This document shows positions 1 through 64,000 of a stretch of 64,000 nucleotides of DNA, piece by piece. The stretch is taken from contig JAEPOJ010000006.1 of assembly GCA_017642965.1 (NCBI GenBank), positions 1 through 64,000 on the forward strand, written 5' to 3'. This stretch comes from Phycisphaerales bacterium. Lineage in GTDB: Bacteria; Planctomycetota; Phycisphaerae; Phycisphaerales; UBA1924. Position numbers and translations under genes: made by a program. The stretch's first letter is position 1; the number at the start of each line of letters is the position of its first letter. Below the pieces are notes generated by a model. That model saw only the letters and a program-made list of their open reading frames with translations. It was not told the origin of the DNA and ran no database searches.

Positions 1-1779
1 GAGTTCTGCATCATCGAGGACCTGCGGGCCCTGATTGAGGCGGTGCAGGCGCACCCCGACGCGGTGCTGCACCGCAGCGGTGAGCCCGTCAAGAACGATT
101 TCATCAGCGGCGAGGGGGTCTTCGATCAGAACGGGAAGAAAATCGGTGATGGTCGTGGAGCCACCCGGGTCGCCCTCCGCGGCTGCCTGATCGCGACCGC
201 CGATTTATCGGGGCTTGACATCACCTGTACACTCATGTGCCGGTCTCGCTTTGCCGGGTTCGCGTGGTTCGAGAACGCACGCTTCGCGGGGGACGCGTGG
301 TTCGAGAACGCACGCTTCGCGGGGGACGCGTGGTTCGAGAACGCACGCTTCGCGGGGGGCGCGTGGTTCGATGACGCACGCTTCGGCGGGGGCGCGGGGT
401 TCAGTGGCGCGCGCTTCGACGGGGTCGCGTGGTTCGGCGACGCACGCTTCGGCGGGGGCGCGTGGTTCGGAGGCGCACGCTTCGGCGGGGACGCGGGGTT
501 CGGAGGCGCACGCTTCGCCAGGGGAGCGGGGTTCGGAGGCGCACGCTTCGGCGGGGGCGCGTGGTTCGGAGGCGCACGCTTCAGAGGGGACGCAGGGTTT
601 GGAGGCACGGTGTTTTTGACAGGTGCCCACTTTGCCGAAGCGATCATCAATGCGCATGCCGGCGTTACCGGCGATGCCCGCCATATCGATGCTCGTGCGA
701 TTATTCTCGAATCTGTGTACCCGGCAGCAAATACGACCCAAATTCCCCGTCTTCGGGATCGGGTGCTCGCATGGGCTGGGGCTCTGTGTAGGGGCCTCAA
801 AACGCAGCGTGTCCCCTGGACCAGTGTGCGGGCGATCAGCGAGTTCAGCATTCTGTCTCGCATTTCGGTGCTGGCGTTGATCTTGGTACCTCCGATCGCC
901 AGCGCGTGGCCCGCGATCCGGGCCGGGATCGTGGGGTACAACGAATCGGTTGAGGACGCGTCGCGGCGGTTTGTAGATGCATCCGAATCGCTCCGGGACG
1001 CTGCCGCGGGGCTTGAGGGCCACGAGCGGGTTGGTGAGCTTGTGAGCGGTGTGGAGCGATCCATTGGTGCCTGGTCCGACCGGTTCGGACGCATGACGAT
1101 TGATAGTCAGGACCTGCCCCTGTCTCTCGCGATCACCTTCTTCGCGGCGGCACTGGTCACGGGGGGGAGGTTCATATACCAGATGCGCGCGCCCGATCGC
1201 ATCAAGCAGCACAGCGAAGAGGACTTTGTTGAGTGGATGCACACCCGGTACGACGACGAGGCCCCAGACCGGGATGATGGGCTGCGGCGGGCATGCGAAT
1301 CATTGCGAGCGATCGCCAAGCAGCTCCCTGAGCGACACGCGAACTTTGTGCAGCACCACGAAGAGACGATCTGGATCCCGCCAAAGGAGCACATCGAGTG
1401 GTTCACGGATCTTGAGCTGCCTCCCCCCGAGCCTGATTCTGAGGACTCGGAAACACAAGATCTGGATTCAGGTGAAGCAAGCGAAAGAACGCAACCAGAG
1501 AAGTCAAAAACGCCCCGCTACCCCGAGGGCTATCTCCCCGCCCCAGAGCGGGCGCGGATTGCGATCGAGGAGGGCGCAACCGCTGAGTACCTGCTGCGAT
1601 CTCGGGAGAACCCGATCTCGGCGCTGATGTGCTTCATCATGTACGCCAGCGCTATGGTGCTGCTGATCTGGATCCTGGCGATCCAGGGCTTGAGTGTGCT
1701 GCGAGCTTCGGGGTTTATTGCTTCTGAGCATGTGCAGACCACGGATACGGTCGAGACACGCACACCCGATCCCGAATGA
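1..1779 (+). CDS. Pentapeptide-type repeat membrane protein (5' end outside window)
   Basis: The reading frame is open to the left edge, so the true start lies upstream; the first in-window start is a GTG at 43. The visible protein (about 590 residues) has a short N-terminal region, then twelve 11-residue units of the type ARFxGxAWFxx forming a solenoid. Hydrophobic segments follow near ISVLALILVPP, LSLAITFFAAALV and, close to the C-terminus, FIMYASAMVLLIWIL. The linker between the second and third segments is acidic and Ser/Glu-rich. This resembles pentapeptide-repeat proteins anchored in the inner membrane. Such repeats form right-handed quadrilateral helices used as protein-interaction scaffolds. 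The specific role is unknown. A degraded dockerin tail lies in the same frame just after the stop. Confidence 0.8.
   Translation, partial: EFCIIEDLRALIEAVQAHPDAVLHRSGEPVKNDFISGEGVFDQNGKKIGDGRGATRVALRGCLIATADLSGLDITCTLMCRSRFAGFAWFENARFAGDAWFENARFAGDAWFENARFAGGAWFDDARFGGGAGFSGARFDGVAWFGDARFGGGAWFGGARFGGDAGFGGARFARGAGFGGARFGGGAWFGGARFRGDAGFGGTVFLTGAHFAEAIINAHAGVTGDARHIDARAIILESVYPAANTTQIPRLRDRVLAWAGALCRGLKTQRVPWTSVRAISEFSILSRISVLALILVPPIASAWPAIRAGIVGYNESVEDASRRFVDASESLRDAAAGLEGHERVGELVSGVERSIGAWSDRFGRMTIDSQDLPLSLAITFFAAALVTGGRFIYQMRAPDRIKQHSEEDFVEWMHTRYDDEAPDRDDGLRRACESLRAIAKQLPERHANFVQHHEETIWIPPKEHIEWFTDLELPPPEPDSEDSETQDLDSGEASERTQPEKSKTPRYPEGYLPAPERARIAIEEGATAEYLLRSRENPISALMCFIMYASAMVLLIWILAIQGLSVLRASGFIASEHVQTTDTVETRTPDPE
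244..639 (+). repeat. Twelve tandem 33-nt repeats coding for 11-residue units
   Basis: Twelve consecutive units of 33 nt encode S/ARFxGxAWFxx. Units two and three are identical in protein, and the last unit (TVFLTGAHFAE) is degenerate. The DNA is as repetitive as the protein, so recent slippage or unequal recombination is likely and copy number may vary between strains. The repeat also opens long spurious frames on the opposite strand. Confidence 0.9.
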
Positions 1780-1845
1780 CCCTGTTGTCATGGGCCATAC
1801 GGCCGCAGGCCAGCCCGGAAATCGCTCCGCGATACGCAAGCTTCT

Positions 1846-1917
1846 GACCGTGATGGTCGCCTTGATTTCTTCGATGTTTCGGCGTTTTTGAGCACGTTAG
1901 CGGGTGGGTGTCCCTGA
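1846..1917 (+). pseudogene. Orphan GC-type dockerin tail (remnant)
   Basis: Reading 1846-1917 gives DRDGRLDFFDVSAFL followed by STLAGGCP and a stop. This is the second half of the dockerin that ends the secreted proteins from 33 kb onward. It is in the same frame as the preceding gene, and no stop occurs between that gene's TGA (1777-1779) and this tail. The first dockerin half and any start codon are missing. It is probably the remains of a dockerin gene whose body was deleted or replaced. Stop-codon read-through is a less likely alternative, because the upstream protein appears to be an inner-membrane protein. Confidence 0.7.
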
Positions 1918-1945
1918 ATGGGTGTATCGGCCTAGTGTTTAGGTC

Positions 1946-2887
1946 GTGTGTGAATCGAAAGTTTCCAGCTCAGCGACTGTGCTTCCGTGGCACAAGCTCC
2001 TGATCGCGATGGGTGATATCAAGCTCGCGCACTCGGTGTTTGCGTTGCCGTTCGCGATCCTGGGGGCGTTCCTTGTGGCGCCGCGGTCGGGGGGGCGGAT
2101 CGAGTGGGGGACGCTGGGCGGGATGCTCGCGCTGGTGGTGGTGTGCATGGTGTTTGCACGCAACTGGGCGATGCTGTTTAACCGGGTGGCGGATGCGCGG
2201 ATCGATGCGAAGAACCCGCGCACGGCGAGCCGGGCGTTTGCTTCGGGTGCGCTGAGCATGCGGGATGGGTACCTGCTGCTGGGGCTGAACGCGGCGGGGT
2301 TTGTTGTGGCGTGCTCGCTGTTCGGGTTCATCTTCGGGAACTGGTGGCCGAGCGTGCACGCGGTGCCGGTGCTGCTGTGGATCGCGTTTTATTCGCTGAC
2401 GAAGCGGTTTACGTGGCTGTGTCATGTGTTCCTGGGTGGCGCGTTGGCGGCGTCGCCGATCGCGGCGGCGGTGGCGGTGAATCCGCAGATGCTGGAGCAG
2501 ACGACGAGCGTGATGTGGATCGCGGGGATGGTGCTGTGCTGGGTGGCGGGGTTCGATGTGATCTATGCGCTGCAAGACCTGGACTATGACCGCTCGGTCG
2601 GGCTGCGCTCGATGCCGGCGAAGTTCGGCTGGCGTGGGGCGCTGTGGATCTCGAGGGTGCTGCACGTCGGTGCGGTTGTGTGCTTGCTGATGGCACTGCG
2701 GACCAACGACATGCTCGGGGTGCTGTTCGCGGCGGCGATCGGGGTGACCGCGGCGCTGCTGATCTGGGAGCACGCGTTGCTGATCCGGCGTGGCAGGGCG
2801 GGGATCCCGATGGCGTTCTTTACCCTCAACGGGGTGGTCTCGATCGTGCTGGGGGCTGCGGGGTGCGTCGAGGTTGGGCTGGCGTAG
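1946..2887 (+). CDS. UbiA-family prenyltransferase (4-hydroxybenzoate polyprenyltransferase / MqnP-like)
   Basis: This is a polytopic membrane protein of about 290-313 residues that attaches a polyprenyl chain to an aromatic acid in quinone biosynthesis. Both diagnostic aspartate motifs are present: NRVADARIDAKNPRT (N-x3-D-x3-D) and DLDYDRSVGLRSMP (D-x3-D), which bind the prenyl diphosphate through magnesium. The segment KLAHSVFALPFAILG is typical of the bacterial family. Eight or so hydrophobic helices fit the family. The start is uncertain: GTG at 1946 or ATG at 2009, neither with a strong ribosome site. Whether it serves ubiquinone or the futalosine menaquinone route cannot be told from this gene alone. 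Confidence 0.85.
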   Translation: MCESKVSSSATVLPWHKLLIAMGDIKLAHSVFALPFAILGAFLVAPRSGGRIEWGTLGGMLALVVVCMVFARNWAMLFNRVADARIDAKNPRTASRAFASGALSMRDGYLLLGLNAAGFVVACSLFGFIFGNWWPSVHAVPVLLWIAFYSLTKRFTWLCHVFLGGALAASPIAAAVAVNPQMLEQTTSVMWIAGMVLCWVAGFDVIYALQDLDYDRSVGLRSMPAKFGWRGALWISRVLHVGAVVCLLMALRTNDMLGVLFAAAIGVTAALLIWEHALLIRRGRAGIPMAFFTLNGVVSIVLGAAGCVEVGLA

Positions 2888-2893
2888 TTTTTT

Positions 2894-2917
2894 GATTTTC
2901 AGATTTCATTGAAAATC
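2894..2917. promoter_or_regulatory. Inverted repeat upstream of the GbsR/MarR gene (operator candidate)
   Basis: GATTTTCA (2894-2901) and TGAAAATC (2910-2917) form perfect 8-bp arms around an 8-nt centre. The AT-rich site also contains the 11-bp palindrome TTTCATTGAAA. It sits 37 bp before the regulator's ATG in otherwise GC-rich DNA, the usual place for an autoregulatory operator. Binding is inferred, not shown. Confidence 0.45.
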
Positions 2918-2953
2918 GCTCGACAAGCCCGCAGCGGCGTGGGATACTTGTGT

Positions 2954-3574
2954 ATGGCTTCCTCGAGCAACACACCCCGGAACGCGGCCCAGGCGCGGGC
3001 GCAGCTGCTTGAAGCGCAGGACCGCTTTATCGCGTCGTGGGGTCGGATGGGCTCGGTGTGGGGGATAAGCCGCACGATGGCCGAGGTCCATGCGCTGCTG
3101 TACATCACGGGCCAGCCGATGTGCACCGACGAGATCATGGAGCGACTGGGGGTATCTCGGGGCAATGTGTCGATGTCGGTGCGGTCGCTGCTGGAGTGGG
3201 GCGTGATCGAGAAGGTGCGTCACCCGGGCGATCGCAAGGAGTATTTCCAGGCGGAGCAGGACGTGTGGTCGATGCTGCGTGCGATCGCGCGAGAGCGGAT
3301 CAAGCGTGAGGTGGACCCGCTGCTCGATGCGCTCGATGAGATCGGCGAGCTGGCGCCGCGTGTGGAGGGGCAGTCGCAGGAGGAGGTGCGGGACCTGCAC
3401 AAGCGTCTCGATGAGATCCGCGATGGCTTCGGGCTGATCACAACGCTGGCGCACAAGTTCGCGGGCCCGCGTGGCGCGGGGCTGCAGACGGCGGCCAGGC
3501 TGCTCGCCAAGGCGCCCGTGGGGCGGAAGAAGTCGCACACGAGCGGGCGGACGAAGAAGGGCGGTGATGCATGA
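2954..3574 (+). CDS. GbsR/MarR-family transcriptional regulator
   Basis: A 206-residue winged-helix DNA-binding protein. The core reads MAEVHALLYITGQPMCTDEI (helix 1 and 2), then LGVSRGNVSMSVRSLLEWGV (recognition helix), then KVRHPGDRKEYFQAEQDVWS (wing and linker). This is the characteristic order of the GbsR branch of the MarR fold, whose characterised members often control osmoprotectant genes. The ATG at 2954 was chosen because a TTG start at 2909 would lie inside the inverted repeat. The next gene overlaps by 4 nt (ATGA), so the two are probably co-translated. The ligand is unknown. Confidence 0.82.
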   Translation: MASSSNTPRNAAQARAQLLEAQDRFIASWGRMGSVWGISRTMAEVHALLYITGQPMCTDEIMERLGVSRGNVSMSVRSLLEWGVIEKVRHPGDRKEYFQAEQDVWSMLRAIARERIKREVDPLLDALDEIGELAPRVEGQSQEEVRDLHKRLDEIRDGFGLITTLAHKFAGPRGAGLQTAARLLAKAPVGRKKSHTSGRTKKGGDA

Positions 3575-3999
3575 GCGCGCAGCCCACACGGCAGACCGGC
3601 GCACTGCGGGTGCGCAGCGCTCCCTCGCTGCGGCGGGTGGAGATCGAGTGGGGCGTGTCGCGCCGGGCGTTGGGCGAGCGTGCGCCGGCGGGCGGCTCGG
3701 CGCTGCTGACGCTGCGGTATCAGGGTGACGTCGGCGGAGATGAGCGCTGGGAGCTGATCGACCCTAGCTCGGGTGCGAGCGTTGCTGTGGCGCCGATGGG
3801 TCACGCGGGCGCGTCGGTGCCCGAGATCCGCAGTTCGGGCGGGTGTGTGCATGTGCATTCGCCGACGATTTATGCGTTTATCTCCAGCGAGCTCGATCGC
3901 CCGGAGCTGCTGTACGCGCGGACGCCGATGTTCGCGTCGCTGCGTGTCGGCGGGGGGCGCTATCAGCCGCAGGGTGTTCGGCTCCGGACGAGCTCATAA
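3571..3999 (+). CDS. Hypothetical protein coupled to the GbsR regulator
   Basis: A 142-residue soluble protein with no recognised family. It starts inside the stop of the regulator gene (ATGA overlap), so the pair forms an operon. It has no signal peptide or membrane segment. The composition is beta-strand-like with short Gly/Arg-rich turns, and the C-terminal part (YARTPMFASLRVGGGRY) may form a beta-sandwich edge. The coupling suggests it works with the regulator or is controlled by it. No function is assigned. Confidence 0.65.
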   Translation: MSAQPTRQTGALRVRSAPSLRRVEIEWGVSRRALGERAPAGGSALLTLRYQGDVGGDERWELIDPSSGASVAVAPMGHAGASVPEIRSSGGCVHVHSPTIYAFISSELDRPELLYARTPMFASLRVGGGRYQPQGVRLRTSS

Positions 4000-4011
4000 G
4001 ACGCGCTGATG

Positions 4012-4038
4012 AAAAAAACACCCGCCGGATGGCGGGTG
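4012..4038 (-). terminator. Rho-independent terminator, mainly for the minus-strand HTH gene
   Basis: CACCCGCC (4019-4026) and GGCGGGTG (4031-4038) form an 8-bp stem with a 4-nt loop. The A-run at 4012-4018 becomes a U-tract on the minus strand, just past the end of the 4076-4924 gene. The plus-strand gene ending at 3999 may share the hairpin. Confidence 0.75.
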
Positions 4039-4075
4039 CTTTGCTTGTTGAGTGGTTGGCTGGGTCGCTGGTCGT

Positions 4076-4924
4076 TCAGCTGCGTCGGAGGATGGCCCAT
4101 CCGATGCCGCCGAAGATCAGGACGAGGCCGAGGCCGCCGCCCGCGATGATGTAGAGCATGCTCTGATCGACGCTTGCGAGCATGGACTGCGAGCCGCCGG
4201 TCATGCCGAGGACCATGACGGCGAGTGCGGCCATGAGCATGAGGATCATTCCGAGCGCCATGCCGCCGAAGAGCCCGGAGGCGGCGCCGTCGTATGCCTC
4301 GCCGCCGGCCATGGGGATGGCTGCGGGTGCTGCGGGGGTGAACTCGGATTCGGTTTCGCCCGAGCCCTCGAAGAGTGCGCCGGAGACGGAGCCGCTCATG
4401 GCGGTGTCACCGAGCCCGGTGCCGCCGGTGAACGTGCCGCCGGCTTGGGAGTCGCCTGCGAGGTCGTCGAGGAGGTTGCCGCCGAGCGATGTGTCGTCTG
4501 GTTCGAAGGCGAGCTGGGCGAGGCCCGAGCCCGATGCGCCGGCGTCCATGTTGAAGCCGGAGCCGCCGAGGCCGCCGCCGGAGACGAGCGTGTCTGCGTT
4601 TGCGTCCGCGGTGTCGCCGTCTTCTGGCTCGAAGATGGAGATGCCTGTGCCCTCGCCCGAGCTTTCGAGGGAGATGGAGCTGGCGCTGCCCGAGGAGCTC
4701 AGGGAGATGGGCTCGATGCCTGTGCCGGTGTCGGCGAGGGTGATCTCCTCGTCGCCGGCGTCCTCGTCGCCGGCGAGCAGGTCGACCTGCTCGACCTTGA
4801 ACATGAGCTTATCGCGGTCGCGGAACTCCTGGAGCTGTCCGGATTCTGCGAGCGACTGGACGTCGCTGGTGCTCATGCCGAGCTTTGAGGCGGCTTCCTC
4901 GAGCGTGTAGAACATCTTGGCCAT
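4076..4924 (-). CDS. Helix-turn-helix (excisionase/MerR-like) membrane protein with acidic linker
   Basis: 282 residues in three parts. Residues 1-50 (MFYTLEEAASKLGMSTSDVQ, then LAESGQLQEFRDRDKLMFK) match the small MerR/excisionase helix-turn-helix with its short wing. Residues 55-205 are a low-complexity Gly/Ser/Asp/Glu-rich linker. The C-terminus has at least two hydrophobic helices (LFGGMALGMILMLMAALAVM and MLYIIAGGGLGLVLIFGGIG) before a short basic tail. The layout resembles planctomycete 'helix-turn-helix domain-containing' proteins. A DNA-binding head tethered to the membrane is unusual. The head may instead bind protein, and the role is unknown. Confidence 0.7.
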   Translation of the reverse strand: MAKMFYTLEEAASKLGMSTSDVQSLAESGQLQEFRDRDKLMFKVEQVDLLAGDEDAGDEEITLADTGTGIEPISLSSSGSASSISLESSGEGTGISIFEPEDGDTADANADTLVSGGGLGGSGFNMDAGASGSGLAQLAFEPDDTSLGGNLLDDLAGDSQAGGTFTGGTGLGDTAMSGSVSGALFEGSGETESEFTPAAPAAIPMAGGEAYDGAASGLFGGMALGMILMLMAALAVMVLGMTGGSQSMLASVDQSMLYIIAGGGLGLVLIFGGIGWAILRRS

Positions 4925-5134
4925 GTCGTTGCTTCTCCAACGCGTTCACACCCGAGCGGGCATGTTCAGCGGGCGGATCGCCCGTATTGATCGAAAAAGA
5001 GTCATCCCGCCCCGCCCACCGGGGCTTGACGCACCACTGCAACGTGATGCGCGTCACAAGGATAGCACACCGACGCCCCTCTGTGTGGGCGGCGGTGGAG
5101 TCATCCTATACGCGGCCTTGGTCACGCGGGTTGC

Positions 5135-6124
5135 TCAGTTCTGGGGCTCGATCGCCTGCTCGGTCTCAGCCCGGATCTGTTTGAGGTTGTAGAGGACCTT
5201 GCCGTCCGGGCTGATGACATCGCCGGTATCGCGGTCGTATCGCTTGAATCCCAGCTCCAGTGGGCCGCAGGACGGGTCGTTGAGGACGGCCTGCAGGGTG
5301 CGGCCACTCTCGCGGGCGGTGCGTTTGGCCATGGCCTCGTTGGGTGAGATGAGGTTGACCGAGCCATCTGGGCGCTTAAAGGGCAGGGCGTCCTCCGCGA
5401 GGTTGGGATCGAACTTCAGGGTTGCCTCGTGTGACAACTCGTATGTGAGCTCGCCGTGCTGGTCGTAGATCTTGATCTCCCATCGCTGAGACTTTGGGTA
5501 GAACTGGGCATCGTTGTCGTAGCCGGAGTAGGTCCAGCGGGTGAAGTCGGGATCGTCGGCTTCGTACTTGTGCTCGACCCAGACGATGCGATGGTGCTCG
5601 TCGAAGGCGATCCAGAGGTGGCGATCGGGGGCTTTGAGGACCCAGGTGCCCGAATCGGTGGGTGTGAGTTCGCCCGTCTGGGCCCAGCCCGCGACCATGG
5701 GCCAAGGGCAGGGGTGCATGGGGTTGGCGCCCCAGGGCTTGGGGTATGCGTCACGCTCGTTCACGACGTAGGTGTCCAGCGAGGCCGCGTACGGGCCGAT
5801 CATGGTGTCCTTGCCGTTGAAAAAGACGTAGTCGACCGCCACATCGAGCCAATCGGCGAGGGCGTCGTCTGGATCGAAGCGGTGGCTTTGGATGAGGGTT
5901 TGGAGAATGTGGGTCCGGCGGGAGCAGACGCCGTCGGAGCGGACGGCGAACCGATCGACGCGGTCGTGCTCGGCCGAGCTGGCCTCGTAGTAGGTGCTGG
6001 TGATGTCTTTGTAGGCCTCGATGATCTGTGCACGGGCTGATTCTGTGGCGGGGTCGGCTGGTGAGGCATGGGTCAGCACGACGCTGAGCCCATACACGAG
6101 CGGGAGCAGATATCGGATCATCAT
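5135..6124 (-). CDS. Hypothetical exported protein
   Basis: A 329-residue protein with a short hydrophobic N-terminus ending in a signal-peptidase-like site (LLPLVYGLSVVLTHASPAD). The mature part is mixed alpha/beta, Trp/Tyr-rich and acidic, for example HLWIAFDEHHRIVWVEHKY and DFTRWTYSGYDNDAQF. It has no recognised domain and no dockerin or lipobox. Two ATGs (6124, 6121) are possible starts. It stands alone, with about 200 bp to the next minus-strand gene downstream and a long gap upstream. Confidence 0.65.
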   Translation of the reverse strand: MMIRYLLPLVYGLSVVLTHASPADPATESARAQIIEAYKDITSTYYEASSAEHDRVDRFAVRSDGVCSRRTHILQTLIQSHRFDPDDALADWLDVAVDYVFFNGKDTMIGPYAASLDTYVVNERDAYPKPWGANPMHPCPWPMVAGWAQTGELTPTDSGTWVLKAPDRHLWIAFDEHHRIVWVEHKYEADDPDFTRWTYSGYDNDAQFYPKSQRWEIKIYDQHGELTYELSHEATLKFDPNLAEDALPFKRPDGSVNLISPNEAMAKRTARESGRTLQAVLNDPSCGPLELGFKRYDRDTGDVISPDGKVLYNLKQIRAETEQAIEPQN

Positions 6125-6484
6125 CGACCCAGTGTACAGGGCTGGAGCGCGGCGTCAATGGGCATGGCGGCAACCCCCGGACCGAGGGGGTGGGCGGCAC
6201 ACGCCGGTGCGGGTTGGTTATGAGACGTGTTTGGGGTGGGTTTGGATGGGGTGTATCGGTTCAGCCGGGTCGGGATTGGCCCGATAGTGCTGCGGGTGTG
6301 TGATCGGCTGTCCCATCACCTTGCCTGGGCTACACTTGAGACCCAGAGGCATGGATTGCCACTGCGAGCCAGGCGGGACTGTCCCCGGTTGGTGCGCTTC
6401 GGACGGAGCCGTTGATCATCACCCATCGAAAGACGGGCATCGATCATCCGAACCACAACGAAGACACGAACAAGGGCTCGATCC
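6125..6484. other. 360-bp intergenic region
   Basis: This region separates two divergent genes and should hold both promoters, but no convincing -35/-10 pair stands out. A small hairpin (CCCCC / GGGGG around 6172-6192) lies near the minus-strand gene. No RNA gene or additional reading frame can be supported. Confidence 0.4.
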
Positions 6485-7147
6485 GTGAAGACTCAATCAA
6501 AGAACAGAAAGCACATCCGGTCGGGTCGCGTCGTTGCTGGCGAGATGATGCTGTGGATGTGCGCGTTGACGGTTGTGGTGACGAGCGCGATCTTTGCCAA
6601 GGAGCAGGGCTCGCTGCCGGCGCTGGCGCAGTACAACTCTGCGACGTCGGCGACGATCACGCCCGCGGCCCAGCCCGTTGAGGCGACGCCCGAGCTGCCA
6701 AGCAACCCGATCGACGAGGAAGCGATCGCCCGCGCCATCGAGCTGACGGCGGAGCCCGCGGAGATCGAGCCCACCGACCTGTCGGTGCGCTGGTTCGATG
6801 GTCGCAAGGTGCGTCCCACCCGCGTGATCTACATGACGGTGACCGGCTACTCGCCCGACGCGCGCTCGTGCGGCAAGTACGCGGACAACAAGACGGCGAT
6901 CATGTACTCGGTGTGGACCAACGGCATGAACCTCGTGGCTGCGGACCCGCGGGTCCTCCCCTACCGCTCGCTGATCTCCGTGCCCGGGTACGCCGGGAGT
7001 GAGATCGTGCCGATCATGGACTGCGGCGGGGCGATCAAGGGCAACCGCCTGGACCTGCTGTACCCGACGCACGAGATGGCCCTGCAATGGGGCATCCGCC
7101 AGCTGCCGGTGACGGTGTGGGAGTACGTTGATGAGGGCGAGGGCTGA
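6485..7147 (+). CDS. 3D-domain protein (MltA/YuiC-like), membrane-anchored
   Basis: 220 residues. The N-terminus carries one hydrophobic segment (MLWMCALTVVVTSAIFAKEQ) that acts as a signal anchor, followed by a Pro/Glu-rich spacer. The C-terminal 100 residues form a 3D domain, named for three conserved aspartates: AADPRVLPYRSLISVPGY, then IVPIMDCGGAIKGNRLDLLY, then MALQWGIRQLPVTVWEYV. The fold occurs in lytic transglycosylases and resuscitation or stationary-phase survival proteins, which points to peptidoglycan cleavage in the periplasm. No separate catalytic lysozyme module is present. The start is a GTG; an ATG at 6545 is an alternative. A strong terminator follows. Confidence 0.78.
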   Translation: MKTQSKNRKHIRSGRVVAGEMMLWMCALTVVVTSAIFAKEQGSLPALAQYNSATSATITPAAQPVEATPELPSNPIDEEAIARAIELTAEPAEIEPTDLSVRWFDGRKVRPTRVIYMTVTGYSPDARSCGKYADNKTAIMYSVWTNGMNLVAADPRVLPYRSLISVPGYAGSEIVPIMDCGGAIKGNRLDLLYPTHEMALQWGIRQLPVTVWEYVDEGEG

Positions 7148-7175
7148 GCAAACTCACCCAAATGAACAACAATGG

Positions 7176-7198
7176 CCCGCGATGACCGCGGGTTTTTT
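7176..7198 (+). terminator. Rho-independent terminator after the 3D-domain gene
   Basis: CCCGCG (7176-7181), loop ATGAC, CGCGGG (7187-7192), then six T residues. It lies between convergent genes. Confidence 0.88.
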
Positions 7199-7204
7199 GT
7201 GCGC

Positions 7205-8311
7205 TCAGTCATCCTCGTCGTCGTGCTCGGTGACGACGAAGCTGCGGGAGAGGTCTTCCTTGGTGCGTTCGTGGAGGGAGTCGTCGTCGAGCTTGTCCAT
7301 GACGCGTTCGATGCGTGAGATCGAGCCCTTCTTGGGGTAGGTAAGGTGGACGACGGGGTCTCCGGGGGCGACGCTGGGGATGGTGGTCATGCCCAGGACG
7401 ATGCCGTCGCATGGGGCGCGGATGGTCTCGACCTCGGCGCCGCCCAGGTCCCAGCTTGTGGCGATGGCTTCGTCCTCGTGGACGATCTCGCCGGGCGCGA
7501 CGTGGAACTCGAGGAACCCGCCGGCGGTGGCGCGGACCCATTTGGAGGCGTCGGTCTCGAGTCGGTAGGCGGGGCGTGTGGGTTTGCCCTCGACCATCCT
7601 GAGGTGTCGCAGGCAGTTGGCGATGCCTCTGACCGCGTACTCGACGACGGCGGACTCGACCTTCCAGACCTCTCCGGCCTCGAGGATCATGGTGAGGCAG
7701 CCGGCCTTTGTGGCGGCTCTTCGGAGCGAGCCCTTGGGCCCGCCCCCGTCGATGATCAGCTCGGTGCCGAAGGCGCGGGCGAAGGCGCGGAGGTCGGGGA
7801 TGCTCAGGTCTGCGCGGACGTTGGGGAAGTTGGTGCGGCGGACGGCGGCGGTGTGCAGGTCGATGCCGTAGTCGCAGTGCTTGGTGAGCTTGGTAAAGAA
7901 GGAGTGCGCCAGGCGAGACGCGAGCGAGCCGCCCGAGGACCCCGGGAACGAGCGGTTGAGGTCTCGGCGGTCGGGCAGGTAGCGTGAGTGGCGCTCGAAG
8001 CCGAGGAGGTTGACGACGGGGACCATGACGAGGGTGCCGCGGAGGAGCTGGAAGGGCGGGTCGGTGATGATGGATCGGATGGTGCCGGTGCCGTTGATCT
8101 CGTCGCCGTGGACGGCGGCGGTGACGCTGACGACGGGCCCGGGCTCCTTGCCCTTCCAGACGTATACGGGGATGGAGATGTCGCGTCCCGCGACGCTCTC
8201 GGAGATGACGAGGTCGTGCCACTCGCGCTGCCCGGGGGGTGTGGCGTCGGCGAACCATGGTGCGCGTGGCTTGTGGGCGTGCGCGTTGTCTTTGGCGGTG
8301 TGCTCGCTCAT
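7205..8311 (-). CDS. Succinylglutamate desuccinylase/aspartoacylase-family zinc hydrolase
   Basis: 368 residues, an M14-like zinc amidohydrolase. The metal site reads VTAAVHGDEINGTG (His and Glu ligands) and, about 90 residues on, DYGIDLHTAAVRRTNFPNV (third His), with the substrate-arginine-like DRRDLNRSFPG between them. The family deacylates N-acyl amino acids such as succinylglutamate or acetylaspartate. The C-terminal beta region (VAPGEIVHEDEAIATSWD ... MTTIPSVAPGDPVVHL) is biotinyl-lipoyl-like, as in other members. It is the last gene of the gmhA operon, 3 nt after the RimK-like ligase. The pairing suggests it trims or reverses an amino-acid modification made by that ligase. Confidence 0.85.
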   Translation of the reverse strand: MSEHTAKDNAHAHKPRAPWFADATPPGQREWHDLVISESVAGRDISIPVYVWKGKEPGPVVSVTAAVHGDEINGTGTIRSIITDPPFQLLRGTLVMVPVVNLLGFERHSRYLPDRRDLNRSFPGSSGGSLASRLAHSFFTKLTKHCDYGIDLHTAAVRRTNFPNVRADLSIPDLRAFARAFGTELIIDGGGPKGSLRRAATKAGCLTMILEAGEVWKVESAVVEYAVRGIANCLRHLRMVEGKPTRPAYRLETDASKWVRATAGGFLEFHVAPGEIVHEDEAIATSWDLGGAEVETIRAPCDGIVLGMTTIPSVAPGDPVVHLTYPKKGSISRIERVMDKLDDDSLHERTKEDLSRSFVVTEHDDEDD

Positions 8312-8314
8312 CGA

Positions 8315-9511
8315 TCAGCCCTGCTCCAAACCCCCGACGTCCGTTAGTTTCTTCGGCTTGATGCGTCGTTTGCGTTTGGGTTTCTTCTCCGCGAGGTCGC
8401 GCATGTTGTCGAGGCGTCCGTAGCAGAGGACCTTATCGCCGGCCTCGAGGACGCGTGTGCTCTTGGGGTTGGAGATGATGGTGGTGCCGCGGTGGAGGTT
8501 GAGGACGGTGAGGTCGCGGTCCCAGAGCGACTTGCTGATGGGCTTGCCGACGAGCTCGGAGCCCTCCGGGATGACGATGTCGGCCACGCCGAAGCCCTTG
8601 GAGACGGTGAGGCGTTGGCGGAGGTCGATCTCGGGGAAGTTGACCTGCTGGGCGATGTAGTCGACGATCGAGCCGGCGATGTCGAGCTTCGTGGCGTTCT
8701 CGATGCCCTCGAGCCCGGGCGAGGAGTTGACTTCCATGATGAGCGGGCCGTTGTCGGACTCGAGGATGTCGACGCCGGCGACGCGGAGGCCCATGATCTG
8801 CGCGGCTCGGACGGCGATCTGGGCGGTGTGCTCGTCGAGGGTGACGGCTTCGGTGGTGCCGCCGCGGTGTACGTTTGAGCGGAACTCGTCGCCGGTGGCG
8901 CGTCGGCGCATGGCGGCGATGACCTGGTCGCCGACGACGAACGCGCGGATGTCGGTGCCCTTGCTCTCCTTGATGAACTGCTGGATGAGCACGTTCTGCT
9001 TGGCGGTCTGGAGGGTCTCGATGATGGCCTCGGCGACCTTGGTGGAGTCCGCGAGGATGACGCCGACGCCCTGGGTGCCCTCGAGGATTTTGATGATGAC
9101 GGGCGCGCCGCCGATGCGCTCGATGGCAGGGAGCACGTCCGCGCGGTCGCGGACGAAGGTGGTGTGCGGGATGCCGATGTCGTGTCGGCTGAGGATCTGG
9201 AGCGATCGGAGCTTGTCGCGCGAGTTGCTGATGCCGGCGGCGGTGTTCGGTGTGTAGACGTCCATCTGCTCGAACTGACGGACGACGGCGGTGCCGAAGT
9301 AGGTGATGGACGCGCCGATGCGGGGGAGGACGGCGTCGTACTCGCTGAGCTGCTTTGAGCGGAAGTGCAGGTCCGGCTCGCCCTCCTCGAGCTCGATGGA
9401 GAAGCGGAGGGTGTTGAGGACCTTGACCTTGTGGCCGCGGTCCTCGGCCGCCTTTCGGAGGCGGCTGGTGCTGTAGTTGCGGGGTGATGTCGAGAGGATC
9501 CCGAGCTTCAT
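8315..9511 (-). CDS. rimK: RimK-like ATP-grasp ligase with C-terminal RCK_C (TrkA-C) domain
   Basis: 398 residues from the ATG at 9511; a longer frame extends upstream but overlaps other genes. Residues 1-90 are the RimK N-domain (MKLGILSTSPRNYSTSRLRK). Residues 95-290 are the ATP-grasp core: PVIIKILEGTQGVGVILADS (ATP-binding loop), IRAFVVGDQVIAAMRRRA, AGVDILESDNGPLIMEVNSSPG (Mg ligands). RimK enzymes add glutamates to the C-terminus of ribosomal protein S6 or make poly-glutamate. Residues 305-385 add an RCK_C domain (GSELVGKPISKSLWDRDLTV ... LEAGDKVLCYGRLDNM), usually a ligand sensor in K+ channels and transporters. E. coli RimK (about 300 residues) lacks it. The start overlaps the stop of the upstream protease gene (ATGA). 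Confidence 0.9.
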   Translation of the reverse strand: MKLGILSTSPRNYSTSRLRKAAEDRGHKVKVLNTLRFSIELEEGEPDLHFRSKQLSEYDAVLPRIGASITYFGTAVVRQFEQMDVYTPNTAAGISNSRDKLRSLQILSRHDIGIPHTTFVRDRADVLPAIERIGGAPVIIKILEGTQGVGVILADSTKVAEAIIETLQTAKQNVLIQQFIKESKGTDIRAFVVGDQVIAAMRRRATGDEFRSNVHRGGTTEAVTLDEHTAQIAVRAAQIMGLRVAGVDILESDNGPLIMEVNSSPGLEGIENATKLDIAGSIVDYIAQQVNFPEIDLRQRLTVSKGFGVADIVIPEGSELVGKPISKSLWDRDLTVLNLHRGTTIISNPKSTRVLEAGDKVLCYGRLDNMRDLAEKKPKRKRRIKPKKLTDVGGLEQG

Positions 9512-10008
9512 GCTTCCGCTCCTTCGCTGGGGTGTTCGAGCACCGGGTCGATGACCCTGGGCTTTCGTTTCGAGTCGGTGAGCACGTACATGCGTGAGGC
9601 GTCGACGAGCAGCCCGTCGAGGGCGGTGCGTCCGAGGAGCATGCGGCAGAGCATGCCCTTGCGGCTGACGAGCGAGATCTCGATGCGGCGCTGGACCTTG
9701 CCGATTCGCACGAGCGTCTCGCAGACGTAGCGTTGCTGCGGCTCGCCGTGGCTGGGCTTGACGGTGCTCTTGCGCACGGTTCGCGCGTGGATCCAGCGGG
9801 TGATCTTTTCGGGGTCGTGGTGGTAGACGACGCGGAAGCGGATCTCGTCGTCTTCGAGCTCCTCGATGTCGGCGACGTCGATGGCGCTCGTGCGTGCGCC
9901 GGTATCGGTTTTGGCGCGGACTCGTTTGAGCCCCCACTCGGGCAGGTCGATCTTCTCCCGCCATCCGATGATGGTGGGTTCGCCTTGTGTTTCGTGGTCT
10001 TGGGTCAT
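9508..10008 (-). CDS. RimB-type retropepsin-like ATP-dependent zinc protease
   Basis: 166 residues from the ATG at 10008. The central motif KRVRAKTDTGARTSAIDVAD matches the D-T-G-A active-site loop of retropepsin-like aspartyl proteases in this family, annotated 'ATP-dependent zinc protease' or RimB. The later segment SLVSRKGMLCRMLLGRTALD is also typical. In proteobacteria these proteins are neighbours of RimK and remove its glutamate tails. Both ends overlap by 4 nt with the adjacent genes, so gmhA, this gene and the rimK-like gene are translationally coupled. Confidence 0.85.
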   Translation of the reverse strand: MTQDHETQGEPTIIGWREKIDLPEWGLKRVRAKTDTGARTSAIDVADIEELEDDEIRFRVVYHHDPEKITRWIHARTVRKSTVKPSHGEPQQRYVCETLVRIGKVQRRIEISLVSRKGMLCRMLLGRTALDGLLVDASRMYVLTDSKRKPRVIDPVLEHPSEGAEA

Positions 10009-10598
10009 GATGCGTGCAGCGCCCGTTCGATCGCGCCGACGAGGGCGTGGAGGATGAGCATGTGGAGTTCCTGGATGCGGTCGCTGGTCTCGCCGGGGAC
10101 GACCCACTGGGTGTCGGCGCGTCCGGCGAGTGCGCCGCCGCCCTTGCCCAGCAGGGTAACGACGTGCATCCCCCGATCGGTCGCGACCTCGACCGCGCGG
10201 GTGATGTTGGCGCTGTTGCCGCTGGTCGAGAGCGCGATGAGGACGTCGCCCTCTTGCCCGAGCCCGTCGACCCATCGGGAGAAGATGTGCTCGAAGCCGT
10301 AGTCGTTGCCGACGCAGGTGATGTGCCCGGCGTCGGCGCACGCGATCGCGGGGATCGGTGGGCGGTCGTCGCGGTATCGCCCGGTGAGCTCCTCGCAGAA
10401 GTGGACGGCATCGGCACACGAGCCGCCGTTGCCGACGGCGAGCAGCTTGCCGCCGGAGCGGACGGCGTCGGCGCAGGTCCGGGCGAGCGATGCGATCTTC
10501 TCGGCGTTGTCCGGGTCGGACGCGATCGCCTGCGCGAGCGTGGCGTAGGTGCTCAGCTCGGCCTGGATGGTGTGTGCGTCCTGTGACGTCGTGCTCAT
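10005..10598 (-). CDS. gmhA: SIS-domain phosphosugar isomerase, GmhA-like
   Basis: 197 residues from the ATG at 10598. It matches sedoheptulose-7-phosphate isomerase/DiaA: LLAVGNGGSCADAVHFCEEL (phosphosugar loop), GRYRDDRPPIPAIACAD, SRWVDGLGQEGDVLIALSTS (SIS loop GNSANI), RIQELHMLILHALVGAIE. GmhA makes D-glycero-D-manno-heptose 7-phosphate for LPS inner core, which fits a cell with an outer membrane. DiaA, a DnaA-binding paralogue, is an alternative. It is first in a four-gene operon running to 7205. Confidence 0.85.
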   Translation of the reverse strand: MSTTSQDAHTIQAELSTYATLAQAIASDPDNAEKIASLARTCADAVRSGGKLLAVGNGGSCADAVHFCEELTGRYRDDRPPIPAIACADAGHITCVGNDYGFEHIFSRWVDGLGQEGDVLIALSTSGNSANITRAVEVATDRGMHVVTLLGKGGGALAGRADTQWVVPGETSDRIQELHMLILHALVGAIERALHAS

Positions 10599-10629
10599 GG
10601 TTGAATCATAGCAAGCGTAGGATCCCCCC

Positions 10630-11121
10630 ATGCAAGCGCTGATATTCGCTGTGGTCGCGGGGTTGTGCTGGGGGATCGGGGAGGTCTGCGCCAAGGCGGT
10701 CCTGCACACGCACAAGGTCGGGCCGTTCTTCGCCGTCGCGTTGCGGACCACGATCGCGTTGCCGATCATCTGGGGCGCGTATCTGATCGCGCGTCGGCTC
10801 GCGCCCGATGGCGCGGGCAAGGGGCTCTCGCTGCGTGGCGAGGACGCGTTGACGATCAAGCAGTGGCTGCTGCTGCTGGGCGGCTCTGGCGTGGTGGCGG
10901 GCGCGATGGCGATGATTGCATTTTATATCTCGATCTCGTTGGGTGAGGTCTCGAAGATGAAGCCGGTCGCGTTCACGATTGCGCCGGCGGCGGCGGTGGT
11001 GCTGGGGGCGGTGTTCCTGGGCGAGGCGCTGACGGTGCGAAAGGTGATCGGGGTCGTGATCGTGCTGCTGGGGGTGCTGGTGATCGCTTCGGGTTCGGGC
11101 GTGGGGCGCGTACCTACGTAA
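10630..11121 (+). CDS. EamA-family (DMT) membrane protein, single-module
   Basis: 163 residues with about five hydrophobic helices: IFAVVAGLCWGIGEVCAKAV, FFAVALRTTIALPIIWGAYL, WLLLLGGSGVVAGAMAMIAF, VAFTIAPAAAVVLGAVFLGE, VIGVVIVLLGVLVIASG. The pattern, including the FLGEALTVRKVIGVVIVLLG ending, is one EamA module. Typical transporters have two, so this probably acts as a dimer. The substrate is unknown. It diverges from gmhA with only about 30 bp between the starts. Confidence 0.82.
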   Translation: MQALIFAVVAGLCWGIGEVCAKAVLHTHKVGPFFAVALRTTIALPIIWGAYLIARRLAPDGAGKGLSLRGEDALTIKQWLLLLGGSGVVAGAMAMIAFYISISLGEVSKMKPVAFTIAPAAAVVLGAVFLGEALTVRKVIGVVIVLLGVLVIASGSGVGRVPT

Positions 11122-11168
11122 GCCGCGACCGCGTCGCGTTGTACGCATGGCACCCTCCGGCACCCGGA

Positions 11169-12059
11169 TCAGCCGATGGCGCGGATGACGGAGACGCCGG
11201 CGTAGAGCCCCGCGATCTCTTCGCGCGGCACGGTCTTGGGTGCGTAGGCGTTGTTGATCGGCTGGATGCGGATCAGCTCGTCGCCTTGCTCGCCGGTCTC
11301 GAAGTACACGCGTTTGAAGGTGCTCTCCGCGTCGCGCTCGAAGCGAACGAAGCAGTCTGAGCCGGACTCGATCGCCTTGGCGGGCGAGAAGACCACGATG
11401 TCGCCTTCGCGGTAGTTTGGCTGCATGGAGTCGCCCACGACCCGTGCGGCGAAGGCGTCGGGGTCGCTCAGGTCGGGCGTGCGGATGTACTCGTCGGCGA
11501 CGCGGGCGGGGTAGTCGAGATCGGTGAAGCCGGCGGGGTAGCCCGCGGTGACCTTATTGATGAGCGGGACCTGGTTGGCGAGGCGGACGCTGCGCGCATC
11601 GCCCGCTTCGTGCGATTCGGGCGTGGATGGCGGATCGACACGGTCGATGGCGCGGCGCAGCTCGCCGCTGGCGTAGAGGTCGTCGAGCGAGCGGCCCTGC
11701 TGAGCGCTGCGGCTGAGGAGACGTGCGAGCTGCTTGGCGTTCTGATCCTGATCGTGCATGACCTGGTAGTCCGCGCGGATCGGGCCGGGGGTCTGCTCCC
11801 AGTGCGCGAGCGTGAGCAGGTCTCCGGGTGCGCAGCCCAGGGCGGTCTCGATGCGGCGGATGAGCTCGTCGGCGGGGTGGCGCTTTTTGGCGCACTCGAT
11901 GGCGGAGAGGTACGAGGATGTGCACCCCACCCGTTCGGCGAGCTCGGCGAGCGAGAGCCCGCTGCGTCGGCGGAGCTCGCGGAGCTGATCGGCGAAAACC
12001 GGGGCGGGCGGGGATGATCCCGCCGCTATCTCACGATCTGTGCGCTGTTTTGGTGACAT
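11169..12059 (-). CDS. S24/LexA-type repressor with XRE helix-turn-helix (phage CI-like)
   Basis: 296 residues. Residues 22-85 are a Cro/C1-type helix-turn-helix (LRRRSGLSLAELAERVGCTS ... IECAKK). Residues 160-295 are a peptidase S24 domain: a possible self-cleavage Ala-Gly at 172-173, nucleophile Ser211 in VVGDSMQPNYREGDIVV, and catalytic Lys249 in ESTFKRVYFE. CI-like repressors bind operators as dimers and cleave themselves when RecA is activated by DNA damage. It diverges from the phage-like gene set at 12143-15678, the expected position of a master repressor. The ATG at 12059 has no ribosome site and sits directly behind a -10-like TATAGT, so the mRNA may be leaderless. Confidence 0.88.
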   Translation of the reverse strand: MSPKQRTDREIAAGSSPPAPVFADQLRELRRRSGLSLAELAERVGCTSSYLSAIECAKKRHPADELIRRIETALGCAPGDLLTLAHWEQTPGPIRADYQVMHDQDQNAKQLARLLSRSAQQGRSLDDLYASGELRRAIDRVDPPSTPESHEAGDARSVRLANQVPLINKVTAGYPAGFTDLDYPARVADEYIRTPDLSDPDAFAARVVGDSMQPNYREGDIVVFSPAKAIESGSDCFVRFERDAESTFKRVYFETGEQGDELIRIQPINNAYAPKTVPREEIAGLYAGVSVIRAIG

Positions 12060-12064
12060 ACCAG

Positions 12065-12105
12065 ACTATACCCTAACAAATGTACTCCGGATGGTGTATA
12101 CTCCC
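12065..12105. promoter_or_regulatory. Divergent promoter/operator between S24 repressor and HTH gene
   Basis: On the plus strand TATACT (12097-12102) with a weak TAACAA (12074-12079) at 17-bp spacing could drive the 12143 gene. On the minus strand TATAGT (plus-strand ACTATA at 12065-12070) lies only 5 bp before the repressor's ATG. Related octamers TGTACTCC (12081-12088) and TGTATACTCC (12096-12105) repeat in direct orientation over the promoter and are operator candidates. Confidence 0.45.
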
Positions 12106-12142
12106 GAAAATCAACCAAAAAGTGAACGAAGCGGAGCGGAAC

Positions 12143-12616
12143 ATGGTCCGAAGAAGGCACATAGAGAACGTGGACGAGTCGTTGGACCTGCGTCGCAAGC
12201 AAAACCAGCAGCTGTGCGAGCAGATTGTTCGGCGGGCCGGCTGGCTCGCGGGGCGTGACCGGGACATCGCGTTGGGGTACTTCGATCGCGGGATGAACGC
12301 GGCGGAGATCGGGTCGATGCTGCGGATCGACCCGCGGTGTGTTCGTCGGCGGATCAAGCACATCGTCTCGCGTCTGCGTGACCCGCGCTGCGCGTACGTG
12401 GTCTCGCACCGCAACTCGTGGTCGGCGCAGCGGCGGGCCGTCGCCGAGGCGTTGTTTGTCGAGGGGCACTCGATGCGTGAGGTTTCCGTCACGCTCGGGA
12501 TTTCGCTGCATGTGGTGCGCAAGTACCGCGACGCGATCGAGATCATGGCGCAGGCGGACCGGGAGCCCGCGCGGATATCAAGGGCGTGGCAGAACGCGGA
12601 GGGGGTGCGGGCATGA
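12143..12616 (+). CDS. Helix-turn-helix regulator (sigma region 4-like), phage-module gene
   Basis: 157 residues from the ATG at 12143, which has GGAG 6 nt upstream. Two helix-turn-helix-like segments are visible: YFDRGMNAAEIGSMLRIDPR (followed by CVRRRIKHI) and LFVEGHSMREVSVTLGISLH (followed by VVRKYRDAIE). The tandem arrangement resembles sigma-70 region 4-like or Trp-repressor-like regulators in phages. It is the first gene of the coupled set; the next start codon overlaps its stop (ATGA). It is likely controlled by the divergent S24 repressor and may activate the downstream genes. Confidence 0.7.
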   Translation: MVRRRHIENVDESLDLRRKQNQQLCEQIVRRAGWLAGRDRDIALGYFDRGMNAAEIGSMLRIDPRCVRRRIKHIVSRLRDPRCAYVVSHRNSWSAQRRAVAEALFVEGHSMREVSVTLGISLHVVRKYRDAIEIMAQADREPARISRAWQNAEGVRA

Positions 12617-14001
12617 AGCGTTCGGACCGGGTTTCGCGCGTTTCGATCCGGCGTGTGGGAGCGCCGCGCGGTGTTTCGGACGAGCTGGTGCACGCGTGCG
12701 TGGGGTTCGGGGTGCTGCCAACCGCGGCGCGCGAACGTGCGCCGGCGCGGGTGCCGGGTACGCTCGTGCGCGAGATCCGATCGGGACGGGTGGTGCTGCT
12801 CGCGGGCGCGTCGGGGGCCGGCAAGTCGACGATCCTGGGAGCGCTGGCGTGCTCGCTGGAGGGGCGGGGCGTGGTTCGTGTGGCGGAGCGGTTCTCAGAG
12901 GCGGAGTCCGGCCGAGCCGTATTCGACTGCGTGGGTGGCGATCCGCGCCGGCGGAGCGGGGTGCTGGCGCTGGCGGGGCTCGCAGAGCCCACGCTCTGGG
13001 CGCGGGCCGCGGGCGCGTTGTCGGAAGGCGAAGGGGCACGCGTGCGATTGGCGATCGCGATGGCCCGGGCCGAGCCCGGGAGTGTGGTGCTCGCGGACGA
13101 GTTCGCGTCAACGCTCGATCGCGTGACGGCGTACGCGCTCGCGCGGACCGTCCGCCGGTGGGCGCGCCGGGAGCGTGTGGCGTTTGTCGCGTCGAGTGCG
13201 CACGAGGATCTTGAGGCGTGCCTCGCGCCGGACGTGGTGTTTGATGCAGCAACCGGCATGGTGCGCGCGCCACGCGAGTCGAGCGTGCAGCGCGTCCACG
13301 TCGAGCAGGGCAGCATGGATGACTACAGGCGGCTGTCGCACCTGCACTACCGGAACGGCGCGCCGGCTTCGGTTGTTCGGGTGCTCAGGTGCGTGCGTGA
13401 GGTGCCGCGTCATATTGATCCGGCGGGCGAGCTGCTCGCGGGCGTGCTGTGCGTTTCGATGCCCACGCTCAACGGCGCGTGGCGTGATCGGGCCTGGGCG
13501 GGGTTCTTCTCGACGGGCGACAAGCGCCGCGATGCGCGCCGACTCAACACGCACCTGCGGACGATCTCGCGGGTGATCGTCGACCCGAGGAGCCGGGGGA
13601 TGGGCGTGGCGACGGCGTTGGTGCGGTCGTACCTGCGCAATCCGCTCACGCGCGGGACGGAGGCGCGAGCCGCGATGGGCTGCGTGTGCCCGTTCTTCGA
13701 GCGGGCGGGCATGGCCGGCTACGACCTGCCGCCCGACCTGACCGATACACGCCTGCTCGATGCGCTCGGGCACATGGGCATCGCGCCTGCCCAGCTCGCG
13801 CGGACCCGTTTGCGAACGGGCTCGCTGCTGGAGCGGGAGCTCACGACGTGGGGCAAGCGGCGGAAGCTGCTGCCCGCCGGGAATCACAATCTAGAAGAAG
13901 TTCAGCGGCTCACCCCCACCGCCGCGTGTCGTTTGTGCTCACGCCCCCGCGCTTACGCGTATACGAAAGGCGATTGGGGAGATGAGGAACACGACACATG
14001 A
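12613..14001 (+). CDS. ABC-type ATPase fused to a GNAT acetyltransferase-like domain
   Basis: 462 residues. The N-half is an ABC nucleotide-binding domain: Walker A GASGAGKST at 65-73, ABC signature-like LSEGEGARVRLA at 136-147, Walker B VVLADEF at 158-164, and an H-loop histidine at about 197. No transmembrane segment is present, so it is a soluble ATPase rather than an exporter. The C-half carries a GNAT signature (RVIVDPRSRGMGVATALV at about 320-337), and the tail has CRLC (C-x2-C). The fusion is translationally coupled to the HTH gene upstream and overlaps the small gene that precedes the terminase. The function is unknown. Packaging-linked DNA work or modification of a protein or nucleic acid is inference only. 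Confidence 0.8.
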   Translation: MKRSDRVSRVSIRRVGAPRGVSDELVHACVGFGVLPTAARERAPARVPGTLVREIRSGRVVLLAGASGAGKSTILGALACSLEGRGVVRVAERFSEAESGRAVFDCVGGDPRRRSGVLALAGLAEPTLWARAAGALSEGEGARVRLAIAMARAEPGSVVLADEFASTLDRVTAYALARTVRRWARRERVAFVASSAHEDLEACLAPDVVFDAATGMVRAPRESSVQRVHVEQGSMDDYRRLSHLHYRNGAPASVVRVLRCVREVPRHIDPAGELLAGVLCVSMPTLNGAWRDRAWAGFFSTGDKRRDARRLNTHLRTISRVIVDPRSRGMGVATALVRSYLRNPLTRGTEARAAMGCVCPFFERAGMAGYDLPPDLTDTRLLDALGHMGIAPAQLARTRLRTGSLLERELTTWGKRRKLLPAGNHNLEEVQRLTPTAACRLCSRPRAYAYTKGDWGDEEHDT

Positions 14002-14185
14002 GGCGTTGCCGCAGCCGCGGCATGAGCGGGGAACGGGTCATCTGGCGAGCGCGCTGACGTTTTATGTCACGCGTGCGCAGCGGGCGCGGATCCTTCGCAT
14101 CCTTGGGCAGCTGAGCGATGACCGGGCTCGTGCGCTGCTGATCGCACTCTCGGAGATCGAGGCGGGAGAGGGGGTGTGCCCGTGA
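13982..14185 (+). CDS. Small protein between ABC-GNAT and terminase genes
   Basis: 67 residues, overlapping the ABC-GNAT gene by 20 nt and joined to the terminase gene by TGATG. The core ALTFYVTRAQRARILRILGQ (followed by LSDDRARALLIALSEIEAG) is helical and amphipathic. Its position suggests a terminase small-subunit or adaptor role, but no motif proves this. The ribosome site for the ATG is poor, and translation may depend on coupling. Confidence 0.55.
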   Translation: MRNTTHEALPQPRHERGTGHLASALTFYVTRAQRARILRILGQLSDDRARALLIALSEIEAGEGVCP

Positions 14186-15678
14186 TGAGCGAGCAGGCGA
14201 TGACCCCTTGGAGTGAGAAGCCGCAGACCTCGGACCAGCTGCACGACTGGCTGCTGCGGCATCTGTCGATCCGGGTGGTGCGTGAGGCGATCGTGGACGG
14301 GCACAGTGCGCCGTTCGAGTATCTGTGCCACGCGTTCTTCGAGGACCGGTTGCCGCGCGACTGCGTGGTGTGGGCGAACCGGGGCGGGGGGAAGACATAT
14401 TACGCGGCGGTCGCGACGCTGCTGGACATGGTGTTCAAGCCCGGGATCGAGATCCGGATCCTGGGTGGGTCGCTGGAGCAGAGCAAGCGGATGCACACGC
14501 ACCTGCGCCAGCTGTTCTCGGTTGAGCCGCTCAACGAGCTTGTTGAGGGCCGGATCACGGAGCGGCGCATCCGCCTGAGCAACGGGTCCGCGGCGGAGCT
14601 GCTGGCGCAATCGCAGACATCGGTGCGTGGCACGCGGGTTCAGAAGCTGCGGTGCGATGAGCTTGAGCTGTTTGATCGGGAGGTGTGGGAAGCGGCCCAG
14701 CTGACGACACGCGAGATGCGCAGCGGCGCGGGGCGTGTGCGCGGGAGCATCGAGTGCTTCTCGACGATGCACGTGCCCTACGGGCTGATGCACGAGCTGA
14801 TCGATGCGAGCGCCGGCGGGGGCACGCCGCGGCGCGTGTTCAAGTGGGGTGTGGTGGACGTGCTCGACGCGTGCGATGACGATCACGCCTGTGTTTCGGA
14901 CGATGGCGCGTGCCCGCTGGTGGCCGAGTGCGCGGGGATGGCCAAGCGGCGCCGGCGTCGCCCGCGCAGCCCGGGCGAGGTGGCGGGGCACATCGGGATC
15001 GATGACGCGATCGGGCTCAAGCAGCGTGTCGGCGATGCGACGTGGAAGGCGGAGATGCTGTGCCTGCGCCCGCAGCGGAGCGATTGCGTGCTGCCCGAGT
15101 TTGATGAGCGTGTGCACGTTGTGGACGCGGTCCCCGATTCGGCCCGCCGGGGTGCGTGTGTTGCGGGGATGGACTTCGGTATCCGCTCGCCGACGGTGGT
15201 GCTCTTCGCGCACGTCGACCCGGGCGGGGTGCTGTGGGTGGTCGGCGAGCACGCGCAGAGCGACACGGCCCTGGACGAGCACGTGCGTGTGATCAAGGGC
15301 CATGATCCGGCGCCGGGCTGGATCGGCGTGGACCCGGCGGGGCGTCAGCGCGGGCTGCAGACGGGGATCAGCGATGTGCAGGCGATGCGCCGGGCGGGCC
15401 TTGTGGTGAAGGACCGGAATCTGGGGCTGCACGAGGGGCTCAAGCTAATCCGGGCCCGCCTGCGACCGGCGAGCGGCGGTTCGCGCCTGTATGTCCATCG
15501 CTCCTGCACGCGCCTGATCGATTCGATGCACAAGTACCACTATCCAAAGGACCAGCCGTTCACGGACACCCCGAAGAAGGACGGGCACGACCACTTCGTG
15601 GATGCGCTGCGATACCTGATCCAGAACCTGGACATGGGGTACACGAGCAGGGCGGAGCGGTACATCCCCGCGACGTGA
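14185..15678 (+). CDS. Phage-type terminase large subunit with Cys-rich insertion
   Basis: 497 residues from the ATG at 14185, which overlaps the upstream stop. The ATPase domain has Walker A RGGGKT (66-71), Walker B LRCDELE (Asp158, Glu159) and a coupling motif CFSTMH. The RNase H-like nuclease domain has acidic residues in GMDFG (Asp330), GVDPAG and HDHFVDALRYL. Between them lies C-x5-C-x6-C-x5-C (Cys 230, 236, 243, 249) followed by KRRRRRPR, a likely metal-binding DNA-contact element. Large terminases cut and pump DNA into capsids. No portal, protease or capsid gene follows; the next genes are on the other strand. The motifs look intact, so this may be a domesticated or split packaging motor. 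Confidence 0.85.
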   Translation: MSEQAMTPWSEKPQTSDQLHDWLLRHLSIRVVREAIVDGHSAPFEYLCHAFFEDRLPRDCVVWANRGGGKTYYAAVATLLDMVFKPGIEIRILGGSLEQSKRMHTHLRQLFSVEPLNELVEGRITERRIRLSNGSAAELLAQSQTSVRGTRVQKLRCDELELFDREVWEAAQLTTREMRSGAGRVRGSIECFSTMHVPYGLMHELIDASAGGGTPRRVFKWGVVDVLDACDDDHACVSDDGACPLVAECAGMAKRRRRRPRSPGEVAGHIGIDDAIGLKQRVGDATWKAEMLCLRPQRSDCVLPEFDERVHVVDAVPDSARRGACVAGMDFGIRSPTVVLFAHVDPGGVLWVVGEHAQSDTALDEHVRVIKGHDPAPGWIGVDPAGRQRGLQTGISDVQAMRRAGLVVKDRNLGLHEGLKLIRARLRPASGGSRLYVHRSCTRLIDSMHKYHYPKDQPFTDTPKKDGHDHFVDALRYLIQNLDMGYTSRAERYIPAT

Positions 15679-15689
15679 GCGGCGCGATG

Positions 15690-15941
15690 TCAGGTGGGCA
15701 TGGGGGCGAGCAGCGGGACGAGGTAGTTGATGAGGATGAGGAAGGCGATGGCGAGTAGGGCGATGACGCCGAGGATCTGCACGATGAAGATGGCGAGCTC
15801 GCGCGGGTATCGGTTGAGGTGGGTGCAGCGGACGCCCTTGTACCCGATGGCGAGGAAGATGGTCATCGGGACGATGAGCAGGTACCAGCCGTCATGGAGG
15901 GGGAGTGCATCGATGAACGGGGTGTAGGCGAGGGTGATCAT
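15690..15941 (-). CDS. Small two-helix membrane protein
   Basis: 83 residues with two clear hydrophobic helices (WYLLIVPMTIFLAIGYKGV and IFIVQILGVIALLAIAFLIL) joined by a basic loop containing Cys and Tyr. The start overlaps the stop of the upstream gene by 4 nt, so the pair at 15690-16480 is an operon. No family is recognised. Operon pairing suggests it is a partner of the larger membrane protein. Confidence 0.68.
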   Translation of the reverse strand: MITLAYTPFIDALPLHDGWYLLIVPMTIFLAIGYKGVRCTHLNRYPRELAIFIVQILGVIALLAIAFLILINYLVPLLAPMPT

Positions 15942-16480
15942 GCGTTGCCCCCTTCGGCCTTGCTGGGCCTCGGGGTTTTTTCGGGCGAGGGCATGAGCGC
16001 ATCAAGGAAGACGATCAGGTTGAGCATGCCCGCGAGGACGATCGAGAGCATGGCGATCTCGTTGATCCGTCCGAGCCCGGGCACGTTTGGCGGGCCCATG
16101 CCCGAAGCGATCTGGGCCTCGGTGAGCGGCTGCCAGACGGCCTGGCCGTTCTGAACAACGCGGTGCTCGCCCGGGTAGCCCGAGCGGATGATGCCCGGGT
16201 TGTTGGGGTCGGCGGCCTTGAAATGGTTCTGGTGAATGTAGTTGACGACGAGCGTGGGTGCGCCGACGAGCGCCTGCCCGTAGAACCAGATCTTGTCGTT
16301 GCGATCGTCGATGGCATCGATCCCGCCGGCGAGGAGCCCGAAGAGGAACAGGCCCATGACACCGATGCAGACGAGCACGGCGCGTTTGGTGCGTCCCAGC
16401 ACGAGGTGCCCGAGCCCTGGGAACACCAACGCCGCGAGCCCGGCGAGGGGGTTGAAATCCGTGGATTGCGGTGATGCCAT
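15938..16480 (-). CDS. Polytopic membrane protein of unknown function (DUF6677-like?)
   Basis: 180 residues from the ATG at 16480; upstream in-frame sequence is antisense to the acidic gene and is not coding. It opens with FNPLAGLAALVFPGLGHLVLG, a TM2/DUF-style motif, followed by RTKRAVLVCIGVMGLFLFGL, a soluble loop with HQNHFKAADPNNPG, and a third helix IAMLSIVLAGMLNLIVFLDA. The layout resembles a planctomycete family annotated DUF6677, but that match is from memory. No catalytic motif is visible. Confidence 0.68.
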   Translation of the reverse strand: MASPQSTDFNPLAGLAALVFPGLGHLVLGRTKRAVLVCIGVMGLFLFGLLAGGIDAIDDRNDKIWFYGQALVGAPTLVVNYIHQNHFKAADPNNPGIIRSGYPGEHRVVQNGQAVWQPLTEAQIASGMGPPNVPGLGRINEIAMLSIVLAGMLNLIVFLDALMPSPEKTPRPSKAEGGNA

Positions 16481-16684
16481 ACGCGTGAGTGTACGGTCTT
16501 CGGGGAGTGCCCGTTTGATGCGGGGGACAAAAACCCGAGATCGCGTGAGGAGATGTATTTGACACGGGGGTGGAGGGTGATACCGTAGGCGCATCGGCGG
16601 GTCATCGCGATAGTGGGCTCGCTGAGCGCTTTGGGATGAATCAAACCGCGTCGCGTCGCACTGATGACTTTCGGAGAATGACTC

Positions 16685-16978
16685 ATGGCACTCATCACGG
16701 ACTACGGAGCAGCGTTGAGCTCGAACTGGACAGATGGAACCGCGGGCGCCGGAACTGGCCTGCTCGAGCCCGATCAGCTCGGCGATGATGGCGCTGAGTG
16801 GTCCGAGAACATTGCGGTGTGCGATGTCGATGATGACCTCGATGACGATGAGGCGTACTTCCTCGATGATGAGGAAGATGACGATGATGACTTCAGCGAC
16901 GATTACGACGACGACGATTACGAAGACGACGACTTCGACACGGATTCGGATGACGATTACGACGATGATGATCTCTGA
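16685..16978 (+). CDS. Extremely acidic Asp-rich small protein
   Basis: 97 residues. The first 45 are ordinary (MALITDYGAALSSNWTDGTA ...). The last 50 are nearly all Asp, Glu, Tyr and Phe (for example DDYDDDDYEDDDFDTDSDDD). No signal peptide is present. The predicted net charge is very negative. Similar tails occur in calcium- or histone-like-protein-binding chaperones and nucleic-acid mimics. It is followed 43 bp later by the 17021 gene in the same direction. The opposite strand reads as a string of Ile/Val and is not coding. Confidence 0.7.
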   Translation: MALITDYGAALSSNWTDGTAGAGTGLLEPDQLGDDGAEWSENIAVCDVDDDLDDDEAYFLDDEEDDDDDFSDDYDDDDYEDDDFDTDSDDDYDDDDL

Positions 16979-17020
16979 GTCCTGAATGCCCATGCGGGCA
17001 AAGGGATCAGGAGAATCGTC

Positions 17021-17659
17021 ATGGGAAACTCGTCAAAGGATCGTCAGAACCCGCAGAATGATCGCCGCAAGGGCGGGAGCGGGAAGCCACCACCCGGCAC
17101 CGTCGTTGATCGCCGGCTTGGGATCGATCGGCGGAATCTCACGGACCCCCGCACGGGCGAGCAGGCGAACAGCGACCCCACGCAGGAGGGGTTTACCGGG
17201 CTTGAACGGCGGCGCGGTCGTGGGCGACGACTCAGCGAGTTCACCAAGTCCGCAGAAGAAGGCGAGATGAACACGGAGCAGTTCCTGTTCCTGATGGCCG
17301 TCGACGCGTTCAAGAAATCAAACGACCGCATGTTCCCCACGTGGACGGACGTGCTGGAGGTCATCCGCCTGCTGGGCTACCGCAAGACGATGCCCTCGGA
17401 GCTGAACCTGCCCGCGGCGGAGGACTGGCTGGAGCGCAGCGATGCGCCTGCGAACGTGCGCCCGGACCGCTGGGCGGAGCGTTTCACCGAGACCGGCGCG
17501 AAGGCCGGCGGGAACGAGGGCCCCAAGAAGCTGACGCCCAAGACCGAGGAAGAGCTGACCGACGAGGCGCTCGACGCGTTCGAGGCAGCCTTCGGCGACG
17601 AGGACTTCGGCGAGGACTTCGACAGCGATCTCGATAGCGGGTACAGCGACGCGGCGTGA
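17021..17659 (+). CDS. Hypothetical protein with basic head and acidic tail
   Basis: 212 residues. Residues 1-75 are Arg/Gly/Pro-rich and probably disordered (VVDRRLGIDRRNLTDPRTGE). Residues 80-140 form the only likely folded part (MNTEQFLFLMAVDAFKKSND, then FPTWTDVLEVIRLLGYRKTM). The C-terminus is acidic (GDEDFGEDFDSDLDSGY). The central helix pair looks like a conserved planctomycete orphan domain. No enzyme motif was found. It is probably co-transcribed with the acidic gene upstream. Confidence 0.65.
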   Translation: MGNSSKDRQNPQNDRRKGGSGKPPPGTVVDRRLGIDRRNLTDPRTGEQANSDPTQEGFTGLERRRGRGRRLSEFTKSAEEGEMNTEQFLFLMAVDAFKKSNDRMFPTWTDVLEVIRLLGYRKTMPSELNLPAAEDWLERSDAPANVRPDRWAERFTETGAKAGGNEGPKKLTPKTEEELTDEALDAFEAAFGDEDFGEDFDSDLDSGYSDAA

Positions 17660-17681
17660 GCACTCCTTTGAAGGCGCGAGC

Positions 17682-19571
17682 ATGAAGGCCGGGCAATCCC
17701 ATCACGCGCTGATGACGAGTCGCAGCGTCTATCTGCCCGTGCTGGCTGGCGTCTGCGCGACGATTGTGCTGATCGTGTCCGCGTTGATCTCCACGATGGG
17801 GGTGCGGGTCAGTGCTCGCGAGGCGATCGATCTCGAGGTGCACGAGAACCTCACGCGCCTGGCGGCGATGGCCGCGGCGACGATCGACGCGGAGAAGCAC
17901 CGCACGCTGACCGATCCGGAGCAGGAAGGCAAGGCGCTTTACGAGCGCCTGAACGGCCCGTTGCGCAGCGCGATCCGCCGGACCGACGGCGTGCGGTTTG
18001 TGTATACGCTGCGCGCGGCCGGGGACGATCTGGTCTTTGTGCTCGACGGGACACCCAGGGGCGACGCGGATGGTGACGGGGTCGAGGACCATTCGTTCCT
18101 GATGGATGTGTACGAGGACCCGGACCCGGCGGCGTGGGAGGCGATCGAGACGAACACGTGCGTGACCAGCAGCGAGCCGTACACCGATCTCTGGGGCACG
18201 TTCCTCTCCGGGTATTCGCCGATCCGGCTCGACGACGGCACGGTTGAGGGCGTGGTCGGGGTGGACGTGTCGGTCGATCAGTACCAGGCGCGTCTTGAAA
18301 GCGTGGACCGCGCGGCGGCGTGGGCGCTGGTGCCGGGGCTGCTGCTGAGCGTCGTCACGGGCTTTGGCGTGTGGTGGGTGTCGCGGCGGCTGCTGGGCTA
18401 CACCAAGGAGATCGTGACGCACCGCGAGGAGGCGGTCCGCGCGAACGAGGCGAAATCGACGCTGCTGGCGAACATCAGCCACGAGCTGCGCACGCCGCTG
18501 AACGCGATCATCGGTTTCGGCGCGATCGCGGACGACGAGCACTGCACGCCGCGTGAGCGTCACGACGCGCTGGGCACGGTTCGATCGAATGCGGAGCACC
18601 TGCTGACGCTGATCAATGACCTGCTGGATATCTCCAAGGCCGAGGCGGGCGCGATCCGCATCGAGACTGGCGAGGTGGACCTGGCGGAGCTGATCGACCG
18701 TGCGGCCGCGCCGCTGCGCCTGCGCGCGATCGAGAAGGAGATCGGGTTCGAGGTGGTCGGGCTGCAGGCCCTGCCCGAGCGCGTGGTGCTGGATCGGACA
18801 CGTGTGCGACAGGTGCTGCTGAACCTGCTGAGCAACGCGGTGAAGTTTACGGACAGCGGGAGCGTCACGCTGGAGCTGAGTGCGAGCGACGGCGTGTTCG
18901 AGATGCGGGTCGAGGACACGGGGCCGGGGCTGAGCGAGGAGGAGTGTGATCGGCTGTTTATCCCGTTCACGCAGCTTGGCTCGCACGAGAAGCGCATCCA
19001 GGGGACAGGGCTGGGGCTGGCGATCTCGCGCCACCTGCTCGAGCTGATGGGCGGCTCGATCGAGCTCGAGTCGCGGCTGGGAAGCGGATCTGTGTTCATC
19101 GCGCGCGTGCCGTACGAGGCGGTCCGTGATGCTGACGGCGATGGCAGAGTGGCGGCGGGCGCGGGCAGCGCGGCGCTGGCCGGGGTGCGGATCGCGGTGG
19201 CGGAGGACGGCGTGGACAACATGCGTCTGCTGCGTCTGATCCTGCAGCGTGCCGGAGCGCAGATCGAGGAGTTTGTGGACGGCGAGCTGGCCCGCTGTTC
19301 GATCGTCGATGCGCCCGATCGCTTCGATCTGCTGATCACGGACTGGGACATGCCGGTACTCAGCGGCGAGGAGCTGGTCCGCTGCCTGCGCGCCGCGGGC
19401 TGGGCCCGGCCAATCATCTCGCTGACGGCGCACGCGACTGGCGAGCAGGAGCGGCTGTGCCTGAGCTCTGGTTGCGATGCGCACATGACCAAGCCGCTGA
19501 ACGCTGCGCGGCTGATTTCGACGTGCGTTGCGCTGCTGGAGCAGACCGGGCACGGCTCTCGGGCGGCGTGA
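17682..19571 (+). CDS. Hybrid sensor histidine kinase / response regulator
   Basis: 629 residues. TM1 is at about 16-38, followed by a periplasmic sensor region (40-212, with FVYTLRAAGDDLVFVLDGTP and a DADGDGVED loop), and TM2 at about 213-232. HisKA has phospho-acceptor His267 in LLANISHELRTPLNAIIGFG. HATPase_c has its N-box at NLLSNAVKFT (381-390), G1 EDTGPGL and G2 GTGLGLAISRH. A C-terminal receiver domain follows, with acceptor Asp554 in LLITDWDMP and Lys604 in MTKPLN. No PAS or HAMP domain is obvious. A separate output regulator is not adjacent, so the phosphate probably passes to a partner elsewhere, or the receiver tunes the kinase. Confidence 0.92.
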   Translation: MKAGQSHHALMTSRSVYLPVLAGVCATIVLIVSALISTMGVRVSAREAIDLEVHENLTRLAAMAAATIDAEKHRTLTDPEQEGKALYERLNGPLRSAIRRTDGVRFVYTLRAAGDDLVFVLDGTPRGDADGDGVEDHSFLMDVYEDPDPAAWEAIETNTCVTSSEPYTDLWGTFLSGYSPIRLDDGTVEGVVGVDVSVDQYQARLESVDRAAAWALVPGLLLSVVTGFGVWWVSRRLLGYTKEIVTHREEAVRANEAKSTLLANISHELRTPLNAIIGFGAIADDEHCTPRERHDALGTVRSNAEHLLTLINDLLDISKAEAGAIRIETGEVDLAELIDRAAAPLRLRAIEKEIGFEVVGLQALPERVVLDRTRVRQVLLNLLSNAVKFTDSGSVTLELSASDGVFEMRVEDTGPGLSEEECDRLFIPFTQLGSHEKRIQGTGLGLAISRHLLELMGGSIELESRLGSGSVFIARVPYEAVRDADGDGRVAAGAGSAALAGVRIAVAEDGVDNMRLLRLILQRAGAQIEEFVDGELARCSIVDAPDRFDLLITDWDMPVLSGEELVRCLRAAGWARPIISLTAHATGEQERLCLSSGCDAHMTKPLNAARLISTCVALLEQTGHGSRAA

Positions 19572-19658
19572 TGCGGTCTGAGCGCAGTCGCTCTGGCATG
19601 AAATATTGATGAGACGGAATTCACTGGCGTTCGTGCGGGTGCGCGGTATGCATGGTGT

Positions 19659-20669
19659 ATGGAACACCTACAGCACATCTCGAGCATCGTGGCGAGTATC
19701 GCCGGGGTAATGGTCGCGGGCACGCTGGAGCCGAGCAGCCGGGAAGTACAGATCGAGCACGAGATCAGCGAGGGCGGGAGCGTCCACGCGTTCGATATGC
19801 TGATCGAGCTCCCAGACGGCTTCGATCCTGAGACCGATTACGCCGTTGTGATGTTCAGCGGCGGCAGCGGGACGGACATCGATTGGACACGGAGGGGTGC
19901 GTACACGCTCAATGGGAACACCCAGCAGCTGACGATCAGCGGCGAGCCAACAAAGAACGGCGAGCGCATCGCGCAGGCGTTGCTCGATGCGGGGTACGGT
20001 GTTGTTCGCTACAGCACGGCGTTCCGCGATACGGATACGAAGCCCGAGCAGTACGAGACGATGCGTTTCCCGGACACGATCGGGCTCGCTCGGAAGGCGT
20101 GGGACAGGGCGCAGCGTGAGACCGGGTTGCCGATCGATCGGCTCTTTGTGCTGGGCCACAGCCTGGGCGCGACCCGCGCCGCGCTGGTGACCGAGAAGCC
20201 CGCGGGCTACGTGGTCCTGGCGGGCTCGTATATGGCGCCGAGCAGCTCGTCCGTGCGCAGCATCGTGATGTCACGCCAGAGCGAGGAGGTCGAGGGCGAG
20301 GACTACGACGGGTCCGGAACGATCGAGCAATGGGAGCGGGCGGCGAAGCACGCGATCGAGGAGCAGGTGTTCCGCGACAACACCCCGTTCACAACACAAG
20401 GTGAGTCGTATGCCTGGCCGAGCGATCAGCTGGCAACAAGCGGCAGCCCCGTGCTCGCGGTTTGGGGTTCGCTCGACAGCTCCAGCTATCAGGGGCCGAT
20501 CATGTCGCACATCTTCGAGGACGAAGGGGTGAGCGATCGCCTGACAAGCGTGTACTTCGAGGACATCGGGCAGCACATGGGTCGCAGCGAGGGCGGGCGT
20601 CGTGGTCCGATTGAGCGGAAGGTCACGGAACGGATTGTCGATTGGCTCGATTCGCAGACGGGGATGTGA
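19659..20669 (+). CDS. Alpha/beta-hydrolase (dienelactone-hydrolase-like), probably exported
   Basis: 336 residues with a possible signal sequence (HISSIVASIAGVMVAGTLEP). The nucleophile elbow reads RLFVLGHSLGATRAALV (Ser in G-H-S-L-G). Candidate acid and base residues are Asp in VLAVWGSLDSSSY and His in FEDIGQHMGRSEGG. An oxyanion-type loop, VVMFSGGSGTDIDW, precedes them. This supports an esterase, lipase or peptidase of the alpha/beta-hydrolase fold; the substrate is not evident. It faces the pseudopilin gene convergently, with 4 bp between the stops. Confidence 0.8.
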   Translation: MEHLQHISSIVASIAGVMVAGTLEPSSREVQIEHEISEGGSVHAFDMLIELPDGFDPETDYAVVMFSGGSGTDIDWTRRGAYTLNGNTQQLTISGEPTKNGERIAQALLDAGYGVVRYSTAFRDTDTKPEQYETMRFPDTIGLARKAWDRAQRETGLPIDRLFVLGHSLGATRAALVTEKPAGYVVLAGSYMAPSSSSVRSIVMSRQSEEVEGEDYDGSGTIEQWERAAKHAIEEQVFRDNTPFTTQGESYAWPSDQLATSGSPVLAVWGSLDSSSYQGPIMSHIFEDEGVSDRLTSVYFEDIGQHMGRSEGGRRGPIERKVTERIVDWLDSQTGM

Positions 20670-20673
20670 TCGA

Positions 20674-21423
20674 TCATCGGTCGCGCCCGGCGAGGCCGTC
20701 GGTGGTGGTGAAGCCGGGGCCGGTCCGGCTGGTGTGGTTGCGGTTGACGTATGGGCCGTCGAGGGCGTTGACCCGCATGAGCTCGACTGAGGCGTCGGCG
20801 AAGCTGTAGGCGGCGCGGGTGCGTGAGCCGTCGAAGTCGTTCTCGATCGTGTCCTGTGGGTTGTGCCAGACGGACGCCCAGTTGTAGAGGATCATCTTGT
20901 CCGACGGGTAGCGGATCTCGTTGGTGCGAGTAGCGCGGAGCTGGTGGTCGTGGATGGGCTGGGTGTCGGAGAAATAGGCGGGCGCAGCGAAGAGGGTTGC
21001 GGTGGCGATGACGCCGGCGTTGTAGTCGCCGGTCTCACGCCCGCGTTCGCGCAGGTCGGGCCAGAAGGCGACCTGGGGGTAGACGAGTTCGAGGATGGCG
21101 GGATGGTCGTACATCATGGCCATGTGCCAGCGGCTGGTCTGGACCCCTGGGGCGAGCCCGTTGTTCGGGCCGACGGGCTCTCGATCCGCGAGCCCCTCGA
21201 ACTGGCCGGCGACGATGTAAGGGTGGGTGTCGCGGTTGTCGGTGGCGTACATCGCGAGCATGGCGGCGATCTGGCGGGTGTCGCTGAGTGAGCGTGTGAA
21301 CTTCGCGGTGCGTCGTGCGCTGGCGAGGGCGGGGAGCGCGAGGGCGACGAGCACCGCGACGATCGCGATGACAGCGAGCAGCTCGATGAGGGAGAAGGCG
21401 CGATGGTTGGTGCGAGCGTTCAC
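20674..21423 (-). CDS. Type II secretion/type IV pilin-like prepilin (pseudopilin)
   Basis: 249 residues from a GTG at 21423 that overlaps the upstream stop (GTGA). The N-terminus carries the prepilin motif AFSLIELLAVIAIVAVLVAL, with Phe after the cleavage site and Glu at position +5, processed by a PilD-type peptidase. The C-terminal domain resembles the planctomycete DUF1559/H-X9-DG-like pseudopilins (SDKMILYNWASVWHNPQ, YSFADASVELMRV). These proteins are numerous in planctomycetes and their functions are mostly unknown. Its upstream partner is a membrane-anchored protein in the same operon. Confidence 0.88.
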   Translation of the reverse strand: MNARTNHRAFSLIELLAVIAIVAVLVALALPALASARRTAKFTRSLSDTRQIAAMLAMYATDNRDTHPYIVAGQFEGLADREPVGPNNGLAPGVQTSRWHMAMMYDHPAILELVYPQVAFWPDLRERGRETGDYNAGVIATATLFAAPAYFSDTQPIHDHQLRATRTNEIRYPSDKMILYNWASVWHNPQDTIENDFDGSRTRAAYSFADASVELMRVNALDGPYVNRNHTSRTGPGFTTTDGLAGRDR

Positions 21424-22328
21424 AGGACGAGCCCCCGCACCTTGGCGAGGTCGGCGTTGGCCACGCCGAGGGCGTAGATCATCCAGTCCTTGGTGGTGGT
21501 GTTCCAGACAAGATTGAGGGAAATGGGGTAGCGCGAGCCGTCGGCGGCTTCGACGATGACGGCGGCGGTGGCGTGGAGATTCACCTGCACGCGTGTGAAC
21601 TGATGGGGGTCTTCGAGGGCACATTTGAAGTATGTGGAGAAGCCGCCCCCTTTCCCGCCGAGCCAGTACTCTTTGCCACGGGGGTGGGTGATGATCGGCT
21701 GGTCGGAGCCGATGTGGGTGTGGGCCCACCATGTGACGAGGAGTGACTCCGCCGGGTCGGCGCCGATGGAGACGATGCGGCTGGCTTGGGGGAGCTGGGC
21801 CTCGCATTTGAGGTGGATGTCGCGGTAGGCGCGGTCGAGGTTGTACCCGGGCGCGAGTGGCTCGCCCGTGATGGACTCGTAGTTCTCCTCCCAGTACATC
21901 CAGCGTGCATCTCGGGGTTTGACGACGTCGCCGCGGCTGTGTCGCCAGCCGATGTATCGGTCTGCGTCGCGCTCCGGGTCGCCGGTGGTGGTGAAGCGGT
22001 AGTGCATGAACTGGGCGATGGTGGTACGGAGCTTGCGCTTGGCTTGGGCGAGTTCGGTGTCGCTGACGGCCGCGGGGATCTGGGTGGTTGCGGGCTGGGG
22101 GGCCTGGATGGGGACCTGGTCGAAGTAGGCCTGCGATTGGTTGAGGTCGCTGAAGGACTCAAGCGGGGTCATCTCCAGGGCGGCATACTCGACTTGTGCT
22201 TTGCTTGCGATCTGGGCCTCGTCGGGGGTGGGCTCGTAGAGGGTGGGACGCGAGCGGAGCCAGTAGAACACGCTGGTCGCGGCGACGAGCAGCGTTGCGA
22301 TGATGACCAAGGACCACTTGCGTTTCAT
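21420..22328 (-). CDS. Membrane-anchored hypothetical protein, pseudopilin partner
   Basis: 302 residues starting KRKWSLVIIATLLVAATSVF (a signal anchor), followed by a soluble Trp/Tyr-rich domain (RYIGWRHSRGDVVKP, ARWMYWEENYESITGEPLAP). The last third (TRVQVNLHATAAVIVEAADG ... LVWNTTTKDWMIYALGVANA) is a beta-rich fold resembling SnoaL/NTF2-like or DUF4878-type domains. It is translationally coupled to the pseudopilin, so it may take part in the same assembly. No catalytic residues are visible. Confidence 0.65.
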   Translation of the reverse strand: MKRKWSLVIIATLLVAATSVFYWLRSRPTLYEPTPDEAQIASKAQVEYAALEMTPLESFSDLNQSQAYFDQVPIQAPQPATTQIPAAVSDTELAQAKRKLRTTIAQFMHYRFTTTGDPERDADRYIGWRHSRGDVVKPRDARWMYWEENYESITGEPLAPGYNLDRAYRDIHLKCEAQLPQASRIVSIGADPAESLLVTWWAHTHIGSDQPIITHPRGKEYWLGGKGGGFSTYFKCALEDPHQFTRVQVNLHATAAVIVEAADGSRYPISLNLVWNTTTKDWMIYALGVANADLAKVRGLVL

Positions 22329-22409
22329 GCGCACCCCATGGAGGGGTGTAGGTGTGTTGAGATGTTGAAGTTGCATGAAAGTGATAGGGTGATTGGTGAG
22401 ATAAGAGGG

Positions 22410-22462
22410 GACCCCCTCCGCCTCGCAGGCGCGAGGCACCTCCCCCGTCAGGACGGGGGAGG
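22410..22462. repeat. REP-like palindromic repeat, copy 1
   Basis: GACCCCCTCCG, then CCTCGCAGGCGCGAGG (hairpin), then CACCTCCCCCG and CGGGGGAGG (second hairpin). It shares its order and outer sequences with copy 2 at 22551-22600; only the hairpin loops and arms differ. This is typical of interspersed REP elements. Confidence 0.7.
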
Positions 22463-22498
22463 CGAGCTGGTGGCGATTGCGGGCAAGTCTGAGGCATG

Positions 22499-22521
22499 AA
22501 AAAACCCGGCGTCGGCCGGGT
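22499..22521 (-). terminator. Rho-independent terminator of the ferredoxin gene
   Basis: ACCCGGC (22504-22510) and GCCGGGT (22515-22521) form the stem. The A-run at 22499-22504 becomes a U-tract on the minus strand. It lies downstream of fdxA, between the two REP-like repeats. Confidence 0.75.
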
Positions 22522-22550
22522 CGGGTGGAGTGGTTTAGGGATCAGTTGAA

Positions 22551-22600
22551 GACCCCCTCCGCCCGCTTCGCGGGCACCTCCCCCGCAAGCGCGGGGGAGG
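22551..22600. repeat. REP-like palindromic repeat, copy 2
   Basis: GACCCCCTCCG, then CCCGCTTCGCGGG (hairpin), then CACCTCCCCCG and CGCGGGGGAGG (second hairpin). Same architecture as copy 1, located 5 bp from the fdxA stop codon. Confidence 0.7.
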
Positions 22601-22604
22601 AGAG

Positions 22605-22865
22605 TCACTTGTTGTAGTAGTCGATGTTGATCTGGACGAACTTGTTCCATTCGTCGGGGAGGTCTTCGTCCTGGAAGATGGCCTGGACGGGGCATTCGTC
22701 GACGCAAAGGCCGCAGTCGATGCAGGTGTCGGGGTCGATGAAGAGCTGGTCGGCGGTTTCGAAATCCGGCTCGTCCTTGGTGGGGTGGATGCAGTCGACG
22801 GGGCAGGCGTCGACGCAGCTGGTGTCTTTGGTCTTGATGCACGGCTCGGCGATGATGTGCGGCAT
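22605..22865 (-). CDS. fdxA: 7Fe/8Fe-type ferredoxin, FdxA-like
   Basis: 86 residues. The first cluster region reads CIKTKDTSCVDACPVDCIHP (Cys-x7-Cys-x3-Cys-Pro), the spacing of the [3Fe-4S] site of Azotobacter-type ferredoxin I. The second reads CIDCGLCVDECPVQAIF, a standard [4Fe-4S] site. FdxA proteins are soluble cytoplasmic low-potential electron carriers. The gene stands alone between a terminator and a Fur-box-like palindrome 104 bp upstream of its start, which suggests iron-responsive expression. Confidence 0.92.
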   Translation of the reverse strand: MPHIIAEPCIKTKDTSCVDACPVDCIHPTKDEPDFETADQLFIDPDTCIDCGLCVDECPVQAIFQDEDLPDEWNKFVQINIDYYNK

Positions 22866-22968
22866 GTCGTACTTCCTTATCGTTCAGCGCTGCTCCTGCG
22901 AGCGGCGCGTTGGTTCGTCAATACCCAGTATCACGCACATCGGCGTCAAAGCAAGCGGAACTTGCGTG

Positions 22969-22981
22969 GAGAATGATTCTC
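22969..22981. promoter_or_regulatory. Fur-box-like palindrome upstream of fdxA
   Basis: GAGAATGATTCTC is a perfect 6-1-6 palindrome matching the 7-1-7 core of Fur sites (consensus close to TGATAATNATTATCA). It lies between the truncated-haemoglobin stop and the fdxA start, just upstream of a possible minus-strand -35 (TTGACG, plus-strand 22944-22949). Fur binding is inferred from sequence alone. Confidence 0.5.
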
Positions 22982-23019
22982 AGCCACTGTGCGTCCAATA
23001 ACTGGGTCGGTCACCCGAT

Positions 23020-23466
23020 TCATGCGGGTTTCGCCAGCGCCCGCTCGACGCCCCCGACGCCGATCCGCATGGCGATGGAGACGGCCATGCGTCTGCTGAG
23101 CTCGATGAATACCTGCGCACGCTGGGGGCCGAACTCGCGCTCCACGACGTGCGAGAAGCGCTGGACCCAGTTCACGAAGTGCTGGGCGTTGAGCCCATCG
23201 ATTCGGTGCTTCTCGATGGGACGCCCGGAGTAGGTCCCGGCGCGGAGGACGGCGGAGGACCAGAAGCGGGTCATGGTGTCGTAGTGCGTGTCCCAGTCCT
23301 GCACGCGCTGGGCGAAGATCGGGGCGAGGAGCTCGTCTTCGCGGGCGTGCTCGTAGAAACGCTCGACCATGGCGCGGATCTCGTCGGTCGTGACGGGCGG
23401 TAGATCGGCGGGGCCGCTGTTTGGGGCGGGGTCGGCGAGGGGGAGATGGGTTGTGTTGTCGGGCAT
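23020..23466 (-). CDS. Group III truncated haemoglobin
   Basis: 148 residues. The ATG at 23466 was chosen over 23478 because GGAGG lies 5-6 nt upstream. Family features: IRAMVERFYEHAREDELLAP (A/B helices), WDTHYDTMTRFWSSAVLRAG (B/C helices and CD loop), and GRPIEKHRIDGLNAQHFVNW with candidate proximal-side residues. Group III globins bind O2, NO or peroxide; in Campylobacter one member supports microaerobic growth and nitrosative stress resistance. It diverges from the M42-like peptidase and precedes fdxA on the same strand. Confidence 0.88.
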   Translation of the reverse strand: MPDNTTHLPLADPAPNSGPADLPPVTTDEIRAMVERFYEHAREDELLAPIFAQRVQDWDTHYDTMTRFWSSAVLRAGTYSGRPIEKHRIDGLNAQHFVNWVQRFSHVVEREFGPQRAQVFIELSRRMAVSIAMRIGVGGVERALAKPA

Positions 23467-23525
23467 GGTGGCCTCCATCCCAATTGGTAGGCGCGACGGG
23501 GGGAAATATCCGCATAAGATGGGCT

Positions 23526-24779
23526 ATGAGCGAATCCCCCACCGTTGAAGCCGCCCAGCACCCTGTACCTGATGATCGTCGCCAGCGGCACGTGGATTGG
23601 CTGCTGGAGGTGACCCAGATCCCGACGGCCGCGGGGCGGGAGCGGCGTGTGATCGATTGGATCGACGCGTGGGTCGCGGCGCGGGAGGGGGTCAGCAAGC
23701 ACAGCGATGCGCACGGGAACTTCGAGCTGCGTCTGAGTGGGGCGCCCGAGACGGACCATCCGGTGTACTTCACGGCGCACCTGGACCACCCGGCGTTTGT
23801 GGTTGAGGAGGTCCGCGATGCGGAGCTGATCCTGTCGTTCCGTGGCGGGGTGATGAGCGACTACTTCCCCGATGCGCCGATCCGGGTGCACCATACTGAA
23901 GATGGGTTCGTTGAGGCGACCATCGTTGAGGAGCACGACCCGGACGGGACCGAGTGGAGTGAGACGGAGACGCGCCCGTTCAAGATGTATCGGGCATCGT
24001 GTGCCGACGCGTCGGATGTCTCGGTCGGTGATATTGGGACGTGGGAACTTCCTGAGGCGCAGATCATCGACGACGAGTTCGGGGGGATCATCCACACGAA
24101 CGCATGCGACGATCTCGCGGCTGTTGCCGCGGCGCTGTGTGCGCTCGATGAGATCCGCCTGGCGCAGGCGGGGGGCGCGGAGAAGACGGACGTGCGGGTG
24201 CTGTTCACGCTGGCCGAGGAGATCGGCTTTGTTGGCGCGATCGGGGCGAGCAAGGACGGGTTCATGCCCAAGGGTTCGCGGATCATCGCGCTGGAGAACT
24301 CGCGGGCGTTCCCGGACAGCCCGATTCATGGCGGGCCGATCGTGCGTGTGGGCGATCGGATCAGCGTGTTCTCGCCCGAGCTGACGGGGGCGGTGGCGAA
24401 GGTGGCGGAGCGGATCGCGGGCGGGCCGGCGACGCCCAAGGCGTCGCAGAAGCAGAGCGAGATGCCCAAGTGGAAGTGGCAGCGGAAGCTGATGGCTGGG
24501 GGTGCGTGCGAGGCGAGCGTGTTCTGCGCGTACGGCTACTGCGCGACGTGCGTGTGCCTGCCGCTGGGCAACTATCACAACATGGCGAACCTAGGGGCGG
24601 TGCAGGACGGGACGTTCGAGGGCACGCCGCGTGTTGGGCGTGAGCACGTGGGGATCGATGATTTCCACGGGATGGTGGACCTGCTGATCGGGTGCGGGAT
24701 GGACCTGCCGCAGAGCCCGGGCTTTGTTGAGCGGGTGGAGAAGCTGTGGGACGAGCGGAAGTTCGTGATCGGCTCGTGA
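23526..24779 (+). CDS. M20/M28/M42-family zinc aminopeptidase
   Basis: 417 residues from the ATG at 23526. Metal-binding motifs are in order: AHLDHPAFV (His, Asp), HTNACDDLAAVAAALCA (bridging Asp), FTLAEEIGFVGAIGAS (catalytic Glu and ligand Glu), and ENSRAFPDSPIHGGPIVRVG. The late segment CAYGYCATCVCLPLGNYHNM should carry the last His ligand. The fold fits co-catalytic dizinc aminopeptidases that trim short peptides in the cytoplasm. Many cysteines cluster near the C-terminal ligand, which is unusual for the family. A CNNM-type gene follows 10 bp later. Confidence 0.85.
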   Translation: MSESPTVEAAQHPVPDDRRQRHVDWLLEVTQIPTAAGRERRVIDWIDAWVAAREGVSKHSDAHGNFELRLSGAPETDHPVYFTAHLDHPAFVVEEVRDAELILSFRGGVMSDYFPDAPIRVHHTEDGFVEATIVEEHDPDGTEWSETETRPFKMYRASCADASDVSVGDIGTWELPEAQIIDDEFGGIIHTNACDDLAAVAAALCALDEIRLAQAGGAEKTDVRVLFTLAEEIGFVGAIGASKDGFMPKGSRIIALENSRAFPDSPIHGGPIVRVGDRISVFSPELTGAVAKVAERIAGGPATPKASQKQSEMPKWKWQRKLMAGGACEASVFCAYGYCATCVCLPLGNYHNMANLGAVQDGTFEGTPRVGREHVGIDDFHGMVDLLIGCGMDLPQSPGFVERVEKLWDERKFVIGS

Positions 24780-24789
24780 GGGAACGAAA

Positions 24790-25830
24790 ATGACATTGCT
24801 CCTGATTTTCCTGAGTGTTTCGCTCGGCATCTCGTTCCTGTGCTCGCTGCTCGAGGCGGTGCTGCTGAGCATCTCGCGGACCCACATCGCGGTGCTCGTG
24901 GAGCAGGGTGACCCGACGGGCCAGCGGCTCATGCGGATGAAGGACGATCTTGATCAGCCGCTGGCGGCGATCCTGACGCTCAACACGTTTGCCCACACGC
25001 TGGGCGCTGCGGGCGTGGGTGCGCAGGCCGCGGCGATCTGGGGCGACAAGTGGGTGACGGTGGTGAGCGTGGTGCTCACGATCCTGGTGCTGATCTTCTC
25101 GGAGATCATCCCCAAGACGATCGGCGCGGTGCACGCGAAGCGACTTGCGTCGTTTACGGCGATCACGATCGTGTGGCTGATCCGGATCTTCAAGCCCGTG
25201 GTCGCGGTGTGCAACTGGATATCGCGGATGTTTACGAATGCGGGCTCGCACGAGCCTCGCGTGAGCCGCGAGGAGGTGAGCAACCTGGCGCGGATGGCCG
25301 CGGAGGAGGGCGTGATCGATCAGCAGGAGCACGCGATCGTGACGAACCTGGTGTCGCTGCGTGACATGAGCGTGCGTGAGGTGATGACGCCACGGCGCGT
25401 GGTGTTCACGTACCCGGCGGAGCAGACGGTCGCCGAGACGCTGAAGAACGGGCCGAGCAAGTTTGCGCGTGTGCCGCTGGTCGGGGGCTCGCTCGATGAG
25501 CCCAAGGGCGTGATCCATCGGCGTGAGCTGTACCTTGCGGATGCGGAGGGGCGCGGGAACCAGACGCTTGCGGATCTTGCCCGCCCGCTGCACGCGGTGC
25601 CGGAGACGGCGTCGGTGCAGGACGTGCTGTATCAGTTCCTGCAGCGCCACGACCACCTGTTCCTGGTTGTTGATGAGTACGGGGGCAGCGCGGGGATCAT
25701 CACGCTGGAGGACACGATCGAGACCATCCTGGGGATGGAGATCGTGGACGAGACGGATGAGGCGGCGGACATGCAGGACGAGGCGCGGAAGCGGTACGCG
25801 AGCATCCTTCGCCCGGATCAGACGTTGTGA
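24790..25830 (+). CDS. CNNM/CorC-type (HlyC family) membrane protein with CBS pair
   Basis: 346 residues. Residues 1-180 are a DUF21/CNNM transmembrane domain (LLIFLSVSLGISFLCSLLEA, FAHTLGAAGVGAQAAAIWGD, VVLTILVLIFSEIIPKTIGA). Two CBS motifs follow: MTPRRVVFTYPAEQTVAETL and DHLFLVVDEYGGSAGIITLE. The family is linked to Mg2+/Co2+ transport, with nucleotide sensing by the CBS pair. The usual C-terminal CorC_HlyC domain (about 80 residues) is missing. It is probably in one transcript with the preceding peptidase. Confidence 0.9.
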   Translation: MTLLLIFLSVSLGISFLCSLLEAVLLSISRTHIAVLVEQGDPTGQRLMRMKDDLDQPLAAILTLNTFAHTLGAAGVGAQAAAIWGDKWVTVVSVVLTILVLIFSEIIPKTIGAVHAKRLASFTAITIVWLIRIFKPVVAVCNWISRMFTNAGSHEPRVSREEVSNLARMAAEEGVIDQQEHAIVTNLVSLRDMSVREVMTPRRVVFTYPAEQTVAETLKNGPSKFARVPLVGGSLDEPKGVIHRRELYLADAEGRGNQTLADLARPLHAVPETASVQDVLYQFLQRHDHLFLVVDEYGGSAGIITLEDTIETILGMEIVDETDEAADMQDEARKRYASILRPDQTL

Positions 25831-25859
25831 CGTGGGGTTGATCCGAGTATCCTCGCACG

Positions 25860-26687
25860 ATGGACGCATCAACGAAGTACCGTGTCGGCATCGGCGAACG
25901 CGTCGATCTCTCGCATTGGAAGACCGACGACGCCGGGGGTGTCGAGCGGGCAAAGATCGAGGCGCGGACCGAAGAGAACACGATGATCATCGCGGACCTG
26001 CAGCACAAGCTGTATGCGCAGCATGAGCGGAGCGTGCTGATCGTGCTCCAGGCGATGGACGCGGCGGGCAAGGACTCGACGATCCGGCGTGTGTTCGGGC
26101 GTGTAAACCCGCAGGGCGTGCAGGTGAAGTCGTTCAAACGCCCGACCGAGGACGAGCTGGCGCACGATTTTCTGTGGCGGGTGCACATGCACACGCCGCG
26201 GCGGGGGCACATCGCGCTGTTCAACCGGTCGCACTATGAGGACGTGCTGGTGGCGCGGGTGGACGGGATCGTGCCCGAGAAGCGTTGGCGGAAGCGGTAC
26301 GAGTCCATCAATGGATTTGAGCAGGCGCTGATCAACGGCGGGACGGAGATCGTGAAGATCTACCTGCACCTCTCGAAGGATCGGCAGCGTGAGAAGCTCG
26401 AGGAGCGCCTGACCGACCCGACGAAGAACTGGAAGTTCGAAGCCGGCGACTTGGAGACGCGCCAGAAGTGGGACGCGTACATGCGCGCGTACGAGGACGC
26501 GATCAGCATCTGCAACACGGATCACGCGCAGTGGCACATCGTGCCGACGGACCGCAAGTGGTACCGGGTGTGGGCGGTCTCCGAGATCGTGCGGGCGACG
26601 CTGGAGGGTCTAGAGCAACGCTTCCCGGAGCCGAAGCTGGATCCGCTGGCGGCGATGAGGCTGCTGGAGCAGATGAACGGCGAGTGA
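25860..26687 (+). CDS. ppk2: Polyphosphate kinase 2 (PPK2) family
   Basis: 275 residues. The P-loop reads VLQAMDAAGKDSTIRRVFGR, a lid module follows (VQVKSFKRPTEDELAHDFLW), and a Walker B-like segment reads HIALFNRSHYEDVLVARVDG. PPK2 enzymes transfer phosphate between polyphosphate and nucleotides. This single-domain length fits class I or III, which phosphorylate NDP or both NMP and NDP. The family's Arg/Lys-rich lid (RRVFGRVNPQGVQVKSFKRP) is present. It stands 29 bp after the CNNM gene and may be expressed with it. Confidence 0.92.
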   Translation: MDASTKYRVGIGERVDLSHWKTDDAGGVERAKIEARTEENTMIIADLQHKLYAQHERSVLIVLQAMDAAGKDSTIRRVFGRVNPQGVQVKSFKRPTEDELAHDFLWRVHMHTPRRGHIALFNRSHYEDVLVARVDGIVPEKRWRKRYESINGFEQALINGGTEIVKIYLHLSKDRQREKLEERLTDPTKNWKFEAGDLETRQKWDAYMRAYEDAISICNTDHAQWHIVPTDRKWYRVWAVSEIVRATLEGLEQRFPEPKLDPLAAMRLLEQMNGE

Positions 26688-26701
26688 ATCCTGTCTTCCG
26701 T

Positions 26702-28366
26702 TCAGGGCTCGCAGAAGCACGACGAGGTGATCGTGACGTCGCAGGCGCTGAAGGCGATCTTGCGGCGGTCTTCGATGGGCTTGGCTTCTTCGAGCTTTCC
26801 CTGCTCGAGCAGGGCGTTGCGCAGGCCCGTGAGGGCCCAGCCGTTGTCGCGGTTCGTTTCCAGATCTTCGCGGTAGAGCCGCTCGGCCTCGGCGTATCGC
26901 CCATCGCTCATGAGCAGCGCGCCCAGCGCATGGCGGACCGGGAGCATCCATGCCGGGGGCTCATCGTAGACGAGGGCCTCCTCGTGGCGGATGCCCTCGC
27001 GGAGGATCGCGTAGGCCTCCAGCTTGCGTCCCTCTCGGAAGAGCAGCTCGCCCTGCATCATGGCGCGTGCGATGGGGAGCACGTCGTGGACCTTGTTGTT
27101 GAGCACGTACCACTCGTCGGGGACCAGCCGCACGCGGCGTTCGAACTCGGCCATCTCGGCGCGGGCCTGCTCGGTGTTGCCGAGCGCGGAGTTGGCGACC
27201 GAGCGGGCGTAGGACCAGGTGGCGCGGGACATGAGGCGCCACTCGGGGTAGTCGGGCTGCTGGAGGATCTGCTCCCACTTGCCGAAGCGGATCATGACGT
27301 GCAGGTTGGTGGGCATGATGCCCTCGATGAGCCCGGCGAGCTCGCGGAGGTTTTCTTCGGGGATCTCGGCCTCGAGTTGCTCGGCGGCGGCGATGGCGGT
27401 GGCGTAGTCGCCGCTCATCATGCCGGCGAAGGCGAGGAAGTGGATGTTGTGGGCGTAGTAGATCGAGTAGAAGCCCGGCGCGGGCGCTTTGGCGAAGTAG
27501 GCCCGGTCCGCGGCGATCGCGTCGCGGTTGCTCTGGGCGGCCTCGGCGTAGCGCCCGACGCGGATGTAGATGTGCGAGGGCATGTGCACGAGGTGCCCCG
27601 AGCCCGGGACGATGTGTGTCAATCGCTCTGCCGCGGGCACGGCGCGATCGGGGTTGTTCGATGCTTCGACGGCGTGGATGTAGAAGTGATTGGCGCCCGG
27701 GTGCTGGGGGTTGCGATCGAGCACGGACTCGATCGTGGACACGATCTCGGTGATGCGACCCTTGGGCGAGCCGTCGGCGGCCCAGTAGTCCCATGCCTGG
27801 AGGTTCATGAGCGATTCGGCGTAGAGCGCTGCGACGTCGTCGTCGCTCGGGAATGTATGGTGGACGCTCTGCATGGCGTCGGCGTAGGCCTGGTCGAGCG
27901 GGAGGCGGTCCTCGGGCGCGGGCCAGGCGTAGCGCTCACTGAGCGCCATGACCATGGCGTGCTCGACGGGTGACTCGTTGTCGAGGCGGGCGATGGCCTC
28001 GTCGATGGCTTCGCGACCACGCTGGGAGCGTGCCTCGGTCATCAGCGGGTCGTTGATGTTGATGCCCTGGCAGTAGGCGATCCCCCACCACGGCATGGCG
28101 GCGTCGGGGTCGGCGAGGGCGGCCTGCTCGAATGAGCGGACGGCCTCGTCGTGGTTGAAGCCGTACATGAGTTGCATGCCCTGGTTGAACCATCGCTGGG
28201 CCTCGGCGGAGTCGGTGGTGATGACGCGGGTGTAGTTGCCAAAGCCCTCGTAGAAGATGGGTGGCGGGTCGGCTGTGACCGTCTGGGTCTGCTGGCATGA
28301 GACGAGTGTGAGCGACGCGACGGCCGCGCCCGCGAGGAGCGAGCTCCAGAGTGTGTTGCGATGCAT
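26702..28366 (-). CDS. TPR-repeat lipoprotein
   Basis: 554 residues from the ATG at 28366. The signal peptide ends in a lipobox (ASLTLVSCQQ), so the protein is lipid-anchored. TPR-like helical pairs run through the rest, for example AQRWFNQGMQLMYGFNHDEA with VRSFEQAALADPDAAMPWWG, and ALLMSDGRYAEAERLYREDL near the C-terminus. HxxH-type His residues (ANHFYIHAVEASN, LVHMPSHIYIRVG) may bind metal. The very C-terminus is Cys-rich (ACDVTITSSCFCEP). The function is unknown. It faces PPK2 convergently. Confidence 0.82.
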   Translation of the reverse strand: MHRNTLWSSLLAGAAVASLTLVSCQQTQTVTADPPPIFYEGFGNYTRVITTDSAEAQRWFNQGMQLMYGFNHDEAVRSFEQAALADPDAAMPWWGIAYCQGININDPLMTEARSQRGREAIDEAIARLDNESPVEHAMVMALSERYAWPAPEDRLPLDQAYADAMQSVHHTFPSDDDVAALYAESLMNLQAWDYWAADGSPKGRITEIVSTIESVLDRNPQHPGANHFYIHAVEASNNPDRAVPAAERLTHIVPGSGHLVHMPSHIYIRVGRYAEAAQSNRDAIAADRAYFAKAPAPGFYSIYYAHNIHFLAFAGMMSGDYATAIAAAEQLEAEIPEENLRELAGLIEGIMPTNLHVMIRFGKWEQILQQPDYPEWRLMSRATWSYARSVANSALGNTEQARAEMAEFERRVRLVPDEWYVLNNKVHDVLPIARAMMQGELLFREGRKLEAYAILREGIRHEEALVYDEPPAWMLPVRHALGALLMSDGRYAEAERLYREDLETNRDNGWALTGLRNALLEQGKLEEAKPIEDRRKIAFSACDVTITSSCFCEP

Positions 28367-28699
28367 GATGGTTTCCCCTGTGCGATCCCTGTGTGTGTTG
28401 TGGCGGTGCGTGCTGTGTTTGTCGCAGACTTGCATGGGTGGATTCAAGTACAACGAGCGTGCGGGCAGAGGATAGTGCTGGGCCGCTCAGTTTCTCTGCA
28501 GTTTCTAGGAAACCAATGTTGTTTGGTGACTCTTCGTGCAGTTTGTGCGTAGTTTACCCCAAGAATCGGGGAATGGGTGGGCGTTAGGAGGAATCTGGGG
28601 CGTCCGCTTCCGAATACCTCTTTCGGGTTGGTACGATCTTCCCCGGGCGGCGTGGGTGTCCATGCGTCTCGAAACAAGATCGATCGAGGGAGGACTGCC
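28367..28699. other. 333-bp intergenic region with small palindromes
   Basis: Separates the divergent TPR lipoprotein and LemA genes. Visible elements are GTTTC-TAG-GAAAC (28501-28513) and a weak CCCC...GGGG hairpin near 28558-28572. No RNA gene or open frame with coding character was found. Confidence 0.4.
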
Positions 28700-29320
28700 T
28701 TGGGTGGGATGATTCTGGTCGGAATAGTCGGCGGCTTTGTACTGGTGTTGATCGCGCTGATCGCGATCGTCGCGGGCATCTATAACAAGCTGGTGATGCT
28801 CAAGAACCGGTACCTCAACGCGTTCGCGCAGATTGAGGTGCAGCTCAAGCGTCGTCATGATCTGATCCCGGCGCTGGTCGAGACGGTGAAGGGCTACATG
28901 GCGCATGAGCGAGAGACGCTGGAGGCCGTGATCACGGCGCGGAACCAAGCGGCGGGCGTGCTGCAGGCGGCCAAGGGGCACGTGGGCGAGCAGGGTGTGA
29001 TGAGCCAGCTGGCGGGAGCCGAGGGTGCCCTGAGCGGCGCGATGGGCGGGCTGTTCGCGGTGATGGAGGCGTACCCGGATCTCAAGGCGAATCAGCAGAT
29101 GTCAGCGCTGCAGGAAGAACTGACGAGCACGGAGAACAAGGTCGCGTTCTCGCGTCAGGCGTACAACGACTCGGTCACGACGTACAACACCAAGCGCCAG
29201 TCCTTCCCCACTGTGGTGATCGCGGGGATGGTCGGGCACGGCACCGACGCGGCGCTGCTTGAGTTTGAGGACTCGGCCGCGATCCAGCAGGCGCCCGACG
29301 TTTCTATCAGCAACGCGTAA
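28700..29320 (+). CDS. lemA: LemA-family membrane protein
   Basis: About 206 residues. The N-terminal helix (ILVGIVGGFVLVLIALIAIV) is followed by the LemA core (VQLKRRHDLIPALVETVKGY, LQEELTSTENKVAFSRQAYN, DSVTTYNTKRQSFPTVVIAG), a coiled three-helix domain. The start is a TTG at 28700, chosen because AGGGAGGA lies 6 nt upstream; ATG at 28709 would be 15 nt away. LemA genes commonly pair with HtpX-like M48 proteases, as here, where only 3 nt separate the two. The role is membrane-associated and poorly defined. Confidence 0.9.
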   Translation: MGGMILVGIVGGFVLVLIALIAIVAGIYNKLVMLKNRYLNAFAQIEVQLKRRHDLIPALVETVKGYMAHERETLEAVITARNQAAGVLQAAKGHVGEQGVMSQLAGAEGALSGAMGGLFAVMEAYPDLKANQQMSALQEELTSTENKVAFSRQAYNDSVTTYNTKRQSFPTVVIAGMVGHGTDAALLEFEDSAAIQQAPDVSISNA

Positions 29321-29323
29321 GCC

Positions 29324-31273
29324 ATGAAAACACAATCCTCGGCGATGGATTTCTTTGCCCACCAGGACATGGCGCGGAAGAACACGCGTCGGTTTGTCCT
29401 GCTGTACTCGGGCGCGGTGGTGGCGATCTGTGTCGCGGTCGGGATCCTGTTCGCGCTGATCGCGATCATGATGAACGACTCGGCGCGTGCGGACCGGACG
29501 ATGCTCGCGCTGGTGTTCGGGGGCACGGCCGCGGTGCTCTCGGCCCTGATCATCTTCGGCGGTTCCGCGTATCGGATCATGGACCTGCGGGGTGGCGGCT
29601 CGAGCGTTGCGCGCGGGCTTGGGGGGATCCTGATCAGCCCGTCCACGCGGGACCCGGACGAGCGCCGGGTGCTCAACGTGGTCGAGGAGATGGCCATCGC
29701 GTCGGGTGTTCCGGTGCCGCCGGTATACATGATGCCCAACGAGCGGCGGATCAACGCGTTCGCGGCGGGGTATCGCCCCGGCGATGCGGTGATCGGGGTG
29801 ACGCGGGGTTGCGTGGAGGGGCTGACGCGTGACGAGCTGCAGGGTGTGATGGCGCACGAGTTCAGCCACATCCTCAACGGTGACATGCGCCTGAACATCC
29901 GGATGATCGGGTTTCTCAACGGGATCCTGATCATCACCATCGCCGGGCGGATCCTGTTCGAGGTCGCGCCGCGGACGGGGCGGAGCAAGGAGGGCGCAGG
30001 CGCGATGCTGGCGATGTTTGTCGTCGCGATCTGCCTCGTGGTTATTGGTTCGGTTGGGGCGCTGTGTGCTCGGATCATCCAGTCCGCGGTGAGCCGCCAG
30101 CGGGAGTTCCTTGCGGATGCCTCGGCGGTGCAGTTCACACGCAACCCGGACGGCATCGCGGACGCGCTGCGACGGATCGGCGGATCGGCGGGCGGGAAGA
30201 TCCGCCACCCGCGGGTGGAAGAGGCGAGCCACATGTTCTTCAGCCAGGCGACCAAGCTCTCGGCGACGCTGGCGACGCACCCGCCGCTGAAGGAACGGAT
30301 CAGGCGGGTGCTGCCCAGCTGGGACGGGACGTTCCTGGACCCGCTGATCCCATCGGACCGCAAGGAAGAGAAGAAGCCCGACCCGGCTTCGCGGCTGGGC
30401 GATCGGATCGAGGATGCGCTGAGCCAGGAGGGCGCGAATGTTGAGGCGCTGCTGCCGCTGCTCGCGCTCTCGGGCATGATGACGCCCAAGCACATCGAGC
30501 ACGCGCAGGGCATCATCGCGTCGATCCCGGAGAACCTGCGCGAGGCGGCGCACGACCCGTACAGCGGGCGCGCGGTGATCTATGCGCTGCTGCTGGATCG
30601 CAAGGACGCTGAGCTCCGCGAGACTCAGCTGCGTCAGCTCGATTCCAACGGCGACCCCGCGATCGCCAGGCTTGTGCGATCGCTGAGCAAAGAAGCGGTC
30701 GGGCTCAGGCGTGAGCTGCGCCTGCCGCTGCTGGACATGACGCTGGGTGCGCTGGCGCACCTGAGCGACGAGCAGCACGTGACCTTCCGCAGGAACGTGG
30801 AGGTGCTGGTGAAGATGGACAAGTCCATCGATCTGTTCGAGTGGATGACGATGAACACGCTCAAGCGGCACCTGGACGAGCGGTTCGGGCTCGCCAAGCC
30901 CGTGCCGGTTCAGTACTACAACCTGAACAAGCTCGGCCACGAGGTGAGCGTGCTTCTATCGATGCTGGCGCACACGGGCAGCAAGGACGAGTACGGCGCG
31001 GGCGAGGCGGTGCTGATGGGTGAGAGCGCGGTGCAGGGCATCGGCGTGAGGCTGCTGCCCAAGGACGAGGCGAACATGCGGGCGCTGGACACGGCGCTCA
31101 AGACGCTCAACGAGTGCACGGCGCGGGTGAAGAAGCAGCTGTTGCAGGCGGCCGCGCTCGTGGTGGGCGCGGACCATGAGATCACGACAAACGAGGCGGA
31201 ACTGCTGCGGGCGGTGGCGGACTCGCTTGGTGTTCCGACCCCCCCGCTGCTGCCGGGGCAGAAGCTGGTTTGA
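29324..31273 (+). CDS. M48 (HtpX-like) membrane metalloprotease with long C-terminal extension
   Basis: 649 residues. Two N-terminal helices (about 27-52 and 60-80) precede the zinc site HEFSH at 178-182, with the third ligand Glu261 in SRQREFLADASAVQ. Two more helices lie between them. HtpX/M48B enzymes degrade misfolded membrane proteins. Typical members have about 290-330 residues; here residues 340-649 form an additional, largely helical cytoplasmic region without recognised motifs. It is coupled to lemA. The last 92 nt of the gene overlap the end of the convergent acyltransferase gene. Confidence 0.88.
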   Translation: MKTQSSAMDFFAHQDMARKNTRRFVLLYSGAVVAICVAVGILFALIAIMMNDSARADRTMLALVFGGTAAVLSALIIFGGSAYRIMDLRGGGSSVARGLGGILISPSTRDPDERRVLNVVEEMAIASGVPVPPVYMMPNERRINAFAAGYRPGDAVIGVTRGCVEGLTRDELQGVMAHEFSHILNGDMRLNIRMIGFLNGILIITIAGRILFEVAPRTGRSKEGAGAMLAMFVVAICLVVIGSVGALCARIIQSAVSRQREFLADASAVQFTRNPDGIADALRRIGGSAGGKIRHPRVEEASHMFFSQATKLSATLATHPPLKERIRRVLPSWDGTFLDPLIPSDRKEEKKPDPASRLGDRIEDALSQEGANVEALLPLLALSGMMTPKHIEHAQGIIASIPENLREAAHDPYSGRAVIYALLLDRKDAELRETQLRQLDSNGDPAIARLVRSLSKEAVGLRRELRLPLLDMTLGALAHLSDEQHVTFRRNVEVLVKMDKSIDLFEWMTMNTLKRHLDERFGLAKPVPVQYYNLNKLGHEVSVLLSMLAHTGSKDEYGAGEAVLMGESAVQGIGVRLLPKDEANMRALDTALKTLNECTARVKKQLLQAAALVVGADHEITTNEAELLRAVADSLGVPTPPLLPGQKLV

Positions 31274-32516
31274 GTTCGTGCTTGGCGCGGGTGCGCTTGC
31301 CGTTGAGCAGCGTGCCGATGGGTGTGTAGCGCACGAAGAGCTCGTAGCTGCCCATGAGCAGGAGCATCGCGGTGGTGACGCCCGCGAGCATCTCGATGAG
31401 CGGGTGCCAGCCGAGGGGATCAAAGATCCAGAGCGACATCGCGGCGACGAGCGGCATGTGGGCGAGGTAGACCCAGTATGAGCTGTCGGAGAAGTAGCGG
31501 ATCGCGCGCGCCAGGCGTGGGCCCGGCGTTGCGAGCGCGAGCGTGAACAGACCGATCAGCCCGAGCGAGATGGACACCGTGAGCAGGCCGCGTGATAGGC
31601 ACGCGGTGATCATGGCCGGAGTGAGCCCTGCCGGGTTGTCGCCGATCTGTTGCATGCTGGCGCCGAGCGACACCATATGGACCGGGAACGCGAGGGCCGC
31701 GGCGATGGTCAGCGGCCACCAGAAGCGCTTGGCGAGGGTGCTGATGGCTTCGCGCGCTGCGTAGAGATACCAGCCGGCGAAGAACGGGAGCGCGTAGAAA
31801 CTCAGTGAGCGCAGATCGGGGACGAGCGTTGTTGCAGGGTCGGGGCCGTTGGGTCGCTGGATCAGGATGAGCATCAGCCCGAGCGGGACCGAGAGGACGA
31901 ACGGACCGAGCCAGGACCTGAAGCACCACCCGATCGCCCGGCTCAACGCTCGGTTCAGCGGCGCGAGGGGCTTTGCGAACAGCGCGTGGGCAATGAGCCC
32001 GATGGCGATGAGGTAGATGAGGGTGTAGAGGAACCAGAAGTGCCAGAGGCGCCCGGGGACGGCGCCTTGTCCGATTCCGAAGCCGCCGAGGATCCAGCCG
32101 CGGACCCAGTCGGCGGTGTTGCCGCCGAACATGTTGGCGTAGCCGACGCCCCAGATGGCGGCGCAGGCGGAGCCGAGCGTGACCATGGCGAGCAGGAATG
32201 GGAAGACGATGCGCTTGGTGCGGTGGGTGGCGGTGCTCGCTGCCCCACTGCGGAGCACGAGCATGGCGGTGAAGAAGCCGGAGAGCAGGAAGAAGAGCTC
32301 CATGCGCCACGAGTGGATGAGGAGCACGCTGAGCCCGATGAGGGTGTTGTCGGCTTCGTCGGCGGGCCAGAACCCCTTGGGGATGCCCTGGGTGTAGGGC
32401 ATGGCCATGTGGAGCCAGACGCCGAGCATCATGGCGAGGGCGCGGAGGGCGTCGAGCGCGTGGAGGCGCTCGTGCTTGACGCTGGGGTGGTGTGTTGCGT
32501 GGTGTGTGTCAGTCAT
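31182..32516 (-). CDS. Acyltransferase 3 family membrane protein (OpgC/MdoC-like)
   Basis: 444 residues from the ATG at 32516. About ten hydrophobic helices. The family's N-terminal signature RLHALDALRALAMMLGVWLH, followed by MAMPYTQGI and RMELFFLLSGFFTAMLVLRS, is present, including the conserved His in the first helix. These enzymes O-acylate membrane glycans or glucans, for example succinylating periplasmic glucans. The C-terminal 30 residues are Pro/Ala-rich and antisense to the end of the M48 gene, so the true functional end may be shorter. The start overlaps the stop of the XRE gene. Confidence 0.87.
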   Translation of the reverse strand: MTDTHHATHHPSVKHERLHALDALRALAMMLGVWLHMAMPYTQGIPKGFWPADEADNTLIGLSVLLIHSWRMELFFLLSGFFTAMLVLRSGAASTATHRTKRIVFPFLLAMVTLGSACAAIWGVGYANMFGGNTADWVRGWILGGFGIGQGAVPGRLWHFWFLYTLIYLIAIGLIAHALFAKPLAPLNRALSRAIGWCFRSWLGPFVLSVPLGLMLILIQRPNGPDPATTLVPDLRSLSFYALPFFAGWYLYAAREAISTLAKRFWWPLTIAAALAFPVHMVSLGASMQQIGDNPAGLTPAMITACLSRGLLTVSISLGLIGLFTLALATPGPRLARAIRYFSDSSYWVYLAHMPLVAAMSLWIFDPLGWHPLIEMLAGVTTAMLLLMGSYELFVRYTPIGTLLNGKRTRAKHELKPASAPAAAGGSEHQASPPPPAAVPPRLS

Positions 32517-32781
32517 CTGATGGTTCTGTGCCAGTTTCTTCGCGTTGATAGGCGAAGACCTCCCCGATCGGCTCCGAGAACACGGCGGCGATTTTGAAGG
32601 CGAGTTCGAGTGTTGGTGAGTACTTCGCGTTCTCGATCGCGACGATCGTCTGTCGGCTGACGCCCACACGGCGAGCGAGCTCCTGCTGTGTCATCTGGTC
32701 GGCGAAGAAGCGGAACTCACGGATCCGGTTCGTGACGCACATGTCATTGGGCTTTGATTCGCCTCGTTTCATGGGAGACAT
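32509..32781 (-). CDS. Small XRE-family transcriptional regulator
   Basis: 90 residues. A compact Cro/C1 helix-turn-helix of the YozG/YgzD type: MTQQELARRVGVSRQTIVAI (followed by ENAKYSPTLELAFKIAAVFS), then PIGEVFAYQREE. Such small regulators are usually paired with a small membrane protein, here the 32783-33229 gene one nt upstream. It overlaps the acyltransferase start by 8 nt. It probably binds the inverted repeat at 33281-33319 in front of the operon. Confidence 0.85.
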   Translation of the reverse strand: MSPMKRGESKPNDMCVTNRIREFRFFADQMTQQELARRVGVSRQTIVAIENAKYSPTLELAFKIAAVFSEPIGEVFAYQREETGTEPSDD

Positions 32782-32782
32782 C

Positions 32783-33229
32783 TCAGCGGGCTCTGTACGC
32801 GGTGATGGTCAGCGCGAAACGGACGAGTTCGGAGGCGATCCACACGGCAAGCAGGGTGTAGATCGGCAGCAGATCGAGGATGTCCGGGGTCCCGCTGCGC
32901 AGGATCGCTTGTGTGATCATGAGCACGAGGACAAGGAACACTCCCGACTGGAGCACGTAGCCGGCGATGCTGGAGGCGCGATTGAGAACCTGGCGGTCGC
33001 GCTCATCGTCTGGCTCCTGGGGCATGCGCAGCGCGAGGTAGATATGCACGATGATCAGGACCAGGGCCTGGGCTGCCACGCCGACGGCGAGCATGATGGC
33101 CAGGATCGGCGCCCGCCAGTCCGCCAGAATCCCGGCGAGGATGAGGGCGGGGTAGATCAACGCCGTCGTGACCAAGCACGCCCAGCTTGAGCGCAGGCGG
33201 AACTCGGTACCGGTGCCAGATTCATTCAT
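32783..33229 (-). CDS. Four-helix membrane protein paired with XRE regulator
   Basis: 148 residues with four hydrophobic helices: ACLVTTALIYPALILAGILA, IMLAVGVAAQALVLIIVHIY, GYVLQSGVFLVLVLMITQAI, LPIYTLLAVWIASELVRFAL. A charged loop RMPQEPDDERDRQVLNRASS lies in the middle. The arrangement resembles DUF2178-type proteins next to XRE regulators; the function is unknown. It is the first gene of the three-gene minus-strand operon. Confidence 0.75.
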   Translation of the reverse strand: MNESGTGTEFRLRSSWACLVTTALIYPALILAGILADWRAPILAIMLAVGVAAQALVLIIVHIYLALRMPQEPDDERDRQVLNRASSIAGYVLQSGVFLVLVLMITQAILRSGTPDILDLLPIYTLLAVWIASELVRFALTITAYRAR

Positions 33230-33257
33230 GCGGAGCCTCCTTCAGGCAAGTGCACCG

Positions 33258-33286
33258 ATCGTAAAGTAGAGTCGACACTATGTCAA
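33258..33286 (-). promoter_or_regulatory. Sigma-70-type promoter of the membrane protein/XRE operon
   Basis: TTGACA (minus strand, 33286-33281), 17-bp spacer, TACGAT (33263-33258). The predicted transcript starts about 20 bp before the ATG at 33229. Confidence 0.7.
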
Positions 33287-33319
33287 GTATATTTGCCATT
33301 GTGACTTTGATATTTGACA
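33281..33319. promoter_or_regulatory. Inverted repeat over the -35 (XRE operator candidate)
   Basis: TGTCAAGTATA (33281-33291) and TATTTGACA (33311-33319) form an imperfect inverted repeat. The proximal arm coincides with the -35 element, so binding would repress. The region is AT-rich against a GC-rich background. Confidence 0.5.
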
Positions 33320-33334
33320 TTTCTCGATTCACAC

Positions 33335-33361
33335 AAACAAAACCCCGCCAAGATGGCGGGG
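33335..33361 (-). terminator. Terminator of the dockerin gene at 33388
   Basis: CCCCGCCA (33343-33350), loop AGA, TGGCGGGG (33354-33361). On the minus strand the stem is followed by TTTTGTTTG. Confidence 0.8.
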
Positions 33362-33387
33362 CGTGGGTTGCCTTGGCTGGCTCGCGA

Positions 33388-34194
33388 TCAGTCCGTGTTG
33401 CAGCCCGCGGTGTACTCGCTGAGGAAGATCGAGACGTCGAAGAAGTTGTGATCACCGTCGCCGTTGAGGTCGGCGCCGGGGTCCGCCGCGTTGAATCGTG
33501 TCAGGAAGGCGCTGACATCGAAGAAGTCGAGGACGCAGACAGGTGCGGCGTAATCGCTCGGGCACGTGATGTCGACCGGATCGACGGCAACCTGCCCGAA
33601 GCGGATGTTGTCGAAAGCGATGTCATCGCTGAGCCCACCGAGATTCCCGCTCTCAAACTGCACCCGGATCTCCCTCGCCTGCAGCGGCGAGGCGGTGAAG
33701 TCGTAGGTCGTGTGTGTGGTGCGAGAGATCACGGCGTTGATCTCCTCAAAGAGTGGAATAGGAGAACAGCCCTGCACCCGGACCGCATCGATAGTCGGGT
33801 CGCTTGGGAACACGCTGGTGTAGGCGGACATATCGAAGCTGTAGAGCACTACGTTGTAGCCGTAGTCCGCAGTGAGCACGATCTCACCGCTGCCATTGCC
33901 GTCGTTATTCTCGAAGTAGATATTGACCAGATCGCCGTAGCCCGTACCCCAGTGCGACGGGTCCTGCCCGCCGCTGGTGGTGTAGCTCGCCTCGATGTTC
34001 GGCGTGAATCCCTCGCCCTGTTCATCGTAGTGATAAATGCCTTCATCGAGCGCGACGATCCGGTCGCCGTACGCCTGAGGAATACTCCCGAAGTTGCCGA
34101 GCCCGTCGATCAGGAAGGTGAGCACGGATGCCTGCGTTCCCGTAGAGAGAATAAGAAGTGCGAATGAGTAGCCGGCTGCGTGTGTGCGATTCAT
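33388..34194 (-). CDS. Secreted GC-type dockerin protein, unknown beta-sandwich
   Basis: 268 residues from the ATG at 34194. A signal peptide (FALLILSTGTQAS) is followed by a beta-rich domain (VNIYFENNDGNGSGEIVLTA, REIRVQFESGNLGGLSDDIA) resembling a jelly roll. The C-terminal dockerin has two halves: VCVLDFFDVSAFLTRFNAAD, in which the first calcium loop has lost its acidic residues, and ADLNGDGDHNFFDVSIFLSE. It ends in YTAGCNTD rather than NAGCP, the only GC-dockerin here with residues after the Cys-x pair. It is the first such gene beyond the nusG operon terminator. Confidence 0.82.
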   Translation of the reverse strand: MNRTHAAGYSFALLILSTGTQASVLTFLIDGLGNFGSIPQAYGDRIVALDEGIYHYDEQGEGFTPNIEASYTTSGGQDPSHWGTGYGDLVNIYFENNDGNGSGEIVLTADYGYNVVLYSFDMSAYTSVFPSDPTIDAVRVQGCSPIPLFEEINAVISRTTHTTYDFTASPLQAREIRVQFESGNLGGLSDDIAFDNIRFGQVAVDPVDITCPSDYAAPVCVLDFFDVSAFLTRFNAADPGADLNGDGDHNFFDVSIFLSEYTAGCNTD

Positions 34195-34257
34195 GATGAT
34201 GTCCCTCTCAGTTAGTGTGCGCTTTCCGATGCTACACGAAAAGGGCTGAAATCCAAA

Positions 34258-34284
34258 GAAAAACCCCGTCGGCGACGGGGTTTT
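34258..34284 (-). terminator. Terminator of the tuf-secE-nusG operon
   Basis: CCCCGTC (34264-34270), loop GGC, GACGGGG (34274-34280). On the minus strand the stem is followed by TTTTTCTTT. It closes the block immediately after nusG. Confidence 0.85.
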
Positions 34285-34306
34285 GGGGTCTGAATCGAAG
34301 CCGCGT

Positions 34307-34978
34307 TTAGCTATCTTCAACCTTAGAGATCATCCACTCTTCGAGGTCGACGGGTGCCTGTCGCCCGAAGATGGAGACGAGGACGCGGACCATGCCCTTC
34401 TCGGGGAAGAGCTCGTCGACGGTGCCCTCGTAGTTCTCGAAGGCGCCCTCGCGGATCATGACGGTCTCGCCCTTCTCGAAGGAGAGCTTGACGGTCGGCT
34501 CGTCCTCGGGCTTGCGTGAGTCGAGGAGCATCTTCTCGACCTCGTGCATGGCCATGGGTGTCGGGCGCCCGGCGGTGCCGATGAAATCGCCCACGCCGGT
34601 GGTTTCCTTGATGAGGAAGAAGATGTCCTGGGGGATGCGTCCGTCGTCCTCGAGGCGCATCTCGACGAAGACGTAGCCGGCGTAGAGCTTCTCTTCCTTG
34701 ATCTTGGCCTTGCCGCCCTTGATGGTTTTGATCTTTTCTGTCGGGACAAGGATGCGTCCGACGAGGTGGGTCATGCCCTCGATCTGGATCTTGCGGAGCA
34801 GCGTGTTCTGGACGCTGTTCTCCTTGTTGGAGGCGACGCGGAGGACGAACCACTGCATGCCCTCCTGGGCGATGGGCTCGTCGTGGCCGATCATGCCTTC
34901 GATCGTCGAGTCGTTCTGAGCGGGCGCATCCTGGGTTTCGGTCTGCGGCTCTTCGTGTTGTGTTGTGTGTTCTTCCAC
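34307..34978 (-). CDS. nusG: Transcription termination/antitermination protein NusG
   Basis: 223 residues. After an acidic, Gln/Glu-rich N-terminal extension of about 40 residues comes the NGN domain (MQWFVLRVASNKENSVQNTL, KLYAGYVFVEMRLEDDGRIP, GVGDFIGTAGRPTPM) and a KOW domain (FEKGETVMIREGAFENYEGT, then VRVLVSIFGRQAPVDLE). NusG binds RNA polymerase and links it to ribosomes or Rho. The N-terminal extension is longer than in E. coli (181 residues). The gene follows secE in the conserved order, but a terminator replaces the usual rplK downstream. Confidence 0.95.
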   Translation of the reverse strand: MEEHTTQHEEPQTETQDAPAQNDSTIEGMIGHDEPIAQEGMQWFVLRVASNKENSVQNTLLRKIQIEGMTHLVGRILVPTEKIKTIKGGKAKIKEEKLYAGYVFVEMRLEDDGRIPQDIFFLIKETTGVGDFIGTAGRPTPMAMHEVEKMLLDSRKPEDEPTVKLSFEKGETVMIREGAFENYEGTVDELFPEKGMVRVLVSIFGRQAPVDLEEWMISKVEDS

Positions 34979-35026
34979 GGGTGCGTTCCTTGTTGGGTAC
35001 TCGCGATGCGTGTGCGCTGATCGTGG

Positions 35027-35728
35027 CTATTTCTGAAGGACGTCAATCCAGATGAAGAATCTCGAGAACACGTTGTCGACGAGGAATAGGAAACCTGCGA
35101 TGAGGAAAGTCGCGGCGATGACGACGATGGTCGAGCCCTTGACTTCCTTGTACGAGGTCCAGTTGACCTTCTTCATCTCGCCGTCGGTGGCGATGAGGAA
35201 CTCGACGGAGTTCTTCTTGGCCCCGACGAAGATGTAGATCGCGAAGGCGCCGATGAGCATGATGCCGCCGGCGACGGCGGCCTGGAGGTACAGGACCGGG
35301 AACACGGGGATGGGCGTGCCGCCCTTGACGATGGCGGTCGCGCTTGGGTTCGCGGCGTCGCCGAGGTAGAGGCGCGTTGCGTCGCTGGCGCGCTGCTCGA
35401 CGATCTCGTTCTCGAATGCCTCGATGTAGAGATTGCCCGAGGCGCTCTTGCCGAGGTCGAACTGCGAGACGACCGCGCCGCCCATGTCGACGAGCTGCTC
35501 GGGGTTGTCTCCCTCGACGTTGTAGTATCGGAGCACGACGCTCTCGCCGGGCTGGATCTCACCCTGGACGTTGGAGAGCGAAAGTGTCCACTGTCGAGCC
35601 GGGAGGCGGACGATGCCCGCCTGTCCCCAGCCCCACGCGGCGGCGGCGATGATGGCGATACCGAGCGCGGCGGCGGTCAGCACCCGCACCCAGTATCCCT
35701 GTCCCTGCTTGTAAATTCCCAAAGACAT
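35027..35728 (-). CDS. secE: Preprotein translocase subunit SecE, enlarged form
   Basis: 233 residues from the ATG at 35728. The C-terminal 60 residues are SecE: TDGEMKKVNWTSYKEVKGST (amphipathic and conserved hinge), then IVVIAATFLIAGFLFLVDNV (the essential helix). Ahead of it are a first helix (VLTAAALGIAIIAAAAWGWG), a soluble domain of about 100 residues (LSNVQGEIQPGESVVLRYYN ...), and another helix (YLQAAVAGGIMLIGAFAIYI). Classical SecE has one to three helices and no such domain. The gene order tRNA-Trp, secE, nusG confirms the identity. SecE stabilises SecY in the Sec channel used by the many exported proteins in this window. Confidence 0.93.
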   Translation of the reverse strand: MSLGIYKQGQGYWVRVLTAAALGIAIIAAAAWGWGQAGIVRLPARQWTLSLSNVQGEIQPGESVVLRYYNVEGDNPEQLVDMGGAVVSQFDLGKSASGNLYIEAFENEIVEQRASDATRLYLGDAANPSATAIVKGGTPIPVFPVLYLQAAVAGGIMLIGAFAIYIFVGAKKNSVEFLIATDGEMKKVNWTSYKEVKGSTIVVIAATFLIAGFLFLVDNVFSRFFIWIDVLQK

Positions 35729-35825
35729 GCGTCGCTGCACCTCGCGGCTGCGCGTCCCTGGTCTGTCTGTTGACGAGCGGGGACGCTCGGTGCCCGACCC
35801 TTGCCTGGGTCAGGGCTTCAATGAA

Positions 35826-35898
35826 CACGGCAGGAAGGACTCGAACCCTCGACCGTTGGATTTGGAATCCAATGCTCTACCAACTGAGCTACTGCCGT
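35826..35898 (-). tRNA. tRNA-Trp (anticodon CCA)
   Basis: A cloverleaf read on the minus strand: acceptor ACGGCAG/CTGCCGT, D-arm GCTC...GAGC, anticodon stem TTGGA/TCCAA with CCA in the loop, T-arm GAGGG-TTCGAGT-CCTTC. The 3' CCA is not encoded. It lies between rpmG and secE. Confidence 0.95.
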
Positions 35899-35989
35899 AG
35901 GAAGCCACTAGCCACTGGGGACTAGCCACTTAGGGAAGAAGAGAAGAGCCAGGACGAGTCGTGTGTGACTCGCGGCCGGTCCCTTCATC

Positions 35990-36172
35990 TTACTTGCGCT
36001 TGATCTTGTGCAGCGTGTGCTTGCGGAGACGCGGGCAGAACTTGTTGTACCCTTCCTTGACGCGGTCCGCGATCCCGCCCTTGACGTTGATCGAGGTGCG
36101 GTAGTTCAGGTCGCCGGTCTCGGTGCACTGCAGCCATACGTACTCGCGAGCTTGTGCTTTCTTCTTGGCCAT
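35990..36172 (-). CDS. rpmG: 50S ribosomal protein L33
   Basis: 60 residues from the ATG at 36172: KKKAQAREYVWLQCTETGDL, RTSINVKGG, KFCPRLRKHTLHKIKRK. The family's two Cys-x2-Cys zinc pairs are reduced to one Cys each (QCTETG, FCPRLR), so it is a C-minus-like form that probably does not bind zinc. It sits in the conserved place between tuf and tRNA-Trp/secE. Confidence 0.95.
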   Translation of the reverse strand: MAKKKAQAREYVWLQCTETGDLNYRTSINVKGGIADRVKEGYNKFCPRLRKHTLHKIKRK

Positions 36173-36355
36173 GGTCGGCCTCCCGTTCTTAACTTCGCCC
36201 ATGCCGACCCGTTGTCATCCCAATGGGGCGGCGATGCGATGGTTTTTCCGAAAATCGGCCCGACGGCTTTCACCGTCAGGCCGCGAGGTTTGAACGCTGG
36301 GTTTCACGCTCCGGACCTGCCGTTGGGCTGGTCCATTGCGATCACCCGATCGAGA

Positions 36356-37576
<1,221 letters not shown>

Positions 37577-37796
37577 TGTTCATACCTCTTTGGTGGTTTG
37601 TGCCGGGCCGCTAGGCCCAGCCGCATCCCTTGTTGCCGAGTGCGATCATTGCTTCCGGCGTGCGTCCGCGTATCAGGCGAACACGAATCTGACCAATGCC
37701 GAGCTGTCCACAGTCGGCGTCCGTTTCATACACACTAGCGATCCGAGTTGTGCAGGGAGGCGGAACCTGATCCTGAACAGGCACGGGTCGGTAGAA

Positions 37797-37868
37797 AGCC
37801 GCTGGCGAGATTTGAACTCGCGACCTCACCCTTACCAAGGGTGCGCTCTACCACTGAGCTACAGCGGC
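37797..37868 (-). tRNA. tRNA-Thr (anticodon GGT)
   Basis: A cloverleaf on the minus strand: acceptor GCCGCTG/CAGCGGC, D-arm GCTC...GAGC, anticodon stem ACCCT/AGGGT with GGT, T-arm with GTTCAAATC. It is 220 bp upstream of tuf and probably co-transcribed with it. Confidence 0.95.
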
Positions 37869-37985
37869 GGCGTTTCTCCGACCGGGTTCCGCGGCAGGGT
37901 CTATCGAGTCGAATCGCGCTCGACTGGATCAAAACCGCATCGCCCGGCGTAAAAACCGCCCGGCTTGATGACCGAGCGGGAGGGA

Positions 37986-38013
37986 ATGATACCCCCGCGC
38001 CCCACCCGGTCAA
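37986..38013 (-). promoter_or_regulatory. Sigma-70 promoter of the tRNA-Thr/tuf operon
   Basis: TTGACC (minus strand, 38013-38008), 16-bp GC-rich spacer, TATCAT (37991-37986), about 110 bp upstream of the tRNA-Thr 5' end. It faces away from the dockerin gene at 38184. Confidence 0.65.
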
Positions 38014-38183
38014 CCAATTGCCCCATCAGGGTTTGCCCTCGCTCCACTTTCTTTCAGATCCGCTCGGATCGGGGCGCTCTTGGCCCGATCCGATCTGCGT
38101 AGCGCCCGCAATTCCCCTTGGGCGACGCGCAGGTTCAGGGTATCCTGTGGCACGCAGGCCCCGGATATGAGGAGATGACGCGC

Positions 38184-40511
38184 ATGGCCCTATTTGATCG
38201 GTCTTTGTTTGCTATCGGATGTACCGCCACAGCACTTCTGAGCACCCCGGCCAACGCCACGTGGTCCATATTGATCGCGGATACCCGCACGGGCGAGATC
38301 GTCATCGGGTCCGCGACGTGCGTGGAGTCGATCGATCTGCAGCAGGAGACGCCTGTGCTGATCTCCGGCGTGGGGGCGGTGACCGCGCAGTCGGCCGTCG
38401 ACACCAGCGGGATGAACCGCCAGCTGATCCGCGACCGATTACTGCAGGGTGTCCCGCTCGGGGCGATCCTTGATGAGCTTTCGATGATCGACGCGGGGCA
38501 CGCGAACCGTCAGTACGGCATGATCAACACGTTCGGCGGGACGCTGACCTACTCGGGCGTGCATAACGCGGCCTGGGCGGGCGGGCAGACGGGGCGGATC
38601 GAGCGGGGGATCCCCGGCCCGCAGGAGGACATCGTTTTTACGGTGCAGGGCAACATCCTGTCCGGGGCCAACGTGGTGCAGGCCGCGGTGGACGCGATTG
38701 TCGCGAGCGACGGCGACCTGCCGCAGATGATGATGGAGGCGATGCAGGCCGCGAAGGTGGCGGGTGGCGATGGGCGCTGCTCGTGCAGCAACGCGGACCC
38801 GACCGGGTGCGGCTCCCCGCCGCCCGCGCCGTTCAAGAGCGCTGACGTCGGGTACATGCTCGGCACCCGCGCGGGTGACATCGACGCGATCCGTGCGATC
38901 TACCCGATCGAGGGGTTCGTGGGCGCGCTGGCGACGATGGACCTCGACGGCGACGGGTTCGAGGAGGTGATCGTGGGCAACCGTGATACCGACGAGATCT
39001 CGGTCTTCCTCAACACTTCGAGTGCGGGTGTGCCGCTGTCATCGTTGGAGCTGATGGGGACGATCGATGCGCCTTCGAGTGGTGTGGTTGACATGGATGT
39101 GTCCCTGGGCAGGGTCCTGGTCGCCTTCGCCGATCCGCCTCGACTGGGTCTCTACGGGCCTGATGGGGGTGGTTCGATCGAGCTCCTCGATGTCGTTGAT
39201 CTGCCGGGCAACCCCGTGGGGTTGGCCAGCGGCTTGCTTGACCCGGAAACCCATGGCGTGTCGATCGATGCACCCGGTCAGGTTCAGTTCTTCGACGGGT
39301 TCGGGGATGAAATCGAGCTGACGAACTCGCTCGATCTCGGGTATGCCCCCGGGCGGATCGCGCTGGGTCAACTCGTGGGCGATGGCCACAACGATCTGCT
39401 CGTTCCCGATGGCGGCGGCAGCATGGTGCACGTGTACGCTGGAAGAGAGGGCGGGTTTGATCTCGATGCGAGCATCGCAACAGCAAATAGCCCGGTGGCG
39501 GTCACCGCGGCCGACATGGACAGCGACGGCGACAACGAGATCGTCGTGCTCTGCGGCGCGGGGCGGGCGGTGCAGATCTTCCGCTTCGAGAACGACGCGT
39601 GGACGCAGTGGGCGTCGCTGAACATCGGCGGCGTTGGGATCGGGCTCGATGTCGGGGATATGAACGGAGACGGGTTCCCGGATGTCATCTCCACGGTGCA
39701 GGCGACGAACCGGAACCTGCGCCTGTGGATCAGCGATGGCCAGGGCGAGTTCTCGCTCCAGTCGCGCACGCGGGTCGGCAGCGCGGCGCGGAGCATCGCG
39801 CTGGCGGACATGAACCTCAACGGCGACCTGGACATCGTGGTGGGCAACGCCGGCGACGAGGCGGTGATGGTGCTGGACAACCCGCGCGGCGGTGAGATCC
39901 CGCAGCCCGGGCGGTTCGCGGACGGCTCGTACTTCATGGCGCTCAACGTGCCCAACCAGCGCCGCTCGGACCCCGATCCGGTGGACCAGCTGCAGGATCT
40001 GTACGACGCGTGGCGGCTGGACCGCGAAGGGCGGGTGGACGCGGTGCGTTCGAGCGTCTCCGGGTACAGCGTGCTGACGCTTGGAAACTCTGAAGTGTTC
40101 ACGATCGAGCTGCGCGACCTGCACGGGAACCTGCTCGATATCACCGATGCCTCGGAGTTGCAGGTTGAGGTTCGCGATCCATTTGCAACAGCTGGCCAGC
40201 CCGTGCTGATCGGGCCTGGCGTCTTTGAGATCGAGCTCACTGGTGGCGATGTGATCGGCCAGACCCGGCTCGTTGTTCACGCCGGGATGGGCGACGATGC
40301 TGTTCGCCTGATGCCCGATATCGCGATCTCGGTCAGCGCGTTTATCGCGGACTTCAACGCCGACGGCATGTGCAACTTCTTTGACGTCTCTTCGTATCTC
40401 GCGGCGTATTTCTCCTGGGATATCCGGGCGGACATTAATCGGGATGGCTTCATCGACTTCCGGGATGCGTCGGCGTTCCTCCAGTCGTACGGCGCGTGTT
40501 CCGGGGGGTGA
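38184..40511 (+). CDS. DUF1028 + FG-GAP propeller + dockerin secreted protein
   Basis: 775 residues from the ATG at 38184, chosen because GGAG is 9 nt upstream (ATG 38175 is too close). The signal peptide runs to STPANA. Residues 24-250 are a DUF1028 domain (ATWSILIADTRTGEIVIGSA, a Ntn-hydrolase-like fold), including a small Cys cluster (CSCSNADPTGC). FG-GAP/VCBS calcium repeats follow (TMDLDGDGFEEVIVGNRD, DMNGDGFPDVISTV, ADMNLNGDLDIVVGNAG). The tail is a divergent dockerin (ADFNADGMCNFFDVSSYLA ... DINRDGFIDFRDASAFLQS) ending in CSGG. The combination suggests a cell-surface or secreted hydrolase; the substrate is unknown. Confidence 0.85.
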   Translation: MALFDRSLFAIGCTATALLSTPANATWSILIADTRTGEIVIGSATCVESIDLQQETPVLISGVGAVTAQSAVDTSGMNRQLIRDRLLQGVPLGAILDELSMIDAGHANRQYGMINTFGGTLTYSGVHNAAWAGGQTGRIERGIPGPQEDIVFTVQGNILSGANVVQAAVDAIVASDGDLPQMMMEAMQAAKVAGGDGRCSCSNADPTGCGSPPPAPFKSADVGYMLGTRAGDIDAIRAIYPIEGFVGALATMDLDGDGFEEVIVGNRDTDEISVFLNTSSAGVPLSSLELMGTIDAPSSGVVDMDVSLGRVLVAFADPPRLGLYGPDGGGSIELLDVVDLPGNPVGLASGLLDPETHGVSIDAPGQVQFFDGFGDEIELTNSLDLGYAPGRIALGQLVGDGHNDLLVPDGGGSMVHVYAGREGGFDLDASIATANSPVAVTAADMDSDGDNEIVVLCGAGRAVQIFRFENDAWTQWASLNIGGVGIGLDVGDMNGDGFPDVISTVQATNRNLRLWISDGQGEFSLQSRTRVGSAARSIALADMNLNGDLDIVVGNAGDEAVMVLDNPRGGEIPQPGRFADGSYFMALNVPNQRRSDPDPVDQLQDLYDAWRLDREGRVDAVRSSVSGYSVLTLGNSEVFTIELRDLHGNLLDITDASELQVEVRDPFATAGQPVLIGPGVFEIELTGGDVIGQTRLVVHAGMGDDAVRLMPDIAISVSAFIADFNADGMCNFFDVSSYLAAYFSWDIRADINRDGFIDFRDASAFLQSYGACSGG

Positions 40512-40584
40512 TCCTCTGGTGTTCGGTTGCTGCGCTTCGCCGTGCTAAGATAGTGAAGGGACACAACACCACGAGGGAATAGAC

Positions 40585-41511
40585 ATGAAGACTGCTATCA
40601 AGATCATCGCCGTGCTCCTGATCCTCCTGATCGTGGGCATCGTCGGACTCGTCTTTTTCGTGCTGGGGAACGTGAACGAGATCGCGAAGGAGGCCATCGA
40701 GCGTGGCGGGACCTACGCGATGCAGGTCGACACCACCGTGAGCTCGGTGGACGTGAACCTGGGAGCCGGGACCGCGACAATGAGCGGGCTGAACATCGCC
40801 AACCCCAACGGCTTCGATACGGATCACTTCCTGAACCTGGGCGATTCGTCTGCCCGTGTCAACCTCGAGTCGATCCGGACGGACACCATCGTGATGCCCG
40901 AGATCACGCTCAGCGGAATCGATGTGATCCTGGACAAGGGCGGCAACCCGTCGAACTACAACACGATCCTCAACTCGCTCAAGCGGTTTGAGAGCAAGGA
41001 GCAGACCACGCCAGACGAGGCGCAGCCCGGCAAGAAGCTGGTGATCGATCGGCTGCTCCTCGAGGACATCAATGTCCGTGTCGCTAACATGCCGGGCGTT
41101 TCGCTGGCGGTTGGCGATGTGGCGGTGAATATCCCTGAGATCGAGCTTCGCGACATCGGCAAGGAAGAGTCGATGACCACGGCCGAGGTGATCAACCTCG
41201 TCGTGAAAACGGTGCTCGCGGCGGCGGTCGAAGCGGGCGGCGGGATCATCCCGGGCGATGTGCTCAACGAGCTTGGCAACGGGCTGGCCGGGCTCGAATC
41301 GCTCAGCGACCTGGGCATCGAGGCGATCAGCGAGCTGAACCTGGATGAGGCGCTTGGGGGCGTGCAGGAAGAGATCAACAAGGCGGCCGAGGATGTGCAG
41401 AAGACGGTGGACGACGCGGCCAAGGACATCGAGAACAAGATCGATGACGCGACCAAGGAACTCAAGAACATCTTCGGCGGCAACAAGAAGGAAGACGACG
41501 ACGGCCCCTGA
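40585..41511 (+). CDS. AsmA-like membrane-anchored protein
   Basis: 308 residues. An N-terminal helix (KIIAVLLILLIVGIVGLVFF) is followed by a beta-rich domain (VDTTVSSVDVNLGAGTATMS, LNIANPNGFDTDHFLNLGDS) typical of AsmA/DUF748 proteins of the bacterial bridge-like lipid-transfer group. The C-terminal 60 residues are a Lys/Asp/Glu-rich amphipathic helix (DVQKTVDDAAKDIENKIDDA). No dockerin is present. It may act in envelope lipid homeostasis. A strong terminator follows. Confidence 0.75.
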   Translation: MKTAIKIIAVLLILLIVGIVGLVFFVLGNVNEIAKEAIERGGTYAMQVDTTVSSVDVNLGAGTATMSGLNIANPNGFDTDHFLNLGDSSARVNLESIRTDTIVMPEITLSGIDVILDKGGNPSNYNTILNSLKRFESKEQTTPDEAQPGKKLVIDRLLLEDINVRVANMPGVSLAVGDVAVNIPEIELRDIGKEESMTTAEVINLVVKTVLAAAVEAGGGIIPGDVLNELGNGLAGLESLSDLGIEAISELNLDEALGGVQEEINKAAEDVQKTVDDAAKDIENKIDDATKELKNIFGGNKKEDDDGP

Positions 41512-41541
41512 TCTCGCATCCATTTCTCCCAGATTCACACA

Positions 41542-41563
41542 CCCCCGCGATGCGGGGGTTTTT
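41542..41563 (+). terminator. Terminator of the AsmA-like gene
   Basis: CCCCCGC (41542-41548), loop GAT, GCGGGGG (41552-41558), then TTTTT. Confidence 0.9.
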
Positions 41564-41944
41564 CGTGGGTGTCTCAACGCTTTGATCTTGGTGTTTTCGG
41601 TTCTGCATGCAACAATGGGGTGATTCCGGGCGTATCGGGGCGTGTCGGGCGTGTTGCCCGTTCGGGGTTGGGTTCTCCTGCCCCGGAATGACGCACAAGG
41701 AATCGGGTGAACTGGCGTGGGCCGCGTTGCACACGCCACGTTATCGGGTCTCGTCGTGGTTCGGTTGCATCGCGTCGAGGGTTCGGAGAAGCATCTTTTC
41801 GCTTCCCGGGCATGATCCTCCCTGTGCGCGACAAAGCGCGTCGTGGAGCGGTCGATTCTGAGGTTGAGCATCCGCTGCGAGATGCGGGACGAACGTAGAT
41901 CCGGGGTTCCCCGGGTTCAGGAAGAGCTAGAGGAGTCCGAGGAT
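41564..41944. other. 380-bp intergenic region before the subtilase pair
   Basis: This probably contains the promoter of the subtilase operon and a long leader, but no clear -35/-10 pair was found. Frames in it have no coding signature. AGGAG at 41931-41935 is the ribosome site for the ATG at 41945. Confidence 0.45.
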
Positions 41945-44509
41945 ATGTTGAACCGACGCCGGGTGGGTAGAGTGAGCGCGTTGTTGCTGGTGCTGGCCAG
42001 CGGGAGTGCCCTCGCACAGGTCGGAATCGAGAACCCACGCCCTTTCGGGGACGGGGGTCTCATGACGCCGGCGGGAACGACGGTGACGCTCGACGCCACG
42101 CAGCGCCAGTCGCTGCGTGACGCGTTCGCGTGGGGCGCTGCTGAAGCGTCCATCCTCGACGCGCCGCTGACGGCGCGTGTGAGCTTCGAGGGCCTGCCCG
42201 GGCTCAAGGAACGCACGGACTATCTGAACGTGAAGGTGAAGTCACGGGCGGAGATGATCGGGCAGGTTGTCCAGAGCACGCCCGACCTGCAGACCGCCCC
42301 CGCCGATACACGCGCGGCTCAGGCGGAAGCGCAGTTCGCGAGCCTGATCCGGAGCGCCGAGCAGCGCATGCAAAACGCCCGTGACCGGCTCGCACCATCC
42401 GTGCGTCAGGGGTACAGCGACATCGATTCCTACTCCGTGAAGATCCCCGCGGGGGTGAGCGCGGAACTGGTGGCCGAGGCGCTGATGCTGACGGGCGACT
42501 ATGAGTACGTGTCGATGGACTGGCTCTGCCACCCCGCCGACACCCTGCCCAACGACCCGAACCTGAACCTGCAGTGGTACCACGACGAGGACCGCATCAA
42601 CACGCCCGCGGCGTGGGACTACACCCAGGGCGAATCATCGACCATCATCGCGGTGTGCGATTCGGGTGTCGATCTCGATCATCCGGACCTGCAGGCCGCT
42701 CTCGTTCCGGGGTACAACGCCACGAGCAACCTCGCGCAGGTCGATGGTGGCAACGTGAACGATGACCTGAACGGGCACGGCTCGCTTGTCGCCGGCTCCG
42801 CGGCCGCGATCGGGAACAACGGCATCGGCGTCAGCGGCGTGGGCTGGAACTTCGGGATCATGCCGGTGCGTGTGTCCGACCGGGCCGATGGCACGGCGCT
42901 GCTCAGCGAGATCCTCGAGGGTGCTCGGTGGGCATCGGACAATGGCGCGTACGCGGTCAACTGCTCGTTCGGCGGTGCAGAGGATTCCGCGACGCGATCC
43001 AGCGGCGGGCACATCCGCCAGGAGGGCCACCTGCTGGTCTTTGCCGCGGGCAACGACGGGCTGGCGAACCAGACCAACGACTGGGAGGATGTCACGATCG
43101 TGGGCGGGAGCAACTCCAGCGACAGCTGGGTGAGCTGGTCGCACACCGGTGTGGGCATCGACTGCATCGCGCCCGCGGTGAGCATCCGCTCGACCAACCG
43201 CACGGGCGGGTACGGCTACACGACGGGCACCAGCTTCGCCGCGCCGATCACCGCTGGCGCGTTGGCGCTGGTCCACGACGCGAACCCGATGCTCAGCGCG
43301 GACGAGGTGGAGTTCATGCTCCTGAACACCTGCGATGACAAGGAATCGCCGGGAGAGGACGACCGCACGGGCTGGGGGCGCATCAACGTCGGGCGGGCCG
43401 TGTACGACGCGATCAACGGCCCCTCGATCACCAGTCTCCCGTTCGAGGACAGCTTTGCCGGCACGGAGCTTTCCACGCAGTGGCGGAACCCGATCGGCGA
43501 CGTGGAGCACTCGGACGCAGGCGTTGACGAGCCGAGCGCGCCGTACGCGCTGAACCTGGATGATGCGGATTCGATCGAATCGATCGCGATGCGCGCGGGC
43601 GTCATCGGCGGGCAGACCGGCGAGGTGCGGTTCTGGACCCAGCACCGCGGTGTCGAGGCGGGCGAGTCGCTGCTTGTCGAGTACAACGACCTGCTGCTGG
43701 GCTGGCGCGAGCTCGACACCATCGAGTCCGACGGCAGCAACCAGGACGCGTTTGTGCTGCGGCGCTATGTGCTCCCTCCCTTCGGTGCGCACGATGATCT
43801 GAAGCTCCGATTCACCGCGCAGGGCTCGGACACGAGCGACGACTGGTACATCGACGACGTCGCGGTCCGCGCGTTCACCGCGAACGATCTCCCCTGGGAG
43901 GACGGTTTCGAGGACGGCATCACGGCGACGCTCGACTGGGCGAGCTCGGACGCCGTCGCGACGACGGACGCGAGCAACACCCCGGAAGGCACGATGAGCG
44001 CCAAGCTCGTGGGCGGGCAGTCCATGACGAGCGCTGACGTCGACGTCACGAGCCCGCCGAGCACCGTATGGATCCGCTACCGCGTGGAGCACCAGGGTGT
44101 TGAGTCGGGCGAGTCGCTGCTCGTTGAGTACAAGGACTTTCTCGGCGCCTGGCGCGTGCTGGAGACGCTCGCATCCGACGGCATCGACGAGACCAGCTTT
44201 GAGCTGCGCCAGATCGCGCTGCCCATCTTCGGGTTCGGCGCCAACACCGCGCTGCGGTTCACCAACCAGGGCAACGACGGTGACGACGCGTGGTACATCG
44301 ACGACGTCGCGATCACAACGGAGTTTGTCGAGGACACCGGCTGCCCGGCGGACCTCAACGGCGACGGGATGCTCAACTTCTTTGACGTGTCCGAGTTCCT
44401 GACCGCGTACAACGCGATGGACCCGGCCGCGGACTTCAACGACGACGGGGTTTTCAACTTCTTTGATGTGTCCGCATTCCTGACGGACTTCAACGCCGGG
44501 TGCCCCTGA
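41945..44509 (+). CDS. Subtilisin-like S8 serine protease with dockerin (paralogue 1)
   Basis: 854 residues from the ATG at 41945 (AGGAG 9 nt upstream). A signal peptide ending ASGSALAQ is followed by an inhibitor-type propeptide (to about 200) and an S8 domain with catalytic Asp239 (IIAVCDSGVDLDHPDL), His278 (LNGHGSLVAG) and Ser430 (TTGTSFAAPITAG). Two copies of a jelly-roll-like domain (GVESGESLLVEYKD ... DDAWYIDDVAI) come next, then a two-half dockerin (ADLNGDGMLNFFDVSEFLTA, ADFNDDGVFNFFDVSAFL) ending NAGCP. It is secreted, and the dockerin may tether it to the cell. The next gene is its paralogue. Confidence 0.92.
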   Translation: MLNRRRVGRVSALLLVLASGSALAQVGIENPRPFGDGGLMTPAGTTVTLDATQRQSLRDAFAWGAAEASILDAPLTARVSFEGLPGLKERTDYLNVKVKSRAEMIGQVVQSTPDLQTAPADTRAAQAEAQFASLIRSAEQRMQNARDRLAPSVRQGYSDIDSYSVKIPAGVSAELVAEALMLTGDYEYVSMDWLCHPADTLPNDPNLNLQWYHDEDRINTPAAWDYTQGESSTIIAVCDSGVDLDHPDLQAALVPGYNATSNLAQVDGGNVNDDLNGHGSLVAGSAAAIGNNGIGVSGVGWNFGIMPVRVSDRADGTALLSEILEGARWASDNGAYAVNCSFGGAEDSATRSSGGHIRQEGHLLVFAAGNDGLANQTNDWEDVTIVGGSNSSDSWVSWSHTGVGIDCIAPAVSIRSTNRTGGYGYTTGTSFAAPITAGALALVHDANPMLSADEVEFMLLNTCDDKESPGEDDRTGWGRINVGRAVYDAINGPSITSLPFEDSFAGTELSTQWRNPIGDVEHSDAGVDEPSAPYALNLDDADSIESIAMRAGVIGGQTGEVRFWTQHRGVEAGESLLVEYNDLLLGWRELDTIESDGSNQDAFVLRRYVLPPFGAHDDLKLRFTAQGSDTSDDWYIDDVAVRAFTANDLPWEDGFEDGITATLDWASSDAVATTDASNTPEGTMSAKLVGGQSMTSADVDVTSPPSTVWIRYRVEHQGVESGESLLVEYKDFLGAWRVLETLASDGIDETSFELRQIALPIFGFGANTALRFTNQGNDGDDAWYIDDVAITTEFVEDTGCPADLNGDGMLNFFDVSEFLTAYNAMDPAADFNDDGVFNFFDVSAFLTDFNAGCP

Positions 44510-44563
44510 TTGGGCATCCGATCGATATCTGAGCACGAAATCGCGATTCGAGGAGCCAATCGC

Positions 44564-46927
44564 ATGCAACGCAGTACTACCACACTCGCACTCTCACTGA
44601 TCCTGCTCGCCGGAGGCGGCGCGGGGACGGCGTTCGCCCAGGGCGGGCCGACCCCGGCGCGGGCGGCGGCGCAATCGCTCAACCTGCAGCCGGGCGATGC
44701 GGAGCTCATCGCGGACGCGATCAGCAACCCGATCGAGTTCCAGGCCATCAAGGGCGAGCGTGAGTTCCGCGGCGAGCTCATCGTCCACGCGGTGGCGGGC
44801 AAGCGCCCCACCGCCGAGGCACGCATCGCCAACCTCACCCTCCGCGAGAGTGCGTTCGTCGCCGAGCGTGTCGTGAAGGTCCCCGACGGGATGAGCGAGG
44901 GGCAGCTGGCCGCGATCCTGATGGCGACCGGCGATTACGAGTTCGTCGAGCCGAACTGGACGCTCTACCCGACGGTCGTTCCCAACGACTCGCAGTACGG
45001 CAGCAGCTGGCAGCACACGCGCCTGCAGTCCGCGGCGGCGTGGGACATCGAGACAGGCGACAGCAGCATCATCGTCGCGGTCTGCGATTCGGGCGTTGAC
45101 CTTGACCACCCGGACCTCGAGGACGCGCTGATCCCCGGCTTCAACGCCGCGTCCGGTCAGACGCAGGCGAGCGGTGGCGACGTGGACGACGTGAACGGGC
45201 ACGGCACGTTCGTCGCGGGCTGCGCCGCGGCGCAGGGCAACAACAACCGCGGCGTGGTTGGTGTTGGCTGGGACTTCTCGATCATGCCGATCCGCGTGAG
45301 CAACAACTCCGACGGCACGGCGAGCGCCTTTGCCATCCTTGAGGGCGCACGCTGGGCCGCCGAGAACGGTGCTCATGTCGTGAATGCCAGCTTCACCGGT
45401 GGGACCTCGGCCTCGAACCAGTCCGCGGGCCGCTACCTCAAGGAGAACGGCGCGCTGCTGTTCTGGGCATCTGGCAACGCTAGCTCATACATCGAGCCCA
45501 ACCGCCCGGACTACGTCATCGTCGGCTCCACCACCAGCTCGGACAACCGATCGAGCTTCAGCAACTACGGGCCAGCGGTGGACGTGACCGCCCCCGGGTC
45601 GAGTGTCCGCTCCACGCGGCGTTTCGGCTCGTACGGCAACGGCTCTGGGACCAGCTACGCGAGCCCGATCGCGGCTGGCGTGGGCGCGATGATCTTCTCG
45701 GTGAACCCGGACTTCAACCCCGACGACGTGCAGGACATCCTCTACAACTCGGTCGATGACCTCGGCGCGAGCGGACGGGACGATTTCTACGGGCGCGGGC
45801 GTGTGAACACCTTCAACGCGGTGCAGCTGGCGCAGAGCTACGAGCGCCCCACCGTGCTGCCTGTCAGCTCGGGCTTTGAGGACGCGGGCTGGGGCGACCT
45901 GTTCGAGGACGCCGCGGGCACCCCGGAGCTGGTGGATATGGCCGAGGCGCCCGAGGGCACGTCGGTCATGCGCCTGAACGACAGCGATTCGATCACGACC
46001 GAGCGCCTCGCGGGGCGCACGCTCTACGACGACGCGATGTTCAGCTTCGCGATGTACGCCCAGGACCTCGAGGCGGGCGATTCCCTGCTCGTGCAGTACC
46101 TGGAGAACCCGGAGACCGCGGGCGCGGACTCCTGGGCCACGCTCGCGGAGATCGACGAGCGAGGGCTGGTGAACGACGAGTTCGTGCGGTACGAGTTTGA
46201 TCTGCCGTCCGAGCTGCAGTGGCACGGCGTGCGGGTCCGCTTCCTCGCGCAGGGCGATGACAGCGCCGACGCGTGGCTGCTCGACGATTTCTCGATCGAT
46301 CTCGTCACCGACACGGTCGCGCCGCTGAGCGACAACTTCGAGAGCGGCACGCTGAGCCCGGTGAAGTGGCACTCGACCGCGAACACGCGGGTCGTGTACG
46401 ACGGCGGCACCTTCGCCGCGGAGCTCAGCGACAACGCGTTCTTCCGCTCGCACGAGATCCCGCTCTTCCAGTTCGGCTTCGTGCAGTCGTACCTGCGCTT
46501 CGACGCGTGGAAGAACGGCGACGTCTCGAGCAGCGACACGCTCGAGGTCGAGATCTACACCGTCAGCAACACGTGGGAGGTCATCGCGACCCTGACCGGT
46601 TCCGACCTGCATACCAGCCCCGAGCTGCTCCAGTTCGACCTGCCGATCTACGCGTGGGCGATCGACGATGCCCAGGTGCGTTTCACGGCCGACACCGACG
46701 GCTCGTTCTACATCGACGACGTGTACTTGGGCACCGAGCCGCTCGCGGCGGGGTGTTCTGACGCCGACCTCGCGGAGCCCTACGGCGAGCTGAACTTCTT
46801 TGATGTTTCGGCCTTCCTCAGCGCGTACAACGCGCAGGACCCGGACGCGGACTTCAACGGCGACGGCTCATTCGACTTCTTCGACGTGAGCGCGTTCCTG
46901 ACCCAGTTCAACGCGGGCTGCCCGTAA
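44564..46927 (+). CDS. Subtilisin-like S8 serine protease with dockerin (paralogue 2)
   Basis: 787 residues from the ATG at 44564 (AGGAG 8 nt upstream). The signal peptide ends AFAQ. The catalytic triad is Asp175 (VAVCDSGVDLDHPDL), His213 (VNGHGTFVAG) and Ser364 (GSGTSYASPIAAG). The C-terminal jelly-roll repeats are shorter than in paralogue 1. The dockerin's first half is degenerate (DADLAEPYGELNFFDVSAFL, calcium residues lost) and the second is intact (ADFNGDGSFDFFDVSAFL), ending NAGCP. It lies 54 bp after paralogue 1 and shares its transcript. The pair is a tandem duplication. Confidence 0.92.
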   Translation: MQRSTTTLALSLILLAGGGAGTAFAQGGPTPARAAAQSLNLQPGDAELIADAISNPIEFQAIKGEREFRGELIVHAVAGKRPTAEARIANLTLRESAFVAERVVKVPDGMSEGQLAAILMATGDYEFVEPNWTLYPTVVPNDSQYGSSWQHTRLQSAAAWDIETGDSSIIVAVCDSGVDLDHPDLEDALIPGFNAASGQTQASGGDVDDVNGHGTFVAGCAAAQGNNNRGVVGVGWDFSIMPIRVSNNSDGTASAFAILEGARWAAENGAHVVNASFTGGTSASNQSAGRYLKENGALLFWASGNASSYIEPNRPDYVIVGSTTSSDNRSSFSNYGPAVDVTAPGSSVRSTRRFGSYGNGSGTSYASPIAAGVGAMIFSVNPDFNPDDVQDILYNSVDDLGASGRDDFYGRGRVNTFNAVQLAQSYERPTVLPVSSGFEDAGWGDLFEDAAGTPELVDMAEAPEGTSVMRLNDSDSITTERLAGRTLYDDAMFSFAMYAQDLEAGDSLLVQYLENPETAGADSWATLAEIDERGLVNDEFVRYEFDLPSELQWHGVRVRFLAQGDDSADAWLLDDFSIDLVTDTVAPLSDNFESGTLSPVKWHSTANTRVVYDGGTFAAELSDNAFFRSHEIPLFQFGFVQSYLRFDAWKNGDVSSSDTLEVEIYTVSNTWEVIATLTGSDLHTSPELLQFDLPIYAWAIDDAQVRFTADTDGSFYIDDVYLGTEPLAAGCSDADLAEPYGELNFFDVSAFLSAYNAQDPDADFNGDGSFDFFDVSAFLTQFNAGCP

Positions 46928-46948
46928 CTTCCAGTAGTCACAGCGCAA

Positions 46949-46977
46949 AGGCCGACCCGCTTGGGTCGGCCTTTTTT
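46949..46977 (+). terminator. Terminator of the subtilase pair
   Basis: AGGCCGACCC (46949-46958), loop GCTT, GGGTCGGCCT (46963-46972), with T-run to 46977. Its position between convergent transcripts may also serve the minus-strand gene at 47001. Confidence 0.9.
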
Positions 46978-47000
46978 CGTGCGGTGATCGCGAGCCGGGC

Positions 47001-48266
47001 TCAGGGGCAGCCGTCGCTGTACGCTGCGAGAAATGCGGAGACATCGAAGAAGTTGAAGACGCCATCGCCCGTGAAATCGGCGTCGGGGTCCATCGCGGCG
47101 AACGCGGCAAGGAACGCGGAGACATCGAAGAAATCGAGCGATCCGTCGCCGGTGAGATCGGCCGCGCAATCGAGGGCGATGGTCAGGACCGCGCCGGCGC
47201 GGATCCGATCCTCGCCGAGGACAAATCCATCGTTGAGATCGAGCCCGATCAGCGAGTCATCGAGCATGACGCAGCTGAGAAACTCGCCCCCACGCGCGGT
47301 GATCGTGGTAGGGGTCGTGGAGAGCATCAGCTCGACACCATCGAGCGTGGCGGATTTGACGATCAGGTTGAGCGTGACGCCCGAGCCGTCGCCCGTGGGG
47401 CGTCCGAGGCGGAACCCGTCGCCGATGAGCCCTCCCTCGATGTTGAGCGTGCCGTCGTACGCACGGAAAGCTGTACCGAGCGCGCCGGAGGTCATGTTCA
47501 TCACGGGGTCGATGCCGTCAAAGTTCAGCAACGCGGAGTTATCGCCGAGTGCGCCGCCACTGACATTGATGGTGCCCTTCTCCACCACGAATGAGTCTCC
47601 CGTGGTCCCCCCAGAGAAGTTGAACACGCACGCCGTATCCGTCATGAGACTACCGGCACCGATCGATCCCCCAATCATGGTCGCGATCGCGTTGTCGTTG
47701 AGCTGGATCCCACCCGAGATCGTGCCGCCGTTCATCATGAACGTGGAATCATCGTTGAAGAGGATGAACGTATCGATCGTGCCGCCGTTCATGGTGAACG
47801 ACGCCTCGTCCTCCGCGATGAGCGCGGCCGCCCCGCCCGCGACGAGACCGATCGAGCCACCGTTCTGCGTCGCGGTGGTGTTGCCCATGAGCCAGAACCC
47901 GCGCTCGCACGAGCCGGTGTTGAGCGTGAGCGTTGTAGTACCGACCGAACCAACAAGCTTGGTGCGGATGACGTCGCCGCCGTCGACCACGACGTGGACG
48001 TCCTCGATGAACTGATCGATTGTGAAGAAGCCGGCCTCAGACCCACTGAACACGTTGAGCGTGGCCCCGTTGAAGCCGAACGGGTTCGTAAACTCTCCCG
48101 CGAGGATCCCTCCGCCCGCGTTGAGGTTGACGGTCGCGCCGGGGTTGGCATCGAAGAACGCCTCACTCGGCAGGGTGGACGGTGGGATATCGATCACCGG
48201 TCCGCCCGCGATCGCGGCTCCGGTGCTGATCATCAAACACGATACGGTCATGCTCCTGCGCTGCAT
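47001..48266 (-). CDS. Dockerin protein with beta-helix-like repeats
   Basis: 421 residues from the ATG at 48266. The signal peptide runs to about IAGGPVID. The body is a run of Gly/Asn/Thr-rich repeats such as FTMNGGTIDTFILFNDDSTF and FMMNGGTISGGIQLNDNAIA, typical of right-handed beta-helix passengers. The double dockerin (ADLTGDGSLDFFDVSAFLAA, ADFTGDGVFNFFDVSAFL) ends SDGCP. No enzyme motif was found. It probably forms an extracellular solenoid. Confidence 0.85.
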   Translation of the reverse strand: MQRRSMTVSCLMISTGAAIAGGPVIDIPPSTLPSEAFFDANPGATVNLNAGGGILAGEFTNPFGFNGATLNVFSGSEAGFFTIDQFIEDVHVVVDGGDVIRTKLVGSVGTTTLTLNTGSCERGFWLMGNTTATQNGGSIGLVAGGAAALIAEDEASFTMNGGTIDTFILFNDDSTFMMNGGTISGGIQLNDNAIATMIGGSIGAGSLMTDTACVFNFSGGTTGDSFVVEKGTINVSGGALGDNSALLNFDGIDPVMNMTSGALGTAFRAYDGTLNIEGGLIGDGFRLGRPTGDGSGVTLNLIVKSATLDGVELMLSTTPTTITARGGEFLSCVMLDDSLIGLDLNDGFVLGEDRIRAGAVLTIALDCAADLTGDGSLDFFDVSAFLAAFAAMDPDADFTGDGVFNFFDVSAFLAAYSDGCP

Positions 48267-48473
48267 GTCATAGCCCCCTCCGGCGTTCAAGATGGCATCT
48301 GGTGCGCCGACGTGACGCCCCGTGCACCAACCATTGCACCAGAACCGGGGCGTGCAAACAAGGCGCATGGTGCAAAGTTGCGATCAGGATTGCGCTGGAG
48401 CACCGCAGGACACGTACAGCGTGCAACTATTCCGCGAACAAAGCTGGGGGTGTGCGCTGTGGAACACGCCCGA

Positions 48474-50813
48474 TCACGGGCATCCAGCGTTGAACGCGAT
48501 GAGAAAGCCGGTGACATCGAAGAAATCGATCAACCCATCGCCGTTGTAATCGATGAGCGGCGATTCGATCCTGAACAGCTGCATGAAACGAGCGACATCG
48601 AAGAAATCCACGATGCAGTCGTTGTTCAGGTCTGCGGGGCATGGCGGGGGCGGCGTGCAGGTGTTTCGCAGCACCCCCACGGTGGCGCTGACGCGTCGAC
48701 CACCCGCGATCAGATCGATCCCGGGGGTCGAGGCGAGGTCCGCGGCGAGCAGCGCGCTGCCGGCCGAGCCGACGAACGCGTCCGTGGATACGTTCACGAG
48801 GAAACCGACGCCGTCGGAGAGCAGCAGCCCGATCGCACCGGTGTTGATGTTGATCCCAGCAATGTCCGGCCACTGATCGCCGTTGAAATCTGCGACAACC
48901 AGGGGACCGACGGCGGTCATCTGGTAGCACTCGCTCGAGCCGGGGCTGTCGGAGCCGGGCCCCTTGGTGATGCAGATCAGGTCTGAGATCGCGTTCGAGG
49001 TGACGTACTCGAACACGCCGTCCTGATCCATATCCGCGATCGCGACGTCGTAGACGCGGCTGCTCGGCTCGTAGTCCGATCGTTGGTCGAATCGCCCTGC
49101 GCCGTCGCCGTACGCGATGTTGATCTCGCCGGTGCCGATCGTTCCGGTTGCGATATCGATGAATCCATCGCCGTTGATGTCCTCGACATCGAGCGAGCTT
49201 GTGGGCTCAAAGACACTCGAGAGTTGCGGCGGCCCGAAGGTGCCGTCGCCGCTTCCCAGGAGGGCGATGATCGTGCTCGTGTTGTCCGTGGTCAGGATCG
49301 CGTCGAGCATGCCATCAAGATCGAGATCCGCCAGGCGCATCGCGGACGGCTCGTAGCTCGCGGAGACCTGCGTGATGATCGGTGCGCCGAACCCGCCCGC
49401 GCCGTCGCTGAGCAGCACACTCACGCCCGGCTCCTCGCGTGAGGCGACGATGAGGTCCGCGTGACCGTCGTTGTTGAGGTCGCCGCTGCGCAGCGCACTG
49501 ATGTCCGTGACGGACGTCTCGGCCGATTGGCCCGGCTCAAACGCGCCCGTGCCTTCACCGCGGAGGATCTGAATCAAGCCGCCGGACCCGTCGGAGGCAA
49601 CGGCGAGGTCCTGGTGCGTGTCGCCATTGAAATCGGCGACCGCCATGCCGACCGGGTCGCCGGGGAGCCCGGTCTCGTAGAGGCTCATCGACTCATAGAT
49701 GTTCTGCCCGGCGCCGCGGATGAGGTCGACCCGGTTGAGCGATGGCGTCGCTGCGCCCAGATCCAGCACGCCGTCGCCATCGAGATCCTCGACGACCAGC
49801 GCCGAAACATCGTCGCTCATGACAAGCGTAACCAGCGGCTCGAACCCGTCCTCGCTCGCGTAGTGGATCGTGAGATCGCCGAGGAACGCGCTGACGGAGA
49901 TCAGGTCGTCTCGCCCATCGGCGTTGAGATCGCGCAGCACGATATCGTCGGCGTTGCCCACCGGGAGCTGTTCCTGCAAGCTGAACTGCCCCGTCCCATC
50001 TCCGGCGAAGATATAGACATCGTCGGCGATGGTGCAGCCCACCAGAATATCGTTCTTGCCGTCCTGGTCCGTGTCCGCGATGCGCACCGTCACGGGATCC
50101 TGACCCACGGTGAGCGTGCCGGCTTGCGTGTAGCTCCCATCACCCTCACGCAGGAGCACGGTCGCGACGTCGTCGAGGAGGTTTGCAACGACGATATCCA
50201 TGTCCGCGTCCTGGTCGAGGTCACCGATCGCGATCGAGACAGGGGAGTTGCCGGCCGCGTACCGCTGCGCCTCACCGAACGTCCCGTCCCCGTTGGCGTA
50301 GAGCACGGCGACATCATCGGAGAACGTGTTGGGCGTAACCAGATCGACATGCCCATCGAGATCGAGATCTGTCACGAGGACTTCCCTGGGGTTGTCGCCC
50401 GCGGGGTAGAACACGGGGTTTTGGAACTCGCCGTCGCCGGTCCCGATGTGCACGCCGATGTTGTCGGTGTTGCGGTGCGTGGCCACGATGTCCAGGTGCC
50501 CGTCCGCGTTGACGTCCGCGATCTCGACACCCTGACACCCCGACGCGCTCGCGATGGTGCGCGCCTCATAGACACCGAACGTGCCGCTGGCAATCAGCAG
50601 CGTCAGTGTCCCCTGGTTCCTGTTCGCTGTGACCAGGTCGACCACGCCGTCCCCGTTCAGATCTCCGGCGCTGAGATCCGTCGGTCGGGCCCCCACGACC
50701 ACCGACTGCAGCGGATCAAAGACCATGTCCTCGCATGGATTGGCCGTGACAGGCCCCGCCGCGATGACCATGCTCAGCACACATAGACTGCGGCGATAAG
50801 CTCGCACACGCAT
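48474..50813 (-). CDS. FG-GAP/VCBS propeller protein with dockerin
   Basis: 779 residues from the ATG at 50813 (AGGAG 10 nt upstream; 50843 is a weaker alternative). After a signal peptide, FG-GAP-type calcium repeats recur about every 45-60 residues (GDLNGDGVVDLVTANRNQ, VNADGHLDIVATHRN, DINGDGFIDIATGTIGTG), predicting beta-propellers of integrin-like type. The double dockerin (ADLNNDCIVDFFDVARFMQ, IDYNGDGLIDFFDVTGFLI) ends NAGCP. Last gene of the minus-strand operon that begins at 52893. Confidence 0.88.
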   Translation of the reverse strand: MRVRAYRRSLCVLSMVIAAGPVTANPCEDMVFDPLQSVVVGARPTDLSAGDLNGDGVVDLVTANRNQGTLTLLIASGTFGVYEARTIASASGCQGVEIADVNADGHLDIVATHRNTDNIGVHIGTGDGEFQNPVFYPAGDNPREVLVTDLDLDGHVDLVTPNTFSDDVAVLYANGDGTFGEAQRYAAGNSPVSIAIGDLDQDADMDIVVANLLDDVATVLLREGDGSYTQAGTLTVGQDPVTVRIADTDQDGKNDILVGCTIADDVYIFAGDGTGQFSLQEQLPVGNADDIVLRDLNADGRDDLISVSAFLGDLTIHYASEDGFEPLVTLVMSDDVSALVVEDLDGDGVLDLGAATPSLNRVDLIRGAGQNIYESMSLYETGLPGDPVGMAVADFNGDTHQDLAVASDGSGGLIQILRGEGTGAFEPGQSAETSVTDISALRSGDLNNDGHADLIVASREEPGVSVLLSDGAGGFGAPIITQVSASYEPSAMRLADLDLDGMLDAILTTDNTSTIIALLGSGDGTFGPPQLSSVFEPTSSLDVEDINGDGFIDIATGTIGTGEINIAYGDGAGRFDQRSDYEPSSRVYDVAIADMDQDGVFEYVTSNAISDLICITKGPGSDSPGSSECYQMTAVGPLVVADFNGDQWPDIAGININTGAIGLLLSDGVGFLVNVSTDAFVGSAGSALLAADLASTPGIDLIAGGRRVSATVGVLRNTCTPPPPCPADLNNDCIVDFFDVARFMQLFRIESPLIDYNGDGLIDFFDVTGFLIAFNAGCP

Positions 50814-50839
50814 CGGAATATGGCTCCTCGGAATACGGA

Positions 50840-51853
50840 TCACGGGCAGCCCGCGTTGTAGGCGTTGAGGAACGCGGAGACATCGAAGAAGTTGTACAGG
50901 CCGTCGCCGGTGAAGTCCGCGATCGGGTCCTGCGCGTTGTAGGCGCCGAGGAAGGCAGACACGTCGAAGAAATCGAGGACGCCGTCGCCGGTGAGATCGG
51001 CGGGGCAGGCGGGCGCGCCGCTATCGATGACCAGCGTCACCGCGTCCCACGTTCCGTCGGCCTGAACAACACCCAGGTCGTTCGCGGCCCCGCTCGCGGG
51101 GTCGATGGTGTACAGGTGGCTGGAGATCTCGACGAACACATCCGGCGCGACCTCGTCGAAGCCCTGGATGAGCCCGTAAAGCGTGCCGTCGGGCGCGAAG
51201 TCGAGCCCGGTCTCGAACTGAGCATTGAATCCGATTCCGGACACAAAGCGTGTGGACGCGATGGTGTTCGCGCCCAGATCGACACGGACGAGACGGACCG
51301 AACCGCCCGCGGTGAGCGCGAGGCCGTAGAGGTCACCCGGCGTGAGCGATTTGTGCCCCTCAGGGACGACGGCGAGCGACGAGATCGGGTCGGTGATGAT
51401 GTTGTTCATCGCGATCATCGCGCCGGTGTCGGCATCGACGGTGAGGATGCGGACGAACGCGCCGACGGTGGTCGTGACGTAGGCCACGGAGCCGTCGTTG
51501 CTGTAGGCCATCCCGGCGACACCCGAGTCCATGAAGCCGATCGAGTCGATGAGCGTGTTCCCGCCGGCGACCGCGTCGACAATGCGCAGTGCGTTGGTGG
51601 TGTTCTCAAACGCGACGAGCTCGCCCGTCCCCGGGCGTTGATCCGCGCCGCCGAATCGCAGGTTGATGCCAGCGGCGGGCAGGATATCGACATTGGACGG
51701 GTCGCTGAGGTCAACGCGCCCGAGCTGGGTCAGCTCGATGCCCGGCGCGCCGAAGAACCCGGATCCCTCGATGATGTAGGCGCTCGTGGGCTGGCCCGCG
51801 TTTGCGCTCAGAGCGGTCAGTGCGATTGTGGATGCGATGGTGATACGGTTCAC
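50840..51853 (-). CDS. DUF4394-like propeller protein with dockerin
   Basis: 337 residues from a GTG at 51853 that overlaps the upstream stop (GTGA). A signal peptide (LTALSANAGQ) is followed by a beta-propeller-like domain (LFAxP-type strands: TSAYIIEGSGFFGAPGIELT, GTLYGLIQGFDEVAPDVFVE). The double dockerin (ADLTGDGVLDFFDVSAFLGA, ADFTGDGLYNFFDVSAFL) ends NAGCP. No catalytic motif. Middle gene of the operon. Confidence 0.87.
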   Translation of the reverse strand: MNRITIASTIALTALSANAGQPTSAYIIEGSGFFGAPGIELTQLGRVDLSDPSNVDILPAAGINLRFGGADQRPGTGELVAFENTTNALRIVDAVAGGNTLIDSIGFMDSGVAGMAYSNDGSVAYVTTTVGAFVRILTVDADTGAMIAMNNIITDPISSLAVVPEGHKSLTPGDLYGLALTAGGSVRLVRVDLGANTIASTRFVSGIGFNAQFETGLDFAPDGTLYGLIQGFDEVAPDVFVEISSHLYTIDPASGAANDLGVVQADGTWDAVTLVIDSGAPACPADLTGDGVLDFFDVSAFLGAYNAQDPIADFTGDGLYNFFDVSAFLNAYNAGCP

Positions 51854-52893
51854 GAGTCGCCCCCTTCCTTGGTCTGGAGCTGGCCACGCTCGTCGGCGAG
51901 GATCGTCTCGCGGTCCCGCGCATCGGGCGCGGGCATGGGGAGCGACTGGGTGTCGGGTGTGAGCGCAGCCGCGCGTCCCATGACGGGCATCCGGGTGATG
52001 TAGCGGAAGTCGCCGTCGGTCGCCTCGACATCGACCACGACGCCGGCGCGGGTGACCTCGTACACCCCGGTGGTGGTGGTGACGAGCAGGTTGCCGTTGT
52101 CGAGCTCCGCGATGCCGCGGTAGAGCTCCAGCGTCCCAGGGTCGTACTGGCCCACGAGGTTGGCGCCAGAATCGAACTCAAGGATCACGCCGGCGCTGAA
52201 TGAGCAGACGAGCAGGTTGCCGTTGGAGGCGATGGCCATCTGCTGGGGGAAATCGAGCTGCGGGACATCGAAAGAGCTGGTGAACCGCTCGTTGAACTTG
52301 CCGTCCATCGTATAGCGGACGATCTTGTCCTGCCCCTCGTCGGCGACGAGGACCTCGCCGTTGTACTCGATGACATCGAAAGGACCGCGGATGCCGCCGT
52401 AGCGGTTGAACACGAAGTCGTCCTGCTCGGCCCCGTCATCAGCGGCGAAGCTTTTGACGTTCTTCTGCGAGATCACCAGGTCGTTGAGCCGCCCGGAGTT
52501 GGTGATAAGGACATCACCGGCGTTGGGGCCCTGCGTCAGCACGTGACCGCCACGGATGTTGTCCATCACGTTAGTGTCACGCACGCCACCGAGTGAGAAG
52601 ACGCGGATGAACGAGCCATCGGGCGCGAACTCGGAGACGACGTCGGCGAACTGATCGGAGATCAGCAGGTTGCCGTCGCTGCCCAGCAGGACCTCGAGCG
52701 GGCGGTTGAAGACATCAACGCCCCCAACGCTGCCGGGGTCGGTGATGAATGCGTCGTCGATGAGCTGCCCGTCCGCGGCACTGAATGCCCAGACGCGGTC
52801 GCCATCGGAATCGGGGATGAGCAGGACATCCTGCGCGGCGGCCGGCATTGCGGCGCTGGCGAGCAGCAGGAACGGAACATATCGGACTTTCAT
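51850..52893 (-). CDS. NHL/SMP-30-like propeller protein without dockerin
   Basis: 347 residues from the ATG at 52893. The signal peptide ends AMPAAAQ. NHL-type strands follow (VDVFNRPLEVLLGSDGNLLI, FDVIEYNGEVLVADEGQDKI, FPQQMAIASNGNLLVCSF), giving a six-bladed propeller. The acidic C-terminus lacks a dockerin, the only exported protein of the operon without one. It is translationally coupled to the dockerin gene 50840-51853, so it may be a soluble partner. Confidence 0.83.
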   Translation of the reverse strand: MKVRYVPFLLLASAAMPAAAQDVLLIPDSDGDRVWAFSAADGQLIDDAFITDPGSVGGVDVFNRPLEVLLGSDGNLLISDQFADVVSEFAPDGSFIRVFSLGGVRDTNVMDNIRGGHVLTQGPNAGDVLITNSGRLNDLVISQKNVKSFAADDGAEQDDFVFNRYGGIRGPFDVIEYNGEVLVADEGQDKIVRYTMDGKFNERFTSSFDVPQLDFPQQMAIASNGNLLVCSFSAGVILEFDSGANLVGQYDPGTLELYRGIAELDNGNLLVTTTTGVYEVTRAGVVVDVEATDGDFRYITRMPVMGRAAALTPDTQSLPMPAPDARDRETILADERGQLQTKEGGDS

Positions 52894-52955
52894 GTGCTGA
52901 TCTCTCTTCTGGTTCTGTGGTCGCGCATGGTACCACGCGTGCGGGCCCACTCAAG

Positions 52956-52979
52956 CAAAAACCCACCGCAAAGGCGGGT
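52956..52979 (-). terminator. Terminator of the lactonase-like dockerin gene
   Basis: ACCCxCC (from 52961) and GGxGGGT (to 52979) form a stem with one mismatch. The A-run before it becomes U-tract on the minus strand. Confidence 0.65.
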
Positions 52980-53008
52980 TTCGGGTGCCTGCCCCCCACT
53001 CTCTGGAC

Positions 53009-54313
53009 TCAGGGGCAACCCAGGTTGTAGGCATTGACGAAGGCGGAAACATCGAAGAAGTCCCAGACCCCATCGCCAGTCAGATCGGCGGCCGGGTCCA
53101 TCGCGTTGTAGGCGTTGATGAACGCGGATACGTCAAAGAAGTCGAGCACGCCATCGCCCGTGAAATCGGGCACGCACATTGAGGCGGGGTCCCAGGCGAC
53201 CACGTCGTTGGGGCTGATGCCCTGAGTTGTAAACGGCGAGCCCCCCACGGGTGTGAGCACGCCGGTTGCTTGGTTGATGTCGAAGCTGTACGCACCCGAG
53301 ACGCCGTCGATCGCGGTCGAATCATCCATGGCGAAGAGGCGCCCATCGAGGGTGTCCATGCCCTGCAGGGTTCCCTGCAGCCCGACGTCAAACGATGCGC
53401 CCAAACTCGTCGGGATGCCGTCGCCATCGACCGCGAATGAGCGGATGGTCGCGTCTGTCCCGTGCGAAACGAACATGACCGAGCCGTCGGGCGTGAATGC
53501 GAAGCCCTTGGGCGATGCGCCGGGGGAGGTGAACGGGCTGCCCGGGAGCTCGCTGAGCATGCCCGATGAATCGTCGAAGCTGAAGCCGGCGAAGGCGTTG
53601 CCTCCGGCGCTGATCCCGCCCGCGGCGTACGCGTAGTTCCCATCGGGTGAGAAGGCGAGTGAAACGCCGAACACGCCGAAGCCGATGGTCTGGTTCAGCG
53701 AGGCCTGGTCGCCAACCACCTCGTAGACTCGGGCGGTGTTAGCGAAGGAATCGTTGCAGATGATCCATCGCCCGCTGGGATGCACGGCGATCGAGGTCAG
53801 GAAGCTCCCCGAGACGTCCGAATCCGCGAGCGTCAGCTCCAGCGTACCCGCATCCCAGTTGTAAAGCCGCAGCTCGTTGGAGCCGCTCAGGTCGGTGATG
53901 CACACCGCGAGCAGGTCATCGCGCACCCACGCGAGGTCGAGCCCGCCTTGGGGCACGGTGATGATGTCCACAACCGAGAGCGAGGCATCGGTCCCGACCT
54001 CGTAGACCGTGAAGTTCTCGGCGGCGCTCCCTGACGCGTGGCTGGTGGCGAGGAAGCGTCCGTTGGGCGTGATGTCGATCGCGAACGTGTTGCACCCGGC
54101 GCAGGGCTGGCTTGTGGATGTGCGCGAGCCGGTGATGACCCGATCGACGAAGGCGAGCGTGCCGTCGGTCTCCACGAGGAAGCTGGTAACCGAACCCTCG
54201 AGGTTGCCCTCATTGGCGACGAATACGGCTGGTGTGGCGCTCTGGGCGTGTGCTGCGGACGCGGCGCCTGCGATGGCAAGAACGGCGCGGACGATTGCTC
54301 TGTGTGTGTGCAT
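53009..54313 (-). CDS. Lactonase/YncE-like seven-bladed propeller with dockerin
   Basis: 434 residues from the ATG at 54313, within a CA-rich start shared with the next gene. The signal peptide ends SAAHAQ. The body resembles 6-phosphogluconolactonase (LVETDGTLAFVDRVITGSRT, FVSHGTDATIRSFAVDGDGI, YSFDINQATGVLTPVGGSPF). The double dockerin (PDFTGDGVLDFFDVSAFINA, ADLTGDGVWDFFDVSAFV) ends NLGCP. An enzymatic role is not certain; many such secreted propellers only bind ligands. Confidence 0.87.
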   Translation of the reverse strand: MHTHRAIVRAVLAIAGAASAAHAQSATPAVFVANEGNLEGSVTSFLVETDGTLAFVDRVITGSRTSTSQPCAGCNTFAIDITPNGRFLATSHASGSAAENFTVYEVGTDASLSVVDIITVPQGGLDLAWVRDDLLAVCITDLSGSNELRLYNWDAGTLELTLADSDVSGSFLTSIAVHPSGRWIICNDSFANTARVYEVVGDQASLNQTIGFGVFGVSLAFSPDGNYAYAAGGISAGGNAFAGFSFDDSSGMLSELPGSPFTSPGASPKGFAFTPDGSVMFVSHGTDATIRSFAVDGDGIPTSLGASFDVGLQGTLQGMDTLDGRLFAMDDSTAIDGVSGAYSFDINQATGVLTPVGGSPFTTQGISPNDVVAWDPASMCVPDFTGDGVLDFFDVSAFINAYNAMDPAADLTGDGVWDFFDVSAFVNAYNLGCP

Positions 54314-54380
54314 GAGAGATCTCCCTTGCACCCAGCATCGCAGATCGTCCCGCGTGAATCAAGCCCCTCACGCGCAACGG

Positions 54381-55562
54381 TCAGACGCAGCCCGCGTTGT
54401 ACATATTCAGGAACTCGCTGATATCAAAGAAGTCGAGCACGCCATCGCCATTGAAATCCGCTGAAGCACCCCCACTGCTGTATGCACCGAGGAACGCGGA
54501 GACATCGAAGAAATCCAAGTGCCCGCTCTGATCCAGATCCGCGAAGTTGCAGAACGGCGTGTTGAGACGCTCGGCGGTCTCGATCATCAGGTCCGTCAGC
54601 GACACGTTGAGCAGGTCGCTGTTCCAGACTTCCATGTAGCGCACGCCCGACTCGATCGCGAGATCGATCTCGCCCTGGTATCCCTCGTCGCTGAACCGGT
54701 CGGGGGTGTTGGTGTAGCTGTTGGCGACCTGGACCTGTGAATGGCTCGCGAGCGAGGCGTCCTTGAGGATCTCGAACATGCCGGGGTAGACATCGAGCGC
54801 GTTGTGCACCATCCACCACGCGGCCAGCACCCCCACCGCTTCGCCGTGCGTATCTCGGGCGTGCTGATAGACATCAAGTGCGACCGTGTCGCTGCCCAGC
54901 ACGGGGTGGACCTCGTGGGAAACCGGGTGGTTCGGGAAGGCGGCCACGAACGCGTCGACCGCGGTGTTCCATGAATCGGCGTAGAGCGCATCGGTATAGC
55001 CCGCGGCCTGCCAGTTGATCTGATCGATTGGCGAGAACGGCAGCTGCATCTCGAAACCGTTGCGGCTGGAGTTGGTCGCGTAGACCAGCGAGATGGTGTC
55101 CTCATTCGCGTAGCGTGCGCCGAGTGCCGCGATGAACTGGGTCCATCGGTTCTGGAAGGTGCTGTCCCAGGGCACGGGCATCTCTCGTGTGTCCGATCCG
55201 AACTGAAAGCTGAACATCTCGACACCCATCGAACTCAGCCAGGAGGGCGCGGCGCTGCCGTTGACCACCGCCAGCGAGACCTTGATGCCGTACAGCTCGG
55301 CCCGGGCGATCTGCTCGTCGAGCAGCGACCAGTCATAGACGCCGGGCGTGGGTTCCAGTGTGCCCCATTCCATCCGCACGAGCACCCCATCAACATGGTC
55401 GAGCTGGGCGACCTCGGGGATGACCGAGCCGCTGCCGTTGCCCGTGGTCGGAGGGCAGCTGCAGTACAGGCCCGTGGGGGGCGAGATCTCTCCCGCTATG
55501 GCCAGTCCAGACACAATCCCGACCCAAATAGAGAGTGCAATAGCCGTTCTGTGTGTGTGCAT
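54381..55562 (-). CDS. Glycosidase-like (TIM barrel) secreted protein with dockerin
   Basis: 393 residues from the ATG at 55562; ATG 55568 is an alternative. A signal peptide is followed by a GH42/GH5-like barrel: LVRMEWGTLEPTPGVYDWSL (strand 1 region with Glu), LYGIKVSLAVVNGSAAPSWL, RNGFEMQLPFSP and MEVWNSDL. Only a fraction of a normal catalytic site can be read with confidence. The double dockerin (CNFADLDQSGHLDFFDVSAF, ADFNGDGVLDFFDISEFL) ends NAGCV, the only such dockerin here with Val after Cys. Confidence 0.8.
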   Translation of the reverse strand: MHTHRTAIALSIWVGIVSGLAIAGEISPPTGLYCSCPPTTGNGSGSVIPEVAQLDHVDGVLVRMEWGTLEPTPGVYDWSLLDEQIARAELYGIKVSLAVVNGSAAPSWLSSMGVEMFSFQFGSDTREMPVPWDSTFQNRWTQFIAALGARYANEDTISLVYATNSSRNGFEMQLPFSPIDQINWQAAGYTDALYADSWNTAVDAFVAAFPNHPVSHEVHPVLGSDTVALDVYQHARDTHGEAVGVLAAWWMVHNALDVYPGMFEILKDASLASHSQVQVANSYTNTPDRFSDEGYQGEIDLAIESGVRYMEVWNSDLLNVSLTDLMIETAERLNTPFCNFADLDQSGHLDFFDVSAFLGAYSSGGASADFNGDGVLDFFDISEFLNMYNAGCV

Positions 55563-55604
55563 GCCCATGAAACGGCTTTCGTGGTGTCTGATTGCATGTG
55601 GATA

Positions 55605-55633
55605 CAAAAAAGCCCGATCGAGTTCGATCGGGC
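55605..55633 (-). terminator. Terminator of the FG-GAP/Ig dockerin gene
   Basis: GCCCGATC (55612-55619) and GATCGGGC (55626-55633) form the stem. A seven-A run at 55605-55611 becomes the U-tract on the minus strand. Confidence 0.85.
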
Positions 55634-55692
55634 ATGCGTGCAGCCTGGTTATCGGAACTTCGAGGCAACATCTTTAGACGAATCAAACTCGA

Positions 55693-57270
55693 TCACGGGC
55701 AGCCCATGTTGTACGCGCTGATAAACATGCTCACGTCGAAGAAATCGAGCACGCCGTCGCCGTTGAGGTCCGCGGTGCAGGCGGGAACGCCCGCGCCCCG
55801 GATGGCCAGCGTCGCCTGCTCGCTGGTGCGGGCGCCCTGCGGGTTGCTGACGACGCAGTCGTACATTGCGATGTCCTGTGCCGCGATGCCGCTTAGGACA
55901 AGCGTTGGCGAGTTCGCACCCGAGATGACCGTGTCGTCGCTCAGGTCGACGCCGTCGCGTCGCCACTGGTACGTGAGCGGCGGCGCGCCGTTGGAAACTG
56001 CAATCGAGAAATCGACCGTATCACCCGCGTTGGCGACGCGGGACTCGGGCTGCTGCCCGATGACGGGGGGCGCGAAGCAGGTGTTGAACCAGATGCCGAA
56101 CTCTGAGGGGCTGGCCCGGTCGTGGTTCAGAAGCACATCGGGCGTGCCGTCGTTGTTGAAGTCCGCGATCGAGCTCACCGTATAGTTGAACCCGGTGTTG
56201 TTATCGATCACATTGAAGGTCGAGGTTTCGGTGAACGCGCCCGTACCGTCGTTTCGCTCCAGCACGCCGCCGAAGATCGATCCGAGTCCACGGACCATGC
56301 GGAGGATGTCGTTGTCCCCGTCGCCGTCCGCGTCGAGGATCCCGATCGCCCAGGTCGGGTTGTTCGAGGTGTCGACGATCTCGGTGGCCGGGGTCTGGAA
56401 GTTCCCGGCGCCGTTGTTGAGCGTGTAGAACACGACGGGGTTTGAGAAGCTGAAGAGGCTGTAGGCGATGTCGAGATGCCCGTCATTGTTGAGATCACCG
56501 AGCTGGAGGTTGACATAGCCCCCGCTCGCACCCGGCGTGAAGGCGAAGGACTGCGGGCTGAATGTACCGTCGCCGAGGTTGCGGAGGATCGTCGTCAAGC
56601 TATCGACTCGGCTGGTGGTGACGATCTCGGGGAGCCCGTCGCCGTCGAGGTCGCCGGTCTGGAGGGTGTCGGTCGGTCCGACCGGGCCGTAGGACCGGGC
56701 GTCGGTGAAGGTGCCGTTGCCGGCGTTTCGGTAGGTCACGATCACCGGCTGCGAAGAGCGAGCGGCTTGGAATGCGACGATGTCCTCGAAGCCGTCGCCG
56801 TCGATGTCGGTGGTGAAGACCCGATCGGGGATGAACTCGGAGATGAAGGTGCTGGGCGTGGGGCCGAAGGTCCCGTCGCCGTTGCCGTTGAAGATGACGA
56901 TGTCGCCGCCGTCGCTGCCGCCGCGGACGCCCGCGAGGTCGAGGATGCCGTCGTTGTTGAAGTCGGCGAGCGTGTTGTGGAAGTTCCCGCCGTCCGCGCC
57001 CTGCAGCGGCACGGGGCTGTAGGTGAGGCCGCCCAAGCCGTCGTTGAGGTAGACGCGGGCCGAACCGTTATCGAGACCGGTGTGGATGACATCCCGATCG
57101 CCGTCGTTGTCGATGTCCCCGCTGGCGATCGGTGCGAGCAGGACGTCAGAGTTGAGGGGTGCGAACGATTCGGAGGTGTAGATCAAATCAATGTCGCACA
57201 GCTGTGCTGCTACAGGCAGCGCACTGGCAGAGAGGACCGAGGCGAGAACGAAAACCGATGTACTTTGCAT
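55693..57270 (-). CDS. FG-GAP + Ig-like secreted protein with single dockerin half
   Basis: 525 residues from the ATG at 57270. The signal peptide ends LPVAAQ. FG-GAP repeats (GDIDNDGDRDVIHTGLDN, GDLDGDGLPEIVTTSRV, ADFNNDGTPDVLLNHD) form propellers. An Ig-like domain follows (PVIGQQPESRVANAGDTVDF, YQWRRDGVDLSDDTVI, YDCVVSNPQGARTSEQATL). A single dockerin half (ADLNGDGVLDFFDVSMFISA) ends NMGCP. The gene diverges from the TetR gene, and the palindrome at 57362-57391 lies in its promoter region. Confidence 0.88.
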   Translation of the reverse strand: MQSTSVFVLASVLSASALPVAAQLCDIDLIYTSESFAPLNSDVLLAPIASGDIDNDGDRDVIHTGLDNGSARVYLNDGLGGLTYSPVPLQGADGGNFHNTLADFNNDGILDLAGVRGGSDGGDIVIFNGNGDGTFGPTPSTFISEFIPDRVFTTDIDGDGFEDIVAFQAARSSQPVIVTYRNAGNGTFTDARSYGPVGPTDTLQTGDLDGDGLPEIVTTSRVDSLTTILRNLGDGTFSPQSFAFTPGASGGYVNLQLGDLNNDGHLDIAYSLFSFSNPVVFYTLNNGAGNFQTPATEIVDTSNNPTWAIGILDADGDGDNDILRMVRGLGSIFGGVLERNDGTGAFTETSTFNVIDNNTGFNYTVSSIADFNNDGTPDVLLNHDRASPSEFGIWFNTCFAPPVIGQQPESRVANAGDTVDFSIAVSNGAPPLTYQWRRDGVDLSDDTVISGANSPTLVLSGIAAQDIAMYDCVVSNPQGARTSEQATLAIRGAGVPACTADLNGDGVLDFFDVSMFISAYNMGCP

Positions 57271-57361
57271 GTGTCGCTCCTTTGCGTTTGAATCAATCAT
57301 CTGATTCACCCCACAAAGCGACATCATCGCCGGTTTCTTTCCAAACCGGGAGTTACTCGGG

Positions 57362-57391
57362 GTCAACCCTGGGTTGACTTGTGGTCAACCC
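57362..57391. promoter_or_regulatory. TetR operator candidate: 17-bp palindrome plus half-site
   Basis: GTCAACCC-T-GGGTTGAC (57362-57378) is a perfect palindrome. A third GTCAACCC half-site lies at 57384-57391. The site is 42-71 bp before the TetR ATG and about 90 bp from the divergent dockerin gene, the classical TetR arrangement. Confidence 0.65.
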
Positions 57392-57432
57392 CGCCCGAAT
57401 TGATCCACAGCAGCGGATATCGTGCCGATACA

Positions 57433-58020
57433 ATGATCACCATGGCGCCACAAGGCACACGAGAGAAGCTCATCGCTGCTGGGTTGGACCTGTTCTATCA
57501 GCACGGCTTCCACGCGCTGGGGCTCGATCGCATCCTCGATGCGGTCGGCACGACCAAGACCACCTTCTATAAGTACTTCGAGAGCAAGGAAGCGCTCGCA
57601 CTCGCGTGCATCGAGCGGCGCGATGAGCGCTGGCGCAAACGCCTCCCCCAACTCCTCCGCGAACGCGGCGGCGAAGACCCCATCAATCAGCTCCGCGCCG
57701 TTTGGAGCGTGTGGCGGGACTGGTTCGACGACATCCACTTCAACGGGTGCCTGTTCATCCACGCGTGCTCGGAGTTCCCCGACCCCAACGACCCATGCCA
57801 TCAGGCCGCGTGGGCGAATGTCGACGCGCTGCGGGGCATCGTGCGCAATCTCGCCGAACAGGCCGAGCTGAGCGACCCCGACGCGTTCGCGCAGGAGTAC
57901 GGGCTGCTGATGCAGGGGGCGATCATCATGGAGGTGATCGACCGGCGCAACACCGCCGCGGATACCGCGGGGCGCGTGGGTGAGATGCTGATCGATCGCT
58001 ACCGGGTCGTCACTGCATGA
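57433..58020 (+). CDS. TetR/AcrR-family transcriptional repressor
   Basis: 195 residues from the ATG at 57433; ATG 57442 is an alternative. The N-terminal helix-turn-helix reads TREKLIAAGLDLFYQHGFHA and ILDAVGTTKTTFYKYFESKE. The C-terminal ligand domain (RAVWSVWRDWFDDIHFNGCL with ACSEFPDPNDPCHQAAWA) is typical of the TetR_C branch with conserved Cys residues. TetR proteins repress divergent genes until a small molecule binds; the perfect palindrome between this gene and the dockerin gene fits that. Ligand unknown. Confidence 0.9.
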   Translation: MITMAPQGTREKLIAAGLDLFYQHGFHALGLDRILDAVGTTKTTFYKYFESKEALALACIERRDERWRKRLPQLLRERGGEDPINQLRAVWSVWRDWFDDIHFNGCLFIHACSEFPDPNDPCHQAAWANVDALRGIVRNLAEQAELSDPDAFAQEYGLLMQGAIIMEVIDRRNTAADTAGRVGEMLIDRYRVVTA

Positions 58021-58049
58021 AAAACGCCCGGGCAGTCGCGCCCGGGCGT
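58021..58049 (-). terminator. Terminator of the HExxH protease gene
   Basis: ACGCCCGGGC (58024-58033), loop AGTCGC, GCCCGGGCGT (58040-58049). The A-run before it becomes U-tract on the minus strand; no T-run follows on the plus strand. Confidence 0.75.
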
Positions 58050-58082
58050 GTGGATGGCTGATGTTCTAACTCAGTGCGCGGC

Positions 58083-60848
58083 TCAGTCGCGACGGCTGTA
58101 CGCCGCCTCCAGCGCCCGCTCGATCCGCTCGTTCGCGTCACGCAGGTGGGCGGTGCTGTACGCGTCCATGCCCTTGGCCTTGGCGTAGAGCGTGGTCTTG
58201 GCCTGGATCTTCTGCAGCTCCTGACGCGCCAGCGCCTGGATCGTCTGGCCGGATGCCCCGGGCCAGCGCATCCCCGTCGCCAGATCGATCATGCGGCTCA
58301 GGTGCGTGCTCTGCAGGTTGCGGTCCAGCTGTGAGATCAGCGGGGTGCGGTTGGTGTACTCGCCGTCGATGTCCGGCAGGTCCCAGATGGCCTCGTGGAG
58401 CGTGTCGAAGATCTCAGGCACGGTGAGGGCATCCTCGCCCTCGGGCGTGCGGAGCTCGTTGTCCAGCACCCAGTTGAGGCGGGTGGGGTTCATGATGCCG
58501 GTCAGGGCCGAGGACTGGATGCCCAGCACGCTCTGGGCGATCGGCCACGCGTGGGCGGTGCCGTAGCCGGAGTCGTACCAGTTGTCGCTCTGCAGGTAGG
58601 CGAGGGTCTTGGTGTCGAGCCCGTACGCGTCTGAGTTGAAGGCGTGCTCGGCGATGAACCGCAGCGCCCGGCGCTGCTGCTCGGCATCGACCGGGCGGAT
58701 GGGCGCGACGGCATCAGGATCGCCCTTCATCGAGCGGGTGATGTGGGCGCCGCCGACCCAGTGCATCGCCATGTTGACGGCCCCGGACTGGATGCCCAGC
58801 AGCTGCTGGTGCACCTGGCGGGCTTTCTGCCACGATTCGCCGTCCTCGACGACGGTGTCGAGCAGCTCGGCGCGGGCCTTGTTGATGAAGCGGATGCGCT
58901 GCTCGGCGAAGTCGATCGAATCGCGCCCCAGGTCCCAGGTCTTGGCCTGCGGGTCGGGGGAGAACGCGCCGTCCTCGGCCATGTAGGCGTGCTCGGGCAT
59001 GGCCGCCTTCTTGGCGACCTCTTCGGGGTCGCCGAAGGTATAGTTCCACTCGATGGCCCACATGTCGTAGGGGCCGATGTCCATGGGCACGTACGGCCCC
59101 TGCACCAGCCCGTTGTCCGGGTCCTCAACGATGATGTTGGTGAGGGCGTAATCCATCACGGTCGACTGGATGGGCTGATCGAAGCCATCGCTGTTCATCT
59201 CCGCGATCGAGTGCAGGGCCGAGCCCTTCCAGTTGTGGGTCATGCCCATGGTGTGCCCGACCTCGTGCATGACCACGTCTCGCAGAAGCGGGCCGACGAA
59301 GTCCTCAGGCAGCCCGTCGAGCATGGTGACGTCGTCGCCCTTGTCCTTGAGCATGGTCCCGAGGTTGATGTCCATCGCCAGTCGGGCCGCGGCGATGTTG
59401 GCCGAGAGCCCGGGCAGCATCATGCACATCGCGTGCGAGCCGTCGGCGTGATGATCGTCGTGGTGGTGGACGGTGCGGTGCACGTCCCAGACCATGGGCG
59501 AGAGAGTCTCGGGGGCGTCCGCCAGCATCTCATCGAGATTGTCTGGCTGCTCAATGAGCGCCTTGGTCAGCATTGCGACGCGCTCGCGGTCGCCCGGCTC
59601 GGCCAGGATGACCCGCGGGTCCCACTCGGGGTACTCGGCCAGCCACCCCGCGAGCTCGGGCGAGATCACGCTCATCGCGTTGCTCGCCAGCTCGGTCTGG
59701 ATGTACTGGTTGGCGTACGACCCGATGAAGCCCTCGTCCATGACGATGTCGGCCTCGTAGATCTCGCCCGTGTCCGGGTGGGTGTGCACCGGGCCGATGG
59801 CGAAGCCCATGCCCGCGTTTGTCCAGCGGACGAACGAGTAGCGCATGTCCTCGGGGTCGATGTCCATGTGCGCCCCAGAGCGTGCGTCCTGCTGGCGCAC
59901 CTCGATGGCGTTGAGGATCCCGACCTGCTCGAAGGCCTTGTTCCAGGCGAGGATGCCGTCGCGCACCCAGCGCCGGTAGCGCAGGGGCGTGGTGTGCTCG
60001 ATGTAGTAGACGATGGGTTCACGAGGCGGGCTCATCTTCAGCGACGGGTCCGCCTTCTCGATGTGCCAGCGGTTGGCGTAACGCACGATCTGCGAGTCGC
60101 CGTCGTTGATCGCCCGGTCCTCGTAGGACTCGAAGTAGATCCCCACCCGGCGGTCCGCGACGCGCGGCTTGAAGCCCTTGGACTTCTCGGGCATGCCCAG
60201 CGAGTAGCGCACCTGCGCGAACTGCCCGTTCGCTCTGGGGAGCTCGAAGCCCAGCTCGACGTTGTTGGGGAAGACCTTGGCCTTGGTCAGCTTGGCCAGG
60301 CCCTGGTTGGCCCTGTTCAGGAAGCCGCCGATGAACTGCCCGGAGTTGCCCAGCAGCGCCCGGTCCAAATCGATGACCGGCCCGCCGCCCGGGCCCATGG
60401 CAACGATCGGCACCGAGAGCACCACGCGATCGGTGTTCACCCGCTCTACGCCGGCCTTGGATTCCTGATCGCCGCTCGAGCGGACTGCGATGTTGGGCTC
60501 GATGAGCATCAGCTGATCGTTCCGCTTCGACCAGTACACGGTCTTGGTGGGCACCCCCACCGCGTCGTGCCAGATCGAGTACACGCCCGATTGCGGGTGG
60601 CCGGCGGCAACGGTCGCGACAAGATAGAACCGCTGGCCCTCGAAGTTCTTGGGCAGCTCCGCCAGGACCTGGGCGTCCTTCTCACGCGTGTAGAGCGTGT
60701 AGAACTCGCTCTGCCCCGGCGCGACGGGCACCCGCTCGTAGCCCTTGACGGCGTCCTCGAACTTGCCCGGGGCTGCCCCGGCGCTGCCAATCAACGTTGC
60801 GATCGAGACCACTCCCAGCAGACTACCCATCTTGACGCGCATGCTCAT
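58083..60848 (-). CDS. Large secreted HExxH zinc metalloprotease (DUF5117-like)
   Basis: 921 residues from the ATG at 60848. The signal peptide ends GSAGAAP. The zinc site VMHEVGHTMGMTHNW (His528, Glu529, His532, His538) is the metzincin-like H-E-x2-H-x2-G-x2-H pattern. A His-rich insertion HRTVHHHDDHHADGSH lies at 457-472. N-terminal segments (QRFYLVATVAAGHPQSGVYS, VGIYFESYEDRAINDGDSQI) match proteins annotated DUF5117/DUF5118 zinc-dependent metalloproteases. No dockerin. It is probably periplasmic or extracellular. Confidence 0.9.
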   Translation of the reverse strand: MSMRVKMGSLLGVVSIATLIGSAGAAPGKFEDAVKGYERVPVAPGQSEFYTLYTREKDAQVLAELPKNFEGQRFYLVATVAAGHPQSGVYSIWHDAVGVPTKTVYWSKRNDQLMLIEPNIAVRSSGDQESKAGVERVNTDRVVLSVPIVAMGPGGGPVIDLDRALLGNSGQFIGGFLNRANQGLAKLTKAKVFPNNVELGFELPRANGQFAQVRYSLGMPEKSKGFKPRVADRRVGIYFESYEDRAINDGDSQIVRYANRWHIEKADPSLKMSPPREPIVYYIEHTTPLRYRRWVRDGILAWNKAFEQVGILNAIEVRQQDARSGAHMDIDPEDMRYSFVRWTNAGMGFAIGPVHTHPDTGEIYEADIVMDEGFIGSYANQYIQTELASNAMSVISPELAGWLAEYPEWDPRVILAEPGDRERVAMLTKALIEQPDNLDEMLADAPETLSPMVWDVHRTVHHHDDHHADGSHAMCMMLPGLSANIAAARLAMDINLGTMLKDKGDDVTMLDGLPEDFVGPLLRDVVMHEVGHTMGMTHNWKGSALHSIAEMNSDGFDQPIQSTVMDYALTNIIVEDPDNGLVQGPYVPMDIGPYDMWAIEWNYTFGDPEEVAKKAAMPEHAYMAEDGAFSPDPQAKTWDLGRDSIDFAEQRIRFINKARAELLDTVVEDGESWQKARQVHQQLLGIQSGAVNMAMHWVGGAHITRSMKGDPDAVAPIRPVDAEQQRRALRFIAEHAFNSDAYGLDTKTLAYLQSDNWYDSGYGTAHAWPIAQSVLGIQSSALTGIMNPTRLNWVLDNELRTPEGEDALTVPEIFDTLHEAIWDLPDIDGEYTNRTPLISQLDRNLQSTHLSRMIDLATGMRWPGASGQTIQALARQELQKIQAKTTLYAKAKGMDAYSTAHLRDANERIERALEAAYSRRD

Positions 60849-60883
60849 CTCTGAATCCTCTTTGACCCGGTTGTCATCGGTAA

Positions 60884-60908
60884 ACACGGGCCCAGAGCGG
60901 GCCCGTGT
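60884..60908 (-). terminator. Possible terminator after the 60979 gene
   Basis: ACACGGGCCC (60884-60893) and GGGCCCGTGT (60899-60908) form a 10-bp stem with a 5-nt loop. The U-tract on the minus strand is short (TTTA), so termination may be partial. Confidence 0.45.
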
Positions 60909-60978
60909 GTGTGTACCGAACTGTTATCGTTCAGGATGCGTGAGAAATCAAACGAAAACCGGCCCGCGTGGGGAAGTT

Positions 60979-61599
60979 TCAGTCATCGCTGGGCGTGGGG
61001 CGAGGGTTGATCATGCTCGTACGCAACGCGAGGAGGGCGCGCGAGCCGGGCGCCCCCAGATCCCCGAGGTCCATGACGATCACGCCGCCCGGCGCGGTGG
61101 TGTACGCGGTCGTGAAGACGAGCTCGCTCGGGGTCTGCGACGAGTCAACCTCGGCATGGCTGATCTCGAGCGCTACACGCAGGACGTACTTGTCCTTAAT
61201 CTCGATCACGCTGGGCGAGATTGCCGCGTCGAAGATCCGGTCGCCGAGCTTGACCGACAGGTGCCCCGACTCTGCGTGCTGCACCAGCATCGCGGGTGTG
61301 CGCACGTGGGCGCCCCCGCTCGAGCGTAATCCGTCGGCCTGTGTCATCAAGGCCCTGAAGGCGTTGTCATCCATGGTCTCGCCGGGCATGGGGAGCGACG
61401 CGATCGGTGCGCTCGTCTGATCGCTCTCGATCAGCACGGCCTGCACCAGGATCGAACGAGGATCGTTGTTGATCCCCTTGATCGCGTCGTAGCTGCGCGA
61501 GATGCCGCCGCCCATGAGCGACCCGATGATGAACGAGAACCCGCCGGCGATGATGACGAACGCGAGGGTAAACTTGGCGAGAGGGATAGCCTTGGACAT
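60979..61599 (-). CDS. Membrane-anchored hypothetical protein
   Basis: 206 residues. An N-terminal anchor (FTLAFVIIAGGFSFIIGSLM) is followed by a soluble domain beginning NNDPRSILVQAVLIESDQTS, reminiscent of secretin N-domain or short-domain strands, and beta-rich segments (HLSVKLGDRIFDAAISPSVI, KYVLRVALEISHAEVD). No catalytic motif. It lies between the HExxH protease and a dockerin gene, so an envelope role is likely. Confidence 0.65.
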   Translation of the reverse strand: MSKAIPLAKFTLAFVIIAGGFSFIIGSLMGGGISRSYDAIKGINNDPRSILVQAVLIESDQTSAPIASLPMPGETMDDNAFRALMTQADGLRSSGGAHVRTPAMLVQHAESGHLSVKLGDRIFDAAISPSVIEIKDKYVLRVALEISHAEVDSSQTPSELVFTTAYTTAPGGVIVMDLGDLGAPGSRALLALRTSMINPRPTPSDD

Positions 61600-61806
61600 G
61601 CGTGTCTCCTGTGCGTTGGGCGGCTCCCGCGGCGCTCAAGGACATCACATGAATCGCGCCGAGGGAGGAGCGCGTGTTGCGGAGTTGTACGCACGCGAGC
61701 GCGCAGGGTTTGCGAGAATTCGTTTCAACTGAGGCGTGATCGAAAAAAACCGCCAGGCACGACGCCGAGCTGCCGGGTGTGATCGGGAACAACTTCTCGG
61801 GCTGCC

Positions 61807-63360
61807 TTATGGGCAGCCGGCGCCGTACGCGCTGAGGAAAACGCTGACATCGAAGAAGTTCAGCACGCCGTCGCCGTTGAGATCCGCGACGCACGGCTGC
61901 TCGCAGACCGCCGTGTCGCAGTCGGTGCCGTCACCCAGGTAGGTCCCGCCGACCGCGATCGCAACCGCTTCGCTCAGCACCGCGCACCCACCATCGGGCA
62001 GACAGACCGCGCCGACCGGGTCGCCGACGATACCGCACCCGGAGAGGTTCGACGCGATCAGTGATCCGGTGTAGTTGAACTCGTCGGGCGAGTTGTCACA
62101 CAGCGTCGAATCCGAGTACACCGCGACCCCTGCGCTCTGGACATAGAACCCACCACCCTCCGTGCCGGCATGGTTCTCGTTCATGTCGCAACGCTCAAGC
62201 ACGGCGGTCTGCTCTTCGATGTGGGCACCCCCGCCCGTGCCCGTCGCGGTGTTGTTGGTGAACGGGCAGTCGGTCAACGTCGCGCCGTTGCCTCCGATCC
62301 ACGCGCCCCCGCCGTTGCCGCCCGCGATGTTGCCAGTGAAGCTCGTGTTCTGGATGTCGATCGTCTGATCCGTCCAGAGCCCGCCGCCATTGCCCGCTGT
62401 GTCGTTGTCCTCAATCGTGCAATCAGTGACGAGCCCGCCCGAGCCCATGGCGACGCCGCCGCCGTTGCCAAGCGCCGTGTTGCCCGTGATGCTCGATCCG
62501 CTGATCGAAGAATCGGTGCCGATGAAGACCCCGCCGCCGTTGGCGTCTGTGTGGTTGCCTGCAATGGTCGAGTTGGTGATCGTAAGCCCTTTGATCGCGT
62601 TGATCGCGCCCGCGCCGCTCGTTGCGGTGTTCATCATGAACTGGCAGTCGTCGAGGACGGTGCCCTCGAAGCTGTGCGTGATTGCGCCGCTCGTCACACC
62701 CGAGTTGTTCATAAATGTCGAGCCGATGATGCGGTGTGTGACATTGATGCTCGAATCGAAAAACAAGAGTGCGCCAGCACCCTCGCTCGATGTGTTGCCA
62801 TCGAACACACAATCGATGATATCGAGGCCCTCATCGTTGTTGGACAGGGCCCGGACGCGTATGGCCCCGGCATCGCCGCCGCTGTTGCCGACGAATGTGC
62901 ACCGGATCATCGACGATTCACGAACCGGAAGACTCAACACGCCCGCGATGGTCCCGGTGTTGTTGACGAATGAGCAGTCCACAAAGCTGAAGTCATCGAC
63001 CCCGATCCCGCTGGTGTAGACCCCGCTGGTCCCTGAGCCGTTGGCGAAGGTGAGCTGCTCATAGGTGACGAAGGTATTTCCCGACTGGTTGATGAGGACC
63101 TGCGCACCGCCGCCATCGATCGTGGTGACCGCCGCGCCATCAACGCCGCGGATCGTCAGGTCCTTGCCCAAGATAGAGATCGGCGCGTATGTCCCTGCCG
63201 AGACAAGGATCACATCGCCGTCCGTGGACGCGTCGATCGCGGCCTGGATGGTCGGGTACTCGCCCGGGACCAGCCGGTCGGCGCCGGACGCGACGCTGCT
63301 GGCGAGCAGCAGAATTGACACAAGGGTAAACCTACAGGTTCTCATATCAGCCATGGACAT
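61807..63360 (-). CDS. Right-handed beta-helix protein with single dockerin half
   Basis: 517 residues; ATG 63360 has GAGG 9 nt upstream. After the signal peptide (LLLASSVASGAD) comes the parallel beta-helix opening YPTIQAAIDASTDGDVILVS, then many GNGGG-type turns (NTALGNGGGVAMGSGGLVTD, FTGNIAGGNGGGAWIGGNGA), as in polymorphic outer-membrane-type passengers. The C-terminal domain has Cys pairs (CLPDGGCAVLSEAVAIAVGG), then a single dockerin half (ADLNGDGVLNFFDVSVFLSA) ending GAGCP. Function unknown; adhesion or polysaccharide binding is plausible. Confidence 0.88.
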   Translation of the reverse strand: MSMADMRTCRFTLVSILLLASSVASGADRLVPGEYPTIQAAIDASTDGDVILVSAGTYAPISILGKDLTIRGVDGAAVTTIDGGGAQVLINQSGNTFVTYEQLTFANGSGTSGVYTSGIGVDDFSFVDCSFVNNTGTIAGVLSLPVRESSMIRCTFVGNSGGDAGAIRVRALSNNDEGLDIIDCVFDGNTSSEGAGALLFFDSSINVTHRIIGSTFMNNSGVTSGAITHSFEGTVLDDCQFMMNTATSGAGAINAIKGLTITNSTIAGNHTDANGGGVFIGTDSSISGSSITGNTALGNGGGVAMGSGGLVTDCTIEDNDTAGNGGGLWTDQTIDIQNTSFTGNIAGGNGGGAWIGGNGATLTDCPFTNNTATGTGGGAHIEEQTAVLERCDMNENHAGTEGGGFYVQSAGVAVYSDSTLCDNSPDEFNYTGSLIASNLSGCGIVGDPVGAVCLPDGGCAVLSEAVAIAVGGTYLGDGTDCDTAVCEQPCVADLNGDGVLNFFDVSVFLSAYGAGCP

Positions 63361-63519
63361 CGTTCAGACCTCTCTGCAGGATCAGATCTCATGGCGGCAC
63401 GATCCCGGCGTGACGCCCACACTCCAGTAGAAGCGACAACCGGTCTCTCAGCGCCCGAAAAGCGAGAGAACCGCTGAAAAAGCGGTGCAACACGCTTCTC
63501 ATCTGGGTTATGTACCCAT

Positions 63520-63545
63520 AAAAAAGACCCGCACCATGGCGGGTC
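63520..63545 (-). terminator. Terminator of the partial dockerin gene at the right edge
   Basis: GACCCGC (63526-63532), loop ACCATG, GCGGGTC (63539-63545). An A-run at 63520-63525 becomes U-tract on the minus strand. Confidence 0.85.
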
Positions 63546-63570
63546 GGTTGATTCCAGTTGATCAGTGTGG

Positions 63571-64000
63571 TCACGGGCAGCCGGCGTTGAATGCAACCAG
63601 GAACGCGGATACATCAAAGAAGTTCAGCATACCATCGTTGTTGTAATCCACGCTCAGGTCGCTCGCGTTGTAGCGGGCGAGGAACTCCGAGACATCGAAG
63701 AAGTTCAGCTCGCCGAACGGCTCCGCGAGGTCCGCGTCGTTGCATGCGCCACCGAGCGAGAGGATCGCCATGCCGTCGCCGATCGGGGCGGAGACCACGA
63801 GCGTGTTGCCGTCGTCGCTGCTGGCCAGCGCTGATGGGCCGACCCCGAGCACGTACGCGTCGAGGTTGGCGTAGGTGTCCGCGTCCATGACGAGGATGGT
63901 GCCGTTCTGTGACATCGAAAAACCGTCGGGGCCACCAAGGGTCGTGCTGACGAGCCCGTGCGCGATCCGCACGGTGTTGGTCGCCTCGTCGTAGCTGAGC
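63571..64000 (-). CDS. C-terminal part of a propeller protein with dockerin (5' end outside window)
   Basis: The frame is open to the right edge (the sequence before the internal GTG reads LSYDEATNTV). The visible 143 residues contain propeller strands (GPSALASSDDGNTLVVSAPI, TILVMDADTYANLDAYVL) and a double dockerin: DADLAEPFGELNFFDVSEFL, calcium residues lost, then VDYNNDGMLNFFDVSAFLVA, ending NAGCP. The degenerate first half is nearly identical to that of subtilase paralogue 2. Confidence 0.85.
   Translation of the reverse strand, partial: LSYDEATNTVRIAHGLVSTTLGGPDGFSMSQNGTILVMDADTYANLDAYVLGVGPSALASSDDGNTLVVSAPIGDGMAILSLGGACNDADLAEPFGELNFFDVSEFLARYNASDLSVDYNNDGMLNFFDVSAFLVAFNAGCP

Follow-up and report, generated by a model that had tools for sequence, protein, structure and literature searches.

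We regard it as likely that the five-gene cassette at positions 11,169 to 15,678 of the window (the whole 64,000-nucleotide stretch of Phycisphaerales DNA that was analysed) forms one half, the packaging motor and switch, of a chromosomal, vertically inherited, GTA-like (viriform) system of the Phycisphaerae, the head half of which lies at a second locus. Taken together, the two halves have the look of a gene-transfer agent (GTA) that is new and was domesticated independently. An earlier sequence-only reading of this DNA had described an S24 repressor diverging from genes for an HTH protein, an ABC-GNAT fusion, a small protein and a terminase; all five genes are present and intact, with open reading frames, and the features are arranged as follows.

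11169..12059, minus strand: S24 (LexA/CI-like) repressor, HTH plus peptidase S24 (PF00717, 3e-16; N-terminal HTH, PF13560)
12027..12045, plus strand: 19-nt promoter element TATCTCACGATCTGTGCGC, also at the portal-capsid locus of the window genome, here overlapping the first S24 codons
12058..12078, plus strand: operator-like repeat in the divergent promoter (consensus ATACCATACAnnnCCCTTGCA, here ATACCAGACTATACCCTAACA), recurring in relatives
12143..12616, plus strand: probable HTH regulator with two sigma-region-4-like helix-turn-helix domains (PF04545; alignment with homologues; AlphaFold2 model)
12613..14001, plus strand: soluble ABC ATPase fused to a GNAT-like domain (PF00005; phrog_293/phrog_11143 and phrog_886; alignment; model)
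13982..14185, plus strand: small protein of 67 aa, predicted C-terminal (ribbon-helix-helix-like) tail of a ParB-like protein (reciprocal profile matches)
14185..15678, plus strand: terminase large subunit, ATPase plus RNase H nuclease (PF17289, phrog_2)

The ORFs were called mechanically. That of the HTH gene opens at 12080 and stops at 12616, and homologues and their alignment place its likely start at ATG 12143. With the ABC-GNAT gene starting at ATG 12613 and the terminase gene at ATG 14185, successive genes overlap by 4, 20 and 1 nt, exactly as had been read; GTG 14176 is an alternative terminase start, and terminase residue numbers below are counted from it. The sequence-only reading was also right that portal, capsid, tail and integrase genes are absent locally, as none was found in the cassette or its immediate flanks. 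It held the flanking genes to be ordinary, which they are, and all to lie on the other strand, which they do not: the left neighbour, an EamA gene (10630-11121), is on the plus strand, and the two genes downstream of the terminase (for an 83-aa protein and a DUF6677 protein) are on the minus strand.

When relatives were searched with the terminase, 50 of 61 each yielded a single orthologue, with 44–80% identity, and the named contigs were mostly from Phycisphaerales. Repressor, HTH, ABC-GNAT and terminase genes follow one another in this order in ∼40 loci of the order, and the arrangement also recurs across the class, so the cassette is far beyond chance; many of these loci share the same downstream genes (83 aa, DUF6677, 212 aa), which indicates that the locus was inherited in place. 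By profile search, the terminase is found, mostly in single copy, in ∼138 of the 298 Phycisphaerae genomes sampled, a count that, like the other presence/absence counts given here, depends on assembly completeness. In a sample of the phylum, 30 of 36 terminase matches fell inside Phycisphaerae and the other six were weaker. In a tree of 58 terminases, families f1 (that of the window), f4, f5, f6, f11, f18 and f23 each come together as a single clade whose support is starred. The cassette is inherited vertically with the chromosomes across Phycisphaerae.

The window terminase matches PF17289 at 3.7e-5 (over the cut-off) and phrog_2 at 7e-18. Among 28 aligned homologues, Walker A (R69-T74), D161-E162, S196-T197 and nuclease residues D333, D386 and D469/D472/D476 are invariant, as are four cysteines, and among 23 repressors the A172-G173 cleavage dipeptide and the Ser/Lys dyad (S211, K249) are likewise invariant; the earlier statement that both proteins keep their catalytic residues thus holds well beyond this genome. 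Against the closest relatives, dN/dS was 0.15–0.25 for the terminase, similar to the flanking genes, and looser (0.19–0.48) for the HTH and ABC-GNAT genes, although all of these ratios are rough given high pairwise dS (0.6–2.8). Class-wide vertical inheritance, invariant catalytic residues and low dN/dS together support the view, already put forward from the sequence, that the cassette is domesticated and not simply decaying. Of the two outcomes that had been named as speaking against domestication, neither emerged: the occurrence of these genes only as fragments of complete prophages in close relatives was checked for and did not overturn it, and the terminase ratio is far from 1.

The suggestion that the unit is genuinely capsid-less fared differently, and a search of the rest of the genome, which had been proposed at the same time, found both portal and capsid genes on another contig, C22. 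The HK97 families PF04860 and PF05065 gave only sporadic matches as portal and capsid, which initially hinted at a truly capsid-less unit; that idea was dropped because the right families were later found. The nickievirus-type portal (phrog_145) and capsid (phrog_1357) were rejected as the missing head genes: in a search that covered 32 genomes they matched only in three of families f10/f25, adjoining the module in G065, as the same block in G075 and with the portal only in G183, and neither the window genome nor any other tested genome of its order had them. The f10/f25 portal profile did not reach beyond f10, f25 and some of f15, except for weak side matches in f14, f1 and f15 that turned out to be one SPP1-type portal family (PF05133; mutual identity 44–63%). 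A profile of this family finds an orthologue in 131 of the 298 class genomes, and in the window genome at G000:C22:63898-65382 (E 3e-165). Next to the portal is an SU10-type major capsid (PF17236, 4e-89), whose profile matches the window genome at C22:62105-63244 (E 3.6e-89), 131 of 298 class genomes and 0 of 14 control genomes. The capsid protein is 52–79% identical across families of the class, i.e., more conserved than the terminase, and its profile matches the solved head protein 7z45 (1.5e-12), which we take to be that of SU10. Also near the portal are a scaffold-like protein (weak matches) and two or three small conserved proteins, and the head locus of the window genome spans about 59.7–65.4 kb of C22. 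PDB searches with two of the small head proteins and with the portal profile returned no match. Some other families carry LamG-like fibre genes after the capsid; in the window genome, nothing near the head cluster was recognised as a tail or adsorption gene, lysis genes were likewise not found, and no integrase or replication genes were recognised at the cassette or at the head locus.

The best reading of the cassette and the head locus is that they are two halves of one split GTA-like system, and the earlier suggestion of a GTA-like system scattered over the chromosome is strongly supported, since conserved genes for portal, scaffold and capsid stand at a second locus and co-occur with the terminase. 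When the lists from the three profile searches were compiled by hand (298 genomes), 122 of the 138 terminase genomes had the portal, 123 the capsid and 117 all three (Fisher p about 1e-53). Sixteen of the 138 had no detected portal and ten, G057 among them, neither portal nor capsid; assembly incompleteness may be part of the explanation. In family f14 the two halves are contiguous, in the order S24|HTH-ABC-GNAT-TerL-portal-scaffold-capsid (L193; L290 from GNAT on), and free phages in IMG/VR (L350-L355) carry terminase, portal, scaffold and SU10-type capsid in one block, an order presumed to be ancestral. In the window genome the two loci are on different contigs. In eight single-contig genomes both lie on one chromosome, ∼12 kb apart in G124, 40–65 kb apart in G212, G237, G284 and G304, and farther apart in G078, G113 and G119, so bin contamination is ruled out as the cause of the pairing. 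The distances among terminases and among capsids are correlated (mirror-tree r = 0.74, 0 of 10000 permutations as high), as shared vertical descent predicts, a correlation to which a common species history contributes no less than a functional link.

The two loci of the window genome also have a 19-nt element in common, exactly: the portal gene is preceded by two copies, one perfect and one with 2 mismatches (expected 0.00), and the TATCTCACGATYTGTGCGC element before the cassette is the sole match in the window at ≤3 mismatches (expected 0.01). This comparison applies to the window genome alone, where the 5′ part of the element overlaps S24 codons, and in relatives only its core recurs. The operator-like repeat between the S24 and HTH genes, found in ∼35 loci, was rejected as a wider regulon link between the two loci, as an operator scan of the relatives turned up good sites nowhere but at the cassette; any control that the repressor has over the head locus must therefore be indirect. 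The repressor has the residues of LexA/CI-type self-cleavage, which is predicted for it, and because the Ala-Gly pair and the Ser/Lys dyad are invariant in 23 repressors, LexA-like induction of the cassette by DNA damage is plausible. The AlphaFold2 model of the HTH protein (pLDDT 84.7) has two sigma-4-like HTH domains, and Foldseek gave weak PDB matches for it, to sigma region 4 and to KorA; on this model a regulator is the likelier role, and a small terminase subunit (TerS) the less likely one.

Relatives clarify where the remaining genes came from. In families f4, f5 and f6 the ABC and GNAT parts, fused in the window (model pLDDT 88.6), are mostly separate adjacent genes, and genes for a ParB-like and a TerS-like protein additionally precede the terminase. 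The ParB profile matches the small protein of the window at 2.5e-10 and the small-protein profile matches ParB tails at 4e-14 to 1.5e-6; because the matches run both ways, the small protein is, as judged by these profiles, the surviving C-terminal tail of a ParB-like protein. TerS is present in 15 of 15 loci of f4–f6 and in 2 of 26 of f1; the window's family has lost both the ParB domain and TerS. The ABC, GNAT and ParB parts match phrog_293, phrog_886 and phrog_723, the families of Pseudomonas phage nickie gp157, gp155 and gp160, respectively, and SSU5-like and Rhizobium phages carry a similar module ahead of terminase and portal. The packaging module of a phage is the source of the ABC, GNAT, ParB and terminase parts. 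A passage of PMC7824862 that cites Iyer et al. 2013 gives the prediction that an ABC ATPase, when coupled to a GNAT, acylates a DNA base, and this predicted reaction is the best lead for the chemistry of the fusion. Membership of the GNAT in the Mom family of DNA modification enzymes was rejected (hhalign probability 0.4%, no phrog_1384 match), and a literature search for COG2401 gave nothing relevant.

These features suggest how the system might work. The S24 repressor would hold the divergent promoter until RecA-type activation, or some other signal from the host, makes it cleave itself and let go, as its conserved residues suggest. The double-HTH protein would then be made and could switch on the head locus through the TGTGCGC-type element common to both loci, and ABC-GNAT would act on DNA, perhaps by acyl marking if the published prediction applies. 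Loss of the ParB domain and TerS in f1 would abolish sequence-specific initiation, and the lost specificity may be supplied by the HTH protein or by the small RHH-like one. With motor, nuclease, portal and capsid all intact, TerL would cut chromosomal DNA and pump it via the portal into the SU10-type capsid; particles would exit on lysis and may carry DNA to kin. The most specific version of this proposal, namely a class-wide independent GTA with an SU10-type capsid, an SPP1-type portal, a self-cleaving repressor and an ABC-GNAT that marks packaged DNA, in which TerS/ParB-domain loss led to a non-sequence-specific packaging start in the window's family, is one that we offer tentatively, as possible.

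The same genetic evidence would fit a domesticated virion system with a purpose other than gene transfer, for instance particles of self-DNA that serve as a decoy, a nutrient, a template for repair or matrix material, or the killing of kin by means of capsids. That no adsorption genes were identified in the window genome and that ABC-GNAT has only a predicted function would suit such a purpose; however, a terminase with ATPase and nuclease intact over the whole history of the class argues that DNA packaging itself was selected, and we consider this alternative unlikely. Less probable still is an independent role for the cassette, as a translocase/nuclease for DNA or a DNA-modification unit, with the portal-capsid cluster domesticated separately and unrelated to it. 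The window genome does have the two loci unlinked, ten terminase genomes have neither portal nor capsid detected, and the passage of PMC7824862 mentioned above has ABC plus GNAT predicted to modify DNA, but two unrelated units would not be expected to co-occur at a Fisher p of about 1e-53, to be contiguous in f14, to bear the same 19-nt promoter element or to have free phage counterparts in which TerL, portal, scaffold and SU10 capsid form one block. A prophage remnant, whether decaying or active, is suggested by the phage homology of every part and by a divergent S24 repressor of the kind typical of prophages. This explanation is refuted in the main by flanks conserved in genus and order, the family-sorted tree, low dN/dS, the lack of an integrase and a class-wide, near single-copy distribution, and we give it very little credence.

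In a 2022 classification, the genetic basis was established for no more than three groups of GTAs (PMC9662315), and according to a 2024 review GTAs outside the alphaproteobacteria are hard to find, detection being dependent on similarity to known ones (PMC11841831). In the literature searched we found no report of a GTA in Phycisphaerae or Planctomycetota and nothing relevant on Phycisphaerae terminases, which is not proof of novelty. If the split GTA-like system is what it appears to be, GTA-like particles would have arisen one more time, long ago and independently, within Planctomycetota and in a lineage that is widespread in the environment. The distribution of TerS (15 of 15 sister-family loci as compared to 2 of 26 in the window's family) would then be a natural test of why GTAs lose TerS specificity, and co-occurrence of TerL, portal and SU10 capsid would be a handle for finding more such systems.

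GTAs are characterized by caudovirion-like particles, mostly random host DNA, incomplete packaging of their own genes, for which the head is too small, and delivery to other cells (PMC9662315). Like Rhodogtaviriformidae (RcGTA), Bartonella BaGTA and Brachyspira BhGTA, the proposed Phycisphaerae system has a phage-derived terminase, portal and capsid, is vertically inherited and occupies several loci, and like them it shows no propagation genes at these loci (PMC9662315). Two of the attributes of GTAs listed there were found here: endogenization over several loci, seen in the cassette and the head cluster, and mostly vertical inheritance with co-diversification with the host, seen in the family clades, TerL-capsid distances and conserved flanks. 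By gene content the system can thus be called GTA-like, and with its loci split, co-packaging of its own genes is unlikely. In contrast to known GTAs, the cassette carries ABC-GNAT, a ParB remnant and its own S24 switch. The capsid is SU10-type (PF17236) and the portal SPP1-type (PF05133), unlike those of RcGTA: a control Caulobacter genome matches PF04860 and PF05065 and not PF17236, and as the first two are only sporadic in Phycisphaerae, membership in Rhodogtaviriformidae was rejected. The module of nickievirus, SSU5-like phages and RHEph10 (ParB-ABC-GNAT-TerS-TerL-portal-capsid) shares four families (phrog_723, phrog_293, phrog_886 and phrog_2) and a similar order with the cassette. The cassette differs in being chromosomal and vertical, in the fusion of ABC and GNAT and in the loss, in the window's family, of the ParB domain and TerS; portal and capsid come from families other than phrog_145 and phrog_1357, which sets the system apart from nickievirus-type phages. 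SU10-like phages have the same major capsid (PF17236), which in Phycisphaerae sits in a chromosomal cluster without phage replication genes. Finally, the DNA-modification system outlined in that passage of PMC7824862 likewise couples a soluble ABC ATPase to a GNAT, whereas the ABC-GNAT described here sits in a packaging cassette.

Between the ATPase and nuclease parts of the terminase (window 14176-15678) lie four cysteines, C233, C239, C246 and C252, that are invariant in 28 homologues and possibly form a metal-binding insertion. The closest viral relatives of the ATPase part, at 36-43%, are on IMG/VR contigs (L098-L120) that encode the ATPase and the RNase H nuclease on separate ORFs, some with two nuclease-like ORFs. 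In the leader of the HTH gene, relatives within the window's own family (f1; L045, L070-L075 and relatives) have in common a palindrome, GTTCACTnnATTGTGAAC, and, between palindrome and gene, a second element, TGTGnnATGTCAAGTG...CACA; the window's copies of both are degenerate.

Other head genes were also observed. Besides the SU10-type capsid gene on C22, the window's genome has another that is more divergent (C13:41814-42941), as well as an HK97-type portal and capsid (C55:117380-122917) that we consider prophage-like because neither turned up in its congeners G006, G007 and G010. Two IMG/VR contigs classed as viral (L348 and L349; 41 and 62 kb) encode SU10-type capsids that share 61% and 54% identity with the chromosomal protein, and neither the portal nor the terminase of the GTA-like system was detected within the stretch read.

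Families f10 and f25 have a head module different from the SPP1/SU10 one and of Nickievirus type (portal phrog_145, scaffold phrog_206, capsid phrog_1357), at the following loci:

L189 (G065:C3)
L274 and L253 (G075)
L276/L275 (G183)

It adjoins ABC-GNAT-ParB-TerS-TerL, is kept across two or three species with ordinary genes on its flanks, and may be either a conserved prophage or another case of GTA-like domestication. The PHROGs label of phrog_886 and phrog_293, ABC transporter (subunit), is misleading: of these two phage families, both from a packaging-associated module, the former is a GNAT-like protein and the latter a soluble ABC ATPase.
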